DNA of 64,000 nt from Candidatus Woesearchaeota archaeon (GTDB taxonomy: Archaea > Nanobdellota > Nanobdellia > Woesearchaeales > JACPJR01). The DNA is taken from NCBI GenBank assembly GCA_016187565.1, contig JACPJR010000005.1, positions 1 to 64,000 of the forward strand, given 5' to 3'. Below, in pieces: positions 1 through 64,000 of the stretch (position 1 is its first letter; each line of letters begins with the position of its first letter). The position numbers were made by a program, and so were the translations under genes. The notes under the pieces are model-generated. The model did not search any database. It was not told the DNA's origin and worked only from the letters and a program-made list of their open reading frames with translations.

Positions 1-45
1 CAACATTTCATACCCCACCAGCTTGATGTTTGTTTCTTTTAGCAT

Positions 46-64
46 TTAGCTACAATGTAGCTAA
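46..64. repeat. 8-bp inverted repeat in the 5' intergenic stretch
   Basis: TTAGCTAC and GTAGCTAA are separated by AAT, giving a perfect 8-bp stem with a 3-nt loop. It lies in the gene-free first 245 bases and could be a terminator hairpin of a gene outside the window or an operator. Apart from this and a TATA-like box I see nothing firm in that stretch. Confidence 0.4.
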
Positions 65-163
65 CTACTATTTAATTTTTTTGGTACTAGAGGATATAGT
101 TTACTAGAATTTAAGATACCGAGAAGAGCTTAATACAAACGGATTCAGACCGGGGAATCATAA

Positions 164-174
164 GATTTAAATAA
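164..174 (+). promoter_or_regulatory. Possible TATA box for the first glycan operon
   Basis: GATTTAAATAA is the best archaeal TATA match upstream of the SpsF-like gene. It would give a leader of roughly 50 nt that includes the Shine-Dalgarno-like GAGG just before that start codon. Confidence 0.35.
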
Positions 175-245
175 CGTAGAAAATCCTTAGGGAAATAGAC
201 CATAAAACGACCATCAGGAAAAGTAACCGTAAACATGAGGAAGAC

Positions 246-980
246 ATGATAAAGATTGCTGCGTTTATCCAAGCACGCATGGGTTCCACAAGACTTCCTG
301 GCAAGACCTTAATGCTTATTCAGGGAAAACCGTTACTCTGGCATGTGGTCGAGAGAACATCACAAGTTAAGGGAATCAACGAAATCGTTGTTCTCACCTC
401 TGCTGAGGAAAAAGATAATCAGCTAGCAAAGTATTGCCAAGATCAAAAGATAGCTTGTTTTAGAGGTTCTGAGCAGAATGTTTTTGAACGGTTTTACCAA
501 GCTGCTCAAAAATATAAGCCACAGATTATTGTTCGTTTAACCGCAGACAACCCATTTATAGACCCAAAGCTTGTTGAAAAAGGACTTCTCCTTCACCAAA
601 AAAGCCATGCAGATATAACCTCAACAAGAGAGATGAATGGTCAAAAAGTCATTCGCTATGTCCCTGCTGGATTTAGTTTTGATATTATCAACAGCGCCAC
701 GCTTCTTGATCTAGAACTTTCAATGCTAGATCCTTTTGAACAAGAGCACGTTATTCCTTATTTTTTTAATCACCGCAAACGATTTAGCATCAGCTTGGTA
801 AAACCAGAGGACATTACTAAAGATGATATCCAACAAAGCTTTAGCATTGACACGCAAAACGACCTTACATTTGCAAATCAACTTATGCAACAGCTGAAGG
901 GAAGAACATTTGGGTACAAGGATGTTTTGCGTCTTACAAGCAAAGAAACGAAGAATAAACGGAGAATAAGCAATGGTTAA
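246..980 (+). CDS. SpsF-like nucleotidyltransferase (NeuA-related)
   Basis: A 244-residue protein whose N-terminus carries the signature FIQARMGSTRLPGK, typical of the SpsF / acylneuraminate cytidylyltransferase-related family, which activates sugars with a nucleotide. RLTADNPFIDP at about residue 96 matches the conserved Asp-containing metal/substrate loop of these GT-A-like folds. GAGG sits 5 nt before the ATG. Its stop overlaps the start of the next gene by 8 bp, so the two are translationally coupled. With NeuB and a NeuA-like domain downstream, it probably serves nonulosonic (sialic-like) acid or another charged sugar; the exact substrate cannot be read from sequence. Confidence 0.85.
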   Translation: MIKIAAFIQARMGSTRLPGKTLMLIQGKPLLWHVVERTSQVKGINEIVVLTSAEEKDNQLAKYCQDQKIACFRGSEQNVFERFYQAAQKYKPQIIVRLTADNPFIDPKLVEKGLLLHQKSHADITSTREMNGQKVIRYVPAGFSFDIINSATLLDLELSMLDPFEQEHVIPYFFNHRKRFSISLVKPEDITKDDIQQSFSIDTQNDLTFANQLMQQLKGRTFGYKDVLRLTSKETKNKRRISNG

Positions 981-2364
981 AATCACCGTATATATCGCAT
1001 CGTATAACTATGGAAAATTTCTTGAAACAGCAATAAAGAGTGTTCTTAAGCAGACTATTCAAGATTTTGAACTGATTATATTTGACGATGGATCTACTGA
1101 TAATACTAAAAGCATTCTTGGTAAGTATGAAAATCATCCAAAAATAAAAATAATTTATCAGCAGAATCAAGGACTTCCCAAAACCTCAAATAAGGCCCTG
1201 CAGATGAGTACTGGCGAATATATTATTCGTCTTGATGCAGATGATTATTTTGATGAAAACATTATTCTTCTTCTTTCCCATGTGCTTGATACAAAGCCAG
1301 ATGTTGCATTAGTCTATCCAGACTACTATGAAATCAATGAAGAAGGAGAGATAATAGGCATTGTACGTCGAAAAAAAATTGGAGAAGAAGCAAAGCTGTT
1401 AGACCTGCCCGCACATGGAGCATGCACGATGATCCGTAAGAAAGTACTCCTCCAAATCGGAGGCTACTGTGAAGATATTGGTTGCCAGGATGGTTATGAT
1501 TTGTGGTTAAAGCTTACCAAGAAGTTTAAACCGTACAATGTAAATATCCCTTTGTTTTACTATCGGAAACATCATCAAAGCTTAACATCTCAGCCAACAA
1601 AGATACTTGAGGCACGAAGACAACTCAAAGAAAAATTTGTCAAAGATGTTATGAAAAAGAAAAAAGTATGCATGATCATCCCTGTACGAAGAGAATCTGC
1701 TATACTTCCCGATCTTCCTTTCCAAAAGGTAGGAGGAAAGCCATTAATGGGTTATGCCATCACTGCAGCACTAAAAGCAAAAGCTGTTGCCAAAGTGATA
1801 GTAACTACTGAAGATACGGAGATTGCGTCTATCGCAAAAACACTTGGTGCTGAAGTAATTTTACGACCAGCTTCCCTTGCAAAAACAAACACCCCTATAG
1901 AACCGACAATAACCTATGTATTAGATAAATTAAAGCAGCAGAATTTTAGTCCTGATATTGTTGGAGTTCTCTTTTATACCTCACCTCTGATTACCGAGAA
2001 ACATATCAATGAGGCAATACATACCCTGGTTATTTTTAATGCAGATACAGTTATCGGTGTAAAGGAAAATCAACGTCTTCATTATATCCATGGTAAAAAT
2101 GGTCTTGAACCGCTGTTTACGAAAAGATTGTTGAAGATAGAACGTTCTTTTCTCTATGAAGAAAGCGGTAGCCTCATTGTTTCAAGACGATCAGCTATCA
2201 CCAAAAAAAGTATTGCTGGTAAAAGCATGAGCCATATTGTATTGCCTGACGAAGAAGCAATCGATATTGAAGATCTGTTTACGTTTTGGTTAATAAAAAT
2301 GATATTAGAACATCATGATGAACGTGAAAATCTTTTGAACAAAAAAATATCGCGGGGATATTAG
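973..2364 (+). CDS. GT2 glycosyltransferase fused to a NeuA-like cytidylyltransferase
   Basis: A 463-residue two-domain protein. Residues 1-225 are a GT2 glycosyltransferase: ASYNYGKFLETAIKSVL at the N-terminus, FDDGSTDNT near residue 37, and a LDADDYF metal-binding motif near residue 90. From Met227 a second domain starts (VCMIIPVRRESAILPDLPF) that resembles CMP-N-acylneuraminate synthetase. Its usual basic P-loop (ARxGSKG) is altered to PVRRESAI, so activity of this half is uncertain. Linking sugar activation to transfer in one chain fits the NeuB gene that follows. It overlaps the upstream gene by 8 bp. A split into two proteins by internal initiation at Met227 is possible but I see no clear ribosome site there. 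Confidence 0.8.
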   Translation: MVKITVYIASYNYGKFLETAIKSVLKQTIQDFELIIFDDGSTDNTKSILGKYENHPKIKIIYQQNQGLPKTSNKALQMSTGEYIIRLDADDYFDENIILLLSHVLDTKPDVALVYPDYYEINEEGEIIGIVRRKKIGEEAKLLDLPAHGACTMIRKKVLLQIGGYCEDIGCQDGYDLWLKLTKKFKPYNVNIPLFYYRKHHQSLTSQPTKILEARRQLKEKFVKDVMKKKKVCMIIPVRRESAILPDLPFQKVGGKPLMGYAITAALKAKAVAKVIVTTEDTEIASIAKTLGAEVILRPASLAKTNTPIEPTITYVLDKLKQQNFSPDIVGVLFYTSPLITEKHINEAIHTLVIFNADTVIGVKENQRLHYIHGKNGLEPLFTKRLLKIERSFLYEESGSLIVSRRSAITKKSIAGKSMSHIVLPDEEAIDIEDLFTFWLIKMILEHHDERENLLNKKISRGY

Positions 2365-2426
2365 AGATAAGAAGAAGAAATAATAAGAGATAATAAAATA
2401 ATTGGAAATCATAAGAATATGCTCCA

Positions 2427-3455
2427 ATGGATGTAACTATGGCAACCTATCAATGGCCGAATGAACCTTTCATCATTGCAGAAATCGGTGGGAATCATGA
2501 AGGTAATTTTTCCTATGCAAAAAAATTGCTTTCTGACGTAGTAAAGAGTGGTGCAGATGCAGTTAAATTTCAGATATACACCGCAGATAAGATCGTCAAT
2601 AAGATTGAAGGTGCTGAGCGAAACAAGCACTTTAAAAAATTCTCATTGTCTACTGAACAGTTTATTGAGCTCGCGCATAGTGCAAAAAAGAATAATATTC
2701 TGTTCATGGCTTCTCTCTGGGATGAGGAATCTATCGAAACCTTTAACCCTTATCTGAGCATTCATAAAGTAGGATCAGGAGATATGACGAATTATCCCTT
2801 ACTTGAACTCCTTGCAAAAAAGGATAAACCATTGATTATTTCAACAGCTATGGCAACCTTAGCCGAGATTAAAGATATGGTCCGCTTTCTTGATAGTATC
2901 AATCCACGCTTACGAAAAGAAAAAAAACTTGCACTGCTCCATTGTGTGGCAACCTATGGAGATCCAAAAGACGAGTATGCTCAATTACTTGCCATAAAAA
3001 AAATGCAAGAAGAATTTAAGGATATTGCCATTGGTTATTCAGACCATACTGGAGGGATTTATGCATGTGAATTAGCAATAGCCATGGGATGTAAAATCAT
3101 AGAAAAACATTTCACTGATGATAAAAAACGAGAATTTCGTGATCACCATATTTCGGCTGATTTAGAAGATATGAGAACGCTTCTAGAGAAAAAAAAGAAG
3201 ATTTATGCACTTCTCGGGACTTGTGAAAAACAGCCTGTTGCTGCAATAGAAACTTCTGAACGAATTAAGGAATTTCGGCGAGCGGTTTATCTTAAGAAAG
3301 ATGCTCCTGCAGGTACCTTACTTACCAAAGAGATGTTAACAACCCTACGACCAAACAGGGGAATAGATGCACGAGACTTCTACAAACTTCTTGGAAAAAA
3401 ACTTGTTGTAAAGAAAAAAGCATTCGAATCTATTTCCTGGAAGGATGTTCAATAG
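2427..3455 (+). CDS. neuB: N-acetylneuraminate/nonulosonate synthase
   Basis: 342 residues. NeuB-type synthases condense phosphoenolpyruvate with an N-acyl hexosamine to make sialic, legionaminic or pseudaminic acid. Visible are the N-terminal FIIAEIGGNHEGN, the barrel motif AVKFQIYTADKIV, KVGSGDMTNYPLL, and YSDHTGG before IIEKHFTDD, all conserved in the family. The last 60 residues (RRAVYLKKDAPAGTLLTKEM onward) form the SAF/antifreeze-like domain. The start could instead be the ATG four codons later (MATYQW); neither has a clear Shine-Dalgarno. Together with the flanking cytidylyltransferase-type genes it implies a nonulosonate in this cell's glycan. Which isomer is not decidable here. Confidence 0.93.
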   Translation: MDVTMATYQWPNEPFIIAEIGGNHEGNFSYAKKLLSDVVKSGADAVKFQIYTADKIVNKIEGAERNKHFKKFSLSTEQFIELAHSAKKNNILFMASLWDEESIETFNPYLSIHKVGSGDMTNYPLLELLAKKDKPLIISTAMATLAEIKDMVRFLDSINPRLRKEKKLALLHCVATYGDPKDEYAQLLAIKKMQEEFKDIAIGYSDHTGGIYACELAIAMGCKIIEKHFTDDKKREFRDHHISADLEDMRTLLEKKKKIYALLGTCEKQPVAAIETSERIKEFRRAVYLKKDAPAGTLLTKEMLTTLRPNRGIDARDFYKLLGKKLVVKKKAFESISWKDVQ

Positions 3456-3493
3456 GTTTGTAGAATTAACTCTACAAGAGGATGTACAATACT

Positions 3494-4612
3494 ATGGAGA
3501 TAGCCTACGTCGCAAACAAGTTTTTTCCTGGAACTGCCGCCAATACTATTCAGATTATTTCGATGGCAGAAGCATTGCAAGCAAATAATGTAGGGGTTAC
3601 GCTTATTGCTTTTCGAGGTTCTGATAAGGGGAACGCAGAAGCAATTTTTAAGAGTTATGATGTAAGATACCCTTTCAAGGTAATTCTGCTGAATCCTGCA
3701 AAGAGCTATTATCTACGAGAAATCCAACTCATGATGTATGTTTTTCAGCAAAGAAAAAAATATCAAAATATTTATTCAAGAAGCCTGCTCTTTTCGCTTT
3801 TTGTCAAAAGTTTTTTTCCTTCGAAAAAGGTAGTCTATGAACTTCATGATTTCGTTAAGAATAGTCTGTTTAAAACACTTTTCCAAAGCGGAGCTAAGCG
3901 ATTTGATATGATTGTTGTTATATCTAAACGACTCAAAAAAGACCTTGCCCAAGCCGGCATAACCAAGGTGTGTTACCTTCCTGATGGCGTTGATAGAGCT
4001 AAATTCGACAATATAACGACACAGAAAGCAGAGCTTCGCCAAGGATTAGGGCTACCAAGTAACAAAATCCTTGTTCTTTATTCAGGAAATTTTCATCCGG
4101 CAAAAGGGCTATACACGTTTCTTGATTCATTTTCTTTTCTTCGAGAAGACCTCAAGAAAACAGTGCAGTTTTTGATTCTTGGAGGAACAAAGGATGAAAT
4201 TTCTCGATTACAAAAAGCATATCCTTATGCATGGTTTACTGGCTACAAAGAGCACCGCGAGATCCCAAAGTTTCTTAAGGCTGTAGATATCTTTATTATT
4301 GCGAATAGTGCACGAGAAGATTTAGGAGAAACGTATCGTGTTGCAAAGTATTATACCTCCCCGCTAAAACTTTTTGAGTACATGGCTGCGAAGAATCCAA
4401 TGATTGCAACAAAAGTTCCAGCCCTCCAAGAGATTTTAGACCAACATGCTGCATTACTTGTTGAGCCAGACAGCCCTCAGGCCATAGCAAAGGCAATCCA
4501 AAGATTAATAAAGAATCCTCGATTAGCAAAAAACACGAGCGAAAATGCCTATAAGAAAGTAAAAAAGTTTTCATGGTACCTTCGTGCAAAACGCATCAAG
4601 GCTATGTTTTAA
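3494..4612 (+). CDS. GT4-family glycosyltransferase
   Basis: About 372 residues with a GT-B fold. The N-terminal Rossmann half begins MEIAYVANKFFPG, the linker holds LPDGVDRAKFD (acceptor/donor switch region of GT4 enzymes), and the C-terminal half has LYSGNFHPAKGLYTFLDSF and the donor-binding segment SPLKLFEYMAAKNPMIATKV with the usual ExxxAxG-like position. I chose the second ATG because an AGAGGA stretch lies about 12 nt before it; the ATG at 3482 overlaps that stretch. It most likely adds one sugar to the lipid-linked glycan on the cytoplasmic face. Confidence 0.85.
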   Translation: MEIAYVANKFFPGTAANTIQIISMAEALQANNVGVTLIAFRGSDKGNAEAIFKSYDVRYPFKVILLNPAKSYYLREIQLMMYVFQQRKKYQNIYSRSLLFSLFVKSFFPSKKVVYELHDFVKNSLFKTLFQSGAKRFDMIVVISKRLKKDLAQAGITKVCYLPDGVDRAKFDNITTQKAELRQGLGLPSNKILVLYSGNFHPAKGLYTFLDSFSFLREDLKKTVQFLILGGTKDEISRLQKAYPYAWFTGYKEHREIPKFLKAVDIFIIANSAREDLGETYRVAKYYTSPLKLFEYMAAKNPMIATKVPALQEILDQHAALLVEPDSPQAIAKAIQRLIKNPRLAKNTSENAYKKVKKFSWYLRAKRIKAMF

Positions 4613-4624
4613 GGTGATTGGCGA

Positions 4625-5626
4625 ATGAACCCTTCTTTTTTGCAATGGTTGCGCTGTGCAGCTTGTCGTGGAGAACTAAAGATTCACAAATACAAGCAAA
4701 AGACTGGAAAAGAGATAGTTGAAGGATTAATACGCTGCATTTCCTGTAAAAAAGAGTTTCCGATTGTTAATGGAATTCCACGAATGGTTCCTAAGGAAAA
4801 CTATGCAGATTCCTTTGGAATGGAATGGAACCTTCATCTCAAGACTATGTTAGATAGTGCAACGGGAAAGCCGATTATCTATAATACGGTTGTGGAACGC
4901 ACGGGATGGGATAAAGCCTTTCTGAAGAACAAGCTTGTTTTGGAATGCGGATGTGGTGCTGGTATTGATTCAGAGATACTTCTCCAACTTGGCGCAAAAC
5001 TAATTTCATTTGACCTTTCAACAGCAGTTGATGCTGCTTTTAAGAACAACCATAAAGCAAAAAATCTTGTCGGCATGTTCCAGGGAGATATTACCAACAT
5101 TCCCCTGTTAGAGAAGAGCTTTGACATTGTTTATTGCCATCGAGTATTACAGCATACACCAAATCCTCATCGTTCATTTGTATCCATGGCGAAATATGTC
5201 AAGCCAAAAGGAACTTTATTCATGCACTCGTATGATAATACATGGAAAAACATGACACACTGGAGATACCTCTATAGGCCTATAACAAAACGAATGAATC
5301 AAAAAAAGATTTATTCACTTATTACCAAACATGGACCTTTTCTTCATAAACTGACCACACGGCTCGATCAATATTATCCAGGAAGAGTGATTCATCATTT
5401 TTTCATTCCTTTCCACAATTATAGCCAAACTTATGGCAAGAAATATAATTTAACTCCTGAACAACTGTATGATTTTGAGATTATGAACACCTTTGATTCT
5501 TTATCACCAAGGTATGATCAACCAACATCACCCAAAATCATGCAGAAATGGTTTAAAGAAGCAGGATTTGAAAAGATCATGCTCGTCAGGAGAAATCCAG
5601 TCATTATGAAAGGTATTAAATCGTAG
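4625..5626 (+). CDS. SAM-dependent methyltransferase with N-terminal Trm112-like zinc ribbon
   Basis: 333 residues. The first 60 contain two CxxC pairs (CAAC and CISC) in a Trm112p-like module ending in FPIVNGIPRMV, commonly found at the front of polysaccharide-locus methyltransferases. The catalytic class I domain follows: VLECGCGAGIDSEILLQLGA is the SAM-binding motif I, and DIVYCHRVLQHTPNPH is the post-III region of type 11 methyltransferases. AAGGTGAT precedes the ATG. Its place between a glycosyltransferase and an amidotransferase suggests methylation of a glycan sugar; the acceptor is unknown. Confidence 0.82.
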   Translation: MNPSFLQWLRCAACRGELKIHKYKQKTGKEIVEGLIRCISCKKEFPIVNGIPRMVPKENYADSFGMEWNLHLKTMLDSATGKPIIYNTVVERTGWDKAFLKNKLVLECGCGAGIDSEILLQLGAKLISFDLSTAVDAAFKNNHKAKNLVGMFQGDITNIPLLEKSFDIVYCHRVLQHTPNPHRSFVSMAKYVKPKGTLFMHSYDNTWKNMTHWRYLYRPITKRMNQKKIYSLITKHGPFLHKLTTRLDQYYPGRVIHHFFIPFHNYSQTYGKKYNLTPEQLYDFEIMNTFDSLSPRYDQPTSPKIMQKWFKEAGFEKIMLVRRNPVIMKGIKS

Positions 5627-5681
5627 TGTATACGTAGTGCATAATAACTGGAGAAAAAACAAACCGAGAGGTTCACAAACG

Positions 5682-7505
5682 ATGTGCTCAATTGCTGGTT
5701 TTGATTTCTCAGATAAAACACTGATGGCCAAAATGAATAGAGTACTTTCCCATCGTGGCCCTGATGATCATGGAATATACATCGACGATAAGGTATCTCT
5801 CGGACATAATCGTCTCTCAATCATTGATATTTCAAAAGCAGGCCATCAACCTATGAGCAATGTTGATGAAACTGTCTGGATAGTCTTCAATGGAGAAATT
5901 TATAACTACCAAGAAATAAAAAAGCTGCTTGAAAAAAAGTACCGTTTTAGCTCAACCTCTGATACTGAAGTCATCATTTATGCATACATGGAATGGGGAT
6001 CGCGATGCGTTGAACGTTTTAATGGGATGTGGGCATTCTGTATTTATGATAAAAAAAAAGAATTATTTTTTTTGAGTAGAGACCGTATTGGAAAAAAACC
6101 ATTATACTATTATTTTGATGGAAATTGTTTTATCTTTAGTTCAGAGCTCAAAGGAATACTCGCGCATGATAATGTTCCTCGAAAAACGAATCCTGAAGCA
6201 GTTAGTCTGTACCTTACTATGGGATTTATTCCTGCGCCATCTACTATTTTCCAGAATATACGCAAGCTAGAGCGATCAGAGAATCTTCTTTATTCCCTCA
6301 AAGAGAAGTCCATAAAACGTGAGACTTATTATGAACTTCCTATTCCTCAACAGATATACGACAAAAAAAATCTGATTCAAGAAGGTGAAGAACTTCTTGA
6401 TGATGCTGTACGATTACGAAAGATTGCTGATGTTGATGTTGGCTCTTTTTTAAGTGGCGGTATAGATTCTTCACTCGTTTCCACACTATTGCGAAAATAC
6501 ACGACAACCAAGCTCCATACCTTCTCCATAGGATTTGAGAATCCGTTATATGATGAGACACCATACGCACAGCTTATGGCAGAACATCTACAAACAGAAC
6601 ACCACCATGATTACTTTACCGAAAAAGACTTTGAGCGAATTCTTGCTCGATATGCGAGGATTTACGATGAACCCTTTGCAGACATGGCTGCTTTTCCCAC
6701 AATCAAAGTTTCAGAGCTCGCACGTAAATTTGTCAAAGTTAGTTTAACGGGCGAAGGTGGCGATGAAATTTTTGGTGGTTATCCACTTTACCGGGCAGCT
6801 GCAAAAGTTGCTTTTGTTAAAAAGATTCCTCGAAACATCAGATCATCGTGCTCTTCTCTCCTCAACTCAATACAGACATTTCCAAGCATTAAAAAAGGAA
6901 TAGATCTTTCTCTTCAACCTCCTGAACGATTCTATCAGGGAATGTTTTGTCAAGAACATGATGACCCAACATGGTTCAACCAGAATTTTCCTCCAGTTCT
7001 CAAAAAATATCAGAATCTTACCGAAAGTGCAATGAAATTTGATCTTTTTTATTATACCGTTCCTGATAAATTCAATGTCAAAGCAGATCGGGCAGGAATG
7101 GCAAATGGATTAGAAATACGATGCCCTTTACTGGATTATCGACTTTTCTCGTACAGTGCAAAGATTCCTACGACTTACAAGGTTGATATATTCCATACAA
7201 AAAAGCTTATGAAAGAAATTGTACAGAAAGTCCTTCCTCGAAAGATAATCACGAAAAAAAAGAAAGGATTTACACCACCTGTATTTGAATGGATGACAAC
7301 AACTTATAGCAATCTTGTAGAAGAGGCTATGGATAATATAGCACAGTACTCTGTTCTGTCAAAAGATAACATGAGTCAACAACTTGTTCAGGAATATCGC
7401 AGTGCATTCATAAAAAAAAGGCTGAATATGTATCAACGAGACAAAATCTATCGTCTTTTTATTTTAGATAACTGGACAAAAGAGTGGTTACACCATAATG
7501 AGTAG
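5682..7505 (+). CDS. asnB: Asparagine synthetase-like glutamine-dependent amidotransferase (first copy)
   Basis: About 607 residues starting MCSIAGF, so that Cys2 is the exposed nucleophile of the class II glutaminase domain. Conserved LSHRGPDDHG, HNRLSIIDIS and VFNGEIYNY follow. The C-terminal synthetase domain has the PP-loop SFLSGGIDSSLVS and SLTGEGGDEIFGGYPLY. An upstream in-frame start would bury the catalytic Cys, and GAGAGG lies just before the chosen ATG. In surface-glycan loci such proteins often amidate uronic acids rather than aspartate, which fits the neighbours. A second copy lies at 20.6-22.6 kb. Confidence 0.92.
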   Translation: MCSIAGFDFSDKTLMAKMNRVLSHRGPDDHGIYIDDKVSLGHNRLSIIDISKAGHQPMSNVDETVWIVFNGEIYNYQEIKKLLEKKYRFSSTSDTEVIIYAYMEWGSRCVERFNGMWAFCIYDKKKELFFLSRDRIGKKPLYYYFDGNCFIFSSELKGILAHDNVPRKTNPEAVSLYLTMGFIPAPSTIFQNIRKLERSENLLYSLKEKSIKRETYYELPIPQQIYDKKNLIQEGEELLDDAVRLRKIADVDVGSFLSGGIDSSLVSTLLRKYTTTKLHTFSIGFENPLYDETPYAQLMAEHLQTEHHHDYFTEKDFERILARYARIYDEPFADMAAFPTIKVSELARKFVKVSLTGEGGDEIFGGYPLYRAAAKVAFVKKIPRNIRSSCSSLLNSIQTFPSIKKGIDLSLQPPERFYQGMFCQEHDDPTWFNQNFPPVLKKYQNLTESAMKFDLFYYTVPDKFNVKADRAGMANGLEIRCPLLDYRLFSYSAKIPTTYKVDIFHTKKLMKEIVQKVLPRKIITKKKKGFTPPVFEWMTTTYSNLVEEAMDNIAQYSVLSKDNMSQQLVQEYRSAFIKKRLNMYQRDKIYRLFILDNWTKEWLHHNE

Positions 7506-7536
7506 ATCTGAACATACATAGTAACTCCCGGAGGAA

Positions 7537-9045
7537 ATGATGAGTTATACCCAAAAAGCAATTAAGGGAATCATGGCTGTATCCTTGTCCACCTTTCTTT
7601 CTGGCGTTTTTGGCTATCTTGCACGAATTCTTTTAGCACGAAGCCTTACTACTGCAGAGCTTGGCCTTTTTTATTCCCTGTTTACCGTATTAATGTTTAT
7701 TCTCATCTTTGTTGACATGGGATACAGTACTGCCATTGTCAAGCATATTGCGCAAAATATCACTGAGAAAAAAAAGGAGATGGGTGGAGCTATTCGTATT
7801 GTCATGGGCATCCAGTTAGGAATAGCGCTCATTATTGGAACAACCCTGATTATTAGTGCAGACTGGCAAGCTGCACATTACTTTCACGATCCTTCAGTAA
7901 TAGTTCCACTTAAAATTTTTGTTGGTATCCTCATTATTAAGGTATTAATCAATTTCATTCCGAGTATTTTTGCAGGATTACAGTATATGGGTATAGTGAG
8001 TGTTCTCCGCTTTCTTGACAGGTTTCTCTTTCTCATGCTGGTCTATGTGCTCCTTCTCCTTGGATTAGAAAAAAGTACCCTTCTTCCAACGTATGCTTAT
8101 TTTATTACCGTAGCTATCCTCCTCGTTGTTCAACTCATCTTATTGCACAAGTACAAACTTATTCCTCTAATTACGCAATCGATCCGTTCTACAAGAAAAG
8201 AATTTTTCTCGTTGAGTCATTTTGCTTTTTTTTCAATGTTTACTGCAGTTGGTGGAATAATTATCGGTTATATTGATACCTTGATGTTAACCTATTTTGT
8301 ACCTATGAGTGATGTTGGTATCTATAATACTGTTCTTCCTACGGTTTTAATTCTCTCAACAACCGCAACAGCCATTAGCACGGTTTTCTTTCCGATGGTA
8401 TCAGAACTTTGGGCAAAAAAAGACCTTAACAGAATCACCTGGGGAATTGTAAAGCTCTATAACTATTCCTTCTGGATAATGGTCCCCTTAGGAATGATCA
8501 TGTTCATCTTTCCACAAGAGATCATTCTCTTACTCTTTGGATCTGATTATCTTTCAGGAGTACGAGCAATGCAAATCTTAGCTATCGGAGCATTAGTTTT
8601 GAGCTTAAATGCCATTAATCAAGCAAGCCTTAATGGATTAGGAAAACCAGAAAAAATAACCAAGATTTATGTTATTGCAGCACTCTTTAACTTTTTCGGT
8701 AATCTTCTTCTTATTCCACGCTATGGTATTGTTGGTGCAGCAGTTACCACAACGATAAGTTATTTCCTGATTTTAATACTCTCAACATATATGCTCTACC
8801 GAGTCATTCCGTTTAGTAATCAATTCTGGCATTCTTGGATAAAAACTCTTATTGCCGGTGTATTGTTTATTGGTATTGTATCCTTCTTAAAATACTATTT
8901 AACGCTGAATATGTACGCCGAAGCTCTGATTACTATTACCGTAGCCGGTATAGGATATCTTGTTATCACGCATCTTTTCAAGATATGGAATTTGCAAGAG
9001 TTACGATCAACCATTGCTCTGATAACGAGAAAAAAGAATGCCTAA
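7537..9045 (+). CDS. Polysaccharide flippase of the MOP superfamily (Wzx-like)
   Basis: 502 residues with 12-14 predicted hydrophobic segments and the family start AVSLSTFLSGVFGYLARILL followed by RSLTTAELGLFYSLFTV, typical of Wzx/RfbX membrane proteins that flip lipid-linked oligosaccharides. Lys and Arg runs sit in the inter-helix loops. A strong GGAGG precedes the ATG by about 6 nt. It is the last gene of the + strand operon; the next genes face it, with only 79 bases between. It would deliver the glycan assembled by this locus to the outer face, where AglB acts. Confidence 0.88.
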   Translation: MMSYTQKAIKGIMAVSLSTFLSGVFGYLARILLARSLTTAELGLFYSLFTVLMFILIFVDMGYSTAIVKHIAQNITEKKKEMGGAIRIVMGIQLGIALIIGTTLIISADWQAAHYFHDPSVIVPLKIFVGILIIKVLINFIPSIFAGLQYMGIVSVLRFLDRFLFLMLVYVLLLLGLEKSTLLPTYAYFITVAILLVVQLILLHKYKLIPLITQSIRSTRKEFFSLSHFAFFSMFTAVGGIIIGYIDTLMLTYFVPMSDVGIYNTVLPTVLILSTTATAISTVFFPMVSELWAKKDLNRITWGIVKLYNYSFWIMVPLGMIMFIFPQEIILLLFGSDYLSGVRAMQILAIGALVLSLNAINQASLNGLGKPEKITKIYVIAALFNFFGNLLLIPRYGIVGAAVTTTISYFLILILSTYMLYRVIPFSNQFWHSWIKTLIAGVLFIGIVSFLKYYLTLNMYAEALITITVAGIGYLVITHLFKIWNLQELRSTIALITRKKNA

Positions 9046-9124
9046 AACAAAGGGTATATCAAAATCTACCTCGGACTATATTGTTATCATATAGTTATTT
9101 TCATGCTATTCTCAATAATGGCCG

Positions 9125-10210
9125 TTACCATTTCTTAGAAGCAGGCAAGGTAATTTTGTTTATTTTAGTTTTGAGACCATCGCAAACTGCTTTCTTAAAT
9201 AGTGCAGTTTGCATTCTATATCTTCTGTAACACAAAAAAGTAATTACTTGATGACAGGTCATAAAAATAATTCTGTTAAGTATAAATATAGAACGATGAG
9301 AACAGTTAAAATTCTTTTCCCAAACGATTCGGTTTTTGATAGAATAATAACTTTTGATCTTATTAGGCTCATGAACAATACGGTCAAAATAGCGAAGTGT
9401 TCCTTTCAGTGAAGGGTTATAGGGAGGTCGATCAAGATCCTTAACCTTACTCTCAGTCAAAAGGTAGATCGTTCCATTAATGATGCGGGTAATTCGTGAG
9501 GTAAATTCCAGATCATCAAGGTAGATATAAAACCGCTCATCAGGAAGCCCAATAGATGAGATCAAATCCCTATGAAAAAAAAGCCCTCCATTCGTTGCCC
9601 AAGGAACTTGTACAACACCATGATCCCATTTCTTTGTTTGAGGCTTACCAGCCAAAGAAAGGGCCATCCGTTTTATCAAATTGAGGGGGGTATGAACGAG
9701 ATGAAACATAAAAAAAGTATTTTGCTTTCCAAGAATATAATGGACTTTTTGAGGATTTTTAAGCTCATCGTAATTGTGATACTTAAGCATATCTGCGTTA
9801 CTTCTCCATGAGTGAAGCGCTATTGTCTGCTTCTTGTCTTCAGGAAGTGTTTCCCAGAAAGAACAAAGCACAGCAAGACTTGATGGCAACGGCATATTAT
9901 CATCATCGAGAAGCCAAACAAAGTCACATTCCTTTATCTTCATTGCTTCTTCAATACCACGCTTAAAGCCGCCTGCTGAACCAGTATTTCTTTCAAGAGA
10001 AATCGCCGTTAAAAATGATCGATATTTTTTTGATTGTGCGAGTGCCCGTAATCGGACACGACTTTTTTCATCTGAGTGGTTATCAATAACAATTACTTTT
10101 GTAACTCCTTCTTTTTTCGCAGCATCAATAACCTGTTTCAAGAAAGAAAATCGGTCATTATAGGTAACGGTCACCATACATACTTTGTACTTTAGCTTAG
10201 GCGTTTGCAT
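9125..10210 (-). CDS. GT2 glycosyltransferase, galactofuranosyl/rhamnosyltransferase-like
   Basis: About 361 residues. CMVTVTYNDRFSFLKQVID opens a GT2 domain; VIDNHSD, LERNTGSAGGFKRGIEEAM and the WLLDDDNMP metal motif match GlfT2/rhamnosyl-type enzymes, whose hallmark is NxGxAGGxxxG followed by DDD. ATNGGLFFHRDLIS and YLDDLEFTSRI are the usual acceptor-side motifs. Start choice is open: this ATG and one 15 nt upstream (10225) are each preceded by GGAGATA. The upstream one lengthens the overlap with the preceding gene. It ends the - strand series and faces the flippase gene. Confidence 0.85.
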   Translation of the reverse strand: MQTPKLKYKVCMVTVTYNDRFSFLKQVIDAAKKEGVTKVIVIDNHSDEKSRVRLRALAQSKKYRSFLTAISLERNTGSAGGFKRGIEEAMKIKECDFVWLLDDDNMPLPSSLAVLCSFWETLPEDKKQTIALHSWRSNADMLKYHNYDELKNPQKVHYILGKQNTFFMFHLVHTPLNLIKRMALSLAGKPQTKKWDHGVVQVPWATNGGLFFHRDLISSIGLPDERFYIYLDDLEFTSRITRIINGTIYLLTESKVKDLDRPPYNPSLKGTLRYFDRIVHEPNKIKSYYSIKNRIVWEKNFNCSHRSIFILNRIIFMTCHQVITFLCYRRYRMQTALFKKAVCDGLKTKINKITLPASKKW

Positions 10211-12206
10211 TATCTCCTTTTTCATTATCTCCTCGCATGATCTGCTTTATTATTGCTACTACCCGTTTTGATGATTTCCCATCTATTTTATACAGGTATT
10301 CCTCTAAGAATTTTTTTCTACCTTCCTTGAGTGAGAGATGTAATTTCTTATCGGTTAAACCATATTGGATTCCTTCTTTTATTTCTTCGAGGGTGGATAC
10401 TGCATATGCACCACCTAAGGTAACATAGGGCATAGGACACGTCACTACATTAATGAGCATTACTGGCTTATCGAGCAGCATTGCCTCTATAACAACCGTT
10501 GAACACACCGATACAAAGAGATCACACACAGCTAAAAGCTCATAGAGGTTTACATCCATCATTACAAAAACGTTTTTTGAATTCTTGGTATTAACAATAG
10601 TACGCAAAAGATTTAAATCCGCAGAAGGATGGCATTTGATGATCAATTTTGTTTGGGGAAGAGCATCAATTGCATCTACAAGAGCAGGGATAATTTCTGA
10701 ATCTTGTAACACGCCTCCACTCGCAAAGACAACAAGTTTTTCGTGAGAAGAAATACCAAATTTTTCTTTCGTGTATGTTTTCGTTTTTTTAATCTTATTA
10801 ATGATAATATCATAGCCAGGATGTCCAGTAACTGTAATTATCTCTTTAGGATAATTCCCATGTGTACACAAGACTTCTTTTCCGTAAGAACCTGAAACAC
10901 ATTTAACATCAGCAATAGGACGCCAGGTTACTAAATCCTTTTGTAATGCCTCTTCAGAGCGAATATGTCGTGAGACACAACCATCCGGATAAAGAAGTTC
11001 AGTCTGGAGAGAGATAACGGTAGTGTTATCCTTTTTCTTTGTTATTTTATTATTCTCCTTTTGGTCAATGAGCCGATGTTTGTTATTGACAAGGATTCCT
11101 TTTCCAAAATAGTTCTCGTCATGCTCGATAAGCACAATGCCTGGCTTTTCTTTAAGAAGAATTTGACGGCTTAGGCTAATAACATCAGCAATGTAATAGC
11201 GGAATATCGTAAAGATAAAAATGAAACGCTTGTTGAGATAAGGGTACATATCAATTCCTTTATAACTAAACGATTGAGCAAAATCCTTGTTTTCCGCTAA
11301 TTCCTGCCATTTTTGTTCTAATAAACGAAGAATATTATGGAACTCTAAATTACTCTCTTTGGTGTAATAATTACCAATAAAAACCGAATTATTCGTTCGT
11401 ATATGCCTTAAAAGTCTCATTAAACTTCGTGGGCTATACAATTGGTCATATTCAACTACTTTGTAAGAAATATTTTCATGTTCTAATGCTTCAATAATCC
11501 CGCCAAAATGAATATTTTCTTGTATTTTTTCTTTGCAGAAACGCTCGTTCGAGAGAATAATAACTTGTGCAGGGCGAGGAGAAGATGGCAGTAATTTTTG
11601 CAAAAATTTTCGTGCCATAATACGATATAAAAGATACGACCGTATCAGTGAATGATTATTCCTTATCAAATCTTGCATTTTTTTTTTCTTTGAAGAGATA
11701 TTCGCGTCGATAATATGCAAATTTATTTTCTGTTTGCAATAATCCCTAAGTAATTTGCAAAATAAACTGTTGTTATTTTGGAGAACTATTGTTTGTGGTT
11801 GATACCTTTGAAAAATAGCCTCAATGATACTAATAGTGTACGTTACCATTGCAACAGAAGGGTGTTCTTCTTCGAATGATTTTCCGAGAATCTCATAAAA
11901 AAGAAAATATTCAATAAAGTACCATAAGCTGAAACCATCATATTCAAGAACTTCTTTTATGTTCTTATTCTTAATAACCTTTTTCTCAGCCCATTCCTGT
12001 AACCAATAGATAGTCGGAAAATAATTAGGATTCTTATACTTCTCAACAAAATCTGAATAATGTTTTACATCATCTCTTTTAATGTACTTTTTTGTTACAA
12101 TTCCTGTTGTTATAATAATAGTTCCTTTTCTATCATACTGCTGTAATATTTTTTTCCCCTGTTCCTCATCATCAGCAAAAACAAGGGTATTAATGTTAGT
12201 TATCAT
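10197..12206 (-). CDS. Large putative GT-B-type glycan enzyme, unassigned
   Basis: 669 residues. I do not recognise the N-terminal 400 residues. The C-terminal 200 look like a GT-B donor half related to UDP-GlcNAc 2-epimerase or CDP-glycerol glycerophosphotransferase-type enzymes: LVVFASGGVLQD, TKLIIKCHPSADLN, and DLFVSVCSTVVIEAMLLDKPVML, where the S-x-x-x-x-E pattern normally holds the donor phosphate. The protein ends in a hydrophilic tail with a repeated GDN. It overlaps the next gene by 14-29 bp. Likely a glycosyl- or glycerophosphate-transferase of the locus; low A/T-rich codon bias differences are not obvious. Confidence 0.6.
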   Translation of the reverse strand: MITNINTLVFADDEEQGKKILQQYDRKGTIIITTGIVTKKYIKRDDVKHYSDFVEKYKNPNYFPTIYWLQEWAEKKVIKNKNIKEVLEYDGFSLWYFIEYFLFYEILGKSFEEEHPSVAMVTYTISIIEAIFQRYQPQTIVLQNNNSLFCKLLRDYCKQKINLHIIDANISSKKKKMQDLIRNNHSLIRSYLLYRIMARKFLQKLLPSSPRPAQVIILSNERFCKEKIQENIHFGGIIEALEHENISYKVVEYDQLYSPRSLMRLLRHIRTNNSVFIGNYYTKESNLEFHNILRLLEQKWQELAENKDFAQSFSYKGIDMYPYLNKRFIFIFTIFRYYIADVISLSRQILLKEKPGIVLIEHDENYFGKGILVNNKHRLIDQKENNKITKKKDNTTVISLQTELLYPDGCVSRHIRSEEALQKDLVTWRPIADVKCVSGSYGKEVLCTHGNYPKEIITVTGHPGYDIIINKIKKTKTYTKEKFGISSHEKLVVFASGGVLQDSEIIPALVDAIDALPQTKLIIKCHPSADLNLLRTIVNTKNSKNVFVMMDVNLYELLAVCDLFVSVCSTVVIEAMLLDKPVMLINVVTCPMPYVTLGGAYAVSTLEEIKEGIQYGLTDKKLHLSLKEGRKKFLEEYLYKIDGKSSKRVVAIIKQIMRGDNEKGDNANA

Positions 12207-12212
12207 AGTAGC

Positions 12213-12983
12213 TTAATTTTCATTCTTCTTTAAGAGAATCATTTTATGATCTGCAAGCCATACTAAAAATCCAAATTGTGAAAAGAAATAATCTACATTT
12301 CCAGCTAATCGCATTATTTTAGGTCCTAATTTTTCTTGTAACTTTCTCGGAAAAATAGATTCCATACCCCAAAAAATATAATATCCTAAGAGCAATGTCG
12401 ATGATTGCTTGATAAGACTAAACCCTGCACGCTTTGCTGCTTTTTTATGTTCTTTGAATGTTCTTTCAGCTTTATAAACCAGTTTTTGTTTCTTGGTAAA
12501 AGTTGGTGCAGACTCTATCAAGAAGAAGAAACCTCCTGGCTTTAAAAGATCATAAATATTTTGGAAAGTTTTTTCCCATTGTTCATCATTCATAACATGT
12601 TGTAAAACGGTTATTGAAATAGCAAGATCAAATTTCTGATCAAATTTGATAGACTGAGCAGGCATCTGCAAAAAGGTTACAGCTACACCCTGTTTTTCTG
12701 CTTCTTTTCTGGCATTTTTTATAGATTCATCGCTCACATCGACACCAACAACACGATAACCTTCTTTAGACAGCTGTAGTGACCATCTTCCATAACCACA
12801 GCCAACATCCAAGATGTTAATCTTATCCAATGGTTTCAAGGGTAATGTAGTCAAAGTACGCTTAAAAATTTTCCATTTCAGCGTATCACTGTATTCGTAA
12901 AGGATAGGATGTCTAGATCCTGTGCTTTTCATTCCGTAAGTCCTTATTCGCTCATTCCAATACGTTTGTTCGTCAAAGCTCAT
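12213..12983 (-). CDS. Class I SAM-dependent methyltransferase
   Basis: About 256 residues. NILDVGCGYGRWSLQLSKEG is the SAM motif I, VVGVDVSDESIKNA the acidic loop (motif II), and DLAISITVLQHVMNDEQW the type 11/12 signature with PGGFFFLIES as motif III. I start at MSFDEQTYWNERI, which is the family-like N-terminus; an ATG nine codons upstream would add FVEIIGHY without support. It forms a pair with the next methyltransferase, three bases away, and probably methylates a glycan component. Confidence 0.8.
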   Translation of the reverse strand: MSFDEQTYWNERIRTYGMKSTGSRHPILYEYSDTLKWKIFKRTLTTLPLKPLDKINILDVGCGYGRWSLQLSKEGYRVVGVDVSDESIKNARKEAEKQGVAVTFLQMPAQSIKFDQKFDLAISITVLQHVMNDEQWEKTFQNIYDLLKPGGFFFLIESAPTFTKKQKLVYKAERTFKEHKKAAKRAGFSLIKQSSTLLLGYYIFWGMESIFPRKLQEKLGPKIMRLAGNVDYFFSQFGFLVWLADHKMILLKKNEN

Positions 12984-13013
12984 GTAGTGACCTATAATTT
13001 CTACAAACACATT

Positions 13014-13757
13014 CTATAAACGTTTTTTACAGACAATGATATAATCCTTAGCAAAGAGTGTGAAAACCCTTAATTTCGTAAGCATAAGTTCCAGCGGCTT
13101 TAGTATTTTCTCTGGAAGTATTAAAAAATCAAGTCTTCCGGGAAGATGGGCAAGTGGATAAACTTCTTCAATAATATATCCATGCTGCCTTAATAGTTTT
13201 TTCATCTCACCGAGACTAAGGGTATTCTGAATGTTTTTTTTCTTGAATATTTTTTTTCTTATAAAGAAAGTAAATCCCACAATACTCCAGGGATTCATAT
13301 GGATATTACAAACTAAATGTCCCTTTAGTGAAAGATGTTTCCCAAGAGCCTGTAAAACTTCTTTTCTGAGAGGAGGCTCTGCATTAAGAAAAAATCTCCA
13401 ACAGGTAATAAGATCAAATTTTTTGTTGCTTAAAATATCATCTCTAGTAAGATCTCCATGGATAAATACCGTAGCACTGCACTTTTTTCTTGCAACAGCA
13501 AGCATGTCTTTTGAAATATCAACCCCAAAGGATTCATCTGTATATTTTTCTATCAATGCAGTTATTCGTCCAGTACCACAAGCAAAATCTAAGGAAGAAT
13601 GAACTGAACTAGGGTAATACTTTTTCAGAATATGAAGAATAACTTCTTTTTCCAAGGTAAAGATAAATCGTTCAAAACGGTTTCCTAATTCATGATCATA
13701 CGTAATTCCGATATCTTTTCCTTGATGCGACATTCGATAACTAGGGTTCTTACTCAT
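13014..13757 (-). CDS. Class I SAM-dependent methyltransferase
   Basis: 247 residues. SSLDFACGTGRITALIEKY is the SAM-binding motif I, SFGVDISKDMLAVARKK motif II, and FDLITCWRFFLNAEPPLR the post-I region. The C-terminus is basic and hydrophobic (LRVFTLFAKDYIIVCKKRL). It leads a two-methyltransferase unit with the gene downstream, preceded by a 155-base gap containing two dyads. Substrate unknown; the context argues for a glycan or its lipid carrier. Confidence 0.8.
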   Translation of the reverse strand: MSKNPSYRMSHQGKDIGITYDHELGNRFERFIFTLEKEVILHILKKYYPSSVHSSLDFACGTGRITALIEKYTDESFGVDISKDMLAVARKKCSATVFIHGDLTRDDILSNKKFDLITCWRFFLNAEPPLRKEVLQALGKHLSLKGHLVCNIHMNPWSIVGFTFFIRKKIFKKKNIQNTLSLGEMKKLLRQHGYIIEEVYPLAHLPGRLDFLILPEKILKPLELMLTKLRVFTLFAKDYIIVCKKRL

Positions 13758-13800
13758 GGTATTACCGTTTATAGTTGCTTTATCCTTTTAATAATTATAG

Positions 13801-13836
13801 CAAAGGACACTAATAATCGTAACTTTATGTCCTTTG
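13801..13836. repeat. 9-bp dyad CAAAGGACA / TGTCCTTTG
   Basis: Perfect 9-bp inverted half-sites separated by 18 nt, upstream of the methyltransferase pair and downstream of the kinase-like gene. It could be a terminator stem for the kinase gene or an operator for the methyltransferases. Confidence 0.4.
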
Positions 13837-13846
13837 TTTATTAGGA

Positions 13847-13882
13847 AAAGACATACAAATTATTACGAAAATTAATGTCTTT
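13847..13882. repeat. 8-bp dyad AAAGACAT / ATGTCTTT
   Basis: A second perfect dyad, 20-nt spacer, with half-sites close in sequence to those of the dyad just before it (AAAG-G-ACA versus AAAG-ACAT). Two related dyads side by side look more like paired operators than one terminator, but nothing here proves binding. Confidence 0.35.
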
Positions 13883-13912
13883 GAGTATAGCTGCCTCATT
13901 TCAGCTTTCATT

Positions 13913-14761
13913 TCATAATTCTCTTTTGCTATCTCCCTTTTTGCTGTACACAATACACAACTCCTGTTGAATAATCCGTTTCCAATACCAATACAATGGA
14001 GTGGTTTTAAGAGATGAAAGATATCGTTGTAGATAATATTCTTTCGCTTGACAAAGTGTTATCATGTTAAGATTTTGTGGAACTTGTGAGAAATAATGCT
14101 GTAGGAGAATCTCTTCAACATACCCTGAGATAAAAGAATAAAAGGGCCGAGAGTAGATTGGTGGGAACTTGTAGGCATAGATCAGGTGTACTAAATCAAG
14201 GTACCTGCTTCCCAGAATATTACAGGTCTTTACCGGATACATATACAGTGAAGGACTAAAGTCTACGAGATATATTCCTTTATCGTTAAGCAAGATATTT
14301 GAATTACAAAGATCTGCGAGCAAAGGAACAAAGGCAGTGTCCTTTATTGTCGACGGACTGAATTTTTCTGGTGATTTGAGCTTGAGGTTGAGGTGAATAT
14401 AAGCAACAGCACATGCAATTTCACAAATGACATGAGTAATGCTTTTTTTATCAGTTTTTAAAAGATTGCTGTTTATGAAAAAGAATTTCTTAATTTCTAT
14501 GACATCTGGGACATATTCAAAGATTATTATTCTTCGCTTCTTATCAACGAGAAGTGGACGAGGCGTTTTCACTGCAATTTTTTGTATTTTTCTTTTTGAG
14601 AGAATCTGATAAATATTCTTGCTCTTTTCAAACTCAGTAATGACCAACTGCTCAGGATAGGTACTATCGTACTGCTTCATAAAATATTTTTTCCCGGATT
14701 TATCTATAGTTATACTCGTAGTACTTATCCGTTGTCTTTCTTGCTTAATGAGTTGATGCAT
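13913..14761 (-). CDS. Protein-kinase-fold phosphotransferase, glycan-locus type
   Basis: About 282 residues. The order of motifs is kinase-like: a lysine in GKKYFMKQYDSTYP near residue 25, an acidic helix (LVITEFEKSKNIY), the hinge-like IIIFEYVPDV, then ADLCNSNILL and IYLVDFSPS, which correspond to the catalytic HxD-x-x-N and DFG of RIO/APH/Kdo-kinase proteins. The HxD histidine is replaced by Ala (ADLCNSN), so catalysis should be tested. I use the second in-frame ATG because AAGG precedes it; it overlaps the 3' end of the aminotransferase gene. It may phosphorylate a sugar or lipid carrier. Assignment to a named family is uncertain. Confidence 0.6.
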   Translation of the reverse strand: MHQLIKQERQRISTTSITIDKSGKKYFMKQYDSTYPEQLVITEFEKSKNIYQILSKRKIQKIAVKTPRPLLVDKKRRIIIFEYVPDVIEIKKFFFINSNLLKTDKKSITHVICEIACAVAYIHLNLKLKSPEKFSPSTIKDTAFVPLLADLCNSNILLNDKGIYLVDFSPSLYMYPVKTCNILGSRYLDLVHLIYAYKFPPIYSRPFYSFISGYVEEILLQHYFSQVPQNLNMITLCQAKEYYLQRYLSSLKTTPLYWYWKRIIQQELCIVYSKKGDSKREL

Positions 14762-15980
14762 CGCGAACAACCTTGTTGATGATTTTACTGATCTTTACGA
14801 TGTCTCTTTCTCTTAAAGATGTATCAAGTGGGAGGTTCATTACCTTTTTAGCGGCCTCTAACGAGTGAGGGTACTCTCTATCTTTATACTTCTTATACGC
14901 TGATGTATAGGGCACTGCATAATCCATTGCCGTACCAACATTAATACCCTTTTTCTGTAATGCCTTAATAACTTGTGCTCTGTTTTCAACCATAACCGTA
15001 TAATGGCTGTAGTTTATCCCTTTTTGTAATCGTGGTTTTTGTACATAATCTCTATCAAGAGATTTATCATAATAGTTTATTATAGACCTTCTCTTGCTAT
15101 TCATGGAATCAAGTTTTTCAAGTTGCAACAGACCAAGTGTTGCTTGCATTTGGGTCATTAAGTTGAATGCGTCTGAAGGAAGATTTGCATCATGAAGACT
15201 CCAACTTTCCATAGTTGTCTTCTTTTTAATAAACTGGACGTGATTGCGCATCCAATGAAGAGAACCATACACCTGTTGTTGATACATAAAATTACTCACC
15301 GTAACAAAGAATATAAATCGTGTCTTTTTCAAAAAAGAAGCCTCTTTAAAATAGATATCACGATATTTTTTTACCTTTTTATAATACTCGTGATTATTAG
15401 TAACGACCATTCCTCCATCAAATGTCGTCATTTGTTTTGAGATATTAAAACTAAAAATCCCAAAATCTCCGATAGTTCCAAGATGTTTTCCTTTGCTCTT
15501 ATTCATCAACGAAAGGCATGCATCTTCAATGAGCAAAACCTTGTGAGCAGTTTTAGTTTTTAATTTTTTGATTTTTTTGTCCAGAATTTTTTGCAGTTGA
15601 TAAACATCCATAGGATTACCATAGAGATGAGTCACGATTATTGCTCCTGTCTTATTCGTAACTGTTTTCACAAGTTCGTCCATTTTCATATTGAAATCAA
15701 CCAATTGAACATCTACAAAAACAGGCTTATTTGTAGAAGCAACAACTACATGTTGTATCACAATGCAGGTATAAGCTGGAGTGATAACTTCTTTGTGTTC
15801 TATTTCAAGAGCTTTAAAGATAGCATAGAGACCAGACCTTCCATAAGGAAAAGCAAGTGCATATTTCGCACCAATCTTCAGTGCAAACTGCTTTTCGAAA
15901 CACTCCACAGCATTTTTTTTAGGGAAAAAAACATGGACAATGTCTGACAAAGAAACTTGAGGCTTAATGATAGGGTACAT
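14745..15980 (-). CDS. DegT/DnrJ/EryC1/StrS-family PLP-dependent sugar aminotransferase
   Basis: About 411 residues from MYPIIKPQVS, chosen because GAGGTG sits just upstream; this start overlaps the previous gene by 17 bp. Family motifs: FALKIGAKYALAFPYGRSGL, ITPAYTCIVI, HLYGNPMD, LLIEDACLS (the Asp that holds the PLP nitrogen) and IFSFNISKQMTTFDGGM, where the Lys should form the aldimine. The Ser-Gly-x-x-Ala pattern is slightly divergent (GRSGLYAIFKA). It likely makes a second amino sugar besides the one from the perosamine-type enzyme upstream. Confidence 0.85.
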   Translation of the reverse strand: MYPIIKPQVSLSDIVHVFFPKKNAVECFEKQFALKIGAKYALAFPYGRSGLYAIFKALEIEHKEVITPAYTCIVIQHVVVASTNKPVFVDVQLVDFNMKMDELVKTVTNKTGAIIVTHLYGNPMDVYQLQKILDKKIKKLKTKTAHKVLLIEDACLSLMNKSKGKHLGTIGDFGIFSFNISKQMTTFDGGMVVTNNHEYYKKVKKYRDIYFKEASFLKKTRFIFFVTVSNFMYQQQVYGSLHWMRNHVQFIKKKTTMESWSLHDANLPSDAFNLMTQMQATLGLLQLEKLDSMNSKRRSIINYYDKSLDRDYVQKPRLQKGINYSHYTVMVENRAQVIKALQKKGINVGTAMDYAVPYTSAYKKYKDREYPHSLEAAKKVMNLPLDTSLRERDIVKISKIINKVVRDASTH

Positions 15981-17118
15981 GCAGCACCTCATCAAATACT
16001 TTTCTGTGCTCTTGCGTATATCGTTCCCATGTATATTTCTGCTCAACAACGTTACGTGCTTGTTTACTCATAGATTGAATATGTTTTTTATCAGCGAGAA
16101 CATCAATAATTTTTTTTGCAAATTCATGGGGATTGTGCGACGTGATATATCCTGTTTCTCCATTAGTAATGTAGTCCCCCGCAGCTTTTGTATCATAGGT
16201 AATAACTGGCGTTCCTGAAGCTAATGCCTCTGCATTTGCGATGCCAAATCCCTCAAGTTTTGACGTGAGAAGAAACAAATCTGCAGTTGCATATAATTCT
16301 GGAAGTTTCTCTTCAGAAACAAATCCCATAAAAATAATATGTTTTTCTAAATTTAGTTCTTGCATTAATTGTTCTAGTTTTTCTCTTTCCTCACCTTTAC
16401 CCGCAATAAGAAGTTTGGCAGTTGGAAACACTTTAACAACATCTGCCATTGCACGCAGCTGATCGCCAATGTTTTTTCGTTTGTTAAGCCGAGAAACCGT
16501 TAAGAACATTGGGCCTTCTATTTTATATTGAGTTTTTATGGCCTCATTATATTTCGCTGGAGTGAAATAACCTTCATCTGTTCCTTGAAAAACAACGATG
16601 ATATCATCTCGATGTGATATCCGCTCAACAAAGCGTTTTTGTTCATTACTGATAACGGTTATGCGATCAGCTTTCTTATAGATCCACGTTAAAAAATAGT
16701 TCACAAACCACGGGTTTTGTTTCTCATCGATGATATCCATGCCGGTTCCTAAGTGAAATTCCGTGATTACCAGAGGTATGCTCAGTTTTTGCTTGATCCA
16801 TGCAGTAACAAAACAATTGGGAAATCCATAACTCACATGAATCAGATCATAATTTTTTTTTTGAATAAGCGAAAGAATTTTTCTGTACTCATACCATTGA
16901 TAGAGTAAAAATTTGAAGTATTTATTATTTGTTTGTTTTCCAACACGATAAATAGTAAAATGTTCTTTCTTTTCAAGATCTTTCCCGCCTAAATGGGGAG
17001 TTACTAAGTCTGTTTCGTATCCATATTTCCCTAAACGTTTATATAGCTCGTCAACTGTTCGTTCAGCTCCCCCCATCATTGGGAAATAAGTTGGTGTTAT
17101 TGCTAAAATCTGTTTCAT
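15964..17118 (-). CDS. GT4-family glycosyltransferase
   Basis: 384 residues with both GT-B halves: ITPTYFPMMGGAERTVDELY near the start, FQGTDEGYFTPAKY at the linker, PMFLTVSRLNKRKNIGDQL, LIAGKGEEREKLEQL, and the donor motif LTSKLEGFGIANAEALASG with the diagnostic E-x7-E. It overlaps the aminotransferase before it by 4 bp (ATGA), so both are co-translated. Expected to act on the cytoplasmic lipid-linked glycan; donor unknown. Confidence 0.88.
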   Translation of the reverse strand: MKQILAITPTYFPMMGGAERTVDELYKRLGKYGYETDLVTPHLGGKDLEKKEHFTIYRVGKQTNNKYFKFLLYQWYEYRKILSLIQKKNYDLIHVSYGFPNCFVTAWIKQKLSIPLVITEFHLGTGMDIIDEKQNPWFVNYFLTWIYKKADRITVISNEQKRFVERISHRDDIIVVFQGTDEGYFTPAKYNEAIKTQYKIEGPMFLTVSRLNKRKNIGDQLRAMADVVKVFPTAKLLIAGKGEEREKLEQLMQELNLEKHIIFMGFVSEEKLPELYATADLFLLTSKLEGFGIANAEALASGTPVITYDTKAAGDYITNGETGYITSHNPHEFAKKIIDVLADKKHIQSMSKQARNVVEQKYTWERYTQEHRKVFDEVLHVPYH

Positions 17119-18203
17119 TCTTCAAGGGCTTGACAAATCCTATGTAAGTCTTCATCTTTCATTCCAATGTAGGTTGGCAATGAAATTCCATGGTCAGAAA
17201 TATAGTCTGCATTGTGAAATACATCGGCAGTTTGATAAGGAGGCATACCATGGAGAGGATAAAAGAGCCTTCTTGCCTCAATATTTTTCTTACTGAATTG
17301 TGCAAGAACCATTGCTGGCGTTTTTTGAGGAAGATTAATCATCACAGAAAAGAGCCAGGGAACGCTTTGTGCATGCATGGTTGTTTTCTGAGGGAGTATC
17401 CATGATTTTTTTCCTAATAACTGCAAATATTTTTCCTTAATACGGTTTCTTTCGCCAAGAAACCGAGAGAATCGTTCAAGTTGTGCCAAACCTACTGCTG
17501 CCTGCATATTGGTCATGCGATAATTATAGCCGACAATATCATGCCAATATCGTTGCCCTGGCTTCATACCGTGATTTTTCAGAATATTTATTTTATCTAT
17601 TACCTCTTTATCAGAAGAAACACACATGCCACCCTCTCCTGTCGTAATGATCTTATTTCCATAAAAACTAAAGCAACCAATATGCCCAATACTGCCTACT
17701 TTTTTTCCACGGTACGTTGCACCGGGGGATTCTGCACAGTCCTCAATAACCCAAAGTTTGTACTTTTTGGCGATCATCATAATCTCATCCATAGGACAAG
17801 GATTACCATACAAATGTACCGGGATGATTGCTCTTGTACGTTTGCTTATCTTTTTTTCAACTTGTGTTCCATTAAGATTCCATGTTTCCTTATCAACGTC
17901 AGCAAGAACAGGTTGAGCACCACAAAATAAAACAGCATTTGCTGTTGCTGCAAAGGTAAGATCAGGCACAATCACTTCATCATCTTTGCCAATCCCCAAA
18001 GCCAAGAGGGCAAGATGTAAAGCAACAGTTCCATTGCTGCAGCTTGTTGCATACCTTACTTCACAAAATTCAGCAAATGCCTGTTCAAATTTTTGAATAA
18101 AGGGACCTGCAGACGAAATCCACCCGCTCCGAATACATTCAGCGAGATAATCACCTTCCTTTCCAGAAAGGTCTGGCTTCGCAACAGGTATAATGTTCAC
18201 CAT
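17115..18203 (-). CDS. GDP-perosamine synthase-like PLP aminotransferase
   Basis: 362 residues, the usual length. DegT/DnrJ family motifs are complete: SGWISSAGPFIQKFEQAFA, CSNGTVALHLALLALGIG, DEVIVPDLTFAATANAV, HLYGNPCPMD, IEDCAESPGATYRGKKVG and CFSFYGNKIITTGEGGM containing the PLP Lys. The RfbE/Per subgroup converts GDP-4-keto-6-deoxymannose to GDP-perosamine; that product of Gmd is made by the gene 17 bp upstream in the same operon, which supports the call. Other 4-amino sugar products remain possible. Confidence 0.85.
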   Translation of the reverse strand: MVNIIPVAKPDLSGKEGDYLAECIRSGWISSAGPFIQKFEQAFAEFCEVRYATSCSNGTVALHLALLALGIGKDDEVIVPDLTFAATANAVLFCGAQPVLADVDKETWNLNGTQVEKKISKRTRAIIPVHLYGNPCPMDEIMMIAKKYKLWVIEDCAESPGATYRGKKVGSIGHIGCFSFYGNKIITTGEGGMCVSSDKEVIDKINILKNHGMKPGQRYWHDIVGYNYRMTNMQAAVGLAQLERFSRFLGERNRIKEKYLQLLGKKSWILPQKTTMHAQSVPWLFSVMINLPQKTPAMVLAQFSKKNIEARRLFYPLHGMPPYQTADVFHNADYISDHGISLPTYIGMKDEDLHRICQALEE

Positions 18204-18219
18204 CGTCTTTTAGTCTCTT

Positions 18220-19278
18220 TCAACGAAAAGAATTTTTTTTAAAGTGACGCTTGAGAATGTTCGTTTCGTCAGCATAGTTAGGAGCATCCCACGGAAAGCT
18301 TTTCCCTCTACGTACTGCTTCCCAACGCTCAATATCAGCGTCAACCATAATCTGAACAAGCTTTACAAAGCTCGTTCGTTGCTTCCATCCAAGTTGTTTT
18401 TTTATACTACTCGGATCTCCACACAAAAAATTAACATCATGTGGCCGTAATAAGGACTCATCACTAACCATATACTCTGCTCTTTTAAGCCCAGCATGAG
18501 CAAAAGCAGCTTCAGCAAATTCTTCAACAGAATGAGTTTCTCCTGTTGCGACAACATAATCTTCTGGCTTATCAGACTGGAGCATCATCCACATAGCTTC
18601 AATATATTCTGGTGCATATCCCCAGTCTCTCCGTGCTTCAAGATTGCCAAGGATAAGCTTCTTTTGCAGTCCCAATTTGATTCGAGCAACAGCATTGGTT
18701 ATCTTTCGTGTGACAAATTCCAATCCTCTGAGTGGGGATTCATGATTAAAAAGAATGCCATTACATGCGAAGATTCCATAAGATTCACGATATAGCCGGG
18801 TGTTATGAAAAGAAAACAGCTTAGCTGCTGCGTACGGTGAATTCGGCCAAAATCGTGTCTGTTCATTTTGTGGGCTTTCTTGGATTGTTCCATAGATTTC
18901 ACTGGTGGAGGCTTGATAAAACTTTATATCCTTATTAAGGTGTCTAATAATTTCTAATAAGCGCACACAACCACTTCCATCAACCTCTGTCGTCAGTAAT
19001 GGTTGATCAAAAGAAGCACCGACATAACTCTGCGCAGCTAAATTATAAATCTCTTGAGGATCAGCGAGGGTAATAGCCTCTAAAAGACTTGCCATATCTG
19101 CAAGATCCGCAGGAATTAATGTTACTTTATCAAGAACGCCCAAGCTTTGTAGTCTCCAAAAATTTGGAGTTGATGAACGACGGTATATACCAAAAACCTT
19201 ATATCCTTTTTTAAGAAGAAATTCTGCCAAATATGCCCCGTCTTGCCCCGTTATTCCGGTAATAAGTGCACGTTTCAT
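18220..19278 (-). CDS. gmd: GDP-mannose 4,6-dehydratase
   Basis: About 352 residues. ALITGITGQDGAYLAEFLL is the Rossmann NAD(P) motif of Gmd with the characteristic GITGQDG, followed by YRRSSTPNFWRL, NLAAQSYVGASFDQP, QASTSEIYG, PYAAAKLFSFHNTRLYRESYG (catalytic Tyr-x3-Lys in YAAAK) and FNHESPLRG. Converts GDP-mannose to GDP-4-keto-6-deoxymannose. The start used here overlaps the stop of the preceding glycosyltransferase as ATGA; a more upstream ATG (19323) would add an unrelated 15 residues. Confidence 0.95.
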   Translation of the reverse strand: MKRALITGITGQDGAYLAEFLLKKGYKVFGIYRRSSTPNFWRLQSLGVLDKVTLIPADLADMASLLEAITLADPQEIYNLAAQSYVGASFDQPLLTTEVDGSGCVRLLEIIRHLNKDIKFYQASTSEIYGTIQESPQNEQTRFWPNSPYAAAKLFSFHNTRLYRESYGIFACNGILFNHESPLRGLEFVTRKITNAVARIKLGLQKKLILGNLEARRDWGYAPEYIEAMWMMLQSDKPEDYVVATGETHSVEEFAEAAFAHAGLKRAEYMVSDESLLRPHDVNFLCGDPSSIKKQLGWKQRTSFVKLVQIMVDADIERWEAVRRGKSFPWDAPNYADETNILKRHFKKNSFR

Positions 19279-20504
19279 GTTGTCTTGTACATTTTTTTCC
19301 ATTCGAGGATAATGTCTGACCAATCAAAGCCCTGTATTCTCTCTCGCGAATGTTGTCCATAGCTGCGCTGTTTTTCCTGATCATGGAGGAGATGTTGCAA
19401 TGCAGATGCGTACTCCTTAGGATCTTGGGGACAGAGGAAGCCATTAACCTTATTCTTAACAAGATCCTCATTGCCAGGGATCTTTGAGGCAACAATGGGC
19501 AACCCGCTTGCCATTGCTTCCATAATAACCCCGGGAAGACCCTCTCCCTTACTAGGGAAGAAGAAAATATCCGCAGCTTTATAAAGGTTATGAACGTCTT
19601 TTCTCCATCCGGTGAAAATAATGGTATCATTCAACTGTAGTTTCGTAACCATTCGTTGATAGTGTTCTCGACAAGGACCATCTCCCACAATGATCATTTT
19701 ACTGGCTGCAATTGTATGTTTATCCTTCAGTTGATGATGCTTCAGCTCATGCATGGTGAGAATAAGCGTATCAATGCCCTTTCTCGGAACAAGAAGGCCA
19801 ACAAAGAGGATCATCACTTCTTTCTGAGCAATACCCAATTGCTGTCGAATGCGTACTCTTTCAGAGTGACGGAAATGACTTTTATCAGTTCCTGAAAAAG
19901 CATTGAGATCAATACCTGTAGGAATTATCTTTATCTTACTCATTGGAATGCCTGCTTGTCGAGCAAAGGGTACCATTGACTGGCCATACAGATGAATAAC
20001 GTTGGGAATGCGAAATACTATTCGTCCTTTCAACCGGTACCACCATCGAAACAAAAAATCAAGAAAAAGGCCCATGGAGAAGCTATACCCGGGGATAGTG
20101 TCCATGGTAAGGATCAATTTTTTCTTTCTGAAGAAAAGTCCTTTACAGACTAACAGAAACATACTGCTGATATAAAAGGGTACCCAGAGATGGATGATAT
20201 CATAACGTTTAAGCACACGAAACAGTTGGACAAAAAACATAGGCGTTATGGGAATAGGCCATTCTGATGAAATAAAGGGTAAAGGAATGACGGAATAGGT
20301 GTACAGCCGAACCTTACCTCCATTGCCTCCACGAGAAAGTTTACGAGTAATGTTGCTGTAATGAAGCGATTCATCGACATCCTGAAATAACTTCTTTGGC
20401 ACGAGAAGGCCAATTTCATTATCCTTGTCTTTGGCTAAGCGAGAACTGATCTCTGCAACTGGCCGTTTCAACAAAACCGTAGGATTAACATAACAAATCT
20501 TCAT
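19275..20504 (-). CDS. GT4-family glycosyltransferase
   Basis: 409 residues with a complete GT4 pattern: KICYVNPTVLLKRPVAE start, IIPTGIDLNAFSG linker, MILFVGLLVPRKGIDTLIL, MIIVGDGPCREHYQRM, and FFFPSKGEGLPGVIMEAMAS with the E-x7-E donor-binding pair. It begins the Gmd/perosamine/glycosyltransferase operon and is separated by 70 bases from the second AsnB gene. Substrate unknown. Confidence 0.88.
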   Translation of the reverse strand: MKICYVNPTVLLKRPVAEISSRLAKDKDNEIGLLVPKKLFQDVDESLHYSNITRKLSRGGNGGKVRLYTYSVIPLPFISSEWPIPITPMFFVQLFRVLKRYDIIHLWVPFYISSMFLLVCKGLFFRKKKLILTMDTIPGYSFSMGLFLDFLFRWWYRLKGRIVFRIPNVIHLYGQSMVPFARQAGIPMSKIKIIPTGIDLNAFSGTDKSHFRHSERVRIRQQLGIAQKEVMILFVGLLVPRKGIDTLILTMHELKHHQLKDKHTIAASKMIIVGDGPCREHYQRMVTKLQLNDTIIFTGWRKDVHNLYKAADIFFFPSKGEGLPGVIMEAMASGLPIVASKIPGNEDLVKNKVNGFLCPQDPKEYASALQHLLHDQEKQRSYGQHSRERIQGFDWSDIILEWKKMYKTT

Positions 20505-20574
20505 GGTTCGCCTTATTATTCATATTTCGTAGTTATTTTCATTGTCCAAGGTAATTATCCAACAAGTTGTTGGA

Positions 20575-22587
20575 CTATTCTTTTCTGCTTTCTCCAAAGT
20601 ATTGCTCGTACCACAATTCAAAGTTAACCAAACTCCAAATCTGTCGTCCATAAAATAACTTCGCTTTCGAGTAGTTTCTGATCATAGCTTCAATGGCCGT
20701 ATACTTAAATAGACCTTCTTTGGTGATCCGCTTTTTATCTAGCACCGAGGTACAATAGCCCATTAATTCGTGTTCAATCCAATGCTCGATGGGAACATGG
20801 AATGGTTGTTTCTTGCGATAAAGTATGTGCCTCGGAAGAACAGGCAGTAATGCCTTTTTCAAGATAAACTTTGTAGTGCCATTGTTGATTTTCAATGATG
20901 GTGCAAGTGAAAAACCATACTCCACAACACGATGGTCCAAGAACGGCACACGTGCTTCAATTCCTGAAGCCATCGTCATGCGATCGGTCTTTACCAGAAA
21001 CCCATTGACCAACAAATTCTTGGTATCGTAATACAGTAACTGATTCAGATAATGCCATTTGGTTGAAAAATAACGCTGATCAAACGTATGATATGGTTCA
21101 AGCGCAGGGGCAGCAGGGGTTATAGAGGATAGAGAGGAGTTTGTTGATGGACCCTCTTTGAGAAGCTGCTCACGTTCAGACTGGTCAAAGATACCCAGAA
21201 GCTCTTCATGAGCCTGAGACTTGCTGTCTGTTTCCATTAGCCGTTGAAAACGGTTGAATAACTGAGGTCCCATCTGTGTACTATGTTTGTACACTTTATT
21301 GAGGAAAAAAAAGGGGATAGATCGCAAGGCTACCGGAATTATTTTTTTTCGAAGAAGAGAAGGAAAACGCTGCATACGCTGTCGTGCAAGAAGGAAGCGA
21401 TAATGATCATACCCTGCAAATACTTCGTCTCCACCGTCTCCGGTTAACACCACGGTAACATGCTTTTTTGCACGACGAGACAGTTCATACAAAGGAATCG
21501 CAGCAACATCAGCAAAAGGCTCATCAACTTGGCGAACGAGTTGAGGAAGGATCTTATAAATACTCGGTTCAATAGTGAAATGTCGATGATGAGTCTGAAA
21601 CTGTTCAGCAACATGCTGCGCATGATGCTTTTCATTGACGTTTTCACCATAGCCAAAATCAACCGAGAAGGTATTTACCTCATTCTTCTGCTCTTTTGCA
21701 ATCTCACTCATCAAGGCAACAATTGCACTACTGTCAATACCTCCACTGAGATAAGCACCAAGAGGAACGTCTGCTATAAGATGCTGCTTGACGGTATCGC
21801 GCAATAAGGCTAAAACTTCTTTTTGTGCTAAGGCCTGTGTCTTTGGTATTATCTGTTCTTTTACATCCCAATATTGCGTCAAAGTAAAGATTCCGGTATT
21901 GAGGTTAAAAACCCCATAATGAGCCTCAGGTAATCGATAGATCCCTTGAAAGATTGTTTCTGGAGTGCCAACATACCGAGAAGCAAGGAAAGACTCCATA
22001 GCTGTTAGGTTTAATGAACGATGAATAGGATGCTGCAGAATTGCTTTGATTTCAGATGCAAAAATAAACGGATGTTTTATCAGAGCGCGAGGATATGAGG
22101 CTGTATTTGCTTGTCGTACTATTCCACCTTGTTTTGTTCTAGTAGAGCCAAAAAAATAAAATAATGGCTTAATACCAAGCCGATCTCGTGCAAGAAAGAG
22201 GAGTTTTTTTGGTGCATCATAGATTACAAAGGCAAACATGCCTTGAAAATGCTTGACGCACTGAAAGCCCCATTCTTCATAGGCATGAACAATAACCTCA
22301 GTGTCAGTTTCTGATCGAAAAATATGCCCTTTTTTCTCGAGCATAGATCGTAGTAACGCAAAATTATAGATCTCGCCATTAAACGTAATCCAAATATTCC
22401 CTTCCTCATTACTCAATGGTTGTTTTCCTTTTGGACTTAAATCAATGATGCTTAATCTACGATGGCCCAGACTCACTGATTTGTCAACATAATGACCAAA
22501 AGCATCAGGACCTCGATGCTGTAATGAATCCATCATCTGTTTCAGAAGACGTTTATCCTCCCAGTTAAATCCACAGATACCACACAT
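20575..22587 (-). CDS. asnB: Asparagine synthetase-like glutamine-dependent amidotransferase (second copy)
   Basis: About 670 residues beginning MCGICGF, placing the nucleophilic Cys at position 2. LQHRGPDAFGHY, HRRLSIIDLS, TFNGEIYNF and TDTEVIVHAYEEWG mark the glutaminase domain; AYLSGGIDSSAIV and VLTGDGGDEVFAGYDHYRF the synthetase domain. It is longer than the first copy through an insertion near residues 155-170 and in the lid region around residue 480. GlnB-independent amidation of a glycan uronate or aspartate are both possible. Five bases separate it from the DUF2304 gene. Confidence 0.9.
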   Translation of the reverse strand: MCGICGFNWEDKRLLKQMMDSLQHRGPDAFGHYVDKSVSLGHRRLSIIDLSPKGKQPLSNEEGNIWITFNGEIYNFALLRSMLEKKGHIFRSETDTEVIVHAYEEWGFQCVKHFQGMFAFVIYDAPKKLLFLARDRLGIKPLFYFFGSTRTKQGGIVRQANTASYPRALIKHPFIFASEIKAILQHPIHRSLNLTAMESFLASRYVGTPETIFQGIYRLPEAHYGVFNLNTGIFTLTQYWDVKEQIIPKTQALAQKEVLALLRDTVKQHLIADVPLGAYLSGGIDSSAIVALMSEIAKEQKNEVNTFSVDFGYGENVNEKHHAQHVAEQFQTHHRHFTIEPSIYKILPQLVRQVDEPFADVAAIPLYELSRRAKKHVTVVLTGDGGDEVFAGYDHYRFLLARQRMQRFPSLLRKKIIPVALRSIPFFFLNKVYKHSTQMGPQLFNRFQRLMETDSKSQAHEELLGIFDQSEREQLLKEGPSTNSSLSSITPAAPALEPYHTFDQRYFSTKWHYLNQLLYYDTKNLLVNGFLVKTDRMTMASGIEARVPFLDHRVVEYGFSLAPSLKINNGTTKFILKKALLPVLPRHILYRKKQPFHVPIEHWIEHELMGYCTSVLDKKRITKEGLFKYTAIEAMIRNYSKAKLFYGRQIWSLVNFELWYEQYFGESRKE

Positions 22588-22592
22588 AGGCT

Positions 22593-22925
22593 TCACTTCT
22601 TTTTTGGTTTCTCTATGCTCAACGATCGCACAATTTTCGTCATTTTCCGTTCAAGATTATCAATCTGTACGTAAATGCGAAAGTTAAGATAAAACAAGAG
22701 AACAATACTAAGATAAATAACAAGATCAACACCCCTGCCTACACCCAATAACAGAGAAAAAGAAGAGGTAAGCTGTGGTAAAAAGGCAACAAAAAGCACA
22801 CCAACCCAGATAATAGTCCAAAACATAAGTTCGCGAGTTCCAATCTGTTTGTCCTTCCAACGGAGAACGGTTCTACTCAACGCGAATGCAACAAACAGTA
22901 GCGAAACAATTTGTATTGGTCCCAT
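22593..22925 (-). CDS. DUF2304 small membrane protein
   Basis: 110 residues: three hydrophobic segments (about 3-20, 33-52, 65-85), an ARTVLRWKDK-like loop, then a C-terminal coiled segment IDNLERKMTKIVRSL and a basic tail. This matches DUF2304, which is usually encoded beside polyprenyl-phosphate GT2 enzymes and is thought to anchor or regulate them. Here the GT2 gene is the neighbour upstream, in agreement. Confidence 0.85.
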   Translation of the reverse strand: MGPIQIVSLLFVAFALSRTVLRWKDKQIGTRELMFWTIIWVGVLFVAFLPQLTSSFSLLLGVGRGVDLVIYLSIVLLFYLNFRIYVQIDNLERKMTKIVRSLSIEKPKKK

Positions 22926-23025
22926 GGTAATTACCTCATATTTCTGATACTTTTGATACTTTCATTGTTCAGTAAGTATAATAGAGGACAATAATTTTTA
23001 GTAGGATTTTTGCTCTTTTATATAC

Positions 23026-23066
23026 TAGAAAACCTAACAAATAATATCAAAAATTTAGGTTTTCTA
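23026..23066. repeat. 12-bp perfect inverted repeat TAGAAAACCTAA / TTAGGTTTTCTA
   Basis: The two arms are separated by 17 A/T-rich bases and lie just 7 nt after the stop codon of the GT2 gene on the - strand. It probably forms the 3' end hairpin of that transcript; alternatively it is an operator for the DUF2304-AsnB unit downstream. Confidence 0.5.
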
Positions 23067-23072
23067 TTATAG

Positions 23073-23747
23073 TTAGAGCAAGAGTTTTTTCATGATCATC
23101 TTGAAAAAAATGCGAAAGGCATTCCAACTACTTTGTCCTCGTGAGGTGGAGTAATCGGTATAGCGAATAGTCACGGGAATTTCCTTATAGGAAAGTTTAT
23201 GCTTTCCAATCTCTTCAATCATCTCTGATGCATGCTCCATGCCATTGGTTTTAAGGTCGATGACTTTGGCTGCTTTTTTTGAAAACGCCCGTAACCCATT
23301 ATGAGAGTCAGTGAGCGTCACACCATACATCACTTTGAACAGGAATGCACCTCCCTTGAGGAAACATTTTCGAATAAAAGGTACATTTGAGTTATGTTTT
23401 AGGAATCGTGATCCAAGAGTCACGTCAATGTTTTTATCTATAACCGGTTTCAGAAGTTGTCGGAGATCCCCTGCATCATGTTGCCCATCTGCATCAAACG
23501 TTACGATAATATCTGCACCCTGCATCAATGCATAATCAATGCCTGTTTTCAGGGCTGCTCCCTGGCCGAGATTAACAACATGTTGAAGGACGGTTGCGCC
23601 TTCTTGCTCTGCGTATTGGCTGGTTCTATCACGAGAACCATCATCGACAACAATGATATGATCATATCCTTTTTCACGCAGACTTTTGACTACGGTTGTA
23701 ATACTCTTTTCCTCGTTGTATGCTGCAATGACTATGAATATATTCAT
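23073..23747 (-). CDS. Polyprenyl-phosphate glycosyltransferase (GT2, Dpm1-like, soluble type)
   Basis: About 224 residues. IFIVIAAYNEEKSITTVV, VVDDGSRDRTSQYAEQEGA, NLGQGAALKTGIDYALMQGAD, IVTFDADGQHDAGDL and LGSRFLKH are the standard series of dolichyl-phosphate mannosyl/glucosyl synthases. HNGLRAFSKKAAKVI and ASEMIEEIGKHKLSYKEIPV follow. No C-terminal membrane segments, so the adjacent DUF2304 protein may tether it. I use the second ATG (MNIFIV), which gives the usual N-terminus. It would load a sugar on dolichol phosphate for use by outer-face GT-C enzymes. Confidence 0.88.
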   Translation of the reverse strand: MNIFIVIAAYNEEKSITTVVKSLREKGYDHIIVVDDGSRDRTSQYAEQEGATVLQHVVNLGQGAALKTGIDYALMQGADIIVTFDADGQHDAGDLRQLLKPVIDKNIDVTLGSRFLKHNSNVPFIRKCFLKGGAFLFKVMYGVTLTDSHNGLRAFSKKAAKVIDLKTNGMEHASEMIEEIGKHKLSYKEIPVTIRYTDYSTSRGQSSWNAFRIFFKMIMKKLLL

Positions 23748-23809
23748 TTTGCTTGACCTCAATAAAACCATTTGAAGTTGATATCAAGGGGAATATAAAG
23801 ACACGCTCT

Positions 23810-24769
23810 TTAGTCCTTTCTCTGCACAAATAGCTCAGGATGTTCTTTAAGGTACTCTACAGTTCTAACAATCCCTTCTGGAATGGTAACCCTTGGATGC
23901 CACCCCAAGCCCTCCAGTTTACGTACGTCCAAATGAACAAAGGGGGAATCGCCAATCCAACCACGTTTACCTCCAGTATATGAATACTTTACTTGTTTAA
24001 AGTTTAAGGTTTTACCTATCAGATCAGCAACAGTAACAACATCAATATAATCCTTATGACCTATATTAAAAATGTTCTTTGTTCCTTTTGCCCTTGCAAA
24101 GGCAGTCATCATTGCATCAATACCATCCGCTACATAGAGATATGATTTTTTCTGAGTTCCATCACCCAAGATCTCAAGATGTGTTGGATCTTTTTGTAAT
24201 TTCTTCATAAAATCACAGATGACGCCATGCGTATACCTCTCGCCAATAAAGGAAACAAAACGGAAAATCCAGGATTGTATGCCATAATATTCGCTATAGG
24301 CCTCGATCATATGCTCAGCTGATGCTTTTGAAGCCCCATACATAGAGGTTTGTATCAATGGATATTCTTCAGGAGTTGGAAATTGTGATGGTTCTCCATA
24401 TACTGTAGCTGAACTTGCAAAGAGGATTTTGGTAATGCCATGTACCCGCATCGATTCAAGCACATTATAGGTACCTACAATGTTTTGATCAAAATCTTTT
24501 TGAGTACTCTCAATACCACGACGAACATCTGCATTTGCCTGAAAATGGAAAACGACATCATGGCCTTTCATAGCCTTTTGTAGTTTTTTCGTATCAAGGA
24601 TATCTGCAGTAACCGTCCGGAAATGGGCATCTCCCTTATGATGAGCAATAAATAACTCTCTTCCTGTTGAAAAATTATCATACACTAAAACATCATGTTT
24701 TTCTCGAAGGAGTCTATCGACCATATGACTGCCGATAAAACCAGCTCCACCAGTTACAAAAAACTTCAT
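23810..24769 (-). CDS. NAD-dependent sugar epimerase (GalE/WbpP-like)
   Basis: 319 residues of extended short-chain dehydrogenase type. KFFVTGGAGFIGSHMVDRLL is the glycine-rich NAD motif, FHFQANADVRRGI replaces the usual HLAA, and SSATVYGEPSQFPTPEEYPL with YGASKASAEHM give Ser-Tyr-x3-Lys catalysis. FNIGHKDYIDVVTVA and HPRVTIPEGI are typical C-terminal pieces. Probably a UDP- or GDP-hexose 4-epimerase or related enzyme feeding the glycan; substrate cannot be decided. Confidence 0.85.
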   Translation of the reverse strand: MKFFVTGGAGFIGSHMVDRLLREKHDVLVYDNFSTGRELFIAHHKGDAHFRTVTADILDTKKLQKAMKGHDVVFHFQANADVRRGIESTQKDFDQNIVGTYNVLESMRVHGITKILFASSATVYGEPSQFPTPEEYPLIQTSMYGASKASAEHMIEAYSEYYGIQSWIFRFVSFIGERYTHGVICDFMKKLQKDPTHLEILGDGTQKKSYLYVADGIDAMMTAFARAKGTKNIFNIGHKDYIDVVTVADLIGKTLNFKQVKYSYTGGKRGWIGDSPFVHLDVRKLEGLGWHPRVTIPEGIVRTVEYLKEHPELFVQRKD

Positions 24770-24828
24770 GGTTCTCCGTTACTTTTTCAGTTTTATTATT
24801 TTTTGCTCTTTTGTTTGAGTGTGTTGGG

Positions 24829-25440
24829 TTATTTTAATTGGCTTAACTTCCGGTACAGGAATGACGTAATAAGATGATCGAGCACTAGATGAACATCCTC
24901 AACAGGACCATATTCACCTTTGTTTGTATGCACGACAAGTGCAACATCTGAAATATCTTTTAATTTTCCTCCATCAAATCCCAGCAAGCTAATCGTTAAT
25001 GCTCCTCTTGTTTTTGCATACACAATTGCATTAATTAAATTTTGTGAATTTCCAGAAGCAGAGAGAGCTACAACAATATCCCCCTTCTGGAGTACGTTCT
25101 CAAGCTGTTTTGAAAAGACATATTCGTAACCTTCATCATTAGCATATGCTGTAAAGGTCGCAAGATTATCTGCCAGGGCTTGTGTTTTAAATTTATGCTG
25201 GCCGGTTTTTGTTCCTTTTCCCAAATCACAGGCAAAATGCGTTGCGGTTGCAGCACTACCCCCATTACCCATAAAGTATATCGTTTTTTGATTATTTTTT
25301 GCTTCTAAGAAATGATCGATAATCTTTGCAATTGTTTTATGATCTAAACTCTTAAGAATTTCAGAGAGGTATGTAACGTACTTTTTTGAAAATGCAACAG
25401 CATCACGAGATTCTGTATAATAGTTATCAAGTAAAGTCAT
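24829..25440 (-). CDS. gmhA: Sedoheptulose-7-phosphate isomerase, SIS domain
   Basis: 203 residues, one SIS domain: IYFMGNGGSAATATHFACDLG and VALSASGNSQNLINAIVYAK are the phosphosugar-binding loops, and CDLGKGTK and DVHLVLDHLITSFL match GmhA. GmhA converts sedoheptulose 7-phosphate to D-glycero-D-manno-heptose 7-phosphate. Its start overlaps the end of the GHMP kinase gene as ATGA, tying it to the heptose pathway. It is the third enzyme gene of a heptose block that includes the fusion gene upstream. Confidence 0.9.
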   Translation of the reverse strand: MTLLDNYYTESRDAVAFSKKYVTYLSEILKSLDHKTIAKIIDHFLEAKNNQKTIYFMGNGGSAATATHFACDLGKGTKTGQHKFKTQALADNLATFTAYANDEGYEYVFSKQLENVLQKGDIVVALSASGNSQNLINAIVYAKTRGALTISLLGFDGGKLKDISDVALVVHTNKGEYGPVEDVHLVLDHLITSFLYRKLSQLK

Positions 25441-26423
25441 GATTCTTCCTCCTCCATGTAAATAATTCGAGAACCTTGTGGGTCAAACACAAAAGGAACT
25501 TCACGTAATCCAAGTTTTGCTTTTAAGAGATGCTGCTTCTCCTGAGGGCAATAAAACAAAAAAAAGCCTCCACCACCCGCACCAAGAAGTTTTCCCCCTA
25601 GAGCTCCGAGCGAAATCGCTCGCTCATAATAGGCGTTGATTTCAGGATTTGAGATTCCATTGACAAGACTTTGTTTGAGTAGCCATCCGCGATGGAGGAT
25701 TTCACCAAAGGTGGAAAGATTTCCTTGCGTTAATGCATCACGCAGCTCAAAAACCATAGAACGCAACGTACGCAATGTTGCAAGCTTTTCTTTTTGTTTC
25801 GTTACTTTTGTTTGTTCTGCCAAAATCGTGCTTGCCTTTCGTGTTAATCCGGTATAATACAAGACAAGATTTTGTTCAAGCTTTTTTTTTATGGCTGGCT
25901 TCATCATTACCGGCTCAACAAAGACGCTTCCATCGGTATTAAACAGGATGACATTAATGCCACCAACCGCACAAGCATATTGATCTTGTTTGCCGATAGG
26001 CTCTTTAAGCTCACTAATCTCAATATCGCATGCTTCTTCTGCAAGGTGTAAATTCTCCTTGTTTTTGTGCTGAAACGTATAGAGGGCTTTTAAAAGGCCG
26101 ATGGTAAATGCAGAAGAACTTCCCAAACCAGTCCCTGAAGAAGGTATATCAGCAAAACTCGTTACTTCCAAAGGATCCCTTATCTTGGTTTTAAGAAAGC
26201 AGTGCCTGATAAGCGGATGTTGGATGTCCTGGACATGATCGACTAATTCCGTTTTTGAATACTTCAGCAGGATTTTATTTTCAAAGTAGCGGTGCAAAGC
26301 AAGGTACATGTACTTGTTTATCGTTGCAGAAAGGACCGCTCCTTGTTCATACTCATAGAATGCCTTCAGGTCAGTGCCACCACCTGCAAAACTGATACGA
26401 AAGGGCGTCTTTGTGATAATCAT
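25437..26423 (-). CDS. hddA: D-glycero-D-manno-heptose 7-phosphate kinase, GHMP family
   Basis: 328 residues. TKTPFRISFAGGGTDLKAFY is the N-terminal GHMP motif, IPSSGTGLGSSSAFTIGLL the ATP loop, and LLGAGGGGFFLFYCP the C-terminal motif 3. HddA-type kinases phosphorylate heptose 7-phosphate at O-1 on the way to GDP-heptose. Neighbouring GmhA and the HddC/GmhB fusion make this specificity likely over galactokinase- or fucokinase-like roles. Overlaps the next gene by 4 bp. Confidence 0.9.
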   Translation of the reverse strand: MIITKTPFRISFAGGGTDLKAFYEYEQGAVLSATINKYMYLALHRYFENKILLKYSKTELVDHVQDIQHPLIRHCFLKTKIRDPLEVTSFADIPSSGTGLGSSSAFTIGLLKALYTFQHKNKENLHLAEEACDIEISELKEPIGKQDQYACAVGGINVILFNTDGSVFVEPVMMKPAIKKKLEQNLVLYYTGLTRKASTILAEQTKVTKQKEKLATLRTLRSMVFELRDALTQGNLSTFGEILHRGWLLKQSLVNGISNPEINAYYERAISLGALGGKLLGAGGGGFFLFYCPQEKQHLLKAKLGLREVPFVFDPQGSRIIYMEEEES

Positions 26424-26493
26424 ACTGCCTCACAGGTAAACATACTGCTATGGTAGGTTATTATTAATAGTAATCAACGACATCAATATAACT

Positions 26494-28209
26494 TTAAAGT
26501 ATATAATCAGCCTTCTTCCACGTTGATTTGGTATAAGGAATTTTCGTTTCTACGGCTGTTTTTGCCTCATCATTAAAAATGCGAATAACTACATCATTGA
26601 CTAAAAGCTTATGTGTAAGTACCTCAACTCCCTCGATAATTACGAGACGAGTATTAGGGGCAAGTTGACTGGCTTTCTTTCCCCTTTTTTCTGATGAAAA
26701 GGTCGTAAGGTTAATAAGGTTTCTGTCCAAAAGCTGCTCAAGAGCAAAAGTTTTGGAGGATATATGCTCATTGCTAAGGGATTTAGCAAGCTGTTTGCTC
26801 AGTAAGACGGGTCCTATTTTCGTCCATCCATCAATAAGGACAAGGACCCGTTTCTGCACAAATAACTTTTCCTTTATTTCGCTCATAACCTTTGCAAAAG
26901 TACTTCTATTATAGGTACAGATAAATTGTACTGCTTCAGCAAGATCCTTCATGATATAATCAGGACCACCCAAATCCCCTAAAGGAAGAGGGCATCCAGA
27001 GCGGAGTAGAATGGTTCGACAGCCTGCATTTTTTCCGGTAAGTACATCCCGAGGACTATCTCCAACAAAAAAACTTCTGCTTAAATCTAGGTTGTACCTT
27101 TTCTGTGCTTTTTGAAGCATACCTATGGCTGGCTTACGACAGGTACAGGCTATTTTGTATTCAGGTCTTTCCCCCTTATGGCCCTTTTCCGGGTGATGAG
27201 GACAATACTCAATGGCATCAACATAAGCGCCAGCTTTTCTCAACAGCTTCTGCAGGAGTTCATGAATAGCATCAATTGTTTTAACATCACAGAATCCCTT
27301 AGCAATGGATGGCTGGTTTGTTGCAACAATGACGGGGATATGCGCATCATTAAGTCTTCGAATAGCACGGGCAGCACCAGAAAGAACTTTTACCTCTTCA
27401 ATGCGATGTAAATCCTCCACATAAGCATTAATAGTTCCATCTCGATCAAGAAATACCGAACTTACTCGGTTGAGGATTTTACCTTCAGCAAGATCTTGGC
27501 TCGCTTGCTTAAGCCGTTGTGTCGTTCCTATATCTCTGATGTATTCATCCGTCCTATAACCATAAACCACCATTTTCTTGTGAAGAAGTTCTGGAATAAG
27601 GTCTCGTGCAAAGTCAAATGTTCCTTGTTGAGGAATCAATGAAAAGCACTCAGGATTAAGAAGATAAAGCGCAGCATTCGTCATTGTTCCATAACGAGCA
27701 TTCCCTGGCTTATGAATTATTTTCTTAACCCTGTTTGTATCATCAAGAAGAACCACATCGCTGTCTTCTGGATGATCCGAAGAATGGACAACGAGGGTTG
27801 CCTGTGCTTTTGTTTGTTGGTGAAATTCATACAGTCTTCTGAGATTAACTGTACTGAGAACGTCACCATACAGAATGAGGACAGGAGCGTTTTCCTTGGT
27901 GAGAAAGTGAAGCCCACCAGCTGTTCCTAATGGTTCTTTTTCAATGAAATAGTCAATCATTGCATGAAATTGATGCCCATCAGTGAGGTATGCTTGAATC
28001 TGTTCTGCTAAGTATCCTGTTTTCAACAAAATTGAAGAAAAACCGTATTGTCGTGCATAGGTAAGTACATACCACAGCAAAGGCTTTCCGTCTAAAGGAA
28101 CTAAGGGCTTGGGTATGGTCTTGGTAAGTTCCCCGAGCCTGGTTCCCTTTCCACCAGCAATAATAACAACCTTGTTTTGAGAAGGATCAAAGGGGTAGGT
28201 GTTTTTCAT
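26494..28209 (-). CDS. Three-part fusion: HddC-like guanylyltransferase, GmhB-like HAD phosphatase, kinase-like C-terminal domain
   Basis: 571 residues. Residues 14-235 are a sugar-phosphate nucleotidyltransferase (VVIIAGGKGTRLGELT, LVPLDGKPLLWYVL, LILYGDVLS). Residues 250-425 are a HAD-IIIA phosphatase: nucleophile pair D255/D257 in FLDRDGTI, GmhB-type zinc ligands C336, H338, C355, C357, and FVGDSPRDVLTGKNAG. Residues 450-571 resemble a uridine kinase/NadR-like P-loop domain, but the Walker A lysine is lost (GWTKIGPVLLS), so it may only bind. The first two parts match the last two chemical steps to GDP-D-glycero-alpha-D-manno-heptose. Together with HddA and GmhA downstream, the full pathway is present. 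Confidence 0.88.
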   Translation of the reverse strand: MKNTYPFDPSQNKVVIIAGGKGTRLGELTKTIPKPLVPLDGKPLLWYVLTYARQYGFSSILLKTGYLAEQIQAYLTDGHQFHAMIDYFIEKEPLGTAGGLHFLTKENAPVLILYGDVLSTVNLRRLYEFHQQTKAQATLVVHSSDHPEDSDVVLLDDTNRVKKIIHKPGNARYGTMTNAALYLLNPECFSLIPQQGTFDFARDLIPELLHKKMVVYGYRTDEYIRDIGTTQRLKQASQDLAEGKILNRVSSVFLDRDGTINAYVEDLHRIEEVKVLSGAARAIRRLNDAHIPVIVATNQPSIAKGFCDVKTIDAIHELLQKLLRKAGAYVDAIEYCPHHPEKGHKGERPEYKIACTCRKPAIGMLQKAQKRYNLDLSRSFFVGDSPRDVLTGKNAGCRTILLRSGCPLPLGDLGGPDYIMKDLAEAVQFICTYNRSTFAKVMSEIKEKLFVQKRVLVLIDGWTKIGPVLLSKQLAKSLSNEHISSKTFALEQLLDRNLINLTTFSSEKRGKKASQLAPNTRLVIIEGVEVLTHKLLVNDVVIRIFNDEAKTAVETKIPYTKSTWKKADYIL

Positions 28210-28261
28210 AAGGTGCTCTACTCTTCTATTTGTTTTTGGATAACAGTTATTAACTGATTAG

Positions 28262-28984
28262 TTACATCTTTTTGAAATCATATCGGGTTGTTCTGATTTT
28301 CCACATGTCTTTGAGGAATTGGACAATAACATGAGAAGTAGTGAAGTTACTGATAGCTGAATCAACCCATCGTACAGGTATCTCCTTTATTGAAAATCCC
28401 ATCTTTCTGGCAATATAAAGAATTTCCACATCGAATGCACTCGATTTAATGGTTTGCCGATCAAATATAACCTTAGTTTTGTGGTGAAACATTTTGAATC
28501 CGCATTGGGTGTCCTTATAGGGTAGTCCCAGAAGAAGATATTTTATCATTGAAAAACCATTGCTGAGAAATGTCTTAGACCACTTTTTTTCTACGTGGGA
28601 TTCCTTTAAGCCACGAGAGGCAATACAGATATCATAGTGGTCGATATATTCAAAAAAATGGTCTATTTCGGTCAACGGCGTACTTAAATCTGCATCGTAA
28701 AACAGTAAAAGATCATACTGTGCTGCAAGCATTCCTTTACGTACAGAAAAACCTTTCTGGAGTCTGGTGGAATTAACCAGTAACCGTAATTCTGGATGAT
28801 GAGGCAAATGCTCTTGGATAAGAGGAATGGTCTTGTCACCAGCATCATCAGCAACAAAAATAATTTCAAAAGCATGAATTCTTGAATTCTTCCTCAGGTA
28901 ATCCAATGACTCCTGAATACAACGAACGATATTTTTTTCTTCTCTATAGGTTGGGATAACGATGGAAAGGGTGTACTGTTTCAT
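28262..28984 (-). CDS. GT2 glycosyltransferase, dolichyl-phosphate glucosyltransferase (Alg5)-like
   Basis: 240 residues. LSIVIPTYREEKNIVRCI, FVADDAGDKTIPLI, VNSTRLQKGFSVRKGMLAAQ, LLFYDADLSTPLTEI and ASRGLKESHVEKKWSKTFLS follow the Alg5/DPG synthase layout, with PYKDTQCGFKMFHHKT near residue 160 and IKEIPVRWVDS close to the end. It should make a polyprenyl-phosphate sugar. Located between the fusion gene and the GT-C-like membrane protein, which may use its product. Confidence 0.87.
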   Translation of the reverse strand: MKQYTLSIVIPTYREEKNIVRCIQESLDYLRKNSRIHAFEIIFVADDAGDKTIPLIQEHLPHHPELRLLVNSTRLQKGFSVRKGMLAAQYDLLLFYDADLSTPLTEIDHFFEYIDHYDICIASRGLKESHVEKKWSKTFLSNGFSMIKYLLLGLPYKDTQCGFKMFHHKTKVIFDRQTIKSSAFDVEILYIARKMGFSIKEIPVRWVDSAISNFTTSHVIVQFLKDMWKIRTTRYDFKKM

Positions 28985-29005
28985 GATCGTTTTGAGGAGT
29001 TAAGC

Positions 29006-30901
29006 CTATGGAAGATTGATGACGTATAATTTTGCAACAGGTCTACCATTGGATTCATAACTCCATACCTCGGTAAGGTAGTTATTTAAATCTGGATTCC
29101 ATGGCTGAGTAAAATTGTGATAATTATCAGGCGTAAGGTACATAATCTGAAGACGGACCGCATCAGGGTTATTTTGTGCGCTTGGCTCAAAGATGCCTTC
29201 TCGGACAAGATAGGTTATACCAGCAAGATCTAAAATTCTTTGTCTTTCTTCACTATATTCAAATCGAAGAGGATCATAAAAGCCTACAAGTTGTCCTTTA
29301 TCATTGATGAGATATTCACTGTTAAACCAATACTCATCCCAATAAAGATACATCGGAAGGCCATAACGAGCATATTCTCTCAGAAGCTGCTCTCTGGCTA
29401 GACTATTGTTACCGTAGAGTATAATCGCTGCATCCATCCAGTAGTTTTGAAAATCTCCGAACATAAAAAAATGTGACTGTCTTCCAGTAATTAACTTCGC
29501 TCCAAGAAGCCCGTGAAGAGCAAAACTGAGCTCATTTGTTGAGAGAATAAGCATGTTGGTTGAATCTATCTTCTCTTGTTGTACAAACTCCTGCAATACC
29601 TTGTAGTTAGGTGGTAGCTCCTGATATCCTATCTGAAAGAATCTATCCTTTCTGAGGTTTTGTAATGCATTCAGATTCGTAAGAAAAACTATTACGATTA
29701 AGATAACAGCAATACCTCGGACAATCCACTTTCCTTCCAGAGATGACAAACGGACCTGGGAAAGAATGGTAAGAAGAAGTCCCAGAAAGATAGCCTTAAA
29801 AAACATCAGCAAAAAGGGGATCATGTGGCCTGTACTGAGATGCTTGTGAAAGAGTGGAACCGTAAGGAGATAATGAAAAATAAGAGCCATAACACTGAGG
29901 AATATCCACAACCCATATTGCCGGAGATTACTTTTTTTCATAAAAAATAAAAAAATAAGACCCGTAACAAGACTGAGGGTTAAAACAGTTGGCAACCATC
30001 CATTGAATGAAAAGATTCTTCCAAGATAAATGGGCGTATATCTCCAATAATTAGCACTTTTGGTCAGATCAACATGAACATCAAACTTTTTGGCGTTGAT
30101 AGCATCTCCGTAAGTAAAAATAATCTCACGCCACCATCCCAGAGAGAGAATAACGACTAAAGTAAGGAGCACCATAAGCAAAGCAATAAGCGTTTTAAGT
30201 TTCCATGATTGCTTTGAGATTCCTCCAAAAAAGAAGAATCCAAAAAAGAAGAATAGATACATGATAAAGGGCGCCATTGCATGGATGTGTGCATAAACAA
30301 TAAAAAAGATCATGAGACTGAGCGAAATAAGTATAAACTTCTTGTCCCAGAGATTACGGTATGATTCAATGAGTCGCAAACGCTCAAAAAACACCAGCAT
30401 ATGCAAGAGAAGGTAGGGTGTGAGTACATTCATAATGGCATTGTATTTAAAATAAGGGGCATTGGTATATTCAAAGGTCAGCACAGCCAACAGAAGAGCA
30501 ATTATTTCTCCAGTAAATATTTTTCGGTAGAGCAAGAACCAACCACCAAGACCAACAGCGATAAAAATATACGACAGAGGAAGAACGACCTTCCATGATT
30601 CAAAGAAATCAAGGCCAAACAGTTTACTGAAAACCATACGAAGATAAAAATAAAATTTAGGTGTTGTTTGGGGCAATCCTAGATATCCATGTGAGCCGCT
30701 TTGCCATGTCTGTGAAGGATTATTGATGAGATCCAGCACAGCACCATTCTCGTGATAATAATCACAGCCATACAGGCAGGTAGGGATCTGTTTGAGATCC
30801 TTTGTTACCAGAAAAAGGTTTATCCAATAAGCTCCTATAATCAACAAAAGAATGAACCAACAATACCACTTTTTGATAAAGGTTGTGCCAGAAAGCATCA
30901 T
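29006..30901 (-). CDS. Multi-spanning membrane protein, GT-C-like (uncertain)
   Basis: 631 residues with about 11 hydrophobic segments over residues 14-430, then a soluble C-terminal part of about 200 residues. An early extracytoplasmic loop carries CLYGCDYYHENGAVLDL, which resembles the acidic first loop of GT-C enzymes that use dolichyl-phosphate sugars. I do not see a signature that fixes the family. It overlaps the AglB gene by 4 bp (ATGA), so it is co-translated with the oligosaccharyltransferase. A role in outer-face sugar addition to the lipid-linked glycan is inference. Confidence 0.65.
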   Translation of the reverse strand: MMLSGTTFIKKWYCWFILLLIIGAYWINLFLVTKDLKQIPTCLYGCDYYHENGAVLDLINNPSQTWQSGSHGYLGLPQTTPKFYFYLRMVFSKLFGLDFFESWKVVLPLSYIFIAVGLGGWFLLYRKIFTGEIIALLLAVLTFEYTNAPYFKYNAIMNVLTPYLLLHMLVFFERLRLIESYRNLWDKKFILISLSLMIFFIVYAHIHAMAPFIMYLFFFFGFFFFGGISKQSWKLKTLIALLMVLLTLVVILSLGWWREIIFTYGDAINAKKFDVHVDLTKSANYWRYTPIYLGRIFSFNGWLPTVLTLSLVTGLIFLFFMKKSNLRQYGLWIFLSVMALIFHYLLTVPLFHKHLSTGHMIPFLLMFFKAIFLGLLLTILSQVRLSSLEGKWIVRGIAVILIVIVFLTNLNALQNLRKDRFFQIGYQELPPNYKVLQEFVQQEKIDSTNMLILSTNELSFALHGLLGAKLITGRQSHFFMFGDFQNYWMDAAIILYGNNSLAREQLLREYARYGLPMYLYWDEYWFNSEYLINDKGQLVGFYDPLRFEYSEERQRILDLAGITYLVREGIFEPSAQNNPDAVRLQIMYLTPDNYHNFTQPWNPDLNNYLTEVWSYESNGRPVAKLYVINLP

Positions 30902-33729
30902 CCCTCAGGCTGTTCGCTCGTAGCAAGGCTCGTATCAAGACATTCCCACGTTACTTTCCATACATAGATATCTTCTCCGGTAAAGGAAGTTCGGTGACTG
31001 AAGGGTTCAAAACAGTCCATACCCTCCCCTTCAAAGAAAAACAATCTTGTAAAGGTGCTTTTTGCCAATTGAGGTGCTGATAAGATACTGATATAGTTAT
31101 CTCCCCTAGGAATAAGAAGTACACTTGCAGGAACCGTAGCATCTGTAAACACCTTCTCTTCAAAAGTGCCATCCTTACCGATGTATACTAACGACTGAGG
31201 ACGTTGCCTTCCTCCTTGAGTATTCACAAATGCATTGTAATCTGTAAGATTAAGCTCAAGACCATTACCACACATAACCGTGACATTGTCTCGTCTGCCG
31301 CAGTTGGCTAATCCAGAAAGATAACTTGGCCAGGGAGCAATCCAATAGTTAGGATCTGCTGTTTGAATCTCTTGGTAAACCTGTGTTGCCGCCTGTTCAG
31401 AAAGGTTAAATTCCTCACGGAGGATCTGCAAACCACTACTTCGATCTTTTCCATTAACGAGGTTGTACATTTTTGCACGAGTAAAGTCCCAACTACCAAA
31501 GTGCGCCCATACACCACTTTTACCAACCATATCCTCGCTGGTAATGTAATAATTTTCTGGCGGTTGGCAGTGCGAATATTGAAGGACTCCCTCAACTTGA
31601 TCTGGCTCAAGGTAAGTAGCTAATACCTTGGCTGCTGCAGCTCGGTCAAGGAGAATAATTTCATTTAAAATATCAATTGATTTAACCGTATCATTGAGGT
31701 AACTATCTAACTTCCAGAATGCATCATTATTGCCACAATCGACCATACGGAGGATTCCAACGGTCTTTCTCTCGTCATCAGTAAGAAGGCTTTTTCCAAC
31801 CCAATAGGCCATATGCGTATCTTGGCCAGCGCCATCAAAGGTAACTCTTCTATCTGTTAATGTAATAAACCAATGACCGAAGTCCCACCAGGAATTAACA
31901 ATAGCATCAGGAGGCGTCTTTTCTTTAATTTCAATAAGGGAATCATACCATGCATCGTGAATGTTCGGGATTTCGCTAACAGCCAGACTTCGTGCTGCAT
32001 TTAAGGGCTTAATGAGGAGGAGTAACAACAAAAAGATCATAATAAGTCTTGCGAAGAAGAGATTAACTTTTAATTCTCGACTAACCCATGAACTAATAGT
32101 CTGATACAGGATTCCCAATCCGCACCCAAGGGCAATGGCAAATGCAGGAACAAGAAGCATGATGAACCTTACTCCTTTAGTACTTGCATAGATCGTTCCA
32201 ATAAACCATAGCGTGAGAAGAAGAGCATTCTTCACATAGATGTCGCGCCTTCCCTGTGCATCCTTCTTAAAAAAGCTCAGAACAATACCAACAAGCGCAA
32301 GGGCAAAAAGAAGATTTCCCCCAAGATTTTGGACAATGTCCCTAAATGAGGCTTCATTAAGTTCAGCAACCGTTGTCTGAATATTTGGCCAAAGTGTTGT
32401 CTTTGCCACAGCCTTAATAAGGGTAAAACTCAAAGGGCTGGTAAAGGCAGAAAGAAACACATCCACGTTGTAAAAAAGTGTTACAAAGATACCGGAAAAA
32501 ACAAGGTAAAGAGCAACAAAGAGCAGCGTATTTTTTATGTGTGGATACAAGAGAAATTCTCGAACATTCTTTTTGAGAAGATCAAAATGACGTATGGCAA
32601 GATAGAGAAGATATAATCCCATCGTTGCAAGGATAAAATCAAAAATATACCACCAGCCTCCCCAGGCAAACGCAAAGAGACCAACGCTTAGTCCGGTAAG
32701 GCTTGCAAGAAGGGTTTTTAACTTGAGATTGTCAGTTTCAAATGCCTGTAATGAAAGCCAGGTGATAAGGAGCGGAAAGAAAACAGGGTACGGATCTGTA
32801 TCTGGGGCCCCCCCTATAGTTCTTCCTAAAAACGCAGGATGAACAGCAACAAGAAATGCAGCAACAAAGCCACCAAAATTATTGCTTAATTTTCTTCCAA
32901 TAAAAAAGGCTGGAATAACGGCTAATGCTGAAATAATGACCGGAGCATAAAAGAAAGTTCCCACAAGTGTTACATCAGGGTTAAAAACATGGACAATTTT
33001 GTAGACATAAGCACCAAAATAGGTATGGAAGGTCATCTCTGTCTGTGAGCCGATAGGAGCCATACGTTCTCCATCCCAGCTGATTTTTTCCTTTTTTGAT
33101 GCATATGCATCATTTGGATACATTAAATCAACAGCTTCAGGTACCTGGCTTGGATCGAGATAGGTTGTTCCTGCATGACCGTACTGGAGGTAATTTTCAA
33201 TATGGCGCTGAAAAAAGTAAGGATCAATAGAGAGAAGATACGTTAAGCCGTTTTCATCTTGGAATTGCGACTTAAAATACATTGAGGTCTGCTGAATCTG
33301 CTGGTCAAGTTCTTGTCCCCGTTCAGTACGAATTTTTTGCAGTTCTTGCTCAACAAGTGTACTCCGAGTCTGTTCAGGAAGATTAGGATACTGCTGATTG
33401 ATCTGCACACCTATTTGATTTCGTAGGTTTTCATAAACCGCAGAAGCTGCCCATTGATCAGTAATAGGTAAGTAGGCTGGCTGGACTCTGAGATAGATTG
33501 AGAAAATAAGGGGAATAAGGATTAAAAAAATAGGTGAATATTTCTTGGCAATCTGCCAGAATCGGCCAAAGTCAATCTTAACTTCCTCTGAACCTTCTTG
33601 TTTTGGTTCTTTTGCCCCAGCATTATCCTGCTTGCCTGCAGCACTTCCTTTCTTATGAAACCATTGCTTTATCTTAGAAAAATCAACAACAATCTCCTCT
33701 TCTTCTGGAACATGCTTATCGGTTGTCAT
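30898..33729 (-). CDS. aglB: Oligosaccharyltransferase, STT3/AglB
   Basis: 943 residues. A charged cytoplasmic N-terminus precedes the first membrane helix (about 66-85). The external loop has SIDPYFFQRHIENYL, with the metal-binding Asp, and GGAPDTDPYPVFFPLL is the second DxD motif. About 12 further helices run to residue 585. The soluble domain opens with the catalytic WWDFGHW (W around residue 613) that recognises the Asn-x-Ser/Thr site. It transfers glycan from dolichol to Asn outside the membrane. The locus is the supply line for it. The N-terminal extension of some 65 residues, acidic and Lys/Gly-rich, is longer than usual. Confidence 0.96.
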   Translation of the reverse strand: MTTDKHVPEEEEIVVDFSKIKQWFHKKGSAAGKQDNAGAKEPKQEGSEEVKIDFGRFWQIAKKYSPIFLILIPLIFSIYLRVQPAYLPITDQWAASAVYENLRNQIGVQINQQYPNLPEQTRSTLVEQELQKIRTERGQELDQQIQQTSMYFKSQFQDENGLTYLLSIDPYFFQRHIENYLQYGHAGTTYLDPSQVPEAVDLMYPNDAYASKKEKISWDGERMAPIGSQTEMTFHTYFGAYVYKIVHVFNPDVTLVGTFFYAPVIISALAVIPAFFIGRKLSNNFGGFVAAFLVAVHPAFLGRTIGGAPDTDPYPVFFPLLITWLSLQAFETDNLKLKTLLASLTGLSVGLFAFAWGGWWYIFDFILATMGLYLLYLAIRHFDLLKKNVREFLLYPHIKNTLLFVALYLVFSGIFVTLFYNVDVFLSAFTSPLSFTLIKAVAKTTLWPNIQTTVAELNEASFRDIVQNLGGNLLFALALVGIVLSFFKKDAQGRRDIYVKNALLLTLWFIGTIYASTKGVRFIMLLVPAFAIALGCGLGILYQTISSWVSRELKVNLFFARLIMIFLLLLLLIKPLNAARSLAVSEIPNIHDAWYDSLIEIKEKTPPDAIVNSWWDFGHWFITLTDRRVTFDGAGQDTHMAYWVGKSLLTDDERKTVGILRMVDCGNNDAFWKLDSYLNDTVKSIDILNEIILLDRAAAAKVLATYLEPDQVEGVLQYSHCQPPENYYITSEDMVGKSGVWAHFGSWDFTRAKMYNLVNGKDRSSGLQILREEFNLSEQAATQVYQEIQTADPNYWIAPWPSYLSGLANCGRRDNVTVMCGNGLELNLTDYNAFVNTQGGRQRPQSLVYIGKDGTFEEKVFTDATVPASVLLIPRGDNYISILSAPQLAKSTFTRLFFFEGEGMDCFEPFSHRTSFTGEDIYVWKVTWECLDTSLATSEQPEG

Positions 33730-33784
33730 CTGGTCTAGTGTGATAACAGGTATGAATAAAAATGGTTTTTCCCTCGTTAAGAGT

Positions 33785-33982
33785 TCAAAACTTCTTAAAT
33801 TTTGCTGCGGTGTCTACCAGATCAACATGACCTAAGAAGAGTCCTCTACAGCAATAGCGCTCCAAGCCTAAACTATCCATTACTTTCTTCCGGTCTTCTC
33901 CGCTCGTTACACGTTCTTGATACTCTTCCCAAAGATGAGCTACCGGTTTTCCGCAACTCACACATCGAATTGGAATCATCAT
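33785..33982 (-). CDS. rpoN: DNA-directed RNA polymerase subunit N (Rpb10)
   Basis: 65 residues. IPIRCVSCGKPVAHLW opens the Rpb10 zinc ribbon (CxxC near the start), paired with the atypical adjacent cysteines of LERYCCRGLFLGHVDLVD. A core subunit of archaeal RNA polymerase, so this gene marks the genome as archaeal. It lies 55 bases upstream of AglB and on the same strand. Start could be the second Met. Confidence 0.95.
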   Translation of the reverse strand: MMIPIRCVSCGKPVAHLWEEYQERVTSGEDRKKVMDSLGLERYCCRGLFLGHVDLVDTAAKFKKF

Positions 33983-34039
33983 GGTAACTACCCCCCTGCC
34001 GTATTGTCAACAAAAACAGAAACAGGATTTGATGGATCT

Positions 34040-34654
34040 TTATAAAGGTTTCGTAGAATCTTTTCTTCCATGAGCAGCATAAGTCTCCTGCATGGTTTTC
34101 ATTGTTGTCTTTCCAATAAACGAAAGAAGTAAGGGATGATTTCCTAATGCCTGTATTTTTTCCTGAGACGATCCTTTATCAAATTCTAACGCGTATTTTT
34201 GTATTCCTTGTTGAATCTTCTGTAATAAAAATTTGCTCTCTTTATCTAGTTTAGCTACTAAATCAAGCACTAAGATTTCATTCGTGATTCCATCCCTAAA
34301 TTGTTCCAACTCACCCAAAATATTTTTTGTTAGATAAATAAATCCTAATATTGCCTTCCGATATTCTTCTTCATTCAACACATCAATGCGAATTCGAAGT
34401 TGTCCAATCCCTTCTGTATGAAACTTAAACTGTAGATGTGGGAACGCGTGCTTTGCAGGAGGTAAATGGTGCTCAATAGCATAATCTCTATGTATTATCT
34501 TTGCATATTCATATCTTGTTGTAATCCTTAAGGAATAATCCTCCTCGGTGATTTCTATACTTGGTTTCTCTTTAATAACTACCCGTATTTTTGAGTCTGG
34601 ATCATCGAGGATATATTTCCTGAAATAAATCTTTGTGAAATGAAATGGCTTCAT
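34040..34654 (-). CDS. Conserved-looking protein of unknown function
   Basis: 204 residues, no membrane segment or signal peptide. I do not recognise it. It is rich in charged residues, with a helical C-terminal third (EILVLDLVAKLDKESKFLLQ onward) and a beta-rich N-terminal half with many aromatic and Arg residues (SLRITTRYEYAKIIHRDY). Its ATG follows the stop of the preceding gene by one base (TAAGATG), so the pair is one translational unit. The partner carries an antitoxin-like head, so the two may act together. Confidence 0.55.
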   Translation of the reverse strand: MKPFHFTKIYFRKYILDDPDSKIRVVIKEKPSIEITEEDYSLRITTRYEYAKIIHRDYAIEHHLPPAKHAFPHLQFKFHTEGIGQLRIRIDVLNEEEYRKAILGFIYLTKNILGELEQFRDGITNEILVLDLVAKLDKESKFLLQKIQQGIQKYALEFDKGSSQEKIQALGNHPLLLSFIGKTTMKTMQETYAAHGRKDSTKPL

Positions 34655-34655
34655 C

Positions 34656-35288
34656 TTACTTAAAGGTAATTCCTTGTTCTTTTTGAAACTTTGCGGCTAA
34701 CGATTTCTGTATTCTCTGCTTCCATGCTTCTGGTGGAATTTCAACTTCACTTAGTCTAAGAGGTTCTTCAATATCCGCATGAAAAGATTCCTCGCTTAGA
34801 TTACCATCATAATACAATTGACGGTAATAACCAATACTCAATTCGTGTAAAACTTTTATTCTAAATTCTCTATAGAGAGCCAGGCTGAGTGCACCGATAT
34901 ATACTTCCATAAAAAACCTTGAATAATGCTTGTGTATATTGTCTACTCCAAAGAAGGTTGATGGTGATAACACTTGTTTCCTAAAGAAAATTTTTTTTAT
35001 CTTTAGGTCAAGAATAAAATCTTCTTTGTTTGATTTTACATCGTTATATTCATATTCAAAAGCAATGGACTCACCATAAGCGAGCGTGAAGAATCCAACT
35101 TTCCTTTTGTACTGAATTGCCTTAAGGTTACTATCTCCCACAGATTGACTTCGCTCTTGAAGCAGTTCTCTAATCACATCATTAAAACTATCGTTTTCTC
35201 CTTTCAAATGCCTAAGCGTATCCCACACTCGAGACTCTACTTTAATTGTTTTCATCCTTCTTGGAAACGGTGTTGGTATCGTATTCAT
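34656..35288 (-). CDS. Protein with VapB-like N-terminus and unknown C-terminal domain
   Basis: About 210 residues. Residues 12-45 (MKTIKVESRVWDTLRHLKGE, then SFNDVIRELLQER) match the DUF217/VapB-type antitoxin head that many archaea use as a short DNA-binding or dimerisation strand-helix-helix. The remaining 160 residues are unknown, with many aromatic residues and a central long helix. I start at MNTIPTP because a TATA-like box (TATAAA, 35315-35320) lies 29 nt before it, giving a leaderless message; an ATG further downstream is also possible. It pairs with the next gene, one base apart. Confidence 0.6.
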   Translation of the reverse strand: MNTIPTPFPRRMKTIKVESRVWDTLRHLKGENDSFNDVIRELLQERSQSVGDSNLKAIQYKRKVGFFTLAYGESIAFEYEYNDVKSNKEDFILDLKIKKIFFRKQVLSPSTFFGVDNIHKHYSRFFMEVYIGALSLALYREFRIKVLHELSIGYYRQLYYDGNLSEESFHADIEEPLRLSEVEIPPEAWKQRIQKSLAAKFQKEQGITFK

Positions 35289-35312
35289 GTTAAGGTCTAC
35301 TAGGGTATTTGG

Positions 35313-35321
35313 TGTATAAAG
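35313..35321 (-). promoter_or_regulatory. TATA box for the VapB-head gene
   Basis: TATAAA on the + strand reads TTTATA on the transcribed strand, centred 29 nt before MNTIPTP. The spacing suits a leaderless archaeal message. Confidence 0.45.
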
Positions 35322-35431
35322 TAGAATGGTAAACATATATATAAACTTTTCTATTTATTTATAAATAAATTGCTACAGTTGGTCTAGTGGATATACGTGA
35401 AAGCTAGAAGTTCACTCCTTGCACTTAAGGA

Positions 35432-35442
35432 AGATTTATATA
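35432..35442 (+). promoter_or_regulatory. TATA box for the PfkB kinase gene
   Basis: GATTTATATAT centred about 27 nt upstream of the ATG, with no Shine-Dalgarno. This fits leaderless transcription. Confidence 0.6.
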
Positions 35443-35464
35443 TCCTGTCTTCTCAGAGATAAGC

Positions 35465-36454
35465 ATGTTTGACGTCATTACGGTTGGATCCAACACCCTT
35501 GATGTGTTTGTCAACACCGACTCTGAACTTATTAAGATTTACACGCTTAAAACAGAGGAAGATCTCTTAGCCTATCCTGTTGGTTCAAAGATTATTATCA
35601 AAGAACTACAATTTTTCACCGGAGGCGGAGGCACAAATACGGCTGTTTCTTTTGCTCGCTTAGGATTAAAAACAGGATATCTGGGAAAGATTGGCAATGA
35701 CACGAATGGTGAACAGATTCTTAGGGAACTCAAACAGGAGAAAATCACCTTTCTTGGCACGAAAGGATCTCTACCAACAGGTTATTCAGTTATTCTTGAC
35801 AGTATTGAACACGACAGAACCATCTTAACCTATCGAGGGGCAAATGAAACACTGAGCTTTAAAGAGTGCAAGCCACGTAATCTTCGTGCGTCATGGTTTT
35901 ATTTTTGCTCAATGACCGGAGAGGCATATAACACATTGGAAAAACTAGCACGATTTGCAGCAAAGAATAACATTCCGTGTGCATTTAATCCTAGTAACTT
36001 CATCTGTGCCAAAGGAAAAGATTTCTTAAGGCCACTCTACCCAAGCCTTTATGTTTTGATTATGAATAAAGAGGAAGCTACACTTTTAGTCGGAGAGGGG
36101 ACGATTGAGAAACAGCTACAGCTATTAAAATCCCTCATTACTCCTGAAGGTGTTGTTGTCATCACTGATGGAAAAAATGGTGCTTATGCCTATGATGGAA
36201 AAGACAAGTACACCATCATTCCCCATGGGGTTAAGATTAAAGAAACAACCGGAGCAGGAGATGCCTTTGCCTCTTCGTTTGTTGCAGGGATTCTCAAAGG
36301 AAAGCCTATTCCTTTTGCACTTCAAATGGGCCTGGCCAATGCAGAATCAGTAATTATGCATTATGGAGCAAAGAACAAACTCCTGTCGTGGAAAGAAATC
36401 CTCCAAACTATTAAACAAAATCCAGGAAAGATTAAGAAGGAACGGCTGTCATAA
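35465..36454 (+). CDS. PfkB/ribokinase-family carbohydrate kinase
   Basis: 329 residues. Two glycine-rich family motifs are present: FFTGGGGTNTAVSFARLG with GYLGKIGNDTNGEQIL early on, and KETTGAGDAFASSFVAGIL (Asp of GAGD is the catalytic base) late. The ATP site motif VVVITDGKNGAYAY sits before it. Substrate may be a sugar, nucleoside or sugar phosphate; archaeal PfkB proteins are varied and the sequence alone does not decide. It is monocistronic by layout, leaderless by its TATA spacing. Confidence 0.85.
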   Translation: MFDVITVGSNTLDVFVNTDSELIKIYTLKTEEDLLAYPVGSKIIIKELQFFTGGGGTNTAVSFARLGLKTGYLGKIGNDTNGEQILRELKQEKITFLGTKGSLPTGYSVILDSIEHDRTILTYRGANETLSFKECKPRNLRASWFYFCSMTGEAYNTLEKLARFAAKNNIPCAFNPSNFICAKGKDFLRPLYPSLYVLIMNKEEATLLVGEGTIEKQLQLLKSLITPEGVVVITDGKNGAYAYDGKDKYTIIPHGVKIKETTGAGDAFASSFVAGILKGKPIPFALQMGLANAESVIMHYGAKNKLLSWKEILQTIKQNPGKIKKERLS

Positions 36455-36486
36455 CCCTATTCCTGAAGAATTCTTGCTATTTAGAA

Positions 36487-36496
36487 ATGTTTATAT
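36487..36496 (+). promoter_or_regulatory. TATA box for the lipoprotein gene
   Basis: TGTTTATATA centred about 29 nt upstream of the ATG, again without a ribosome site, indicating a leaderless message. Confidence 0.55.
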
Positions 36497-36520
36497 AAAC
36501 TCCAGCCAATTCCACAGGAT

Positions 36521-37936
36521 ATGCATGCATCAAAGATACTACTATCAGAGATACTACTTGGGTTTGTAGTGCTAGTCCTTCTTGGAGGTTGTAGTAGTCA
36601 AAAAGCTCCTGAACTGATTCAAAACATTGAGGAAGAGAACAATACTATCCCTGACCCTTTTTTAGAATCTCATCAGAATAATACGAATGCAACTCCCACG
36701 GTGGAGTTAAACCTAACACCACCAAACACCGAAGTAACCTTCGAGACTATATCTCGATACGATCTTCGACCCCATAATGACCGAAAGAACTATGTGATTA
36801 CCGATCAAGCAAGCTGGGAAGCACTTTTGGACATTATTAATCCCTCTTGGCGAAACAGCACAAATCTACGGACAATAGATTTCGAAGAAGAGATGATTAT
36901 AGCTGTCTTTATGGGCAGGCAAAGTTCTTCGGGCTATGACATTGAGATAATAAGTATCGATGAGAACACAACTACGTTTAATGTCTTTGTTACCGAAACG
37001 TTTCCAAATCCTCGTCATACTGTAGCTGATGTTATTACCTATCCTGCACATCTAGTGGTCACCAAAAAAACGACTAAAGAAGTACTCTTCACTCACATCC
37101 GTAAGTATACTCCCTACATTCGTGATGAACGATTGAAACAACAAGGACTTGAGAAAATTTCCTTTGAAAGTGTAATTGTTGGCTGTTCGCCAAAACTGCC
37201 AAACTCAGCAAAAGTTGTCGTTGAGACTCAAGAAGAGTATGAGCATCTTATCGAAGAGTACTTTGATTGTCCAGAGGATTTTCCTAAAGTTGACTTTAAT
37301 GGATATGCGCTTCTTGGGCAGTATACGCAAGGATCTGGTTGTACTCAGGAATATGATAACCAAGTCTATGATGACCAAAAACATAACCAACGGATGTACA
37401 TCACCAGTGTTAGAGAATCTGGGTCCTGTGAACCGTGGGTAAGAAAGTTCCACCTCATTCTGGTACCAGCCATTCCTGACAACTATACAGTTACGTTTTT
37501 TTCAGAGGAACACATCCCCCAAAAAAAGCTGAATTATTTGGAGAGCCCTATCAAAACAATTAAGTATGGTACGTCGTTTGGCGAGTGCAGAGGGTACTGT
37601 AAAAGAGAACTTACCATTATGCCCCCACCTGAAATTACCAAAATTACCTATTCCAAATATAATACTAATTATTCACTTCCTGACATAAATGATACCGATC
37701 CGTTCACCACACAACAATGGATCGAATTATTGAAGGTGGTAGATTTAGAAGCTTTTTACGCATTACCTGAAAGAATAGGATGTCCTGACTGTCTTGACGG
37801 TGGAGCCGAATGGATCGAAATCGTGGAAGAAAATGAATCAAAAAGAGTAACCTTTGAATATGGTTCCTCTGTCCCTGAAATCTACACCTTCTTGACAACC
37901 TTAAGAGGCATGCGAGATAATTTTGAAAATAAATAA
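36521..37936 (+). CDS. Putative lipoprotein with PrcB-like domain
   Basis: 471 residues. A signal peptide ending LLGGC (Cys24) looks like a lipobox. A low-complexity Asn/Thr/Pro linker follows (residues 40-75), with many NxT sites as expected for an N-glycosylated surface protein. Residues 90-190 resemble the PrcB C-terminal domain (WEALLDIINP, FEEEMIIAVFMGRQSSSGYDIEI), found in protease-associated secreted proteins. A second, Cys-containing domain with DGYALLG-like strand runs from about 215 to 330; a C-terminal part holds CPDC at about 430. No protease gene is nearby, so function is open. Confidence 0.7.
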   Translation: MHASKILLSEILLGFVVLVLLGGCSSQKAPELIQNIEEENNTIPDPFLESHQNNTNATPTVELNLTPPNTEVTFETISRYDLRPHNDRKNYVITDQASWEALLDIINPSWRNSTNLRTIDFEEEMIIAVFMGRQSSSGYDIEIISIDENTTTFNVFVTETFPNPRHTVADVITYPAHLVVTKKTTKEVLFTHIRKYTPYIRDERLKQQGLEKISFESVIVGCSPKLPNSAKVVVETQEEYEHLIEEYFDCPEDFPKVDFNGYALLGQYTQGSGCTQEYDNQVYDDQKHNQRMYITSVRESGSCEPWVRKFHLILVPAIPDNYTVTFFSEEHIPQKKLNYLESPIKTIKYGTSFGECRGYCKRELTIMPPPEITKITYSKYNTNYSLPDINDTDPFTTQQWIELLKVVDLEAFYALPERIGCPDCLDGGAEWIEIVEENESKRVTFEYGSSVPEIYTFLTTLRGMRDNFENK

Positions 37937-38093
37937 AGAGTTACATTTATTGTTGTTCTTCTTTTCTCTGTTCATATAATACCTATCACCAAAAAGTTAT
38001 AGTCACTCAAAGTTTCTATTTTTGAGTTAACTATATATAGATGTGATAACCCCTTGTTGGCAACGTGTTATTATACTCGTAGATCTGATTCCT

Positions 38094-39296
38094 ATGGCAA
38101 AGAAAGCAGTTATTTTAGCAGCAGGAAAAGCAACGCGGATGTACCCGTTAACGCTTACAAGGCCAAAGGCACTTCTGCCGGTCGCAGGAAAAACACTGCT
38201 AACCTATAATCTTGAACAGCTTCAAGGTGTTGTTGATGAAGTGATCTTAGTTGTTGGCTATGCAAAAGAGCAGATTCGAAATGCTTTTGGTAGCCATTAT
38301 GGAAAGCTCACGCTGACCTATGTTACCCAAGAAGAACAACTTGGTACAGGACACGCGCTTTTGCAAGCAGAGCAGCATGTACGAAAGAACCTGAAAGGAA
38401 GCTTTCTGGTGATGGTTGGTGATGATATTTTTTTCAAAGAAGATCTTAAAGCCTGCTTTCAGCATCCCCTTGCCATCCTTGTGAAGAAAGTACCTAATCC
38501 AGAAATATTTGGGGTTGTTCTTGAAGATGCTGGAAAGGTAACCAAAATTGTCGAGAAACCCAAAACATTTATCTCCAATCTTGCGAGTATTGGGGCCTAT
38601 ACCTTTGATACAGAAATTTTTGCCTATCTTCGTTCAGTAGCCAAATCTCATAGAGGAGAATACGAACTTCCCGAAGCATTACATCAGATGATAGCTGCAC
38701 GAGAAGTAGCATGCACTCATGCAAACCAATGGTTGCCCATAGGATTTCCTTGGGATCTTCTCGCTGCAAATGAACACTTCCTGAAAGAGATGGATATAAA
38801 ACGTGAAGCCACCATTGAAAAGAATGTTGTTATCAATGGGCCTGTTTCAGTAGGGAAAGGCACGGTCATTAGATCGGGAACATATATTGAAGGCCCGGTA
38901 ATGATCGGCGAAAATTGTAAAATTGGGCCGAACAGTTATCTTCGTCCCTACACCACTATTGGAAACAAATGCCATATCGGACAGGCAGTGGAGATAAAAA
39001 ATACGATTATCATGGACAACAGTAATGTACCTCACCTTAGTTATATTGGTGATTCTATTCTTGGAGAGGGAGTAAACCTTGGTGCTGGAACGATTACGGC
39101 AAATCTCAGACACGATAATCAAAACATTCAAGCCATGCACAATGGAGAGAAATGTGACACCGGAAGAAGAAAGCTTGGTGCAATTATTGGAGATGAAGTG
39201 CATACTGGAATCAATACCTCCATTTACCCAGGAAGAAAGATATGGCCATGGAAATCAACCCTTCCCGGAGATATTGTTAGCAAAGATATCATGTAA
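38094..39296 (+). CDS. glmU: Bifunctional sugar-1-phosphate nucleotidylyl/acetyltransferase (archaeal GlmU type)
   Basis: About 400 residues. Residues 3-235 are a nucleotidyltransferase: VILAAGKATRMYPLTLTRP, LLPVAGKTLLTYNLEQL, QLGTGHALLQAE. The rest is a left-handed beta helix of hexapeptide repeats (NVVINGPVSVGKGTVI, IGENCKIGPNSYLRPYTTIG, NLGAGTITANLRH), the acetyltransferase site of GlmU-like enzymes. It makes UDP-GlcNAc from GlcN-1-P. I use MAKKAV rather than an upstream ATG that adds 17 odd residues. GlmS and GlmM genes follow on the same strand. Confidence 0.9.
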   Translation: MAKKAVILAAGKATRMYPLTLTRPKALLPVAGKTLLTYNLEQLQGVVDEVILVVGYAKEQIRNAFGSHYGKLTLTYVTQEEQLGTGHALLQAEQHVRKNLKGSFLVMVGDDIFFKEDLKACFQHPLAILVKKVPNPEIFGVVLEDAGKVTKIVEKPKTFISNLASIGAYTFDTEIFAYLRSVAKSHRGEYELPEALHQMIAAREVACTHANQWLPIGFPWDLLAANEHFLKEMDIKREATIEKNVVINGPVSVGKGTVIRSGTYIEGPVMIGENCKIGPNSYLRPYTTIGNKCHIGQAVEIKNTIIMDNSNVPHLSYIGDSILGEGVNLGAGTITANLRHDNQNIQAMHNGEKCDTGRRKLGAIIGDEVHTGINTSIYPGRKIWPWKSTLPGDIVSKDIM

Positions 39297-39332
39297 AGAG
39301 TATCAACGTTACGTAAAATAAACGGTGACAAC

Positions 39333-41117
39333 ATGTGCGGAATTATTGGCTACAAAGGACCTCGAAATGCAAATGATGTTGTACTGAAGGGTCTTAAAAG
39401 TCTTGAGTACCGTGGGTATGATTCTTGGGGAATTGCAACAAAAAATGCCCATAAGATTCATATTGTAAAACATGTAGGAAAGATTGGAAGTGTTTCTTTA
39501 TCTGACCTTCACTTACCTGAATCATCGATTTCCGTCGGTCATACACGATGGGCTACTCACGGCAATGTTTCTGAAGCAAATGCGCATCCGCATGCTTCTA
39601 TGGACAATAAAATAGCGGTGGTGCATAATGGTATTGTGGAAAATTTCCAGAAGCTCAAGCAGATGCTTCTCAAAAAAGGCTACACCTTCCGTAGTAGCAC
39701 TGATACTGAGATTATTCCTAACTACATTCAACAGGAGATGAGTAACGGTAAGTCATTTGTAGATGCGGTAACCGCAACCGTAAAGGCTATTGATGGCTAT
39801 TTTGCCATTGTTGCGCTCCATGCTGAATCCAATACGATGATCGGAGCTCGTCGTGGAAGTCCTCTGGTGGTTGGTATTGGAGAGAAAAATGATGAGCTTT
39901 TTTTTGCTTCAGATGTGCCGGCATTCCTCGCCTACACAAAGAATGTTATCTACCTTGATGATGATGAGATTGCCATTTCTGGCAATGAAACACGCTCTGC
40001 AGCTGTTATCGTAAAAAATATCCATACCACTAAAGAAATCACGAAAAAAATCCACCATGTTACCTGGAATGTTGAGCAAGCACAAAAAGGAGACTACCCC
40101 CATTTTATGTTGAAGGAGATTCATGAACAGGAATTTACCTTAAAGAGCGCGCTTGAACAGGATCATGGAGTACTTGAAAAAGTTACTGAACGCATTACAA
40201 AAGCACGTGGTGTTTTTTTTGTCGGGTGTGGCACGAGTTATCATGCCTGTGTCTCAGCAGCTTACACCTTTTCACATGTTGCTCATATGCATGTTAATGT
40301 GGTGCTTGCAAGCGAATTCATGAATTATGAAGAATTCTTAACAGAGAAAACATTAATGATTGCTGTTTCACAGAGTGGAGAAACTGCTGATCTCCTTGAT
40401 GCAGTAAAAACCGCAAAACAAAAGAACGTAACAATCGTCAGCATTGTCAATGTTGTTGGATCATCATTGGCACGGATGTCTGATCAAACCATGACGATGA
40501 ATGCAGGCCCAGAGATCTGTGTCTTGAGTACGAAAAGTTACACCTCACAACTAGCTATTCTTCTTCTCCTTGCCTATGCTCTTGCCGGAAAAGAGGAAGA
40601 AGGCAAGACATTGATCGAGCATGCAAGAAAACAGGTAAAACAAATCATTGAAAACAACAGCCCAAAGATAAAGAAGCTTGCCTCTGCTCTTAAGGACAAA
40701 AGAGATCTCTTTCTAATTGGTAGAGATCTAGCCTATCCCAGTGCTCTTGAAGGTGCGCTAAAAATAAAAGAGGTTAGCTATATCCATGCTGAAGGTTTTG
40801 CGGGTGGAGAATTAAAGCATGGTACCATTGCACTTATTGAGGATGGTATTCCGGTCATTGTTCTGACAACAGATGCTACGCGGAATCTTATCCTGAGCAA
40901 CACGATGGAAGTGAAGGCACGAGGAGGATATATTATCGGGATTAATAGCCAACAGAATGAGCTCTATGATTTCTTTCTCGAAGTTCCTGAAGTTGGGACT
41001 GCAAATCCACTCCTCATGATTATTCCCATACAACTGCTCGCTTACTATCTTGCATTAGCTCGTCACTGTGATCCTGACAAACCAAGAAATTTGGCAAAAT
41101 CAGTTACCGTAAAATAA
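39333..41117 (+). CDS. glmS: Glutamine--fructose-6-phosphate aminotransferase (isomerizing)
   Basis: 594 residues, usual length. Begins MCGIIGYKGPRNA so Cys2 is the glutaminase nucleophile; HTRWATHGNVSEANAHPH and VVHNGIVENF follow. Two SIS domains bind fructose-6-P: GCGTSYHACVSAAY and ISQSGETAD-type AVSQSGETADLLDA, then IGRDLAYPSALEGALKIKEV and EGFAGGELKHGTIAL near the end, with the C-terminal Lys-Pro-x-x-Leu-Ala-Lys-x-Val tail. It makes glucosamine-6-P, the first step to UDP-GlcNAc. Confidence 0.97.
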   Translation: MCGIIGYKGPRNANDVVLKGLKSLEYRGYDSWGIATKNAHKIHIVKHVGKIGSVSLSDLHLPESSISVGHTRWATHGNVSEANAHPHASMDNKIAVVHNGIVENFQKLKQMLLKKGYTFRSSTDTEIIPNYIQQEMSNGKSFVDAVTATVKAIDGYFAIVALHAESNTMIGARRGSPLVVGIGEKNDELFFASDVPAFLAYTKNVIYLDDDEIAISGNETRSAAVIVKNIHTTKEITKKIHHVTWNVEQAQKGDYPHFMLKEIHEQEFTLKSALEQDHGVLEKVTERITKARGVFFVGCGTSYHACVSAAYTFSHVAHMHVNVVLASEFMNYEEFLTEKTLMIAVSQSGETADLLDAVKTAKQKNVTIVSIVNVVGSSLARMSDQTMTMNAGPEICVLSTKSYTSQLAILLLLAYALAGKEEEGKTLIEHARKQVKQIIENNSPKIKKLASALKDKRDLFLIGRDLAYPSALEGALKIKEVSYIHAEGFAGGELKHGTIALIEDGIPVIVLTTDATRNLILSNTMEVKARGGYIIGINSQQNELYDFFLEVPEVGTANPLLMIIPIQLLAYYLALARHCDPDKPRNLAKSVTVK

Positions 41118-41126
41118 GGGGATATT

Positions 41127-42491
41127 ATGACACGAAAACTTTTTGGCACTGACGGTATTCGGGGAAAAGCTAATGTCTATCCCATGACACCAGAGGTTGC
41201 CCTCCGCTTAGGAAAAAGCTTTGCAAAAGCATTTGTTGTTAAAGAATGTGCTCAGCGCCAGCATCACCACCGTGTTATCATTGGTAAAGATACGAGGCTT
41301 AGTGGTTATATGTTCGAGACTGCCCTTACCGCAGGTCTGATCTCTATGGGAGTTGATGTTCTCCTTGTTGGACCAATGCCAACGCCAGGTCTTGCTCATC
41401 TCACTAAATCATTTGCTGCGGATGCAGGTATTGTTATCTCAGCATCGCACAACCCAGCGCATGATAATGGTATTAAATTCTTTACCGATGATGGTTATAA
41501 GCTCTCTGATGCTGCCGAAGAAGCTATCGAACAGGTTTTTTTTGCTGAAGAGATTACCTGTGATCATATAGGAACAAATCAGTTAGGGAAAGCATATCAT
41601 ATTGAAGACGCACGGGGAAGATACAGCGAGTTCCTCAAGCATACCATTCAAAATCACTCCTTAGTTGGATTAAAAATTGTTCTTGACTGTGCGAACGGCG
41701 CTGCCTATCGCATCACTCCTTCAGTTTTGCGTGAATTAGGTGCAGAGGTTATTGTCATTCATAATACGCCTAATGGATTAAACATCAATGATACCTGTGG
41801 TGCACTCCATCCTCAGGTTATTCGTAACACTGTACTGAAGGAAAAAGCTGATATGGGTATTGCGCTTGATGGTGATGCTGATCGGGTTGTTTTCGTTGAC
41901 GAGAAAGGAGAGAACGTCGATGGTGATCAGGTCATGGCGCTCTGTGCAGCAGCCCTACAGAAAGAGGGAAGACTTCACAAAAATACGCTTGTTACCACGG
42001 TTATGAGCAATGTTGGGTTGAAAGTTGCTATGCGATCTTTAGGAATTACCGTTGTTGAAACTGATGTTGGCGATCGTTATGTCATTGATGAAATGCGAAA
42101 ACACCACTATACCTTCGGAGGAGAACAATCAGGCCATATTATTTTTGGAGAGTACAGTACAACAGGGGATGGTACCTTAACCGCATTACAGGTTCTGCGT
42201 CTTATGCATGAAAAAAAAGAAAAACTATCTACCCTCCTCAAAGGGATGAGAAAATATCCGCAAGTTCTCATTAACGTAGAAGTCCCTGAGAAAAAGCCTT
42301 TAGAACAGATTCCTGGTCTCAACCAAGAAATACAGCACATCACGAAAGAGCTTGGCGATAATGGAAGATTGTTAGTAAGGTATTCGGGAACTGAAAAGAA
42401 GCTCCGCATTATGGTTGAGGGAAAAAACCAAAAGAGCATTCAACAGGACGCAGAGCGAATTGCAGCTCTTGTCAAAAAAGTGTTTCGTTGA
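41127..42491 (+). CDS. glmM: Phosphoglucosamine mutase
   Basis: 454 residues. FGTDGIRGKANVYPMTPEVA is the N-terminal family motif, VISASHNPAHDNGIKFF holds the catalytic Ser, LDGDADRVVFVDEKGE is the metal loop, FGGEQSGHIIFGEYSTTGDG the sugar loop and RYSGTEKKLRIMVEGK the phosphate loop. Converts GlcN-6-P to GlcN-1-P between GlmS and GlmU. Nine bases after the GlmS stop, with GGGGAT before the ATG. Confidence 0.95.
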   Translation: MTRKLFGTDGIRGKANVYPMTPEVALRLGKSFAKAFVVKECAQRQHHHRVIIGKDTRLSGYMFETALTAGLISMGVDVLLVGPMPTPGLAHLTKSFAADAGIVISASHNPAHDNGIKFFTDDGYKLSDAAEEAIEQVFFAEEITCDHIGTNQLGKAYHIEDARGRYSEFLKHTIQNHSLVGLKIVLDCANGAAYRITPSVLRELGAEVIVIHNTPNGLNINDTCGALHPQVIRNTVLKEKADMGIALDGDADRVVFVDEKGENVDGDQVMALCAAALQKEGRLHKNTLVTTVMSNVGLKVAMRSLGITVVETDVGDRYVIDEMRKHHYTFGGEQSGHIIFGEYSTTGDGTLTALQVLRLMHEKKEKLSTLLKGMRKYPQVLINVEVPEKKPLEQIPGLNQEIQHITKELGDNGRLLVRYSGTEKKLRIMVEGKNQKSIQQDAERIAALVKKVFR

Positions 42492-42510
42492 TGGCATATC
42501 TCGTAAAACG

Positions 42511-42654
42511 ATGTTATGTTTCAGGGGGTTTATCCCCCTGTAAGCACCGTTAGGTGCGCAGAGTTTTTGAATTGCCGATTGCTTGCGTAAGAGAATCCAG
42601 AGACAAAAATCCCACATCCAGTTTAAAGAAGAAATGATGGCGCCGTTATAACAT
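42511..42654. other. Structured intergenic element with hairpins
   Basis: Between two convergent genes. ATGTTAT and ATAACAT flank the element. Inside lie CAGGGGG-TTTAT-CCCCCTG (42522-42540), a 7-bp stem, and GCACC-GTTA-GGTGC (42544-42557), plus GATTGCTTGCG (42577-42587), an 11-mer also present in a hairpin at 60716. It could be a bidirectional terminator or a degenerate copy of a dispersed hairpin family. Confidence 0.55.
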
Positions 42655-43605
42655 TTCCTCAGTAAAATAAGTATATTTATGTTCATCAAAGATGGCAATA
42701 AATTCTATATCTTGAATTATGTCTGAGAAATGGTTTCTAATATCAATGAGTGTCTGTTGGAAATCTTGAAGATCTTTAGCGTCTGATTCTAATTCAATGT
42801 TCCATTTTCCAATACATTTTACATAATAATAAATGGTTTTTTTTTGTTTTGCATATGCTAGAATTTTTTTTGATGCATCTAGCGAAAACTCACGAAGAGA
42901 AATTAATATCTTGAAGCTCTGATACCCTATTTTTTTTGGATTAAGGAAAATTGAATATTTTGCGATAATTCCACTTTTTTGAATGTTTTTAATTTTGTGA
43001 GAAATTGTTGTTTGTGGAATGTTCAATTTTTTACTGATCTCAATGTTTGGTATTCTTGCATTTTGTGATAATAGCAGAAGAATTCTCTTATCAGCCTCAT
43101 CTAATGTTATTGTGGAAGTTTTTTTCTTTTCATTACTCTGTTTAATTTCGTGAATGTAAGATCTGGGTAATTGATTTTGTTCTAATCTGATAATTACTTC
43201 ACTTCGTGCAATAAATTTATGAAATTGTGAAAGAAAGTTGCTGTATTGTATATTAAAATCCTGAATGTCTTTGGCTATTAACTCAATAACTAAATCGTAA
43301 CTTCCGCCAACACTGGCAAGCCAAATGATGTTCTTGTTTAATTTTAATGATTCAATGATTTCTTTTTCCTCTCTATCAGTTACATTTTGAAGTTTAAAAT
43401 ACAATGCGAAAGAAGTATATCCTAATTTTGCAAAGTCAATCATGGCGATGAAAGATTTGATTACTCCATTATCTTGAAGCCGTTTTATCCTGTAATTGAT
43501 TGCTTCTCGGGATAGTTTTACTTCTTTTGCAAGATCAGAAAGGGTAGCTCTACTATTATCCTCTAATAATGCTACCAGTTTTCTATTTTTGGAATCTAAT
43601 TCCAT
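42646..43605 (-). CDS. Tandem Lrp/AsnC-family transcription regulator
   Basis: 319 residues, two consecutive Lrp units in one chain. First unit: KLVALLEDNSRATLSDLAKE with HTH SREAINYRIKRLQDNGVIKS, then an RAM-like region (FALYFKLQNVTD...). Second unit starts near residue 165: DKRILLLLSQNARIPNIEIS and QTTISHKIKNIQKSGIIAKY, then a second RAM-like region. Lrp proteins usually have one unit, so this is a duplicated/fused form. A TATA box on the - strand near 43628 supports the start. It should bind DNA in response to an amino acid or other small effector; target unknown. Confidence 0.85.
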   Translation of the reverse strand: MELDSKNRKLVALLEDNSRATLSDLAKEVKLSREAINYRIKRLQDNGVIKSFIAMIDFAKLGYTSFALYFKLQNVTDREEKEIIESLKLNKNIIWLASVGGSYDLVIELIAKDIQDFNIQYSNFLSQFHKFIARSEVIIRLEQNQLPRSYIHEIKQSNEKKKTSTITLDEADKRILLLLSQNARIPNIEISKKLNIPQTTISHKIKNIQKSGIIAKYSIFLNPKKIGYQSFKILISLREFSLDASKKILAYAKQKKTIYYYVKCIGKWNIELESDAKDLQDFQQTLIDIRNHFSDIIQDIEFIAIFDEHKYTYFTEEML

Positions 43606-43712
43606 TTTATTTTAGCATTTATTCTTAATATTTATATATTTTTCGTATTATTGCTAAAAATAGTAAGAAAACTTTTATTAACGTGCCCGATAACTTCCTC
43701 CTAGTGATTAAT

Positions 43713-44048
43713 ATGACACTTAGAAAATTATTAACAGGAATGGCAATTGTGGCATATTTAGCAGCGCCAGTACCATTTGTAATGCAGAAATATGATAGAG
43801 GAAAAGAACTATCAACAACGTTAGCTCAAGAGGTTGATAAGAATGGAAATAATAATGGAATTTTAGATTTACCAGAACTTCAAGATGCGTACAGAAGAAT
43901 GGGTATTAATTCAGATGCTTTGATTTCAAGCCCATATCAGAGATTGGTTCATTCTGGGGACCCAACGGCAGAAAACAAACCATTTGATGTAAGATTTCCA
44001 ACAGAGTCAGATCTGGAGAGAGGAATAGCGAGTTATGGAGTAGAATAG
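43713..44048 (+). CDS. Small exported or membrane-anchored protein with EF-hand-like loop
   Basis: About 111 residues. A hydrophobic N-terminal segment (LLTGMAIVAYLAAPVPFVM) is a signal or anchor. Residues around 42-55 read DKNGNNNGILDLPELQDAY, an EF-hand-like 12-residue Ca2+ loop (D-x-N-x-N-x-I-x-x-x-E). Similar small proteins are frequent in Woesearchaeota-like genomes as far as I recall. Start chosen at ATG because an upstream GTG (43683) is only 8 nt after the TATA-like region. It overlaps the end of the facing aaRS-like gene by 16 bp. Confidence 0.6.
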   Translation: MTLRKLLTGMAIVAYLAAPVPFVMQKYDRGKELSTTLAQEVDKNGNNNGILDLPELQDAYRRMGINSDALISSPYQRLVHSGDPTAENKPFDVRFPTESDLERGIASYGVE

Positions 44049-45031
44049 GCGCCACCCTCATAGAGTTTTACATTTTCTTTTTGGGATTTTTGTTTTTCAG
44101 AAAGAAGTGGAGAAAAATCTGTTGTTCTTTGATTAGAAACGATAGCATATATCATACGATTTAAACCAATACCACTACAGCCACTCCAAAGTTCCTCTCC
44201 ATTTCTTCCACTAATTGAAAATCTAGAAGTTAGAACATTTCCCATGATAGCATTACCTGATACTTCTAAATATCCATATCCCGGACAATAGATCTCAACA
44301 TCTTTTACAGGAATATCTTCCAGGGATGTAGGTTCACGTACTTCATGATCCTCTAACCTATGACAAGATCCACCAACAACGATCCTATAATTAAGATGTA
44401 ATGCTTGAACAAGAGATTCTATTTGTCTTAGTATCTGTTCTCTAGTTTCAATAACTTTGTCCTTACTTCCTAGGAAAATAAATTCAGATCGGTGAAACTC
44501 TCTTTGCTTTACTCCTGGTATAAGAGAATCCAAACTTTCATTTCGGTATGTTGGTCCAGAGCGATCATACCATTTTATTGGTCCCTCAGAAACATCTACA
44601 GTTTTCCCTTCAAAAAATTGATAAAAAACAGTACACTGTAATGGGTCCCAAATGTAAGTACCTCTTACACCTTCAGTTTCTCCATATGGTTGAGCAGTAA
44701 GTAAATATTGATCCCATGACCAAGGAAATGCGCTTTGTCTTTGTCTGCCATCAGGAAAATCAACTAATGAAGCTTTTTTGAAAGTATCTACTGGCGCCAT
44801 CTTTGGAAGAACTACTTCCTCAAAGTCTAATGGTCTAACTATATATCTCTGCAATGCTTCATAAATACCATTCAAGATTCTCATACCTTTCGGTAAAATA
44901 ACATACTGTCCCTGAGTAAACTCTTTAATTATTCCCATAGTTGTCATATCAATTGTAGCATGATCCTTATCTTTTTGAGAGGGGGAACCATGTTCTTTGA
45001 TGACATCATTTCTATTTATTTCAATTATCAT
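44033..45031 (-). CDS. Stand-alone class II aminoacyl-tRNA synthetase-like protein, methanogen-type SerRS core
   Basis: 332 residues with a class II aaRS catalytic domain only. Motif 2 is GPTYRNES (R163) and motif 3 GCSGIGLNRMIYA (R292). Three residues match the zinc ligands of methanogenic-type SerRS: C133 in LQCTVFYQFFEG, E183 in REFHRSEFIFLG and C285 in LWSGCSG. The tRNA-binding N-terminal domain of about 170 residues is missing. Such stand-alone cores may charge a carrier protein or another acceptor instead of tRNA. It diverges from a TrmB regulator gene; both have TATA boxes at leaderless spacing. Confidence 0.75.
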   Translation of the reverse strand: MIIEINRNDVIKEHGSPSQKDKDHATIDMTTMGIIKEFTQGQYVILPKGMRILNGIYEALQRYIVRPLDFEEVVLPKMAPVDTFKKASLVDFPDGRQRQSAFPWSWDQYLLTAQPYGETEGVRGTYIWDPLQCTVFYQFFEGKTVDVSEGPIKWYDRSGPTYRNESLDSLIPGVKQREFHRSEFIFLGSKDKVIETREQILRQIESLVQALHLNYRIVVGGSCHRLEDHEVREPTSLEDIPVKDVEIYCPGYGYLEVSGNAIMGNVLTSRFSISGRNGEELWSGCSGIGLNRMIYAIVSNQRTTDFSPLLSEKQKSQKENVKLYEGGAYSTP

Positions 45032-45095
45032 GGAATAGTAAAAACATAGTAACTATAAAAACGTTTATCCTCCCAATTGAGACTATAATAGAAAG

Positions 45096-45105
45096 TATTA
45101 TAAAG
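45096..45105 (+). promoter_or_regulatory. TATA box for the TrmB gene
   Basis: TATTATAAAG is centred about 26 nt upstream of the TrmB ATG, without a ribosome site. A facing box (45050-45058) serves the aaRS-like gene, so both share a 95-bp divergent promoter region. Confidence 0.55.
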
Positions 45106-45126
45106 AATGAAATCTTTAGCTTAAAG

Positions 45127-45858
45127 ATGGATGTAACAATACTAGAAGATTTAGGATTAACACAAGCAGAGATAAAAGTGTATCTTGCATTGCTGGAATT
45201 AGGTAGTACTACTGCTGGACAAATTCTTAAAAAATCAAATCTTCAAAACTCTGTTGTCCATAGAGCGCTTAATACTTTGATTGATAAAGGATTAATTAAT
45301 TTCATTCTTGATGGTAAAAGAAAAGTTTATCAGGCGACCGATCCTGAAAATTTCTATAATTTTATTGATGATAAAAAGAAAAGATTTGAACAAATATTGC
45401 CTGAGCTCAAAGTAAAACAAAAACTTGCTAAGAAAGAAGAACAAGCTACTGTTTTTAGAGGAAAGAGGGGAATCAATGAGTTGTATAATACTCTACTAAA
45501 TTCTGGCGGAAAAGAATATAACACCTTTGGAGGCGGGACAAGAGTAACACATGATATCATGGGTGAAACATGGTGGAAGAATCTTCACGCAAGAAGAATT
45601 TCTAAAAAAATCAAGTGTAGGCAAGTTTTTGATGAAACTATCAGGAAATTTGGAGAGGAACTTAGTAGAAAAAAATTAACAAACATAAGATTTTTATCTC
45701 GTAAATTTGAGCAATTACAAGAAACCATAATAATAGGAGATTATGTAGGCATTGTAATATTTACTGAGAATTCTTATGGGATATTGATTAAAGACAAATT
45801 GGTTGCTGATGGATATAGAAAACAATTTGAGATCTTATGGAAACAAGCGACCCCTTAG
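45127..45858 (+). CDS. TrmB-family transcription regulator
   Basis: 243 residues. LEDLGLTQAEIKVYLALLEL is the TrmB winged-helix head, HTH near SNLQNSVVHRALNTLIDKGL, and IQATDPE-type linker QATDPENFYNFIDDKKKRFE follows. The C-terminal part (VFRGKRGINELYNTLL, IGDYVGIVIFTENSYGILIK) is the short effector domain of the TrmB-like/PLD-type subgroup. It likely controls the divergent aaRS-like gene; this is inferred from position only. Confidence 0.85.
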   Translation: MDVTILEDLGLTQAEIKVYLALLELGSTTAGQILKKSNLQNSVVHRALNTLIDKGLINFILDGKRKVYQATDPENFYNFIDDKKKRFEQILPELKVKQKLAKKEEQATVFRGKRGINELYNTLLNSGGKEYNTFGGGTRVTHDIMGETWWKNLHARRISKKIKCRQVFDETIRKFGEELSRKKLTNIRFLSRKFEQLQETIIIGDYVGIVIFTENSYGILIKDKLVADGYRKQFEILWKQATP

Positions 45859-45910
45859 ATACTAAACTAGATTCTGTGAATCGTAGGAAATTGCCCTTTG
45901 TACTCCAGAA

Positions 45911-46513
45911 TTAGTCTACTTTAACATTTAAGTCTGCCAATTCTTTTTTCACTTGGTCGTTTTTCAAGAATAAAATACATTTTATTCCATGTTTTTTTGC
46001 AGGTTCAAAATATTTTTCCTTATTATCTATAAATACTAATTCGTCTGGCTTAAACTCAATATCAGGAAGAATTTTTTCCCAAATTCTGTCTTGAGTTTTA
46101 CTCAATTTCAATTTATGTGATAAGAATAGTTTGTCAAAATATTTTTTGAAATCAACCTGCTTCTCATAATTTGGAAATACAGGTCCAAAATTATTCGATA
46201 ACATAAAAACAGGATATTTCTTTTTCAACTCTAAAATGTAATTGAGCAATTCAGTATTTACTTTGGGGATTGTTTCAAATAGATAAACAAAATCTTGAGG
46301 ATTCTTGTTTTTATTTAATGAACCAATAAATTGTTCTAAAAATTGTTCAGAAGATAATTCTGCTCTTGCAAATGGTTGAATTAATGGTTTAAATTTTTGT
46401 TTCACCAAAGATTCATCCAAATTTAATTTACTACTTAATTCTCTTCCAAGAGTATCTGCCCAATTTTCTACTGTGCAAACCCCAAACCAATCAAAAATAA
46501 TTACTTTAATCAT
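45911..46513 (-). CDS. HAD-superfamily hydrolase
   Basis: 200 residues from MIKVIIFDWFGVCT. The nucleophile motif is DWFGV (D8, with Phe and Gly where HAD enzymes often have x-D-G), then MLSNNFGPVFPN (motif II Ser), and ELVFIDNKEKYFEPAKKHG (motif IV Asp). The second Asp of motif I is replaced by Phe-Gly, as in several archaeal HAD proteins, so acid catalysis may differ. A TATA box (46538-46547) about 30 nt before this ATG supports it; the longer reading frame upstream is not supported. The gene ends 52 bases from the TrmB gene and faces it. Confidence 0.78.
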   Translation of the reverse strand: MIKVIIFDWFGVCTVENWADTLGRELSSKLNLDESLVKQKFKPLIQPFARAELSSEQFLEQFIGSLNKNKNPQDFVYLFETIPKVNTELLNYILELKKKYPVFMLSNNFGPVFPNYEKQVDFKKYFDKLFLSHKLKLSKTQDRIWEKILPDIEFKPDELVFIDNKEKYFEPAKKHGIKCILFLKNDQVKKELADLNVKVD

Positions 46514-46685
46514 AATTATTATAAAAAGAACTGGCCTAAATATAAAGTTATCCAGTCTTGAACGCCAAAATCCAAACTGAGCCTTCGGCTTTTTTTTCTT
46601 GCAGAAAAAACACATAACAGCGATCGCGATGGACGTTCCGATGTTATTGAACCCTTTGCGACTCAGTTTGTCTCTATATCTTGTG
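46514..46685. other. Intergenic stretch with terminator-like stem and inverted repeat
   Basis: AGCC-TTC-GGCT followed by eight T (46580-46597) resembles a rho-independent terminator on the + strand, although genes on both sides run on the - strand. ATAACA and TGTTAT (46614-46647) enclose GCGATCGC. Role unclear; no gene is supported here. Confidence 0.4.
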
Positions 46686-47636
46686 TTACTTTTTAAGGAA
46701 ATGCGAGACACACTCTAACTGTAAGGTGGTGTGGGCAATGCCATACTTTCTACGAAGAATACGGTTAACATTATGAATGATTTTATTGCTCGTGCTCAGA
46801 GAACAGTCATCAACAACCAGATGAGCTGCAAGGCAATACTTCTTAGACGTTAATTCCCACACATGAGTGTCGTGAACATCATGCACGTCAGGAACTCGTC
46901 GTATCAAATCCTTCCGTAAGGTATCAATATCAATGTGTTGTGGCGTCGATTCCAAAAGGATATTGGAAGATTCACGTACCAGATTAACTCCCCAGAGAAC
47001 AATAACACCTGCGATGAGAATACTTACCACGGCATCTAATTGGTACCATCCAGTCCACCAAATAACAATAGCTGCTACAATAACACCGGCAGAAGAGAAA
47101 AGATCACTAAGCATATGGACAAAAGCGCTGCGAACATTGAGATCATCGGTACTTTTATAGAGCACAAAGGTTGTTATCATATTAACCACTAATCCTAATA
47201 CAGCAATGACAAGCATAGGTACTATGGCAATTACTTGGGGATTAACAAGACGTTGGAATGCTTCATAGAAGATATAAGAGCTTACGATTAAGACGAAAAC
47301 ACCATTAAACAAGGCTGCAAGGATCTCAAAACGCATATAACCAAATGTTCGTTGCTTGTCAGATGGCCTCTGACCAAGAAAAATAGCAATATAACTAATG
47401 CCTAATGCCATCACATGGGTAAACATATGTCCCGCATCGCTCAACAAGGCAAGGCTGTTCGTGAAAACACCACCAATACCTTCCAAAATCATGACTATCG
47501 CAGTAATAACTAAGGAAAACAATAATCGTTTCTTGGTATGCTCCTTCTTTGGGTCACTTTTTAGTTTATCCTGGAAGTGATGACCAAAATGGATATGTCC
47601 GTTGAGGTGTTTTTTCATACGCTCTGCAAAAATCAT
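46686..47636 (-). CDS. Cation diffusion facilitator (Zn2+/metal efflux)
   Basis: 316 residues. His-rich N-terminus (HLNGHIHFGHHFQD), then six membrane helices; LALLSDAGHMFTHVMALG in TM2 is the HxxxD-type metal site and SAFVHMLSDLFSSAGV in TM5 its partner. The cytoplasmic domain holds DVHDVHDTHVWELT and HLVVDDCSL. Exports divalent metals by H+ antiport. Start may be a later Met, since a TATA-like box lies only about 18 nt before this ATG. Confidence 0.92.
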   Translation of the reverse strand: MIFAERMKKHLNGHIHFGHHFQDKLKSDPKKEHTKKRLLFSLVITAIVMILEGIGGVFTNSLALLSDAGHMFTHVMALGISYIAIFLGQRPSDKQRTFGYMRFEILAALFNGVFVLIVSSYIFYEAFQRLVNPQVIAIVPMLVIAVLGLVVNMITTFVLYKSTDDLNVRSAFVHMLSDLFSSAGVIVAAIVIWWTGWYQLDAVVSILIAGVIVLWGVNLVRESSNILLESTPQHIDIDTLRKDLIRRVPDVHDVHDTHVWELTSKKYCLAAHLVVDDCSLSTSNKIIHNVNRILRRKYGIAHTTLQLECVSHFLKK

Positions 47637-47701
47637 AAAAGCTAAAGCCTATAAAAACATTTAGCCTTAGCGGTTATTTATAGTTTATAGCTATACCTTA
47701 C

Positions 47702-48121
47702 TCATACCCATAACGTGAGGATCATTCCCATCAACAGTAATGAAAGCAGGTTATAGCCATTGTTGAGAAGGTATAAGCGAAATGATTTTCCTTCCCAAAG
47801 GACTACTCCCAAAGTAACGGTTGCCACAAAACCAAACCAAATCCAAAAGCCAGTAAGCATACCATCAACAACCGTAGTTGATTCAGTATACTTGACAAAA
47901 TGTGCCAAGACATAACTGGTAATCAGGGCACATAAAAATCCAAGAGCGTAGGATTTTTTGGCGCTCTCTTTCATATTTTTTGTGGCTTGTGGAGTAATTC
48001 CACTTAATTTCATCCACATCTTACCAAATCCCATTGGGCTGTACCAAAAGGCACCAAGTGCCATACTTGCCACTGCTGCGACAATAACCGCAAGGTAATT
48101 AATACTTACTGCTTCTACCAT
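47702..48121 (-). CDS. DUF1761-like four-helix membrane protein
   Basis: 139 residues, four hydrophobic segments, MALGAFWYSPMGFGKMWMKLSG near residue 20 typical for DUF1761. GAGGAGGG before the ATG is a strong ribosome site. No function known. Confidence 0.75.
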   Translation of the reverse strand: MVEAVSINYLAVIVAAVASMALGAFWYSPMGFGKMWMKLSGITPQATKNMKESAKKSYALGFLCALITSYVLAHFVKYTESTTVVDGMLTGFWIWFGFVATVTLGVVLWEGKSFRLYLLNNGYNLLSLLLMGMILTLWV

Positions 48122-48193
48122 CGTTTATCCCTCCTCATGTTTGCATACATTAATCCATCACATGCATAAATCTATTCTTTATCTCACTTTGTC

Positions 48194-48466
48194 TCAAAGA
48201 GTATCTTGACTTTGATGACCATGCATCACCAGCAAATAGACACAGAGTACAGTGAGTAACATAAAGATACCAAGGGATATACTTATGGTCGGTTGAAGCG
48301 TATCAAAGGTTGTTACCTGAGAGGATGGACAACGATCTTCAGGCGCACAGTATGGCGGTAAACAACAATCCTTGGCAATGACATACCCTGTTATGCCTCT
48401 TCCCAGGAAAAACAGACCAAAAAGGGCAACAATAAGCAGGGAAATATGTCGTTCTATCCTCATCAT
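48194..48466 (-). CDS. Small two-helix membrane protein with Cys-rich loop
   Basis: 90 residues. Helix 1 (about 8-28) and helix 2 (about 60-82) flank DCCLPPYCAPEDRC, a loop with four Cys that may form disulphides outside or bind a metal. A TATA box on the - strand about 24 nt upstream supports the start. I do not recognise the family. Confidence 0.6.
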   Translation of the reverse strand: MMRIERHISLLIVALFGLFFLGRGITGYVIAKDCCLPPYCAPEDRCPSSQVTTFDTLQPTISISLGIFMLLTVLCVYLLVMHGHQSQDTL

Positions 48467-48614
48467 TGGCTTTAAAGAGGCTACCTATAAAAAACTTATC
48501 ATAAACAAATGACATACTCCCAAAATAAATCCAGCTAAAGCTGGGGGTTTCTCACGCAAACCATTTAACTTAATGTATGGTTCGCTCAACGAGAACCCCC
48601 TAATGATACAAGCA

Positions 48615-48636
48615 ACCACCTTAATCATGAGGTGGT
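48615..48636 (+). promoter_or_regulatory. Hairpin overlapping the TnpA ribosome site
   Basis: ACCACCT and AGGTGGT form a 7-bp stem whose right arm contains the Shine-Dalgarno GAGGTGG located 5 nt before the TnpA ATG. Folding would hide the ribosome site, as known for IS200 elements that keep transposase translation low. Confidence 0.55.
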
Positions 48637-48640
48637 CGCT

Positions 48641-49150
48641 ATGACTCAAAAACTATATCCGCACTTTAATCCAGAAGTACACAATATCAATTACCACATT
48701 ATTTGGATTCCAAAGTACAGAAAGCCCGTATTGACTGGAAAGGTTGTTGAAGTTCTAAAAGCAATCATTGAAGGGCAATGCCAAGAAATGAGCATTAATA
48801 ACCTCGCATTAGAGATTATGCCAGACCATCTGCATTTATTTGTAGGCGCAAAGCCGACAGTAACGCCTTTCAAGATAATCCATAAGTTAAAAGGCAACAC
48901 TTCAATTCAATTAAGGCGAGTATTTCCAGATTTGAAATACTTGGGATACAAACAGCATTTTGGAAAAGGATTTGATGCTCTCTGGGCAAGAGGTTACTAC
49001 TGTGGCTCTGCTGGTCATGTATCGCAAGAACAAGTTAAGCGTTACATTCAAGAGCAAATGGGCAAATCTGTTTTTGAGTATGATATTTACGGATGCCCAA
49101 CACACTTGAAAGGGCAGCTTAAAATCGGCGACTTTGCAAAGATAGATTAA
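48641..49150 (+). CDS. tnpA: IS200/IS605 Y1 transposase TnpA
   Basis: 169 residues, full length for TnpA. HUH motif H63-L-H65 in MPDHLHLFVG, catalytic Tyr135 in EQVKRYIQEQ, and HIIWIPKYRKPVL near the start, all conserved. TnpA moves single-strand DNA by recognising hairpins at its ends. Start at ATG behind GAGGTGG; the GTG nine bases earlier is within the ribosome site. Appears intact. Its closeness to the reverse transcriptase unit may be chance or a composite mobile unit. Confidence 0.93.
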   Translation: MTQKLYPHFNPEVHNINYHIIWIPKYRKPVLTGKVVEVLKAIIEGQCQEMSINNLALEIMPDHLHLFVGAKPTVTPFKIIHKLKGNTSIQLRRVFPDLKYLGYKQHFGKGFDALWARGYYCGSAGHVSQEQVKRYIQEQMGKSVFEYDIYGCPTHLKGQLKIGDFAKID

Positions 49151-49180
49151 CTACTTTGTAGTAGGTTTAAAAACGGAAGA

Positions 49181-49188
49181 TTTATAAA
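49181..49188 (+). promoter_or_regulatory. TATA box for the DGR target gene
   Basis: TTTATAAA, preceded by GGAAGA. Transcription would start near 49210 and include GGAGG (49220-49224), the ribosome site for the target gene. Confidence 0.5.
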
Positions 49189-49233
49189 CAAAAGCTTATT
49201 CCACCCTGATTATATTATTGGAGGCTTAACAAA

Positions 49234-49956
49234 ATGATTAATCATGAAATGGATGTCAATAAAACACAAGTAGGATTATACACTGTTACTTATGCCCTTT
49301 CTCAAAGACCTTTGGATGTTCAAGAGTTGGCATTTGCTGCTAAAGGGCTTCATACAATTTCCCCGGCAGAAAAAGGCCTTCTTATGATTGGTGTTGATGA
49401 TAGCCCATTTACACCTTATAGTAGAACTGACATGGATGTTATTTATGATAAAAGAGCTAAAGACCGAGTTGTTTTAGCCAGAGGCAAGCCAATAAGCCAA
49501 TTATTCTTATCTGATTTGGTTGATGCGCACAAACACGGCAGAGAGTTTGTTGTTCCAAAAGAAATGAGAGATGATGTTTATGATGCGATCGATACAATGC
49601 TGAATAATGGGATGGCATTTGCAACTACGCATGGCACTCATGAGACTCCTGCGAATAGGCTGGGAGAAGAAGGAATTACTAATTTCATGTATAGTGATCC
49701 ATCTTTGGGGATTAAGGCTGGAGACTTTGGCGCTTGGCTGGCTGAACGAAGAGATGTTCATAATGCCTTTTTTGATAGCCAAGAATATGCTAGACAGTTA
49801 GGCCCATATATAAATCGGCTGCGTCTTTTCAGTCCTGGCGGCGACTTCCTTGCCGGGGGCGGTTGCGGCAGGGATCTTTACAGCGGCGATGGTGCTTTCG
49901 GGGTGCGTTTTGAAAAAACCGCCGAAGGCGGCGAAAAAAGTTCGCCAAAAAAGTAA
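49234..49956 (+). CDS. DGR variable target protein
   Basis: 240 residues, no signal peptide or membrane helix seen. The first 165 residues are an unknown, mostly helical domain. Residues 166-226 fit the C-type-lectin-like fold of DGR targets: FGAWLAERRDVHNAFF, then the diversified segment (residues 195-224), ending GDGAFGVRFE, where GxR is typical. Variable positions are those with AAC/AAT in TR. The tail after VR is Lys/Ser-rich. A ribosome site GGAGG lies 9 nt before the ATG. Ligand unknown; location may be cytoplasmic, or export may use an unrecognised route. Confidence 0.88.
   Translation: MINHEMDVNKTQVGLYTVTYALSQRPLDVQELAFAAKGLHTISPAEKGLLMIGVDDSPFTPYSRTDMDVIYDKRAKDRVVLARGKPISQLFLSDLVDAHKHGREFVVPKEMRDDVYDAIDTMLNNGMAFATTHGTHETPANRLGEEGITNFMYSDPSLGIKAGDFGAWLAERRDVHNAFFDSQEYARQLGPYINRLRLFSPGGDFLAGGGCGRDLYSGDGAFGVRFEKTAEGGEKSSPKK
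49817..49905 (+). repeat. DGR variable repeat (VR)
   Basis: Begins with 21 nt identical to TR (GGCTGCGTCTTTTCAGTCCTG), ends with the shared ATGGTGCTTTCGG plus four bases. Between them 18 TR adenines are replaced (14 by G, 3 by T, 1 by C). One codon (GGT) is extra versus TR. Reads as residues 195-224 of the target. Confidence 0.92.
49919..49946 (+). other. Two GC-rich hairpins directly after VR
   Basis: CCGCC-GAA-GGCGG (49919-49931) and GGCGAA-AAAAG-TTCGCC (49930-49946), sharing two bases. They lie 14 nt downstream of VR inside the target's 3' coding end and have no counterpart after TR. In the Bordetella phage DGR, a hairpin/cruciform just past VR marks the recipient site, so this is a likely target-site signal. 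Confidence 0.6.
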
Positions 49957-49997
49957 GTATTAAATATGCATATTTCTATTGAACTTTTGCCTCGAGA

Positions 49998-50012
49998 CCA
50001 TATTGAATATGG
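49998..50012. repeat. Palindrome CCATATT-G-AATATGG
   Basis: Seven-base arms around a single G, 40 nt after the target stop codon. As RNA it would form a 5-bp stem with 5-nt loop. Confidence 0.4.
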
Positions 50013-50111
50013 TTAAGAAGGCCACACGCCCTTTTACTATGGCTTTGGCGACAAAGTTATAAAACCTTCAAATTGAACACGCTCCAATTTGATAAATTAC
50101 AGCAGGGACAC

Positions 50112-50127
50112 ATAACCTGAGGGTTAT
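50112..50127 (+). repeat. Hairpin ATAACC-TGAG-GGTTAT upstream of TR
   Basis: Perfect 6-bp stem with a 4-nt loop, about 45 nt before TR. It may be part of the structured TR RNA that DGR reverse transcriptases use. Confidence 0.45.
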
Positions 50128-50172
50128 ATGGCTGAACCTGTGGTGGGAACTGAGTAAATGGGCTAGCACTTG

Positions 50173-50258
50173 GGCTGCGTCTTTTCAGTCCTGACAACGA
50201 CTTCAATGCCAATGGCAGCAACAGGAATCTTAACAACAACAATGGTGCTTTCGGAATG
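50173..50258 (+). repeat. DGR template repeat (TR)
   Basis: 86 nt; non-coding by position. It is unusually rich in AAC/AAT (Asn) codons when read in the VR frame: ten AAC/AAT/GAC codons in a 17-codon stretch, the usual mark of DGR templates, since A-to-N changes at AAY avoid stops. Holds 25 adenines, 18 of which differ in VR. The frame is open into the reverse transcriptase. Confidence 0.93.
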
Positions 50259-50285
50259 GTCTTCATTCGAGGCTTACAATTTCCT

Positions 50286-51358
50286 ATGTTATCCTTAAAT
50301 CTTTATGGAAGATTATGCTCGTATGATAACCTTTTTCTTGCCTACAAAAAAGCTAGAAAGCATAAGACAACTAAAGATTATGTTGTTACATTCGAAAAAG
50401 GCCTGAAGGATAATCTTCTTTTGCTTCGTTCTGAATTACTATTTCATTCTTACAAGCCAAAGCCTCTGATAAATTTCATAGTCAGAGATCCAAAGACAAG
50501 GAAAATATCAAAGTCAGACTTTAGAGACAGGATAGTACATCATGCTTTATGCAATATTATTGAGCCGATTTTTGAAAAAGGCTTTATCTACGATTCATAT
50601 GCAAATAGGCTTGGTAAAGGAACGCTTATGGCAGTTGAAAGATTTGACTTCTTCAAGAGAAAGGCGAGCAATAATTATACATTTGATTGCTATGTTCTTA
50701 AAGCTGACATTAAAAAATATTTTGAAACAGTCAATCATGAAGTATTGCTTGGAATCATACAAAACAAAATCAACGACAAAAAAGTAATCTGGCTAATAAA
50801 GATGATATTAACTGCGGGGGGGGGGGGGGGGGGGGGGGGGGGAAAAATCTAACAAGCCAGTTTTTTGCGAATGTTTATCTGAATGAGCTGGACAAATATG
50901 TTAAGCATAATCTTAAAGCAAAATATTACATCAGATATGTGGATGATTTTGTTATCTTTGAATCAGATAAAGAAAAATTGCAATCTTATAAAGAGCAAAT
51001 TAACAAGTTCTTAAAAAGTAGGTTAAAGCTGGAATTGCACAAAGACAAATCAAAAATATTCAAATCGGGAAAATGCTTTAATTTTCTTGGCTTTAGGGTT
51101 TTTTACCATCACAAACTTCTCAAGAAGTCAAATCTAAGAAAGATGAGAAACACATATGCAAGTTTGAAAGAAAAATATAATTCAAAAGAAGGTGTTTATG
51201 ATGTTTTATACGATTTTTTTGAAGGATGGATTGCTTATGCAAAAAATGCAGATACTTTTAGGCAGAGAAAAAAGATTTTAGCAAAATTTGAACATGATTT
51301 TCCTGAGGAGATATCAACGAAAGAAATTAACAGATATCTCAAAATGCAGAAAAAATAG
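50286..51358 (+). CDS. DGR-type reverse transcriptase, interrupted at a poly-G tract
   Basis: Two halves in different frames. The first half (to 50815) holds the DGR/group-II-like head, FRDRIVHHALCNIIEPIFEK and the first catalytic Asp in KADIKKYFETVNHEVL (Asp141). The second half starts NLTSQFFANVYLNELDKY, then YVDD (50936-50947) and CFNFLGFRVFYHH. The missing piece is motif 4 (the GLPIG-type stretch before NLTSQ), and its place is taken by 27 G. Total length of about 357 codons equals a normal DGR enzyme. I start at MLSLNLYGRL since the ATG at 50256 lies within TR. It copies TR RNA with errors at adenine. Confidence 0.85.
50816..50842 (+). repeat. 27-nt poly-G tract
   Basis: An unbroken run of 27 G inside an A/T-rich gene, exactly at the conserved motif 4 of the reverse transcriptase. 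It shifts the frame by one base. Either a sequencing/assembly artefact (poly-G is a known dark-base artefact) or, less likely, a real slippery tract. Confidence 0.9.
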
Positions 51359-51383
51359 GATTATACCTCTTGCCTAAACACTG

Positions 51384-51432
51384 GAATGAGGCACGGCATT
51401 CATCCCACAAATAAATTTGTGGGTATTCTGCC
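51384..51432 (+). terminator. Hairpin after the reverse transcriptase; possible terminator or element end
   Basis: GAATG...CATTC (51384-51401) and an 8-9 bp stem CCCACAAA-TAAA-TTTGTGGG (51404-51423), with outer GGCA/TGCC. The loop TAAA equals that in the IS200 left-end hairpin. Could end the DGR transcript or mark the right end of a larger IS200/IS605-like unit. Confidence 0.45.
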
Positions 51433-51545
51433 TACGACTTTATAAAAACCCTAAACTTTAAGTAGGTTATCGTATTCCCTAACATCATATAGGTAATAAC
51501 GTTCATAACATTCAGGCTACAAGAATAAAAGACATTGGAGAGAAA

Positions 51546-52433
51546 ATGAATACAAAACCTCAGCAAGGAACAAAGACCCTCAACGAAGGATTGGCACAGA
51601 TGCTGAAAGGCGGTGTCATCATGGATGTGGTTACTGCTGAACATGCCAAGATTGCTGAGGACGCAGGAGCTTGTGCAGTCATGGCATTAGAACGAGTTCC
51701 TGCTGATATCCGAGCAGCAGGAGGAGTTGCCAGAATGAGCGATCCGAAGCTCATTAAAGAGATCAAAGCCTCGGTAAGCATTCCGGTCATGGCAAAAGTA
51801 CGCATTGGTCATTTTGTTGAAGCACAGATCTTGGAGGTATTGGCAGTTGATTTTATTGATGAATCTGAAGTACTTACCCCCGCAGATGAAGAAGCTCATA
51901 TTGATAAGAGAAAATTCAAGATTCCCTTTGTGTGTGGTGCCCGTAATTTAGGCGAAGCTCTTCGACGGATACATGAGGGAGCTGCCATGATTCGGACAAA
52001 AGGAGAGGCCGGTACAGGAAATGTTGTTGAGGCAGTCCGCCATATGAAACGCATTACTGCAGAGATTAAGGAACTACAACGCATGGCTCCCAAGCAGCTT
52101 GCGCAAAAAGCAGACGACTACCGTGTACCTCTCGAGCTCATCAAAAAAGTCGTGGAACTTGGCAGACTTCCCGTAGTAAACTTCTCAGCAGGTGGTATTG
52201 CGACACCGGCAGATGCAGCCTTAATGATGCAGCTTGGTTGTGATGGAAATTTTGTTGGTTCGGGTATTTTTAAGAGTCAAAATCCTGCAAAAATGGCAAA
52301 GGCAATCGTTCTTGCAACCACGCATTACAATAATCCAAAGATACTTGCTGAAATTTCCGAAGGATTAGGACAAGCAATGCGAGGAGATGAAATTCCGACC
52401 TTAACAGTCAAAATGGCAGAACGTGGTGTATAA
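51546..52433 (+). CDS. pdxS: Pyridoxal 5'-phosphate synthase, lyase subunit
   Basis: 295 residues, standard length. [57 protein letters not shown] (catalytic Lys), [15 protein letters not shown] and [20 protein letters not shown] are all conserved. Makes PLP from ribose-5-P, glyceraldehyde-3-P and ammonia supplied by PdxT, encoded 36 bases downstream. Confidence 0.98.
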
Positions 52434-52469
52434 CACGAGTAAGGTACGTAACGTCGTGGAGTTGATTGT

Positions 52470-53039
52470 ATGGTAACCGTTGGTATTCTCGCGCTTCAGG
52501 GAGCATTTATCGAGCATGAAAAAGTGCTGGTATCATTAGGAGTACGCGCAACAGAAGTAAGGACGTGTGATGATCTTCGGGCCATTGATGCTCTTATTCT
52601 TCCTGGAGGGGAAAGTACGGTAATGAGTAAACTCATGAGGCAAAACCGGCTTGATACTGCCATCATTGATCTTTCTCGTAAGGGAATGCCACTCTACGGT
52701 GTGTGTGCCGGAGCAATTCTTCTGGCAAAACAAGCTGAAGAGAATACGGTTAAATCCTTGGGATTAATGGATATAACGGTTAAAAGAAATGCCTATGGGA
52801 GTCAGATCGATAGCTTTGAGGCAGACGTTTCGTGTAAAGAACTTGGTAATATTCATGGTATTTTCATCAGGGCTCCAATTATTACGGACATTGGAAAAGA
52901 GGTTGAGGTTCTGGGAAAATATGATAACCAGATTGTGCTGGCAAAACAGAAAAATATTCTCGTCTCTACCTTTCACCCTGAGTTAAGTAGCACAACAAAA
53001 GTCCATGAATTGTTTTTGCGGTTGCTCTCACACCCTTAG
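52470..53039 (+). CDS. pdxT: Pyridoxal 5'-phosphate synthase, glutaminase subunit
   Basis: 189 residues. VGILALQGAFIEHEKVL, ILPGGESTVMSKLM, YGVCAGAILLA (nucleophile Cys) and STFHPELSS (His-Glu of the triad) match PdxT. It forms the complex with PdxS. Operon partner; the second gene has a weak ribosome site near GGAGTTG. Confidence 0.97.
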   Translation: MVTVGILALQGAFIEHEKVLVSLGVRATEVRTCDDLRAIDALILPGGESTVMSKLMRQNRLDTAIIDLSRKGMPLYGVCAGAILLAKQAEENTVKSLGLMDITVKRNAYGSQIDSFEADVSCKELGNIHGIFIRAPIITDIGKEVEVLGKYDNQIVLAKQKNILVSTFHPELSSTTKVHELFLRLLSHP

Positions 53040-53088
53040 TGAGGCAAAACAGATAGGGATAAAGGGGCGATAGTATAAGCGATTATTA

Positions 53089-53125
53089 GTTCTCATTTGA
53101 GAACGAAAGATTTAAATATTCGTTC
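53089..53125 (+). promoter_or_regulatory. TATA box with overlapping dyads upstream of the ATPase gene
   Basis: GTTCTCA-TT-TGAGAAC (53089-53104) overlaps GAACGAA-N11-TTCGTTC (53101-53125). The second dyad encloses TTTAAATA, centred about 26 nt before the ATG. A protein binding these arms would cover the TATA box. This suggests repression, maybe by the gene's own product or a neighbour. Confidence 0.5.
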
Positions 53126-53139
53126 TATTTAGGACACTT

Positions 53140-54402
53140 ATGCCAAACATACAAGACATTATACGGCTGCTCAATCCTTGGTGGGAGGGTGAAATCATTA
53201 GCGAGGAGCTTGCCAAACGCTATAAAAGAAGCTTTTTTGATAAGATACAAGAATATAAGAAATATAAGCAGATAATTATTCTTACAGGATTAAGGAGGGT
53301 TGGAAAAACTACTCTTATCTATCAGACAATAAAGAGCCTGCTTAGCGAAATTGACCCAAAAAGGATTTTTTATTTTAATTTTGACAAGGAAATTGATGAT
53401 TTGGTAGAGCTTTTTGAAAATTACAAAGAATTAACAGGGGTAGACTACAAAAAAGAAAAGATTTTTGTTTTTTTTGATGAAATAACCAAATTTAAAAAAT
53501 GGGCTGGCGAACTGAAATTGATTTATGATTCTAGCCCAAACATAAAATTTTGTGTTTCGTCATCCAGCAGCATCAACCTTGAAGAAGAGGCTGTGAAAAA
53601 CCTTGCTGGAAGATATTTTCTCATGAATATAACTCCCCTAAGTTTTAAAGAATTTTTAGAATTAACTGGCAAGCAAAAACTGGTTGAGAATCATAGGCTA
53701 TACGCAAGAGAGATAAAAAAAGAGTTTTTTTCTTACTTATTAAAGAGCTTCCCAGAGACAGTAAGCTGGGATAATGAATTAGTAATCAAGGATTATCTTA
53801 AAACAACCATTATAGACAAGATAATCAGATTGGACCTTCCAGAAAGATTTAGTAATATTAACAAAGAATTATTGTCTAAACTCGTAGAATTGTTTTACAA
53901 GGAGCCAGGGTTCTACCTTGATTATGATAATCTATCAAAGAATCTAAGGATAAGCAAGAATACCCTCTACAAGCATATTTTCTATCTTGAATTTTGTTAT
54001 CTGATAAGAATTGTTAAAAATTTTAGGCCAAGCACGTTATCAACGAGTAGAAAGCTACAGAGAGTTTATCCTTACTGGTGGAATCTTGCATATTGCTACG
54101 GAGAGAATAACGATAAAATTTTAGAGTCTTTCGTTGTAAGCACTATAAACGGAAAGCATTACTGGAGGTATTTAGAAAAAGAGATAGACTTCTTAAAAAT
54201 TGAAGGCAGAAACATTCTTCCTATTGAAGTCAAAAATAAGGAAAATGTCGAGGATAGGGATTTGAACGCATTAAAATTATTTATGAAAAAGTATAAAATA
54301 AAGAGATCCCTTCTTTTATACCTTGGAGATAAAGAAATAAAGGAATTCGATGATAAAACAATTGAATTTACTTCATTTTGGAGTTGGCTGCTGGCGCAAT
54401 AA
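53140..54402 (+). CDS. AAA-type ATPase, DUF4143 family
   Basis: 420 residues. Walker A ILTGLRRVGKTTLIYQTI, Walker B KIFVFFDEITKFKKW, sensor-like CVSSSSSINLEEEAV, then PLSFKEFLEL, all usual for DUF4143 archaeal ATPases. The C-terminal half has a winged-helix-like part (NLRISKNTLYKHIFYLEFCY) and a nuclease-like end VDFLKI-type EIDFLKIEGRNILPIEVKN. Leaderless by TATA spacing. Its 3' end overlaps the read-through end of a facing pseudogene by 35 bp. Possible role in mobile DNA or defence; unknown. Confidence 0.85.
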   Translation: MPNIQDIIRLLNPWWEGEIISEELAKRYKRSFFDKIQEYKKYKQIIILTGLRRVGKTTLIYQTIKSLLSEIDPKRIFYFNFDKEIDDLVELFENYKELTGVDYKKEKIFVFFDEITKFKKWAGELKLIYDSSPNIKFCVSSSSSINLEEEAVKNLAGRYFLMNITPLSFKEFLELTGKQKLVENHRLYAREIKKEFFSYLLKSFPETVSWDNELVIKDYLKTTIIDKIIRLDLPERFSNINKELLSKLVELFYKEPGFYLDYDNLSKNLRISKNTLYKHIFYLEFCYLIRIVKNFRPSTLSTSRKLQRVYPYWWNLAYCYGENNDKILESFVVSTINGKHYWRYLEKEIDFLKIEGRNILPIEVKNKENVEDRDLNALKLFMKKYKIKRSLLLYLGDKEIKEFDDKTIEFTSFWSWLLAQ

Positions 54403-54937
54403 TCAAAGGAGCAGGAGAATCAAACTTAACCTCAATTCCTTGCTCTACTAATTTTGCATGTCCTAGACCTAGCAAACGTTGCCCAACAATTCCAGCTTGA
54501 GTGTCTGAAGGCAGTCCTGGCGTATTGTTATGGTATTGAGAAAGTACCGTAACATACGAATCATTTGGGCCCCTTAATGAGTCAGGGACGAATTGCTCGA
54601 TATATACATTATTGACTTGCCCATCAAAAGGATCTGTCTTATCTGGAGAAGAGCCATCACCTGCAATGACTAAGAAAGAATCCTACCCAGCAGCAAACGG
54701 CCCTAAATTAACACCCATCCCAGATCCTAGATTCGGAGAAGGACTATAGGTTACAAAGAGCGTGGTTTGACCCTCAGCACCACCTGGAAGGAGCTGTTCC
54801 AATCCAATCTGATTGACAACAATCTGTGCATCTACGGTTTGATTCAACGTAGAAGGTAGCTCACTACCACATCCATTCATGGTTGCTGCTACTAACACTG
54901 CCAAAATAGGTCCTCTTGTTTGATAATTTTGGTTCAT
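54368..54937 (-). pseudogene. Third paralogue of a lipoprotein-like family, interrupted by TAG
   Basis: 84 residues to an in-frame TAG (54683-54685), but the frame then stays open for about 105 more codons to TAA and that part continues the family: GQRLLGLGHAKL and EQGIEVKF align with GQNLLDLGYETL and KGIEVNIQ of the paralogue. With read-through it is 189 residues, similar to 182 and 210 in the paralogues. N-terminus MNQNYQTRGPILAVLVAATMN-GC ends in a lipobox-like Cys23. So a recent nonsense change, sequencing error or stop read-through. AGGAGG precedes the ATG. Confidence 0.7.
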
Positions 54938-54949
54938 AGTCTCATCCTC

Positions 54950-55582
54950 CTAAAGATCATGATGTTTAAGGCCGTCTTTTACTAAGTCAGCTGTCAAACG
55001 AGACATGCCCTCACGCTCACGTTGTTCTTGCGCTAATCTTCTATCACCTAGGTCTAACAATTCTTGGCCGACCCGTGCTAAGGGAACAGGAAACTCGAGC
55101 CTTAGTCCCAAAATACTATTATATTCAGCAACTTTTTCAAAACAGGGGCTATCATTGCTCAGTGAATCATAGTCAGCCTTCTCTAAGCAAGCATAATCCA
55201 GCACCCCATCAGGACGTGGTGAACTTATTGTACCAGGATAAACAGGCGTTATATTGTCTTCTGCAGTAAGCAAAAAAGTACCATTTTCTGTAGTGAACGG
55301 GCCTAAAAACACCGTCAGACGATCTCCCTTCATAGTAGAAGAGGAAGAATGGGCCTCAAGAGTTGTTGAACCATGCAGCGGACCTAATGTTTGTTCTAAG
55401 CGATCTGAGTTCGAACCTAAACCAATGCTATCGGCAATAGCTGCTGCGTCAACAATTTCATTAATGTATAATGGTTGCTGAGAACATGAACTGAGCGCAG
55501 CTGCTGTGGTAAGCATAGCTAAAACAGGTGCTTTTGTTTGATAATTTTGGTTCATAATTTCATCCTCCTTGAAAAGATTCAT
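54950..55582 (-). CDS. Lipoprotein-like surface protein, paralogue 2
   Basis: 210 residues from the upstream ATG; an ATG ten codons later (MNQNYQTKAP) gives the same start as the neighbour paralogue and has AAGGAGG before it, so 55552 is the preferred start. The hydrophobic N-terminus ends ALSSCSQ, lipobox-like. Family motifs: SIGLGSN, DRLTVFLGPF and VGQELLDLG. Function unknown; probably exported and attached to the membrane. Part of a three-gene tandem with strong ribosome sites. Confidence 0.6.
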   Translation of the reverse strand: MNLFKEDEIMNQNYQTKAPVLAMLTTAAALSSCSQQPLYINEIVDAAAIADSIGLGSNSDRLEQTLGPLHGSTTLEAHSSSSTMKGDRLTVFLGPFTTENGTFLLTAEDNITPVYPGTISSPRPDGVLDYACLEKADYDSLSNDSPCFEKVAEYNSILGLRLEFPVPLARVGQELLDLGDRRLAQEQREREGMSRLTADLVKDGLKHHDL

Positions 55583-55587
55583 ACATA

Positions 55588-56136
55588 TTACTTTTGAATG
55601 TTGACCTCAATTCCTTTCCGGTTTAATAAGGTTTCATACCCGAGATCGAGCAAGTTCTGTCCAACCAGAGTTAACTCATCTGATACCGGACCATCACGGT
55701 GAGATTGAGCAAGGATACCAATATCCACCCAATGTGAGCCATTGTGAGAAAGTCTATGAAGATAGGTGTCATTTACCATTCCATCGAATAGATCGTTTAC
55801 CCTTCCATCGAATAGATTGTTTCCTGGTTTCTGGTTCTGATCCACGACCTGGAGCCCCAAGGTATCATGTCCAGCAACAAACGGTCCTAAACCAACAGAG
55901 AGCTTATCTCCCACCCCATCATTAGTAAAATACTCAATGACTAAATTGGTGTAACCAGAAAGACGTTGGCCATCACGATGATCAGGAAGTATCAGCTCTA
56001 ATCCAATGCGATCACCAACTGGCTGCACCATTACTCTCTCCTCTACAGTAACCGGTCTATTGTGGTAGATAGCAAAAGCCACTGCTCCGACAAGTGTTGC
56101 TGCAGCAAGCGCTTCTCTACGATAATGTTTAATCAT
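55588..56136 (-). CDS. Membrane-anchored or secreted protein, paralogue 1
   Basis: 182 residues. One N-terminal hydrophobic segment (ALAAATLVGAVAFAIY) and no lipobox Cys, unlike its two paralogues. Family motifs: IGLELILPDH, DKLSVGLGPFVAGHD, LVGQNLLDLG and GIEV. Around residue 117 it carries an 8-residue tandem duplication LFDGRVND-LFDGMVND. AAGGAGG before the ATG. First of the three tandem genes. Function unknown. Confidence 0.6.
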   Translation of the reverse strand: MIKHYRREALAAATLVGAVAFAIYHNRPVTVEERVMVQPVGDRIGLELILPDHRDGQRLSGYTNLVIEYFTNDGVGDKLSVGLGPFVAGHDTLGLQVVDQNQKPGNNLFDGRVNDLFDGMVNDTYLHRLSHNGSHWVDIGILAQSHRDGPVSDELTLVGQNLLDLGYETLLNRKGIEVNIQK

Positions 56137-56267
56137 AGTATCTTCCTCCTTAAAGAATTGCAGGAACGATTATGCTAGCCTATATAAACCTTTCGTAAAT
56201 TTAGTTACTAGTGGGGGACAAAATTTCTTTAAAACTGCAACCACTCAAAAGGGACAAACATAGAAAC

Positions 56268-56306
56268 ATTTAAATAAAGAAGGAGAATCTCTAGGTTTTA
56301 AGGAGG
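56268..56306 (+). promoter_or_regulatory. TATA box and strong ribosome site
   Basis: ATTTAAATAA followed 23 nt later by AAGGAGG, eight bases before the next ATG. A leadered message, different from most genes here. Confidence 0.55.
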
Positions 56307-56313
56307 TTATCAC

Positions 56314-56985
56314 ATGGCATTCCGATTATTTCAGAGAAAACAAGCAGAGTATACAGCAAGCGTACCTCTTCCCGTCAAAGTAATAGCTCAACCTAATGAA
56401 GTCTATCAGGCTTTATTGACCGGTTTAGATGAAATGGAAGGGCAAGGGGTTGACAGGGTTGTGTTGTCCGTGTATGAAACAGAGCCAAGCTCAAACGCAA
56501 CAGGGAGATGGATACGTGAGGATGGCATAGCTTATTATCCGCGTAAAACACTTACTCCAACTGAGCAAGCAATGATAGCAGATAGAAAGCATTATCAGGT
56601 TGTTGCCTTAGTCATGGATAATGTTGGAAATCTAGTAAAGTATCCTGGAAGGGGCGTTGAAGTAACACAGAGAACACGTGTTAATCCCTTCTTATACAGA
56701 GTAAGCGAAGACTCACCATTACGTTATGTCACTGAATGTGGTGCTCACACCGGAGAAAATCTCAGAAGTTATGCAACTATTGCTGCAGCAAATGGTTGGA
56801 CTCCCGAAGGAGTAGAACAAAGCGTTCGCGAGGGTATTCAAGAATATCACGGAGTAACCAAACGATTAATGCAATCTGCAGGGGTTGATGATGTGCTCCA
56901 ACAAATGCAACAAAGAGCAGCTACACCGTTTGAATCCCTGATGATGCAGATGAGAGGGAATATCTCCCAAGCAAGGAGTAAATAA
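56314..56985 (+). CDS. Hypothetical soluble protein
   Basis: 223 residues, soluble, with no family I recognise. VYQALLTGLDEMEGQGVDRV and VALVMDNVGNLVKYPG suggest an alpha/beta domain, and residues 170-223 are helical, Gln/Met-rich (VDDVLQQMQQRAATPF). Strong AAGGAGG site implies good expression. It diverges from the three paralogue genes over 177 bases. Confidence 0.6.
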   Translation: MAFRLFQRKQAEYTASVPLPVKVIAQPNEVYQALLTGLDEMEGQGVDRVVLSVYETEPSSNATGRWIREDGIAYYPRKTLTPTEQAMIADRKHYQVVALVMDNVGNLVKYPGRGVEVTQRTRVNPFLYRVSEDSPLRYVTECGAHTGENLRSYATIAAANGWTPEGVEQSVREGIQEYHGVTKRLMQSAGVDDVLQQMQQRAATPFESLMMQMRGNISQARSK

Positions 56986-57068
56986 GATTTCTTTTTTTCT
57001 TATTCCTTTTTGGGGTCATCAGATTTAAATATTACCCTTGCCTTAAGAGATATCAGAGAGAGGTCAGT

Positions 57069-57755
57069 ATGATAACTATACCACCGATCAGACATTTTCA
57101 GAAGGTACCTTCGCTTGCACGACAGAAAGTGCTCCATGTTCTTACGATACTGATACGGGCAAGTCTTCTGTTTGCTGGCATTGCCAGTATTCTTGACCAA
57201 CAATGGCTTGTGTTGTTTCTATGTGCCCTCACCTTTACCTTAACGTTTTTACCTGTGCTCCTTTCACGAAGGTATCATCTCGAGCTTCCTCTTGAATTCG
57301 AGATTATCATTGTGTTGTTTATCTATGCCTCGTTATTCTTAGGCAATGCTCGAGGATATTATGTTTCCTATTGGTGGTGGGATATCCTGCTCCATACGAC
57401 TTCAGGTATTGCTCTCGGCTTTGTAGGATTCTTGATCTTGTATGTTCTCTATGCCAGTAAACGCTTCCAGGCAAATCCCTTTGTTGTGGCCTTATTCTCC
57501 TTTTGTTTTGCCCTTGCTCTGGGAACGGTCTGGGAATTAGTTGAATTTCTCATTGATGCAACATTTCAGGCCCATAATGTCCATATGCAGAAAGGTTTAG
57601 TTGATACAATGAGTGATCTCTTGGTTGATAGTCTCGGTGCATTGATAGCATCGGTAACCGGATATGTCTACGTAAAAAGCAAGCGACCTGAACTCTTGGC
57701 AACAGCAATCGAACGGTTCAGGAAAAAGAATCCGCATTTCTGGAAAGAGCATTAA
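57069..57755 (+). CDS. DUF2238/YjdF-like membrane protein
   Basis: 228 residues, about six membrane helices. WWDILLHTTSGIALGFVGF and ALGTVWELVEFLIDATF are signature segments of DUF2238, with His, Glu and Asp in the membrane, followed by VDTMSDLLVDSLGALIA. Function not established. A TATA box TTTAAATA (57024-57031) and GAGAGGT before the ATG give a short leader. Confidence 0.8.
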   Translation: MITIPPIRHFQKVPSLARQKVLHVLTILIRASLLFAGIASILDQQWLVLFLCALTFTLTFLPVLLSRRYHLELPLEFEIIIVLFIYASLFLGNARGYYVSYWWWDILLHTTSGIALGFVGFLILYVLYASKRFQANPFVVALFSFCFALALGTVWELVEFLIDATFQAHNVHMQKGLVDTMSDLLVDSLGALIASVTGYVYVKSKRPELLATAIERFRKKNPHFWKEH

Positions 57756-57771
57756 CGTAAAAGTACAAAAA

Positions 57772-57781
57772 GGTTTTATAT
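57772..57781 (+). promoter_or_regulatory. TATA box for the trm5 gene
   Basis: GTTTTATATA centred about 27 nt before the ATG; no ribosome site, so the message is probably leaderless. Confidence 0.55.
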
Positions 57782-57803
57782 AATACAGCCTTATCTCAAT
57801 GTC

Positions 57804-58862
57804 ATGCCGATCTTAAAAGTTCCTCTACCTGAAGCAGAAACAGTAAAACAGATCCTCATTAAGCATCAATTCTTGGATAAGACAAGGGGTATAGTAAGAA
57901 CAAAGACTTCGGTCTATTACCCAGTTAAAGACATTCCAGGAGCAAAGCAGGCAGTTGGCCAGCATGTTCCTGACGCTATTTCTCTTTCTTGGAGTAAAAA
58001 AAAGATGCCGTTACGCAAGGAAATAACAACCTTACGGGGAGCATTGTCTTCTGCATTAACAACAGCAGAACAAGAAGTGCTCAAGACCAGTTATGATAGT
58101 ATCGGGAATATCGCTATTCTTGAGATTCCCGCTGAACTTCAGGCAAAAGAAAGACATATTGCCCAAACCTTACTAACCCTGAACAAGAGCATCAAGACCG
58201 TAGTAAAAAAGGCTGGCGTTCATGAAGGTACATTCAGGTTGCAACCATTGCAGTATCTTGCCGGAGAAAAAACAAAGGAAACGATCCATAAAGAGAACAA
58301 TGTACGCATAAAGCTTGATGTCGAGCAGGTTTATTTTTCTCCGCGCCTGAGCACTGAACGCAGAAGGATCATGCAGCAGGTAAAACCAGAAGAAGATATC
58401 CTTGTGATGTTTGCTGGCTGCGGTCCTTACACCCTTGAACTGGCTAAAAATACCAAAGCAAGAGCAGTTGTTGGCATAGAAATCAATCCAAAAGGCCATC
58501 ACTATGCAGAAGAAAACGTGAAGCTCAACAAGCTCAGTAATGTCACGAATTACTGTGGGGATGTCCGGGTTGTTGTTCCACAACTCCTGAAAAAAATAGA
58601 GAAAAAGTTCGATAGAGTACTGATGCCATTGCCCATGGGAGGTGAGCATTTCCTTGATGTTGCTTTAACAGCAGTAAAGTCAGGTGGGATTATTCATTTC
58701 TATGATTTTCTTAAAGAAGAAGCATTTCCTCAAGAGGCAATCGCAAAAATTGCTGCTGTATGTAAAGAAAAAGGAAGAACCTACAAGGTTCTCCACACAA
58801 CATTATGCGGACAGTACGCTCCGCGTTTATTTCGTGTGTGTATTGATGCGATGGTTCACTGA
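57804..58862 (+). CDS. trm5: tRNA (guanine(37)-N1)-methyltransferase, Trm5 type
   Basis: 352 residues. The N-terminal domain (1-170) ends near LRLQPLQYLAGEKTK-like RLQPLQYLAGEKTKET; VYFSPRLSTERRRIMQQV is the archaeal Trm5 motif before SAM motif I VMFAGCGPYTLELAKN, with VVGIEINPKGHHYAEEN as motif II and VLMPLPMGGEHFLDVAL as the family's N-P-P-Y-like motif X. It makes m1G37 (and may be the wyosine route) on tRNA. Confidence 0.92.
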   Translation: MPILKVPLPEAETVKQILIKHQFLDKTRGIVRTKTSVYYPVKDIPGAKQAVGQHVPDAISLSWSKKKMPLRKEITTLRGALSSALTTAEQEVLKTSYDSIGNIAILEIPAELQAKERHIAQTLLTLNKSIKTVVKKAGVHEGTFRLQPLQYLAGEKTKETIHKENNVRIKLDVEQVYFSPRLSTERRRIMQQVKPEEDILVMFAGCGPYTLELAKNTKARAVVGIEINPKGHHYAEENVKLNKLSNVTNYCGDVRVVVPQLLKKIEKKFDRVLMPLPMGGEHFLDVALTAVKSGGIIHFYDFLKEEAFPQEAIAKIAAVCKEKGRTYKVLHTTLCGQYAPRLFRVCIDAMVH

Positions 58863-59046
58863 CTGCCTTGCATCTTTCCAGCAAATGGCTCTTTGGTTAT
58901 AAAAGTTATTGTTTTGGTTTCTTTAGAGTAGTTACAAATGGAAAGATTTATAAATCAATTTGAAATCTTAAATAAAGCTCCCAACTGCTCCAAGGGGCAA
59001 GGGTAAAACTTAAGAAATTTAACTTAACCTACTTGGGAAATAAATA

Positions 59047-59820
59047 ATGTCAAATCAATATGCTGTGAGGTCACCAGAGTATTTGCAGAGATTTTCTACG
59101 TTTAGAGACGGAACATCATTAGAACATATTGCTATGTCGGTCGAGAGGTTACAAGAAAAGAGAAACCTACAAATAGCCGATATGATGTGTGGAGATGGAG
59201 CCATAGGGAAATTCTTAGTAAGATATTTTGGAGTAGAAGCTATTAAATTGCTTGTTTTTATTGATGGTAGCCAAAAAATGTTAGATGCATTGCCTCTGGA
59301 TGCACTACCTCTTGGTGCAAGTAAAGTTCTTGCAGATGTGCAAAAATTGGATTATCCTGCTAATCAATTTGATATAATGGTATGTAGATATGGATTAAAT
59401 AATTTGGAGATTCAACAATATTTACCTGTATTAAGGGGGTACCTAAGGACTTTAAGAGAATATGGAATATTGACTGTTCAAGATCACTTTCCAAAAAATG
59501 ATCCAGATGCAGAATTAATTAACACAATAGAAGGGTTAGTGGCTGTTCAAGATGGAAGAGATGATAAACCCTATATTCCTCCAATTAGCCAGTTTGAAGA
59601 ATGGGTTGCTTTATCAGGGGGCAGAGTAGTGGCAAGGACTGAGTTTACCTGTGTCTGGAGTCTGAGAGAAAGATTCGAATGTAAGGGTAGAACAAGTGAT
59701 GGAGTGACCGAGGAATTGAAGAGTCTGTCTGAACACAACAAGACTGGAATTGAAATTGCTTCAACACCTGATGATATTATGATCAGTTATCCTATTGCTA
59801 CTTTTACTATACAAAAATGA
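59047..59820 (+). CDS. Class I SAM-dependent methyltransferase
   Basis: 257 residues. IADMMCGDGAIGKFLVRYFG is motif I (D-x-x-x-G-x-G), LLVFIDGSQKMLDAL motif II, MVCRYGLNNLEIQQYLPVL the type 11 post-III region. Distant upstream TATA (58947-58955) implies a leader of some 70 nt. Substrate unknown; codon use looks more A/T-rich than Trm5. Confidence 0.82.
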   Translation: MSNQYAVRSPEYLQRFSTFRDGTSLEHIAMSVERLQEKRNLQIADMMCGDGAIGKFLVRYFGVEAIKLLVFIDGSQKMLDALPLDALPLGASKVLADVQKLDYPANQFDIMVCRYGLNNLEIQQYLPVLRGYLRTLREYGILTVQDHFPKNDPDAELINTIEGLVAVQDGRDDKPYIPPISQFEEWVALSGGRVVARTEFTCVWSLRERFECKGRTSDGVTEELKSLSEHNKTGIEIASTPDDIMISYPIATFTIQK

Positions 59821-59852
59821 GTGAGCTGGATTTCCTAGTGCGCCCTTAACAA

Positions 59853-60611
59853 CTAATTACCTTTTATCTTTTCACAGAATACCCTGTAGGTCTCGATATT
59901 AGGATTTGTCAGAGAAGGTATGCTCCACACCCTACCAAGCTCAACAAAAGACCGAAGATTTGCTACGGAAATTGACGAAGGGAGTGCTTGAAGATAGCCC
60001 CGACAACGTTCATCTAACCGCTCCTGAGTACTCAACTGTTCATCAACACCTGCTTTAAGTCGAGGAGCAGCATCATAGAACCCCGTAAGCCAGAAAAAAG
60101 CAGTCATGGTATGATCAAAGACAGCATTCTCAGGAAAGTTTGCATGATAGAGATTTCCTGCAAGACCATCCTGATACTTTGATAGTTGATTCCTGCCCTT
60201 CAAGAGTGCAACACTTCTAAATCCGTAAGCATGGCTTACAGAAAGTCCTAAGCCCTGCATAACCGTGATAACATCTGAGAACACCTCATAGACTAAAGGA
60301 ACTTTATCTCCGTCATCTCGCTGACGAGTTAAACGCTGCATTGGTAATACTATCGGAACGTAACCCTCATTAAACTCTGCAAGTCGTGCATCAAAATTTC
60401 CTTGGGACTCCTCTGGCAACATACTGAGCATAGCTTCAAGCTTACCTTGTTCGCTCAGCTCTCGAATCAATGCAGATCCTCCTTTGCCCTCAGCCTCATC
60501 AAAACGTATACTTTCTAAACTTGATAAATAGACACCACTCTCTTGCTTTGCTGCTCGTGCTTGATATGCTTGTACGTATTGCCCAAATTGGTCTAAGGTA
60601 GCTGTTTGCAT
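59853..60611 (-). CDS. Hypothetical protein
   Basis: About 252 residues from MQTATLDQF; upstream codons to 60731 are in the hairpin island and are not supported. Soluble, no known motif; YVPIVLPMQRLTRQRDDGD and SHAYGFRSVALLKGRNQLS are notable polar segments. No operon neighbour on this strand; faces the methyltransferase gene with 32 bases between. Confidence 0.6.
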   Translation of the reverse strand: MQTATLDQFGQYVQAYQARAAKQESGVYLSSLESIRFDEAEGKGGSALIRELSEQGKLEAMLSMLPEESQGNFDARLAEFNEGYVPIVLPMQRLTRQRDDGDKVPLVYEVFSDVITVMQGLGLSVSHAYGFRSVALLKGRNQLSKYQDGLAGNLYHANFPENAVFDHTMTAFFWLTGFYDAAPRLKAGVDEQLSTQERLDERCRGYLQALPSSISVANLRSFVELGRVWSIPSLTNPNIETYRVFCEKIKGN

Positions 60612-60688
60612 TTGCCTAGCGAATAGTTTGTTTATTATAAACGTTATCCTTTGTCGATGTAAGCGTTTAATTAAATTGGAGAAAACTA

Positions 60689-61030
60689 CGCACGCCACGC
60701 TAGTGGCGGCTGACGGATTGCTTGCGAGCAATCCTACGAAGCGTCCCCGGATGGGGCGTCCCCCGCTTCGTCAGCGCCCAACTGGTTACGCTCAGTTGAC
60801 ACGCATTTGATCAAACTTTGGTAAACACGCGAAAATGCCATGCATTTTCGGTGAACTGGGAAATTCTTTGAATTTCCGGTTTCCCGGAAACTTAGTTTCC
60901 GAGGATCCTGAAAATCCGTTGGATTTTCATGAGTTTGCGTGGCGTGCGACGAGCCGAGGCTCCTCCGGAGTGGCGAGTAGGGCAAAACCGAAGACATGAG
61001 GTTTTGACCGTCGCACCGCCATTAGTGGCG
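60689..61030. other. Hairpin-array island, about ten consecutive stem-loops
   Basis: In a 513-base gene-free gap. Stems include GGATTGCT-TGCG-AGCAATCC (60715-60734), ACGAAGCG..CGCTTCGT (60736-60771), CAACTG..CAGTTG (60779-60798), CGAAAATGC-CAT-GCATTTTCG (60830-60850), GGAAATTC-TTT-GAATTTCC (60859-60877), CGGAAAC-TTA-GTTTCCG (60885-60901), TGAAAATCC-GTT-GGATTTTCA (60909-60929), CAAAACC..GGTTTTG (60983-61006) and CGCCA-TTAG-TGGCG (61017-61030). CGCACGCCACGC (60689-60700) pairs with GCGTGGCGTGCG (60937-60948), closing eight hairpins. Higher G+C than its surroundings. I cannot name the element. Confidence 0.75.
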
Positions 61031-61107
61031 CTGGAAAATTGAATGTGGAAAGTTAAATGCTAGTTTATTTAATTGATTTATCTGCTCATTTATTTCTTGA
61101 GATACTT

Positions 61108-61115
61108 TTTTATAG
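61108..61115 (+). promoter_or_regulatory. TATA box for the P-type ATPase gene
   Basis: TTTTTATA, centred about 26 nt before the second ATG (61137), MNGYHD, and only about 13 nt before the first ATG (61125). The spacing favours the second ATG with a leaderless message. Confidence 0.45.
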
Positions 61116-61136
61116 TACCAGTTTATGGAAAGAGGT

Positions 61137-63806
61137 ATGAATGGGTATCATGACGCATCCATCGAGGAAGTCTGTACAGCGCTAAAGACGAGTCGTACAG
61201 GAATCGATGAAAAAGAGGCTCGATTCCGGCTTAAACGCTATGGGCTGAACAAACTCAAAGAGAAAAAGACCGTCAGCAAACTCAAAATCTTTCTCGAGCA
61301 GTTCAAAAATCCGGTTGTCTGGGTGCTTCTCGGTGCAACCCTTGTTTCACTTGCTTTTGGAGAAATACTCCAATCGACAGTTATTCTGATCATTGTACTT
61401 ATCAATGCCTTTCTTGGATTCTTGCAAGAATACAAAGCAGAACGTACAATCGTTGCCCTGCTTCGCCTCACCAAACTCCAGGCAACCATCATAAGGGAAG
61501 GAAAGAAACAAACGATTGATGCTCTTTTTCTTGTTCCAGGTGACATCATTGTCCTTGAAACAGGAGATAAAGTTCCTGCCGATGCTCGTTTAATTGAAGC
61601 AACAACCCTTCAGGCAAACGAGTCAAGTTTAACCGGAGAATCAGTAGCAGTACGAAAGACCATTGAAGCGCTTCCGAAAGAAACTTTACTTGCTGATAGA
61701 ACAAACATGGTGTATGCAGGAACAATAATAACCAGTGGCAGGGCTCTTGCGCTTGTTACGCATACAGGAACAAAAACAGAAATGGGAAAGATAGCCCATC
61801 TTTTGCAGGAAACAAGTACCCATGAAACACCACTCCAGCAGAGACTACGATTGCTGAGTAAACGGCTTGGATTTTATGTACTCTTGATCAGCGCAATTAT
61901 TTTTACCATAGGAGTGGTACGTGGAGAAACAGCCTTACCGGTCTTAATGATTGCCGTTGCGCTTGCAGTAGCTGCCATTCCTGAAGGGCTACCTATTGTG
62001 GTGACGATTTGTCTGGCATTAGGGGTTCAACGCATGGCAAAACAGAGCGTCCTTATCAGAAAGTTGCACGCTGCCGAAGCCCTTGGAAGTATCTCAGTCA
62101 TCTGTACTGATAAGACAGGAACGCTAACAAAGAATGAAATGACGGTAACAAAGGTCTATGCCAACCACGAGGAATATTTGGTGACGGGAAGCGGGTATGA
62201 GAGAAACGGTTCAGTAACAACCATCGAGGGAGTTTCTGTTGATACACGAGAGCTTGCCATGCTCTTTACCATCGGAGCAATGAACAATAATGCAGAGATT
62301 GAACGGGATGAAAACAATACTACAACCGAGGTTATCGGAGATCCTACTGAGGCCGCATTGCTCATTAGTGCAGGAAAAGCAGGTATTGACATCGTTGCGA
62401 CGAAAGTAAACCAACAACGTATCGGAGAAATTCCTTTTTCATCCGAACGTAAACGAATGACAACGATTCATAAAATAGGTACACGAAAATTTGCCTATAC
62501 CAAAGGAGCTCCTGAGCAAGTTCTCCGTATCTGTACGAGCATTAAAATCGGAAAGACCGTGAGAGAGCTAACCATTGATGATAACGTTAAGATTCTCAAA
62601 CAGAATGAAGCCTTTGGAAAACAAGCATTGAGAGTTCTTGCATTTGCCTATAGAGAATTACGGCCAGAATTAGAACATAAAACCAGTGGTCAGGTTGAAG
62701 GAAAAATGGTCTTTGTCGGATTACAAGCCATGATGGATCCTCCTCGGGAACGGGTAAGTGAAGCTGTTGCAACCTGTCACGAAGCAGGCATTAAAGTAGT
62801 AATGGTAACTGGTGATCATAAAGATACTGCCTTAGCTATTGCCCAACAGGTAGGTATCACGGGTAGCGTGATTACCGGAAAGGAAATTGATGAGCGTGAA
62901 GATTTAGCAAGCATTGTTGATGACGTTGGTGTGTACGCACGTGTTGATCCAAGTCATAAGATTAAAATCATTTCAGCCCTTCAAAGAAAAGGTTATCGCG
63001 TTGCTATGACTGGTGATGGGGTAAATGACGCGCCTGCACTGAAAAAAGCAGATATTGGCATTGCCATGGGAATGAGAGGTACAGACGTTGCCAAGGAAGC
63101 GAGTGATATTATTCTTATGGATGATAACTTTACGTCGATTGTTAATGGCATTGAAGAAGGAAGAGGTATCTTTGATAACATTAAGAAATTTGTGAATTAT
63201 CTGCTCTCGAGCAATTTAGCAGAAGTCCTTATTCTTGTCATAGCCATGTTCTTTATGTTTACTGATGGTCAGGGATGGGTAATCCTTCCTCTTGCGACCT
63301 TGCATCTTCTTTGGATCAATGTCATTACTGATGGACTTCCTGCATTAGCGCTAAGTGTAGATCCGAAGAGCTACGCATTAATGCAGCGACCACCACGAAA
63401 TGGAGAAGAGGGGATTATTACCAAGAACATGGCATTGAACATTATAACTGTGGGAATACTTGTTGCTTTCGTTGTGTTGGGACTTTTTGCCTATTATCTT
63501 CCTGACGCTGCAAAAGCCAGAACCATCGCCTTTACTGCCGTAATCGTTTTTGAGATGGTGAGAATCCAGATGATTCGATCGCACTATAAACTGGGTGTGT
63601 TCTCAAACAGATGGTTACTTGGAGCAATCTGCTCTTCTCTTGTCCTGCAATTACTCGTACTTTATACACCCCTCCAAACGATATTTAATGTTGTCCCTCT
63701 CGGATTGATTGATTGGGCAATAATCATCGGCGTAACTATTCCTTTATTCGCTGTAGCCATGCTTGCTTCTCTTGCCATTAAGAAAGTAACGAATCAACGA
63801 GATTAG
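61137..63806 (+). CDS. P2-type (Ca2+-like) cation-transporting ATPase
   Basis: About 889 residues, full length. N-terminal cation ATPase domain with TGESVAVRK, M4 PEGLPIVVTICLALGVQRMA, phosphorylation motif CTDKTGTLTKNEMTVTK (Asp near residue 325), nucleotide-binding KGAPEQVLRIC, hinge TGDGVNDAPALKKADIGIAMG, and M6 NVITDGLPALALSVDP, which matches the Ca2+ site of SERCA/PMR1-like pumps. C-terminal four helices. Likely exports Ca2+ or Mn2+. Start placed at the second ATG on promoter spacing; four residues shorter than the longest frame. Confidence 0.92.
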   Translation: MNGYHDASIEEVCTALKTSRTGIDEKEARFRLKRYGLNKLKEKKTVSKLKIFLEQFKNPVVWVLLGATLVSLAFGEILQSTVILIIVLINAFLGFLQEYKAERTIVALLRLTKLQATIIREGKKQTIDALFLVPGDIIVLETGDKVPADARLIEATTLQANESSLTGESVAVRKTIEALPKETLLADRTNMVYAGTIITSGRALALVTHTGTKTEMGKIAHLLQETSTHETPLQQRLRLLSKRLGFYVLLISAIIFTIGVVRGETALPVLMIAVALAVAAIPEGLPIVVTICLALGVQRMAKQSVLIRKLHAAEALGSISVICTDKTGTLTKNEMTVTKVYANHEEYLVTGSGYERNGSVTTIEGVSVDTRELAMLFTIGAMNNNAEIERDENNTTTEVIGDPTEAALLISAGKAGIDIVATKVNQQRIGEIPFSSERKRMTTIHKIGTRKFAYTKGAPEQVLRICTSIKIGKTVRELTIDDNVKILKQNEAFGKQALRVLAFAYRELRPELEHKTSGQVEGKMVFVGLQAMMDPPRERVSEAVATCHEAGIKVVMVTGDHKDTALAIAQQVGITGSVITGKEIDEREDLASIVDDVGVYARVDPSHKIKIISALQRKGYRVAMTGDGVNDAPALKKADIGIAMGMRGTDVAKEASDIILMDDNFTSIVNGIEEGRGIFDNIKKFVNYLLSSNLAEVLILVIAMFFMFTDGQGWVILPLATLHLLWINVITDGLPALALSVDPKSYALMQRPPRNGEEGIITKNMALNIITVGILVAFVVLGLFAYYLPDAAKARTIAFTAVIVFEMVRIQMIRSHYKLGVFSNRWLLGAICSSLVLQLLVLYTPLQTIFNVVPLGLIDWAIIIGVTIPLFAVAMLASLAIKKVTNQRD

Positions 63807-63842
63807 AGAAAATAGAATTCATTTCCATACTGAGCATCAAGT

Positions 63843-64000
63843 TTACCCAACAGTCTCGAACGGTCTCTCTCGTTTTTGCTTACGACGTTCTCTATCAATT
63901 CTCAAATTGGCTTCACCTTGATACAATCGGAGAAGTTCCTCTAAACGCTCACTTGGTAGTGCTATCATCCTGAGATTATCACCTTCATCAGATTCTGAAG
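63843..64000 (-). CDS. C-terminal end of a gene that enters from beyond the window
   Basis: The last 51 codons of a - strand frame end at TAA (63843-63845). The residues are mostly charged: LRMIALPSERLEELLRLYQ, then RIDRERRKQKRERPFETVG as a basic tail. A helical, Glu/Arg-rich end; family unknown. It faces the P-type ATPase gene with 36 bases between. Confidence 0.55.
   Translation of the reverse strand, partial: SESDEGDNLRMIALPSERLEELLRLYQGEANLRIDRERRKQKRERPFETVG

Follow-up and report, generated by a model that had tools for sequence, protein, structure and literature searches.

A diversity-generating retroelement of a Woesearchaeota-like archaeon, very likely carried by an IS200/IS605-type transposon and with a probable repeat switch in its reverse transcriptase

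Diversity-generating retroelements (DGRs) are known from DPANN archaea, as the original prediction for the locus described here had stated, and their targets lack recognizable domains (PMC4372165, Paul et al. 2015; PMC8144416, Roux et al. 2021, clade 5 archaea; PMC10907252, clade 5F). A passage of PMC10907252 cites Paul et al. 2017 for transposons that occur alongside the DGRs of CPR and DPANN. In cyanobacteria, IS200/IS605 transposases lie close to DGR targets and have been suggested to disperse them (PMC7517822). Simple-repeat contingency loci have been reviewed for bacterial pathogens, and archaeal phase-variable loci are still uncharted according to the same 2025 review (PMC11868660).

We analyzed a cassette in a 64,000-nucleotide stretch of DNA ("the window") from a Candidatus Woesearchaeota archaeon (GenBank assembly GCA_016187565.1, contig JACPJR010000005.1, positions 1 to 64,000). 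Like the DPANN DGRs, it combines A-specific TR/VR differences with a target gene upstream of TR and the reverse transcriptase (RT), an RT of the same family, a target without recognizable domains, and several cassettes per genome. With the BPP-1 phage DGR (bRT-Avd) it shares A mutagenesis, IMH/IMH*-like ends, and homology of the RT, for which the 8UB7 group gives the best match among solved structures. Unlike BPP-1, it has no avd ORF between VR and TR, it has a conserved structured RNA upstream of TR, and its TR overlaps the first possible RT start, with no TR-RT spacer. A Y1 TnpA, subterminal hairpins at both ends, and sharply defined ends are common to IS200/IS605 elements and the window element, in which, in contrast to the former, a complete DGR stands in place of tnpB; sister elements carry restriction, glycan, or membrane genes. 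Whereas the cyanobacterial case is one of proximity only, the ends here enclose tnpA, target, VR, TR, and RT as a unit. The RT gene also resembles the SSR contingency loci of bacterial pathogens, having a homopolymer or dinucleotide tract inside the gene, reading frames that vary between strains or species, and an otherwise intact coding sequence; it differs in its archaeal host and in that the gene putatively switched is a mutator.

The DGR RT family was found in 94 of 353 genomes of the order, so the window DGR itself is of a known kind. What is new is its packaging in a transposon and the repeat in its RT, both absent from the original prediction. The literature searched, to which Paul et al. 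2017 does not belong, contained no description of either, nor any paper linking DGRs to simple-repeat phase variation. The features of the locus are as follows.

48508..51445, + strand: whole IS200/IS605-type element with DGR, 2,938 bp, AATGACATAC... to ...GACTTTATAA; ends from the comparison of ~20 elements
48531..48544, + strand: left-end hairpin CCAGCTAAAGCTGG; identical or nearly so across elements of many families; folds
48632..49150, + strand: TnpA, Y1 (HUH) transposase of the IS200/IS605 family; PF01797, E = 2.6e-34; NF033573, E = 3.7e-36; HUH motif HLH
49234..49956, + strand: DGR target gene, 240 aa; ORF with VR at its C terminus; homologues in four other genomes of the order
49817..49905, + strand: VR, by alignment; ends in IMH-like GGGGTG (49900-49905)
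49990..50171, + strand: structured TR leader RNA, Rfam RT-16/RT-11; RF03019, 47.6 bits (cut-off 50); RF03106, 79.7 bits, E = 2.9e-16
50173..50258, + strand: TR, by alignment; IMH*-like GGAATG at its end (50253-50258); shares bases with the first possible RT start
50256..50815, + strand (start at 50256 or 50286): 5' part of RT; RVT_1; 61% to the intact RT L016
50816..50842, + strand: frameshifting G27 run, located in the loop that precedes GMPLGN; no GMPLG codons in the assembly
50843..51358, + strand: 3' part of RT with YVDD; intact in its own frame
51404..51423, + strand: right-end hairpin CCCACAAATAAATTTGTGGG; directly 3' of RT; the same hairpin closes TnpA elements with DGRs and with other cargo

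Software alignment of TR (86 nt) with VR (89 nt) reproduced exactly the positions and counts that had been obtained by hand for the original prediction. Eighteen of the 25 TR adenines are changed in VR (14 to G, 3 to T, and 1 to C) versus only 1 of the 61 other bases (C, 0/21; G, 0/19; T, 1/21), and VR contains a single 3-nt insertion relative to TR. This restriction to adenines (Fisher p = 5.4e-12) bears out the proposed signature of DGR adenine mutagenesis. The similarity also stayed above chance, as predicted: the local score of TR against the window upstream of it is 71, and the best of 50 shuffled TRs reaches 29, which rules out a fortuitous likeness. All seven VR adenines stand opposite TR adenines, and the direction is therefore from TR to VR. 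The GGAATG/GGGGTG pair of ends recurs in most related loci whose TR/VR pair is resolved there. The last two A-to-G changes thus look like the fixed IMH*/IMH difference and are best read as such rather than as random mutagenesis, which reduces true mutagenesis to ~16 of 23 adenines. Compared with its own TR, each of the two VRs of this genome (window 49817-49905; L004 ~6956-7045) contains a 3-nt insertion, and the two insertions differ in position.

Taken together, the A-restricted TR-to-VR differences, the position of VR at the 3' end of the target, the GGAATG/GGGGTG ends, the downstream RT, and a second, diverged cassette with an A-biased pair (see below) establish, at the level of sequence, that the window cassette is a DGR in a Woesearchaeota-like archaeon. 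The target protein gave no match in Pfam, NCBIfam, PHROG, or PDB, and its AlphaFold model (pLDDT of 53; below 50 in the VR region) is too low in confidence for its fold to be read. No avd ORF was found between target/VR and TR/RT among the window ORFs at the locus. All 20 related loci tested have an RT-16 match above the gathering score immediately upstream of TR. This suggests that the orphan Rfam family RT-16, at least here, represents the 5' portion of the transcript that contains the archaeal DGR template, a role that is likely for RT-16 and for RT-11 as well.

The element reads, from left to right, left-end hairpin, tnpA, target with VR, leader, TR, RT, and right-end hairpin. Its termini were defined by comparison with ~20 elements of the same TnpA family, among which conservation begins and ends exactly at these positions. 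The common left end is AATGACATACTCCC...CCAGCTAAAGCTGG, the common right end is CCCAC...GTGGGTATTC..CC...TTTATAA, and there is no similarity beyond them. The window TnpA is without ~19 residues near the N terminus that its relatives have. Genomes G200 and G342, which belong to other families of the order, carry TnpA, target, TR, and RT, with the right end ~60 nt or less from RT; in all, DGRs bracketed by these ends together with a TnpA of this family occur in at least three archaeal families. The right end also lies directly 3' of RT remnants in G073 (contig C53) and G342 (contig C41).

The same TnpA family is found with other cargo, including DUF2157 plus GDYXXLXY genes, a glycosyltransferase plus GH130, an Eco57I-type restriction-methylase, and BadF and DUF2229 genes. 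Judged from its ends and gene content, this is a cargo-carrying IS200/IS605 group in Woesearchaeota-like genomes. At loci L091-L098, L100, L102, and L103 of such genomes, the same TnpA and hairpin ends surround unrelated cargo (restriction-methylase, glycan, membrane, and CoA-activase-like genes). At L108:1586-3299, two tandem paralogues ending in VR-like sequence are followed by TR and an internally deleted RT, with the right-end hairpin last.

Copies of the element occupy two unrelated sites in the window's genome. At the locus corresponding to the G342 element, neither TnpA nor RT is present in four relatives of G342. Joining the G342 flanks yields an 84-aa ORF across the junction; an opposite-strand, spurious ORF crosses it too, so the restored ORF is only suggestive. 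When the flanks of the other elements were joined, no additional ORF was convincingly restored. Neither the G342 element nor the window element has a base-exact empty site among the genomes compared, in the latter case because its family consists of a single genome. Considered jointly with the identity of the DGR and the switching of its RT, the reading of this DGR as cargo of an IS200/IS605-type transposon seems to us very likely.

The genome of the window (1.94 Mb in 35 contigs) contains a second cassette, on contig C35, made up of a broken TnpA, target, VR, TR, and a truncated RT. Homology with the window cassette begins at the left end, spans TnpA, target, VR, and TR, and extends into RT. 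Identity is 72% over the main 1.8-kb aligned stretch; the left end and the right-end motif, which is common to both cassettes, match in separate stretches. In its TR/VR pair, 14 of 24 adenines are changed versus 1 of 60 other bases. Because the crossed pairs (TR1 with VR2 and TR2 with VR1) fit much more poorly than the cassettes' own pairs, each cassette appears to have been diversified from its own template. The decayed copy L004 bears similar short palindromic inserts, resembling a small MITE, in its right end and tnpA (~6360-6450 and ~8200-8310). A solo left end without TnpA is located on contig C26 (L020:2545-2590), and the relative L016 has a left end, a stop-containing TnpA, target, and VR, next to which TR and RT are absent.

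An RT gene follows TR, as originally predicted, but it is split by the frame-changing run of 27 G (50816-50842) and so is not intact as assembled. NLTSQ (a GxxxSQ-type motif 4) and YVDD are present in this frameshifted copy, and GMPLG is missing before NLTSQ. Its best solved relative is the group 8UB7-8UBE (E = 1.6e-61, versus 1e-35 for group II intron RTs). The RTs of relatives likewise match best the PHROG RT and the PDB 8UB7 group, which we take to be the BPP-1 DGR RT. The loop reads ...ILANYSSVFAGKGMPLGNLTSQ in an intact relative and ...ILTAGGGGGGGGGKNLTSQ, with a change of frame, in the window. No other G run in the genome reaches a length of 16. Two runs of at least 9 G occur in total, the second being the conserved GPPPM stretch of a reductase-like gene, which rules out poly-G as a general habit of these genomes.

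Lacking GMPLG, the window RT is off as assembled, whether switched, broken for good, or misassembled. Its allele has the longest run of all and may represent either a broken end state or a fault of assembly; by itself it is no evidence of a reversible switch and is unfit as a type example. Better ones are the in-frame G12 alleles of genomes G200 and G458.

We then read 104 RT loci of the order, a few of which represent the same gene twice, at the loop before GMPLGN. A simple repeat occupies this loop in 12 assessable RTs and in one cut by a contig end, as (G)7 to (G)27 or, in two sister RTs, as (CT)9 and (CT)11. Nine of the 12 are out of frame. Frameshifts affect 8 of the 11 full-length RTs that have a repeat and 3 of the 86 that have none (97 in total; Fisher p = 1.7e-7). 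In the repeat-bearing group, the frameshift always falls at the repeat and nowhere else, and no stops occur; in the 86 RTs without a repeat, none falls at this loop. When 371 genomes of the phylum were searched by pattern, 19 had a G run before GMPLGN, and the reversed-pattern control had 0 hits in the same 371. This search added 16 alleles, 14 of them out of frame, and a later one a poly-C allele at the same loop (G513, contig C19).

In total, 29 repeat alleles of this archaeal class, including that of the window, were found, as (G)n, (C)n, or (CT)n; five are in frame with the full GMPLGN and 24 are shifted. The 28 G and CT alleles distribute over the three frames as 5/11/12, such that both shifted frames are used, with the poly-C allele counted separately. 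The shifted share is above the two thirds expected of a free-running switch, a difference that is not significant (p = 0.11 for 23/28). Tract lengths come from one assembly per species, and short-read run lengths can be off by one. No close orthologue pairs (repeat-bearing, with high DNA identity) differing in tract length were found. In the RT tree of the order, most repeat genes fall in one clade, and well-supported branches force at least three changes. The runs are concentrated in the loop: of the 16 runs of at least 10 G in 18 repeat-bearing genomes (20.7 Mb), 13 are at this site. Glycine, proline, and serine/leucine encodings all occur, and it is thus the repeat that is common, not its peptide. 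The RT model places the repeat in a disordered loop (residues 183-193) with a helix on either side, where a length change that keeps the frame can be tolerated as far as the model indicates. The same repeat was not found in IMG/VR viral contigs, but with only four RTs of the motif class present there, this is a weak negative.

Other repeats were noted in and around these genes. In-frame G9 runs occur at a second, more C-terminal RT loop in two genomes (L166:688-696 and L168:638-646). Tracts of 8 to 14 C on the coding strand flank DGR RT genes, just before or after them (L058:1469-1478, L132:1480-1489, L055:1465-1478, L147:996-1003, and L174:423-433), and are possibly further switch sites. In many RTs, the bases immediately 3' of the G run mostly read CGAA (giving GnCGAA, or sometimes GCGAAGC). 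GCGAAGC is a very stable DNA mini-hairpin, and the GnCGAA flank may aid slippage.

Shifted RTs could be dying pseudogenes, in which decay begins at a loop that tolerates indels. The excess of out-of-frame genes, the C35 cassette of the same genome, which is truly decayed, and a stop in the 5' half of repeat allele L202 would fit this explanation, but the sequence beyond the repeat does not. The downstream halves of the shifted alleles contain 0 stops in 3498 codons and keep YVDD, and their differences by codon position (0.30/0.19/0.52) equal those of the upstream halves (0.31/0.18/0.52); by these measures they are under purifying selection. The resolved TR/VR pairs at shifted loci show 0 or 1 non-A changes (for example, 17/25 A and 0/64 non-A at L109, and 15/24 A and 0/66 non-A at L114), and such clean, A-only pairs suggest that those loci were active recently. 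With the further absence of frameshifts at this loop in the RTs without a repeat, we regard decay as improbable. Sequencing or assembly artefacts (two-colour poly-G, collapsed reads) are less probable still, even though the G27 run is the sole one of its size in the genome and replaces conserved codons, and the G342 and G308 contigs start at or near the repeat. Such errors would not account for runs that recur at one codon position in over 25 assemblies, for poly-C and (CT)n at the same loop, or for five in-frame alleles that retain GMPLGN, and runs of such length are otherwise nearly absent from these genomes. Programmed ribosomal or transcriptional slippage at the repeat, yielding full RT from shifted genes, would agree with the selection persisting on both RT halves and with the ability of polymerases to slip on long G or C runs. 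Yet +1 would be needed in 11 alleles and +2 in 12 or 13, and a ribosomal programme would need one fixed frame. This argument does not reach transcriptional slippage at a fixed length, which may occur; overall, we give the explanation little weight.

As to the transposon, TnpA might stand beside the DGR by accident and not mobilize it. In this order, neither TnpA nor element ends lie near most DGR RTs, and the left end on C26 stands alone. On the other hand, both ends flank the same gene order in the two copies of this genome and in G200 and G342, and the right end directly follows RT remnants in G073 and on contig C41 of G342, making a chance neighborhood unlikely.

Given the mixed frames, the intact and selected downstream halves, the clean A-only TR/VR pairs, and the concentration of runs in the loop, the repeat in the RT loop is probably a slippage (phase-variation) switch on the mutator. 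For the window, a DGR in an IS200/IS605-type transposon with a repeat-switched RT is the reading in which we have high confidence. With slightly less assurance, we consider it likely that a slippage switch evolved class-wide at one RT loop and was gained more than once, as (G)n, (C)n, and (CT)n, that hypermutation is phase variable (mostly off and rarely on), and that some of the mutators are transposon cargo. In the proposed mechanism, RT would copy TR RNA with errors at A, and the cDNA would then replace VR in the C-terminal region of the target. Replication slippage would alter the length of the repeat in RT, so that a minority of cells would have RT, and hence hypermutation, switched on, whereas in most it would be off. 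TnpA would recognize both subterminal hairpins of the element, and transposition would carry cassettes to new sites.

Packaging of target, VR, TR, and RT in a transposon would explain the spread of cassettes, and of stray targets without RT, between genomes. The idea of a switch can be tested with existing metagenome reads and, if true, would place this repeat among the first contingency loci shown in archaea. How DGRs escape constant, costly mutagenesis is not well understood; if the switch is real, a repeat that flips the reading frame of RT would be the answer for a whole archaeal class.
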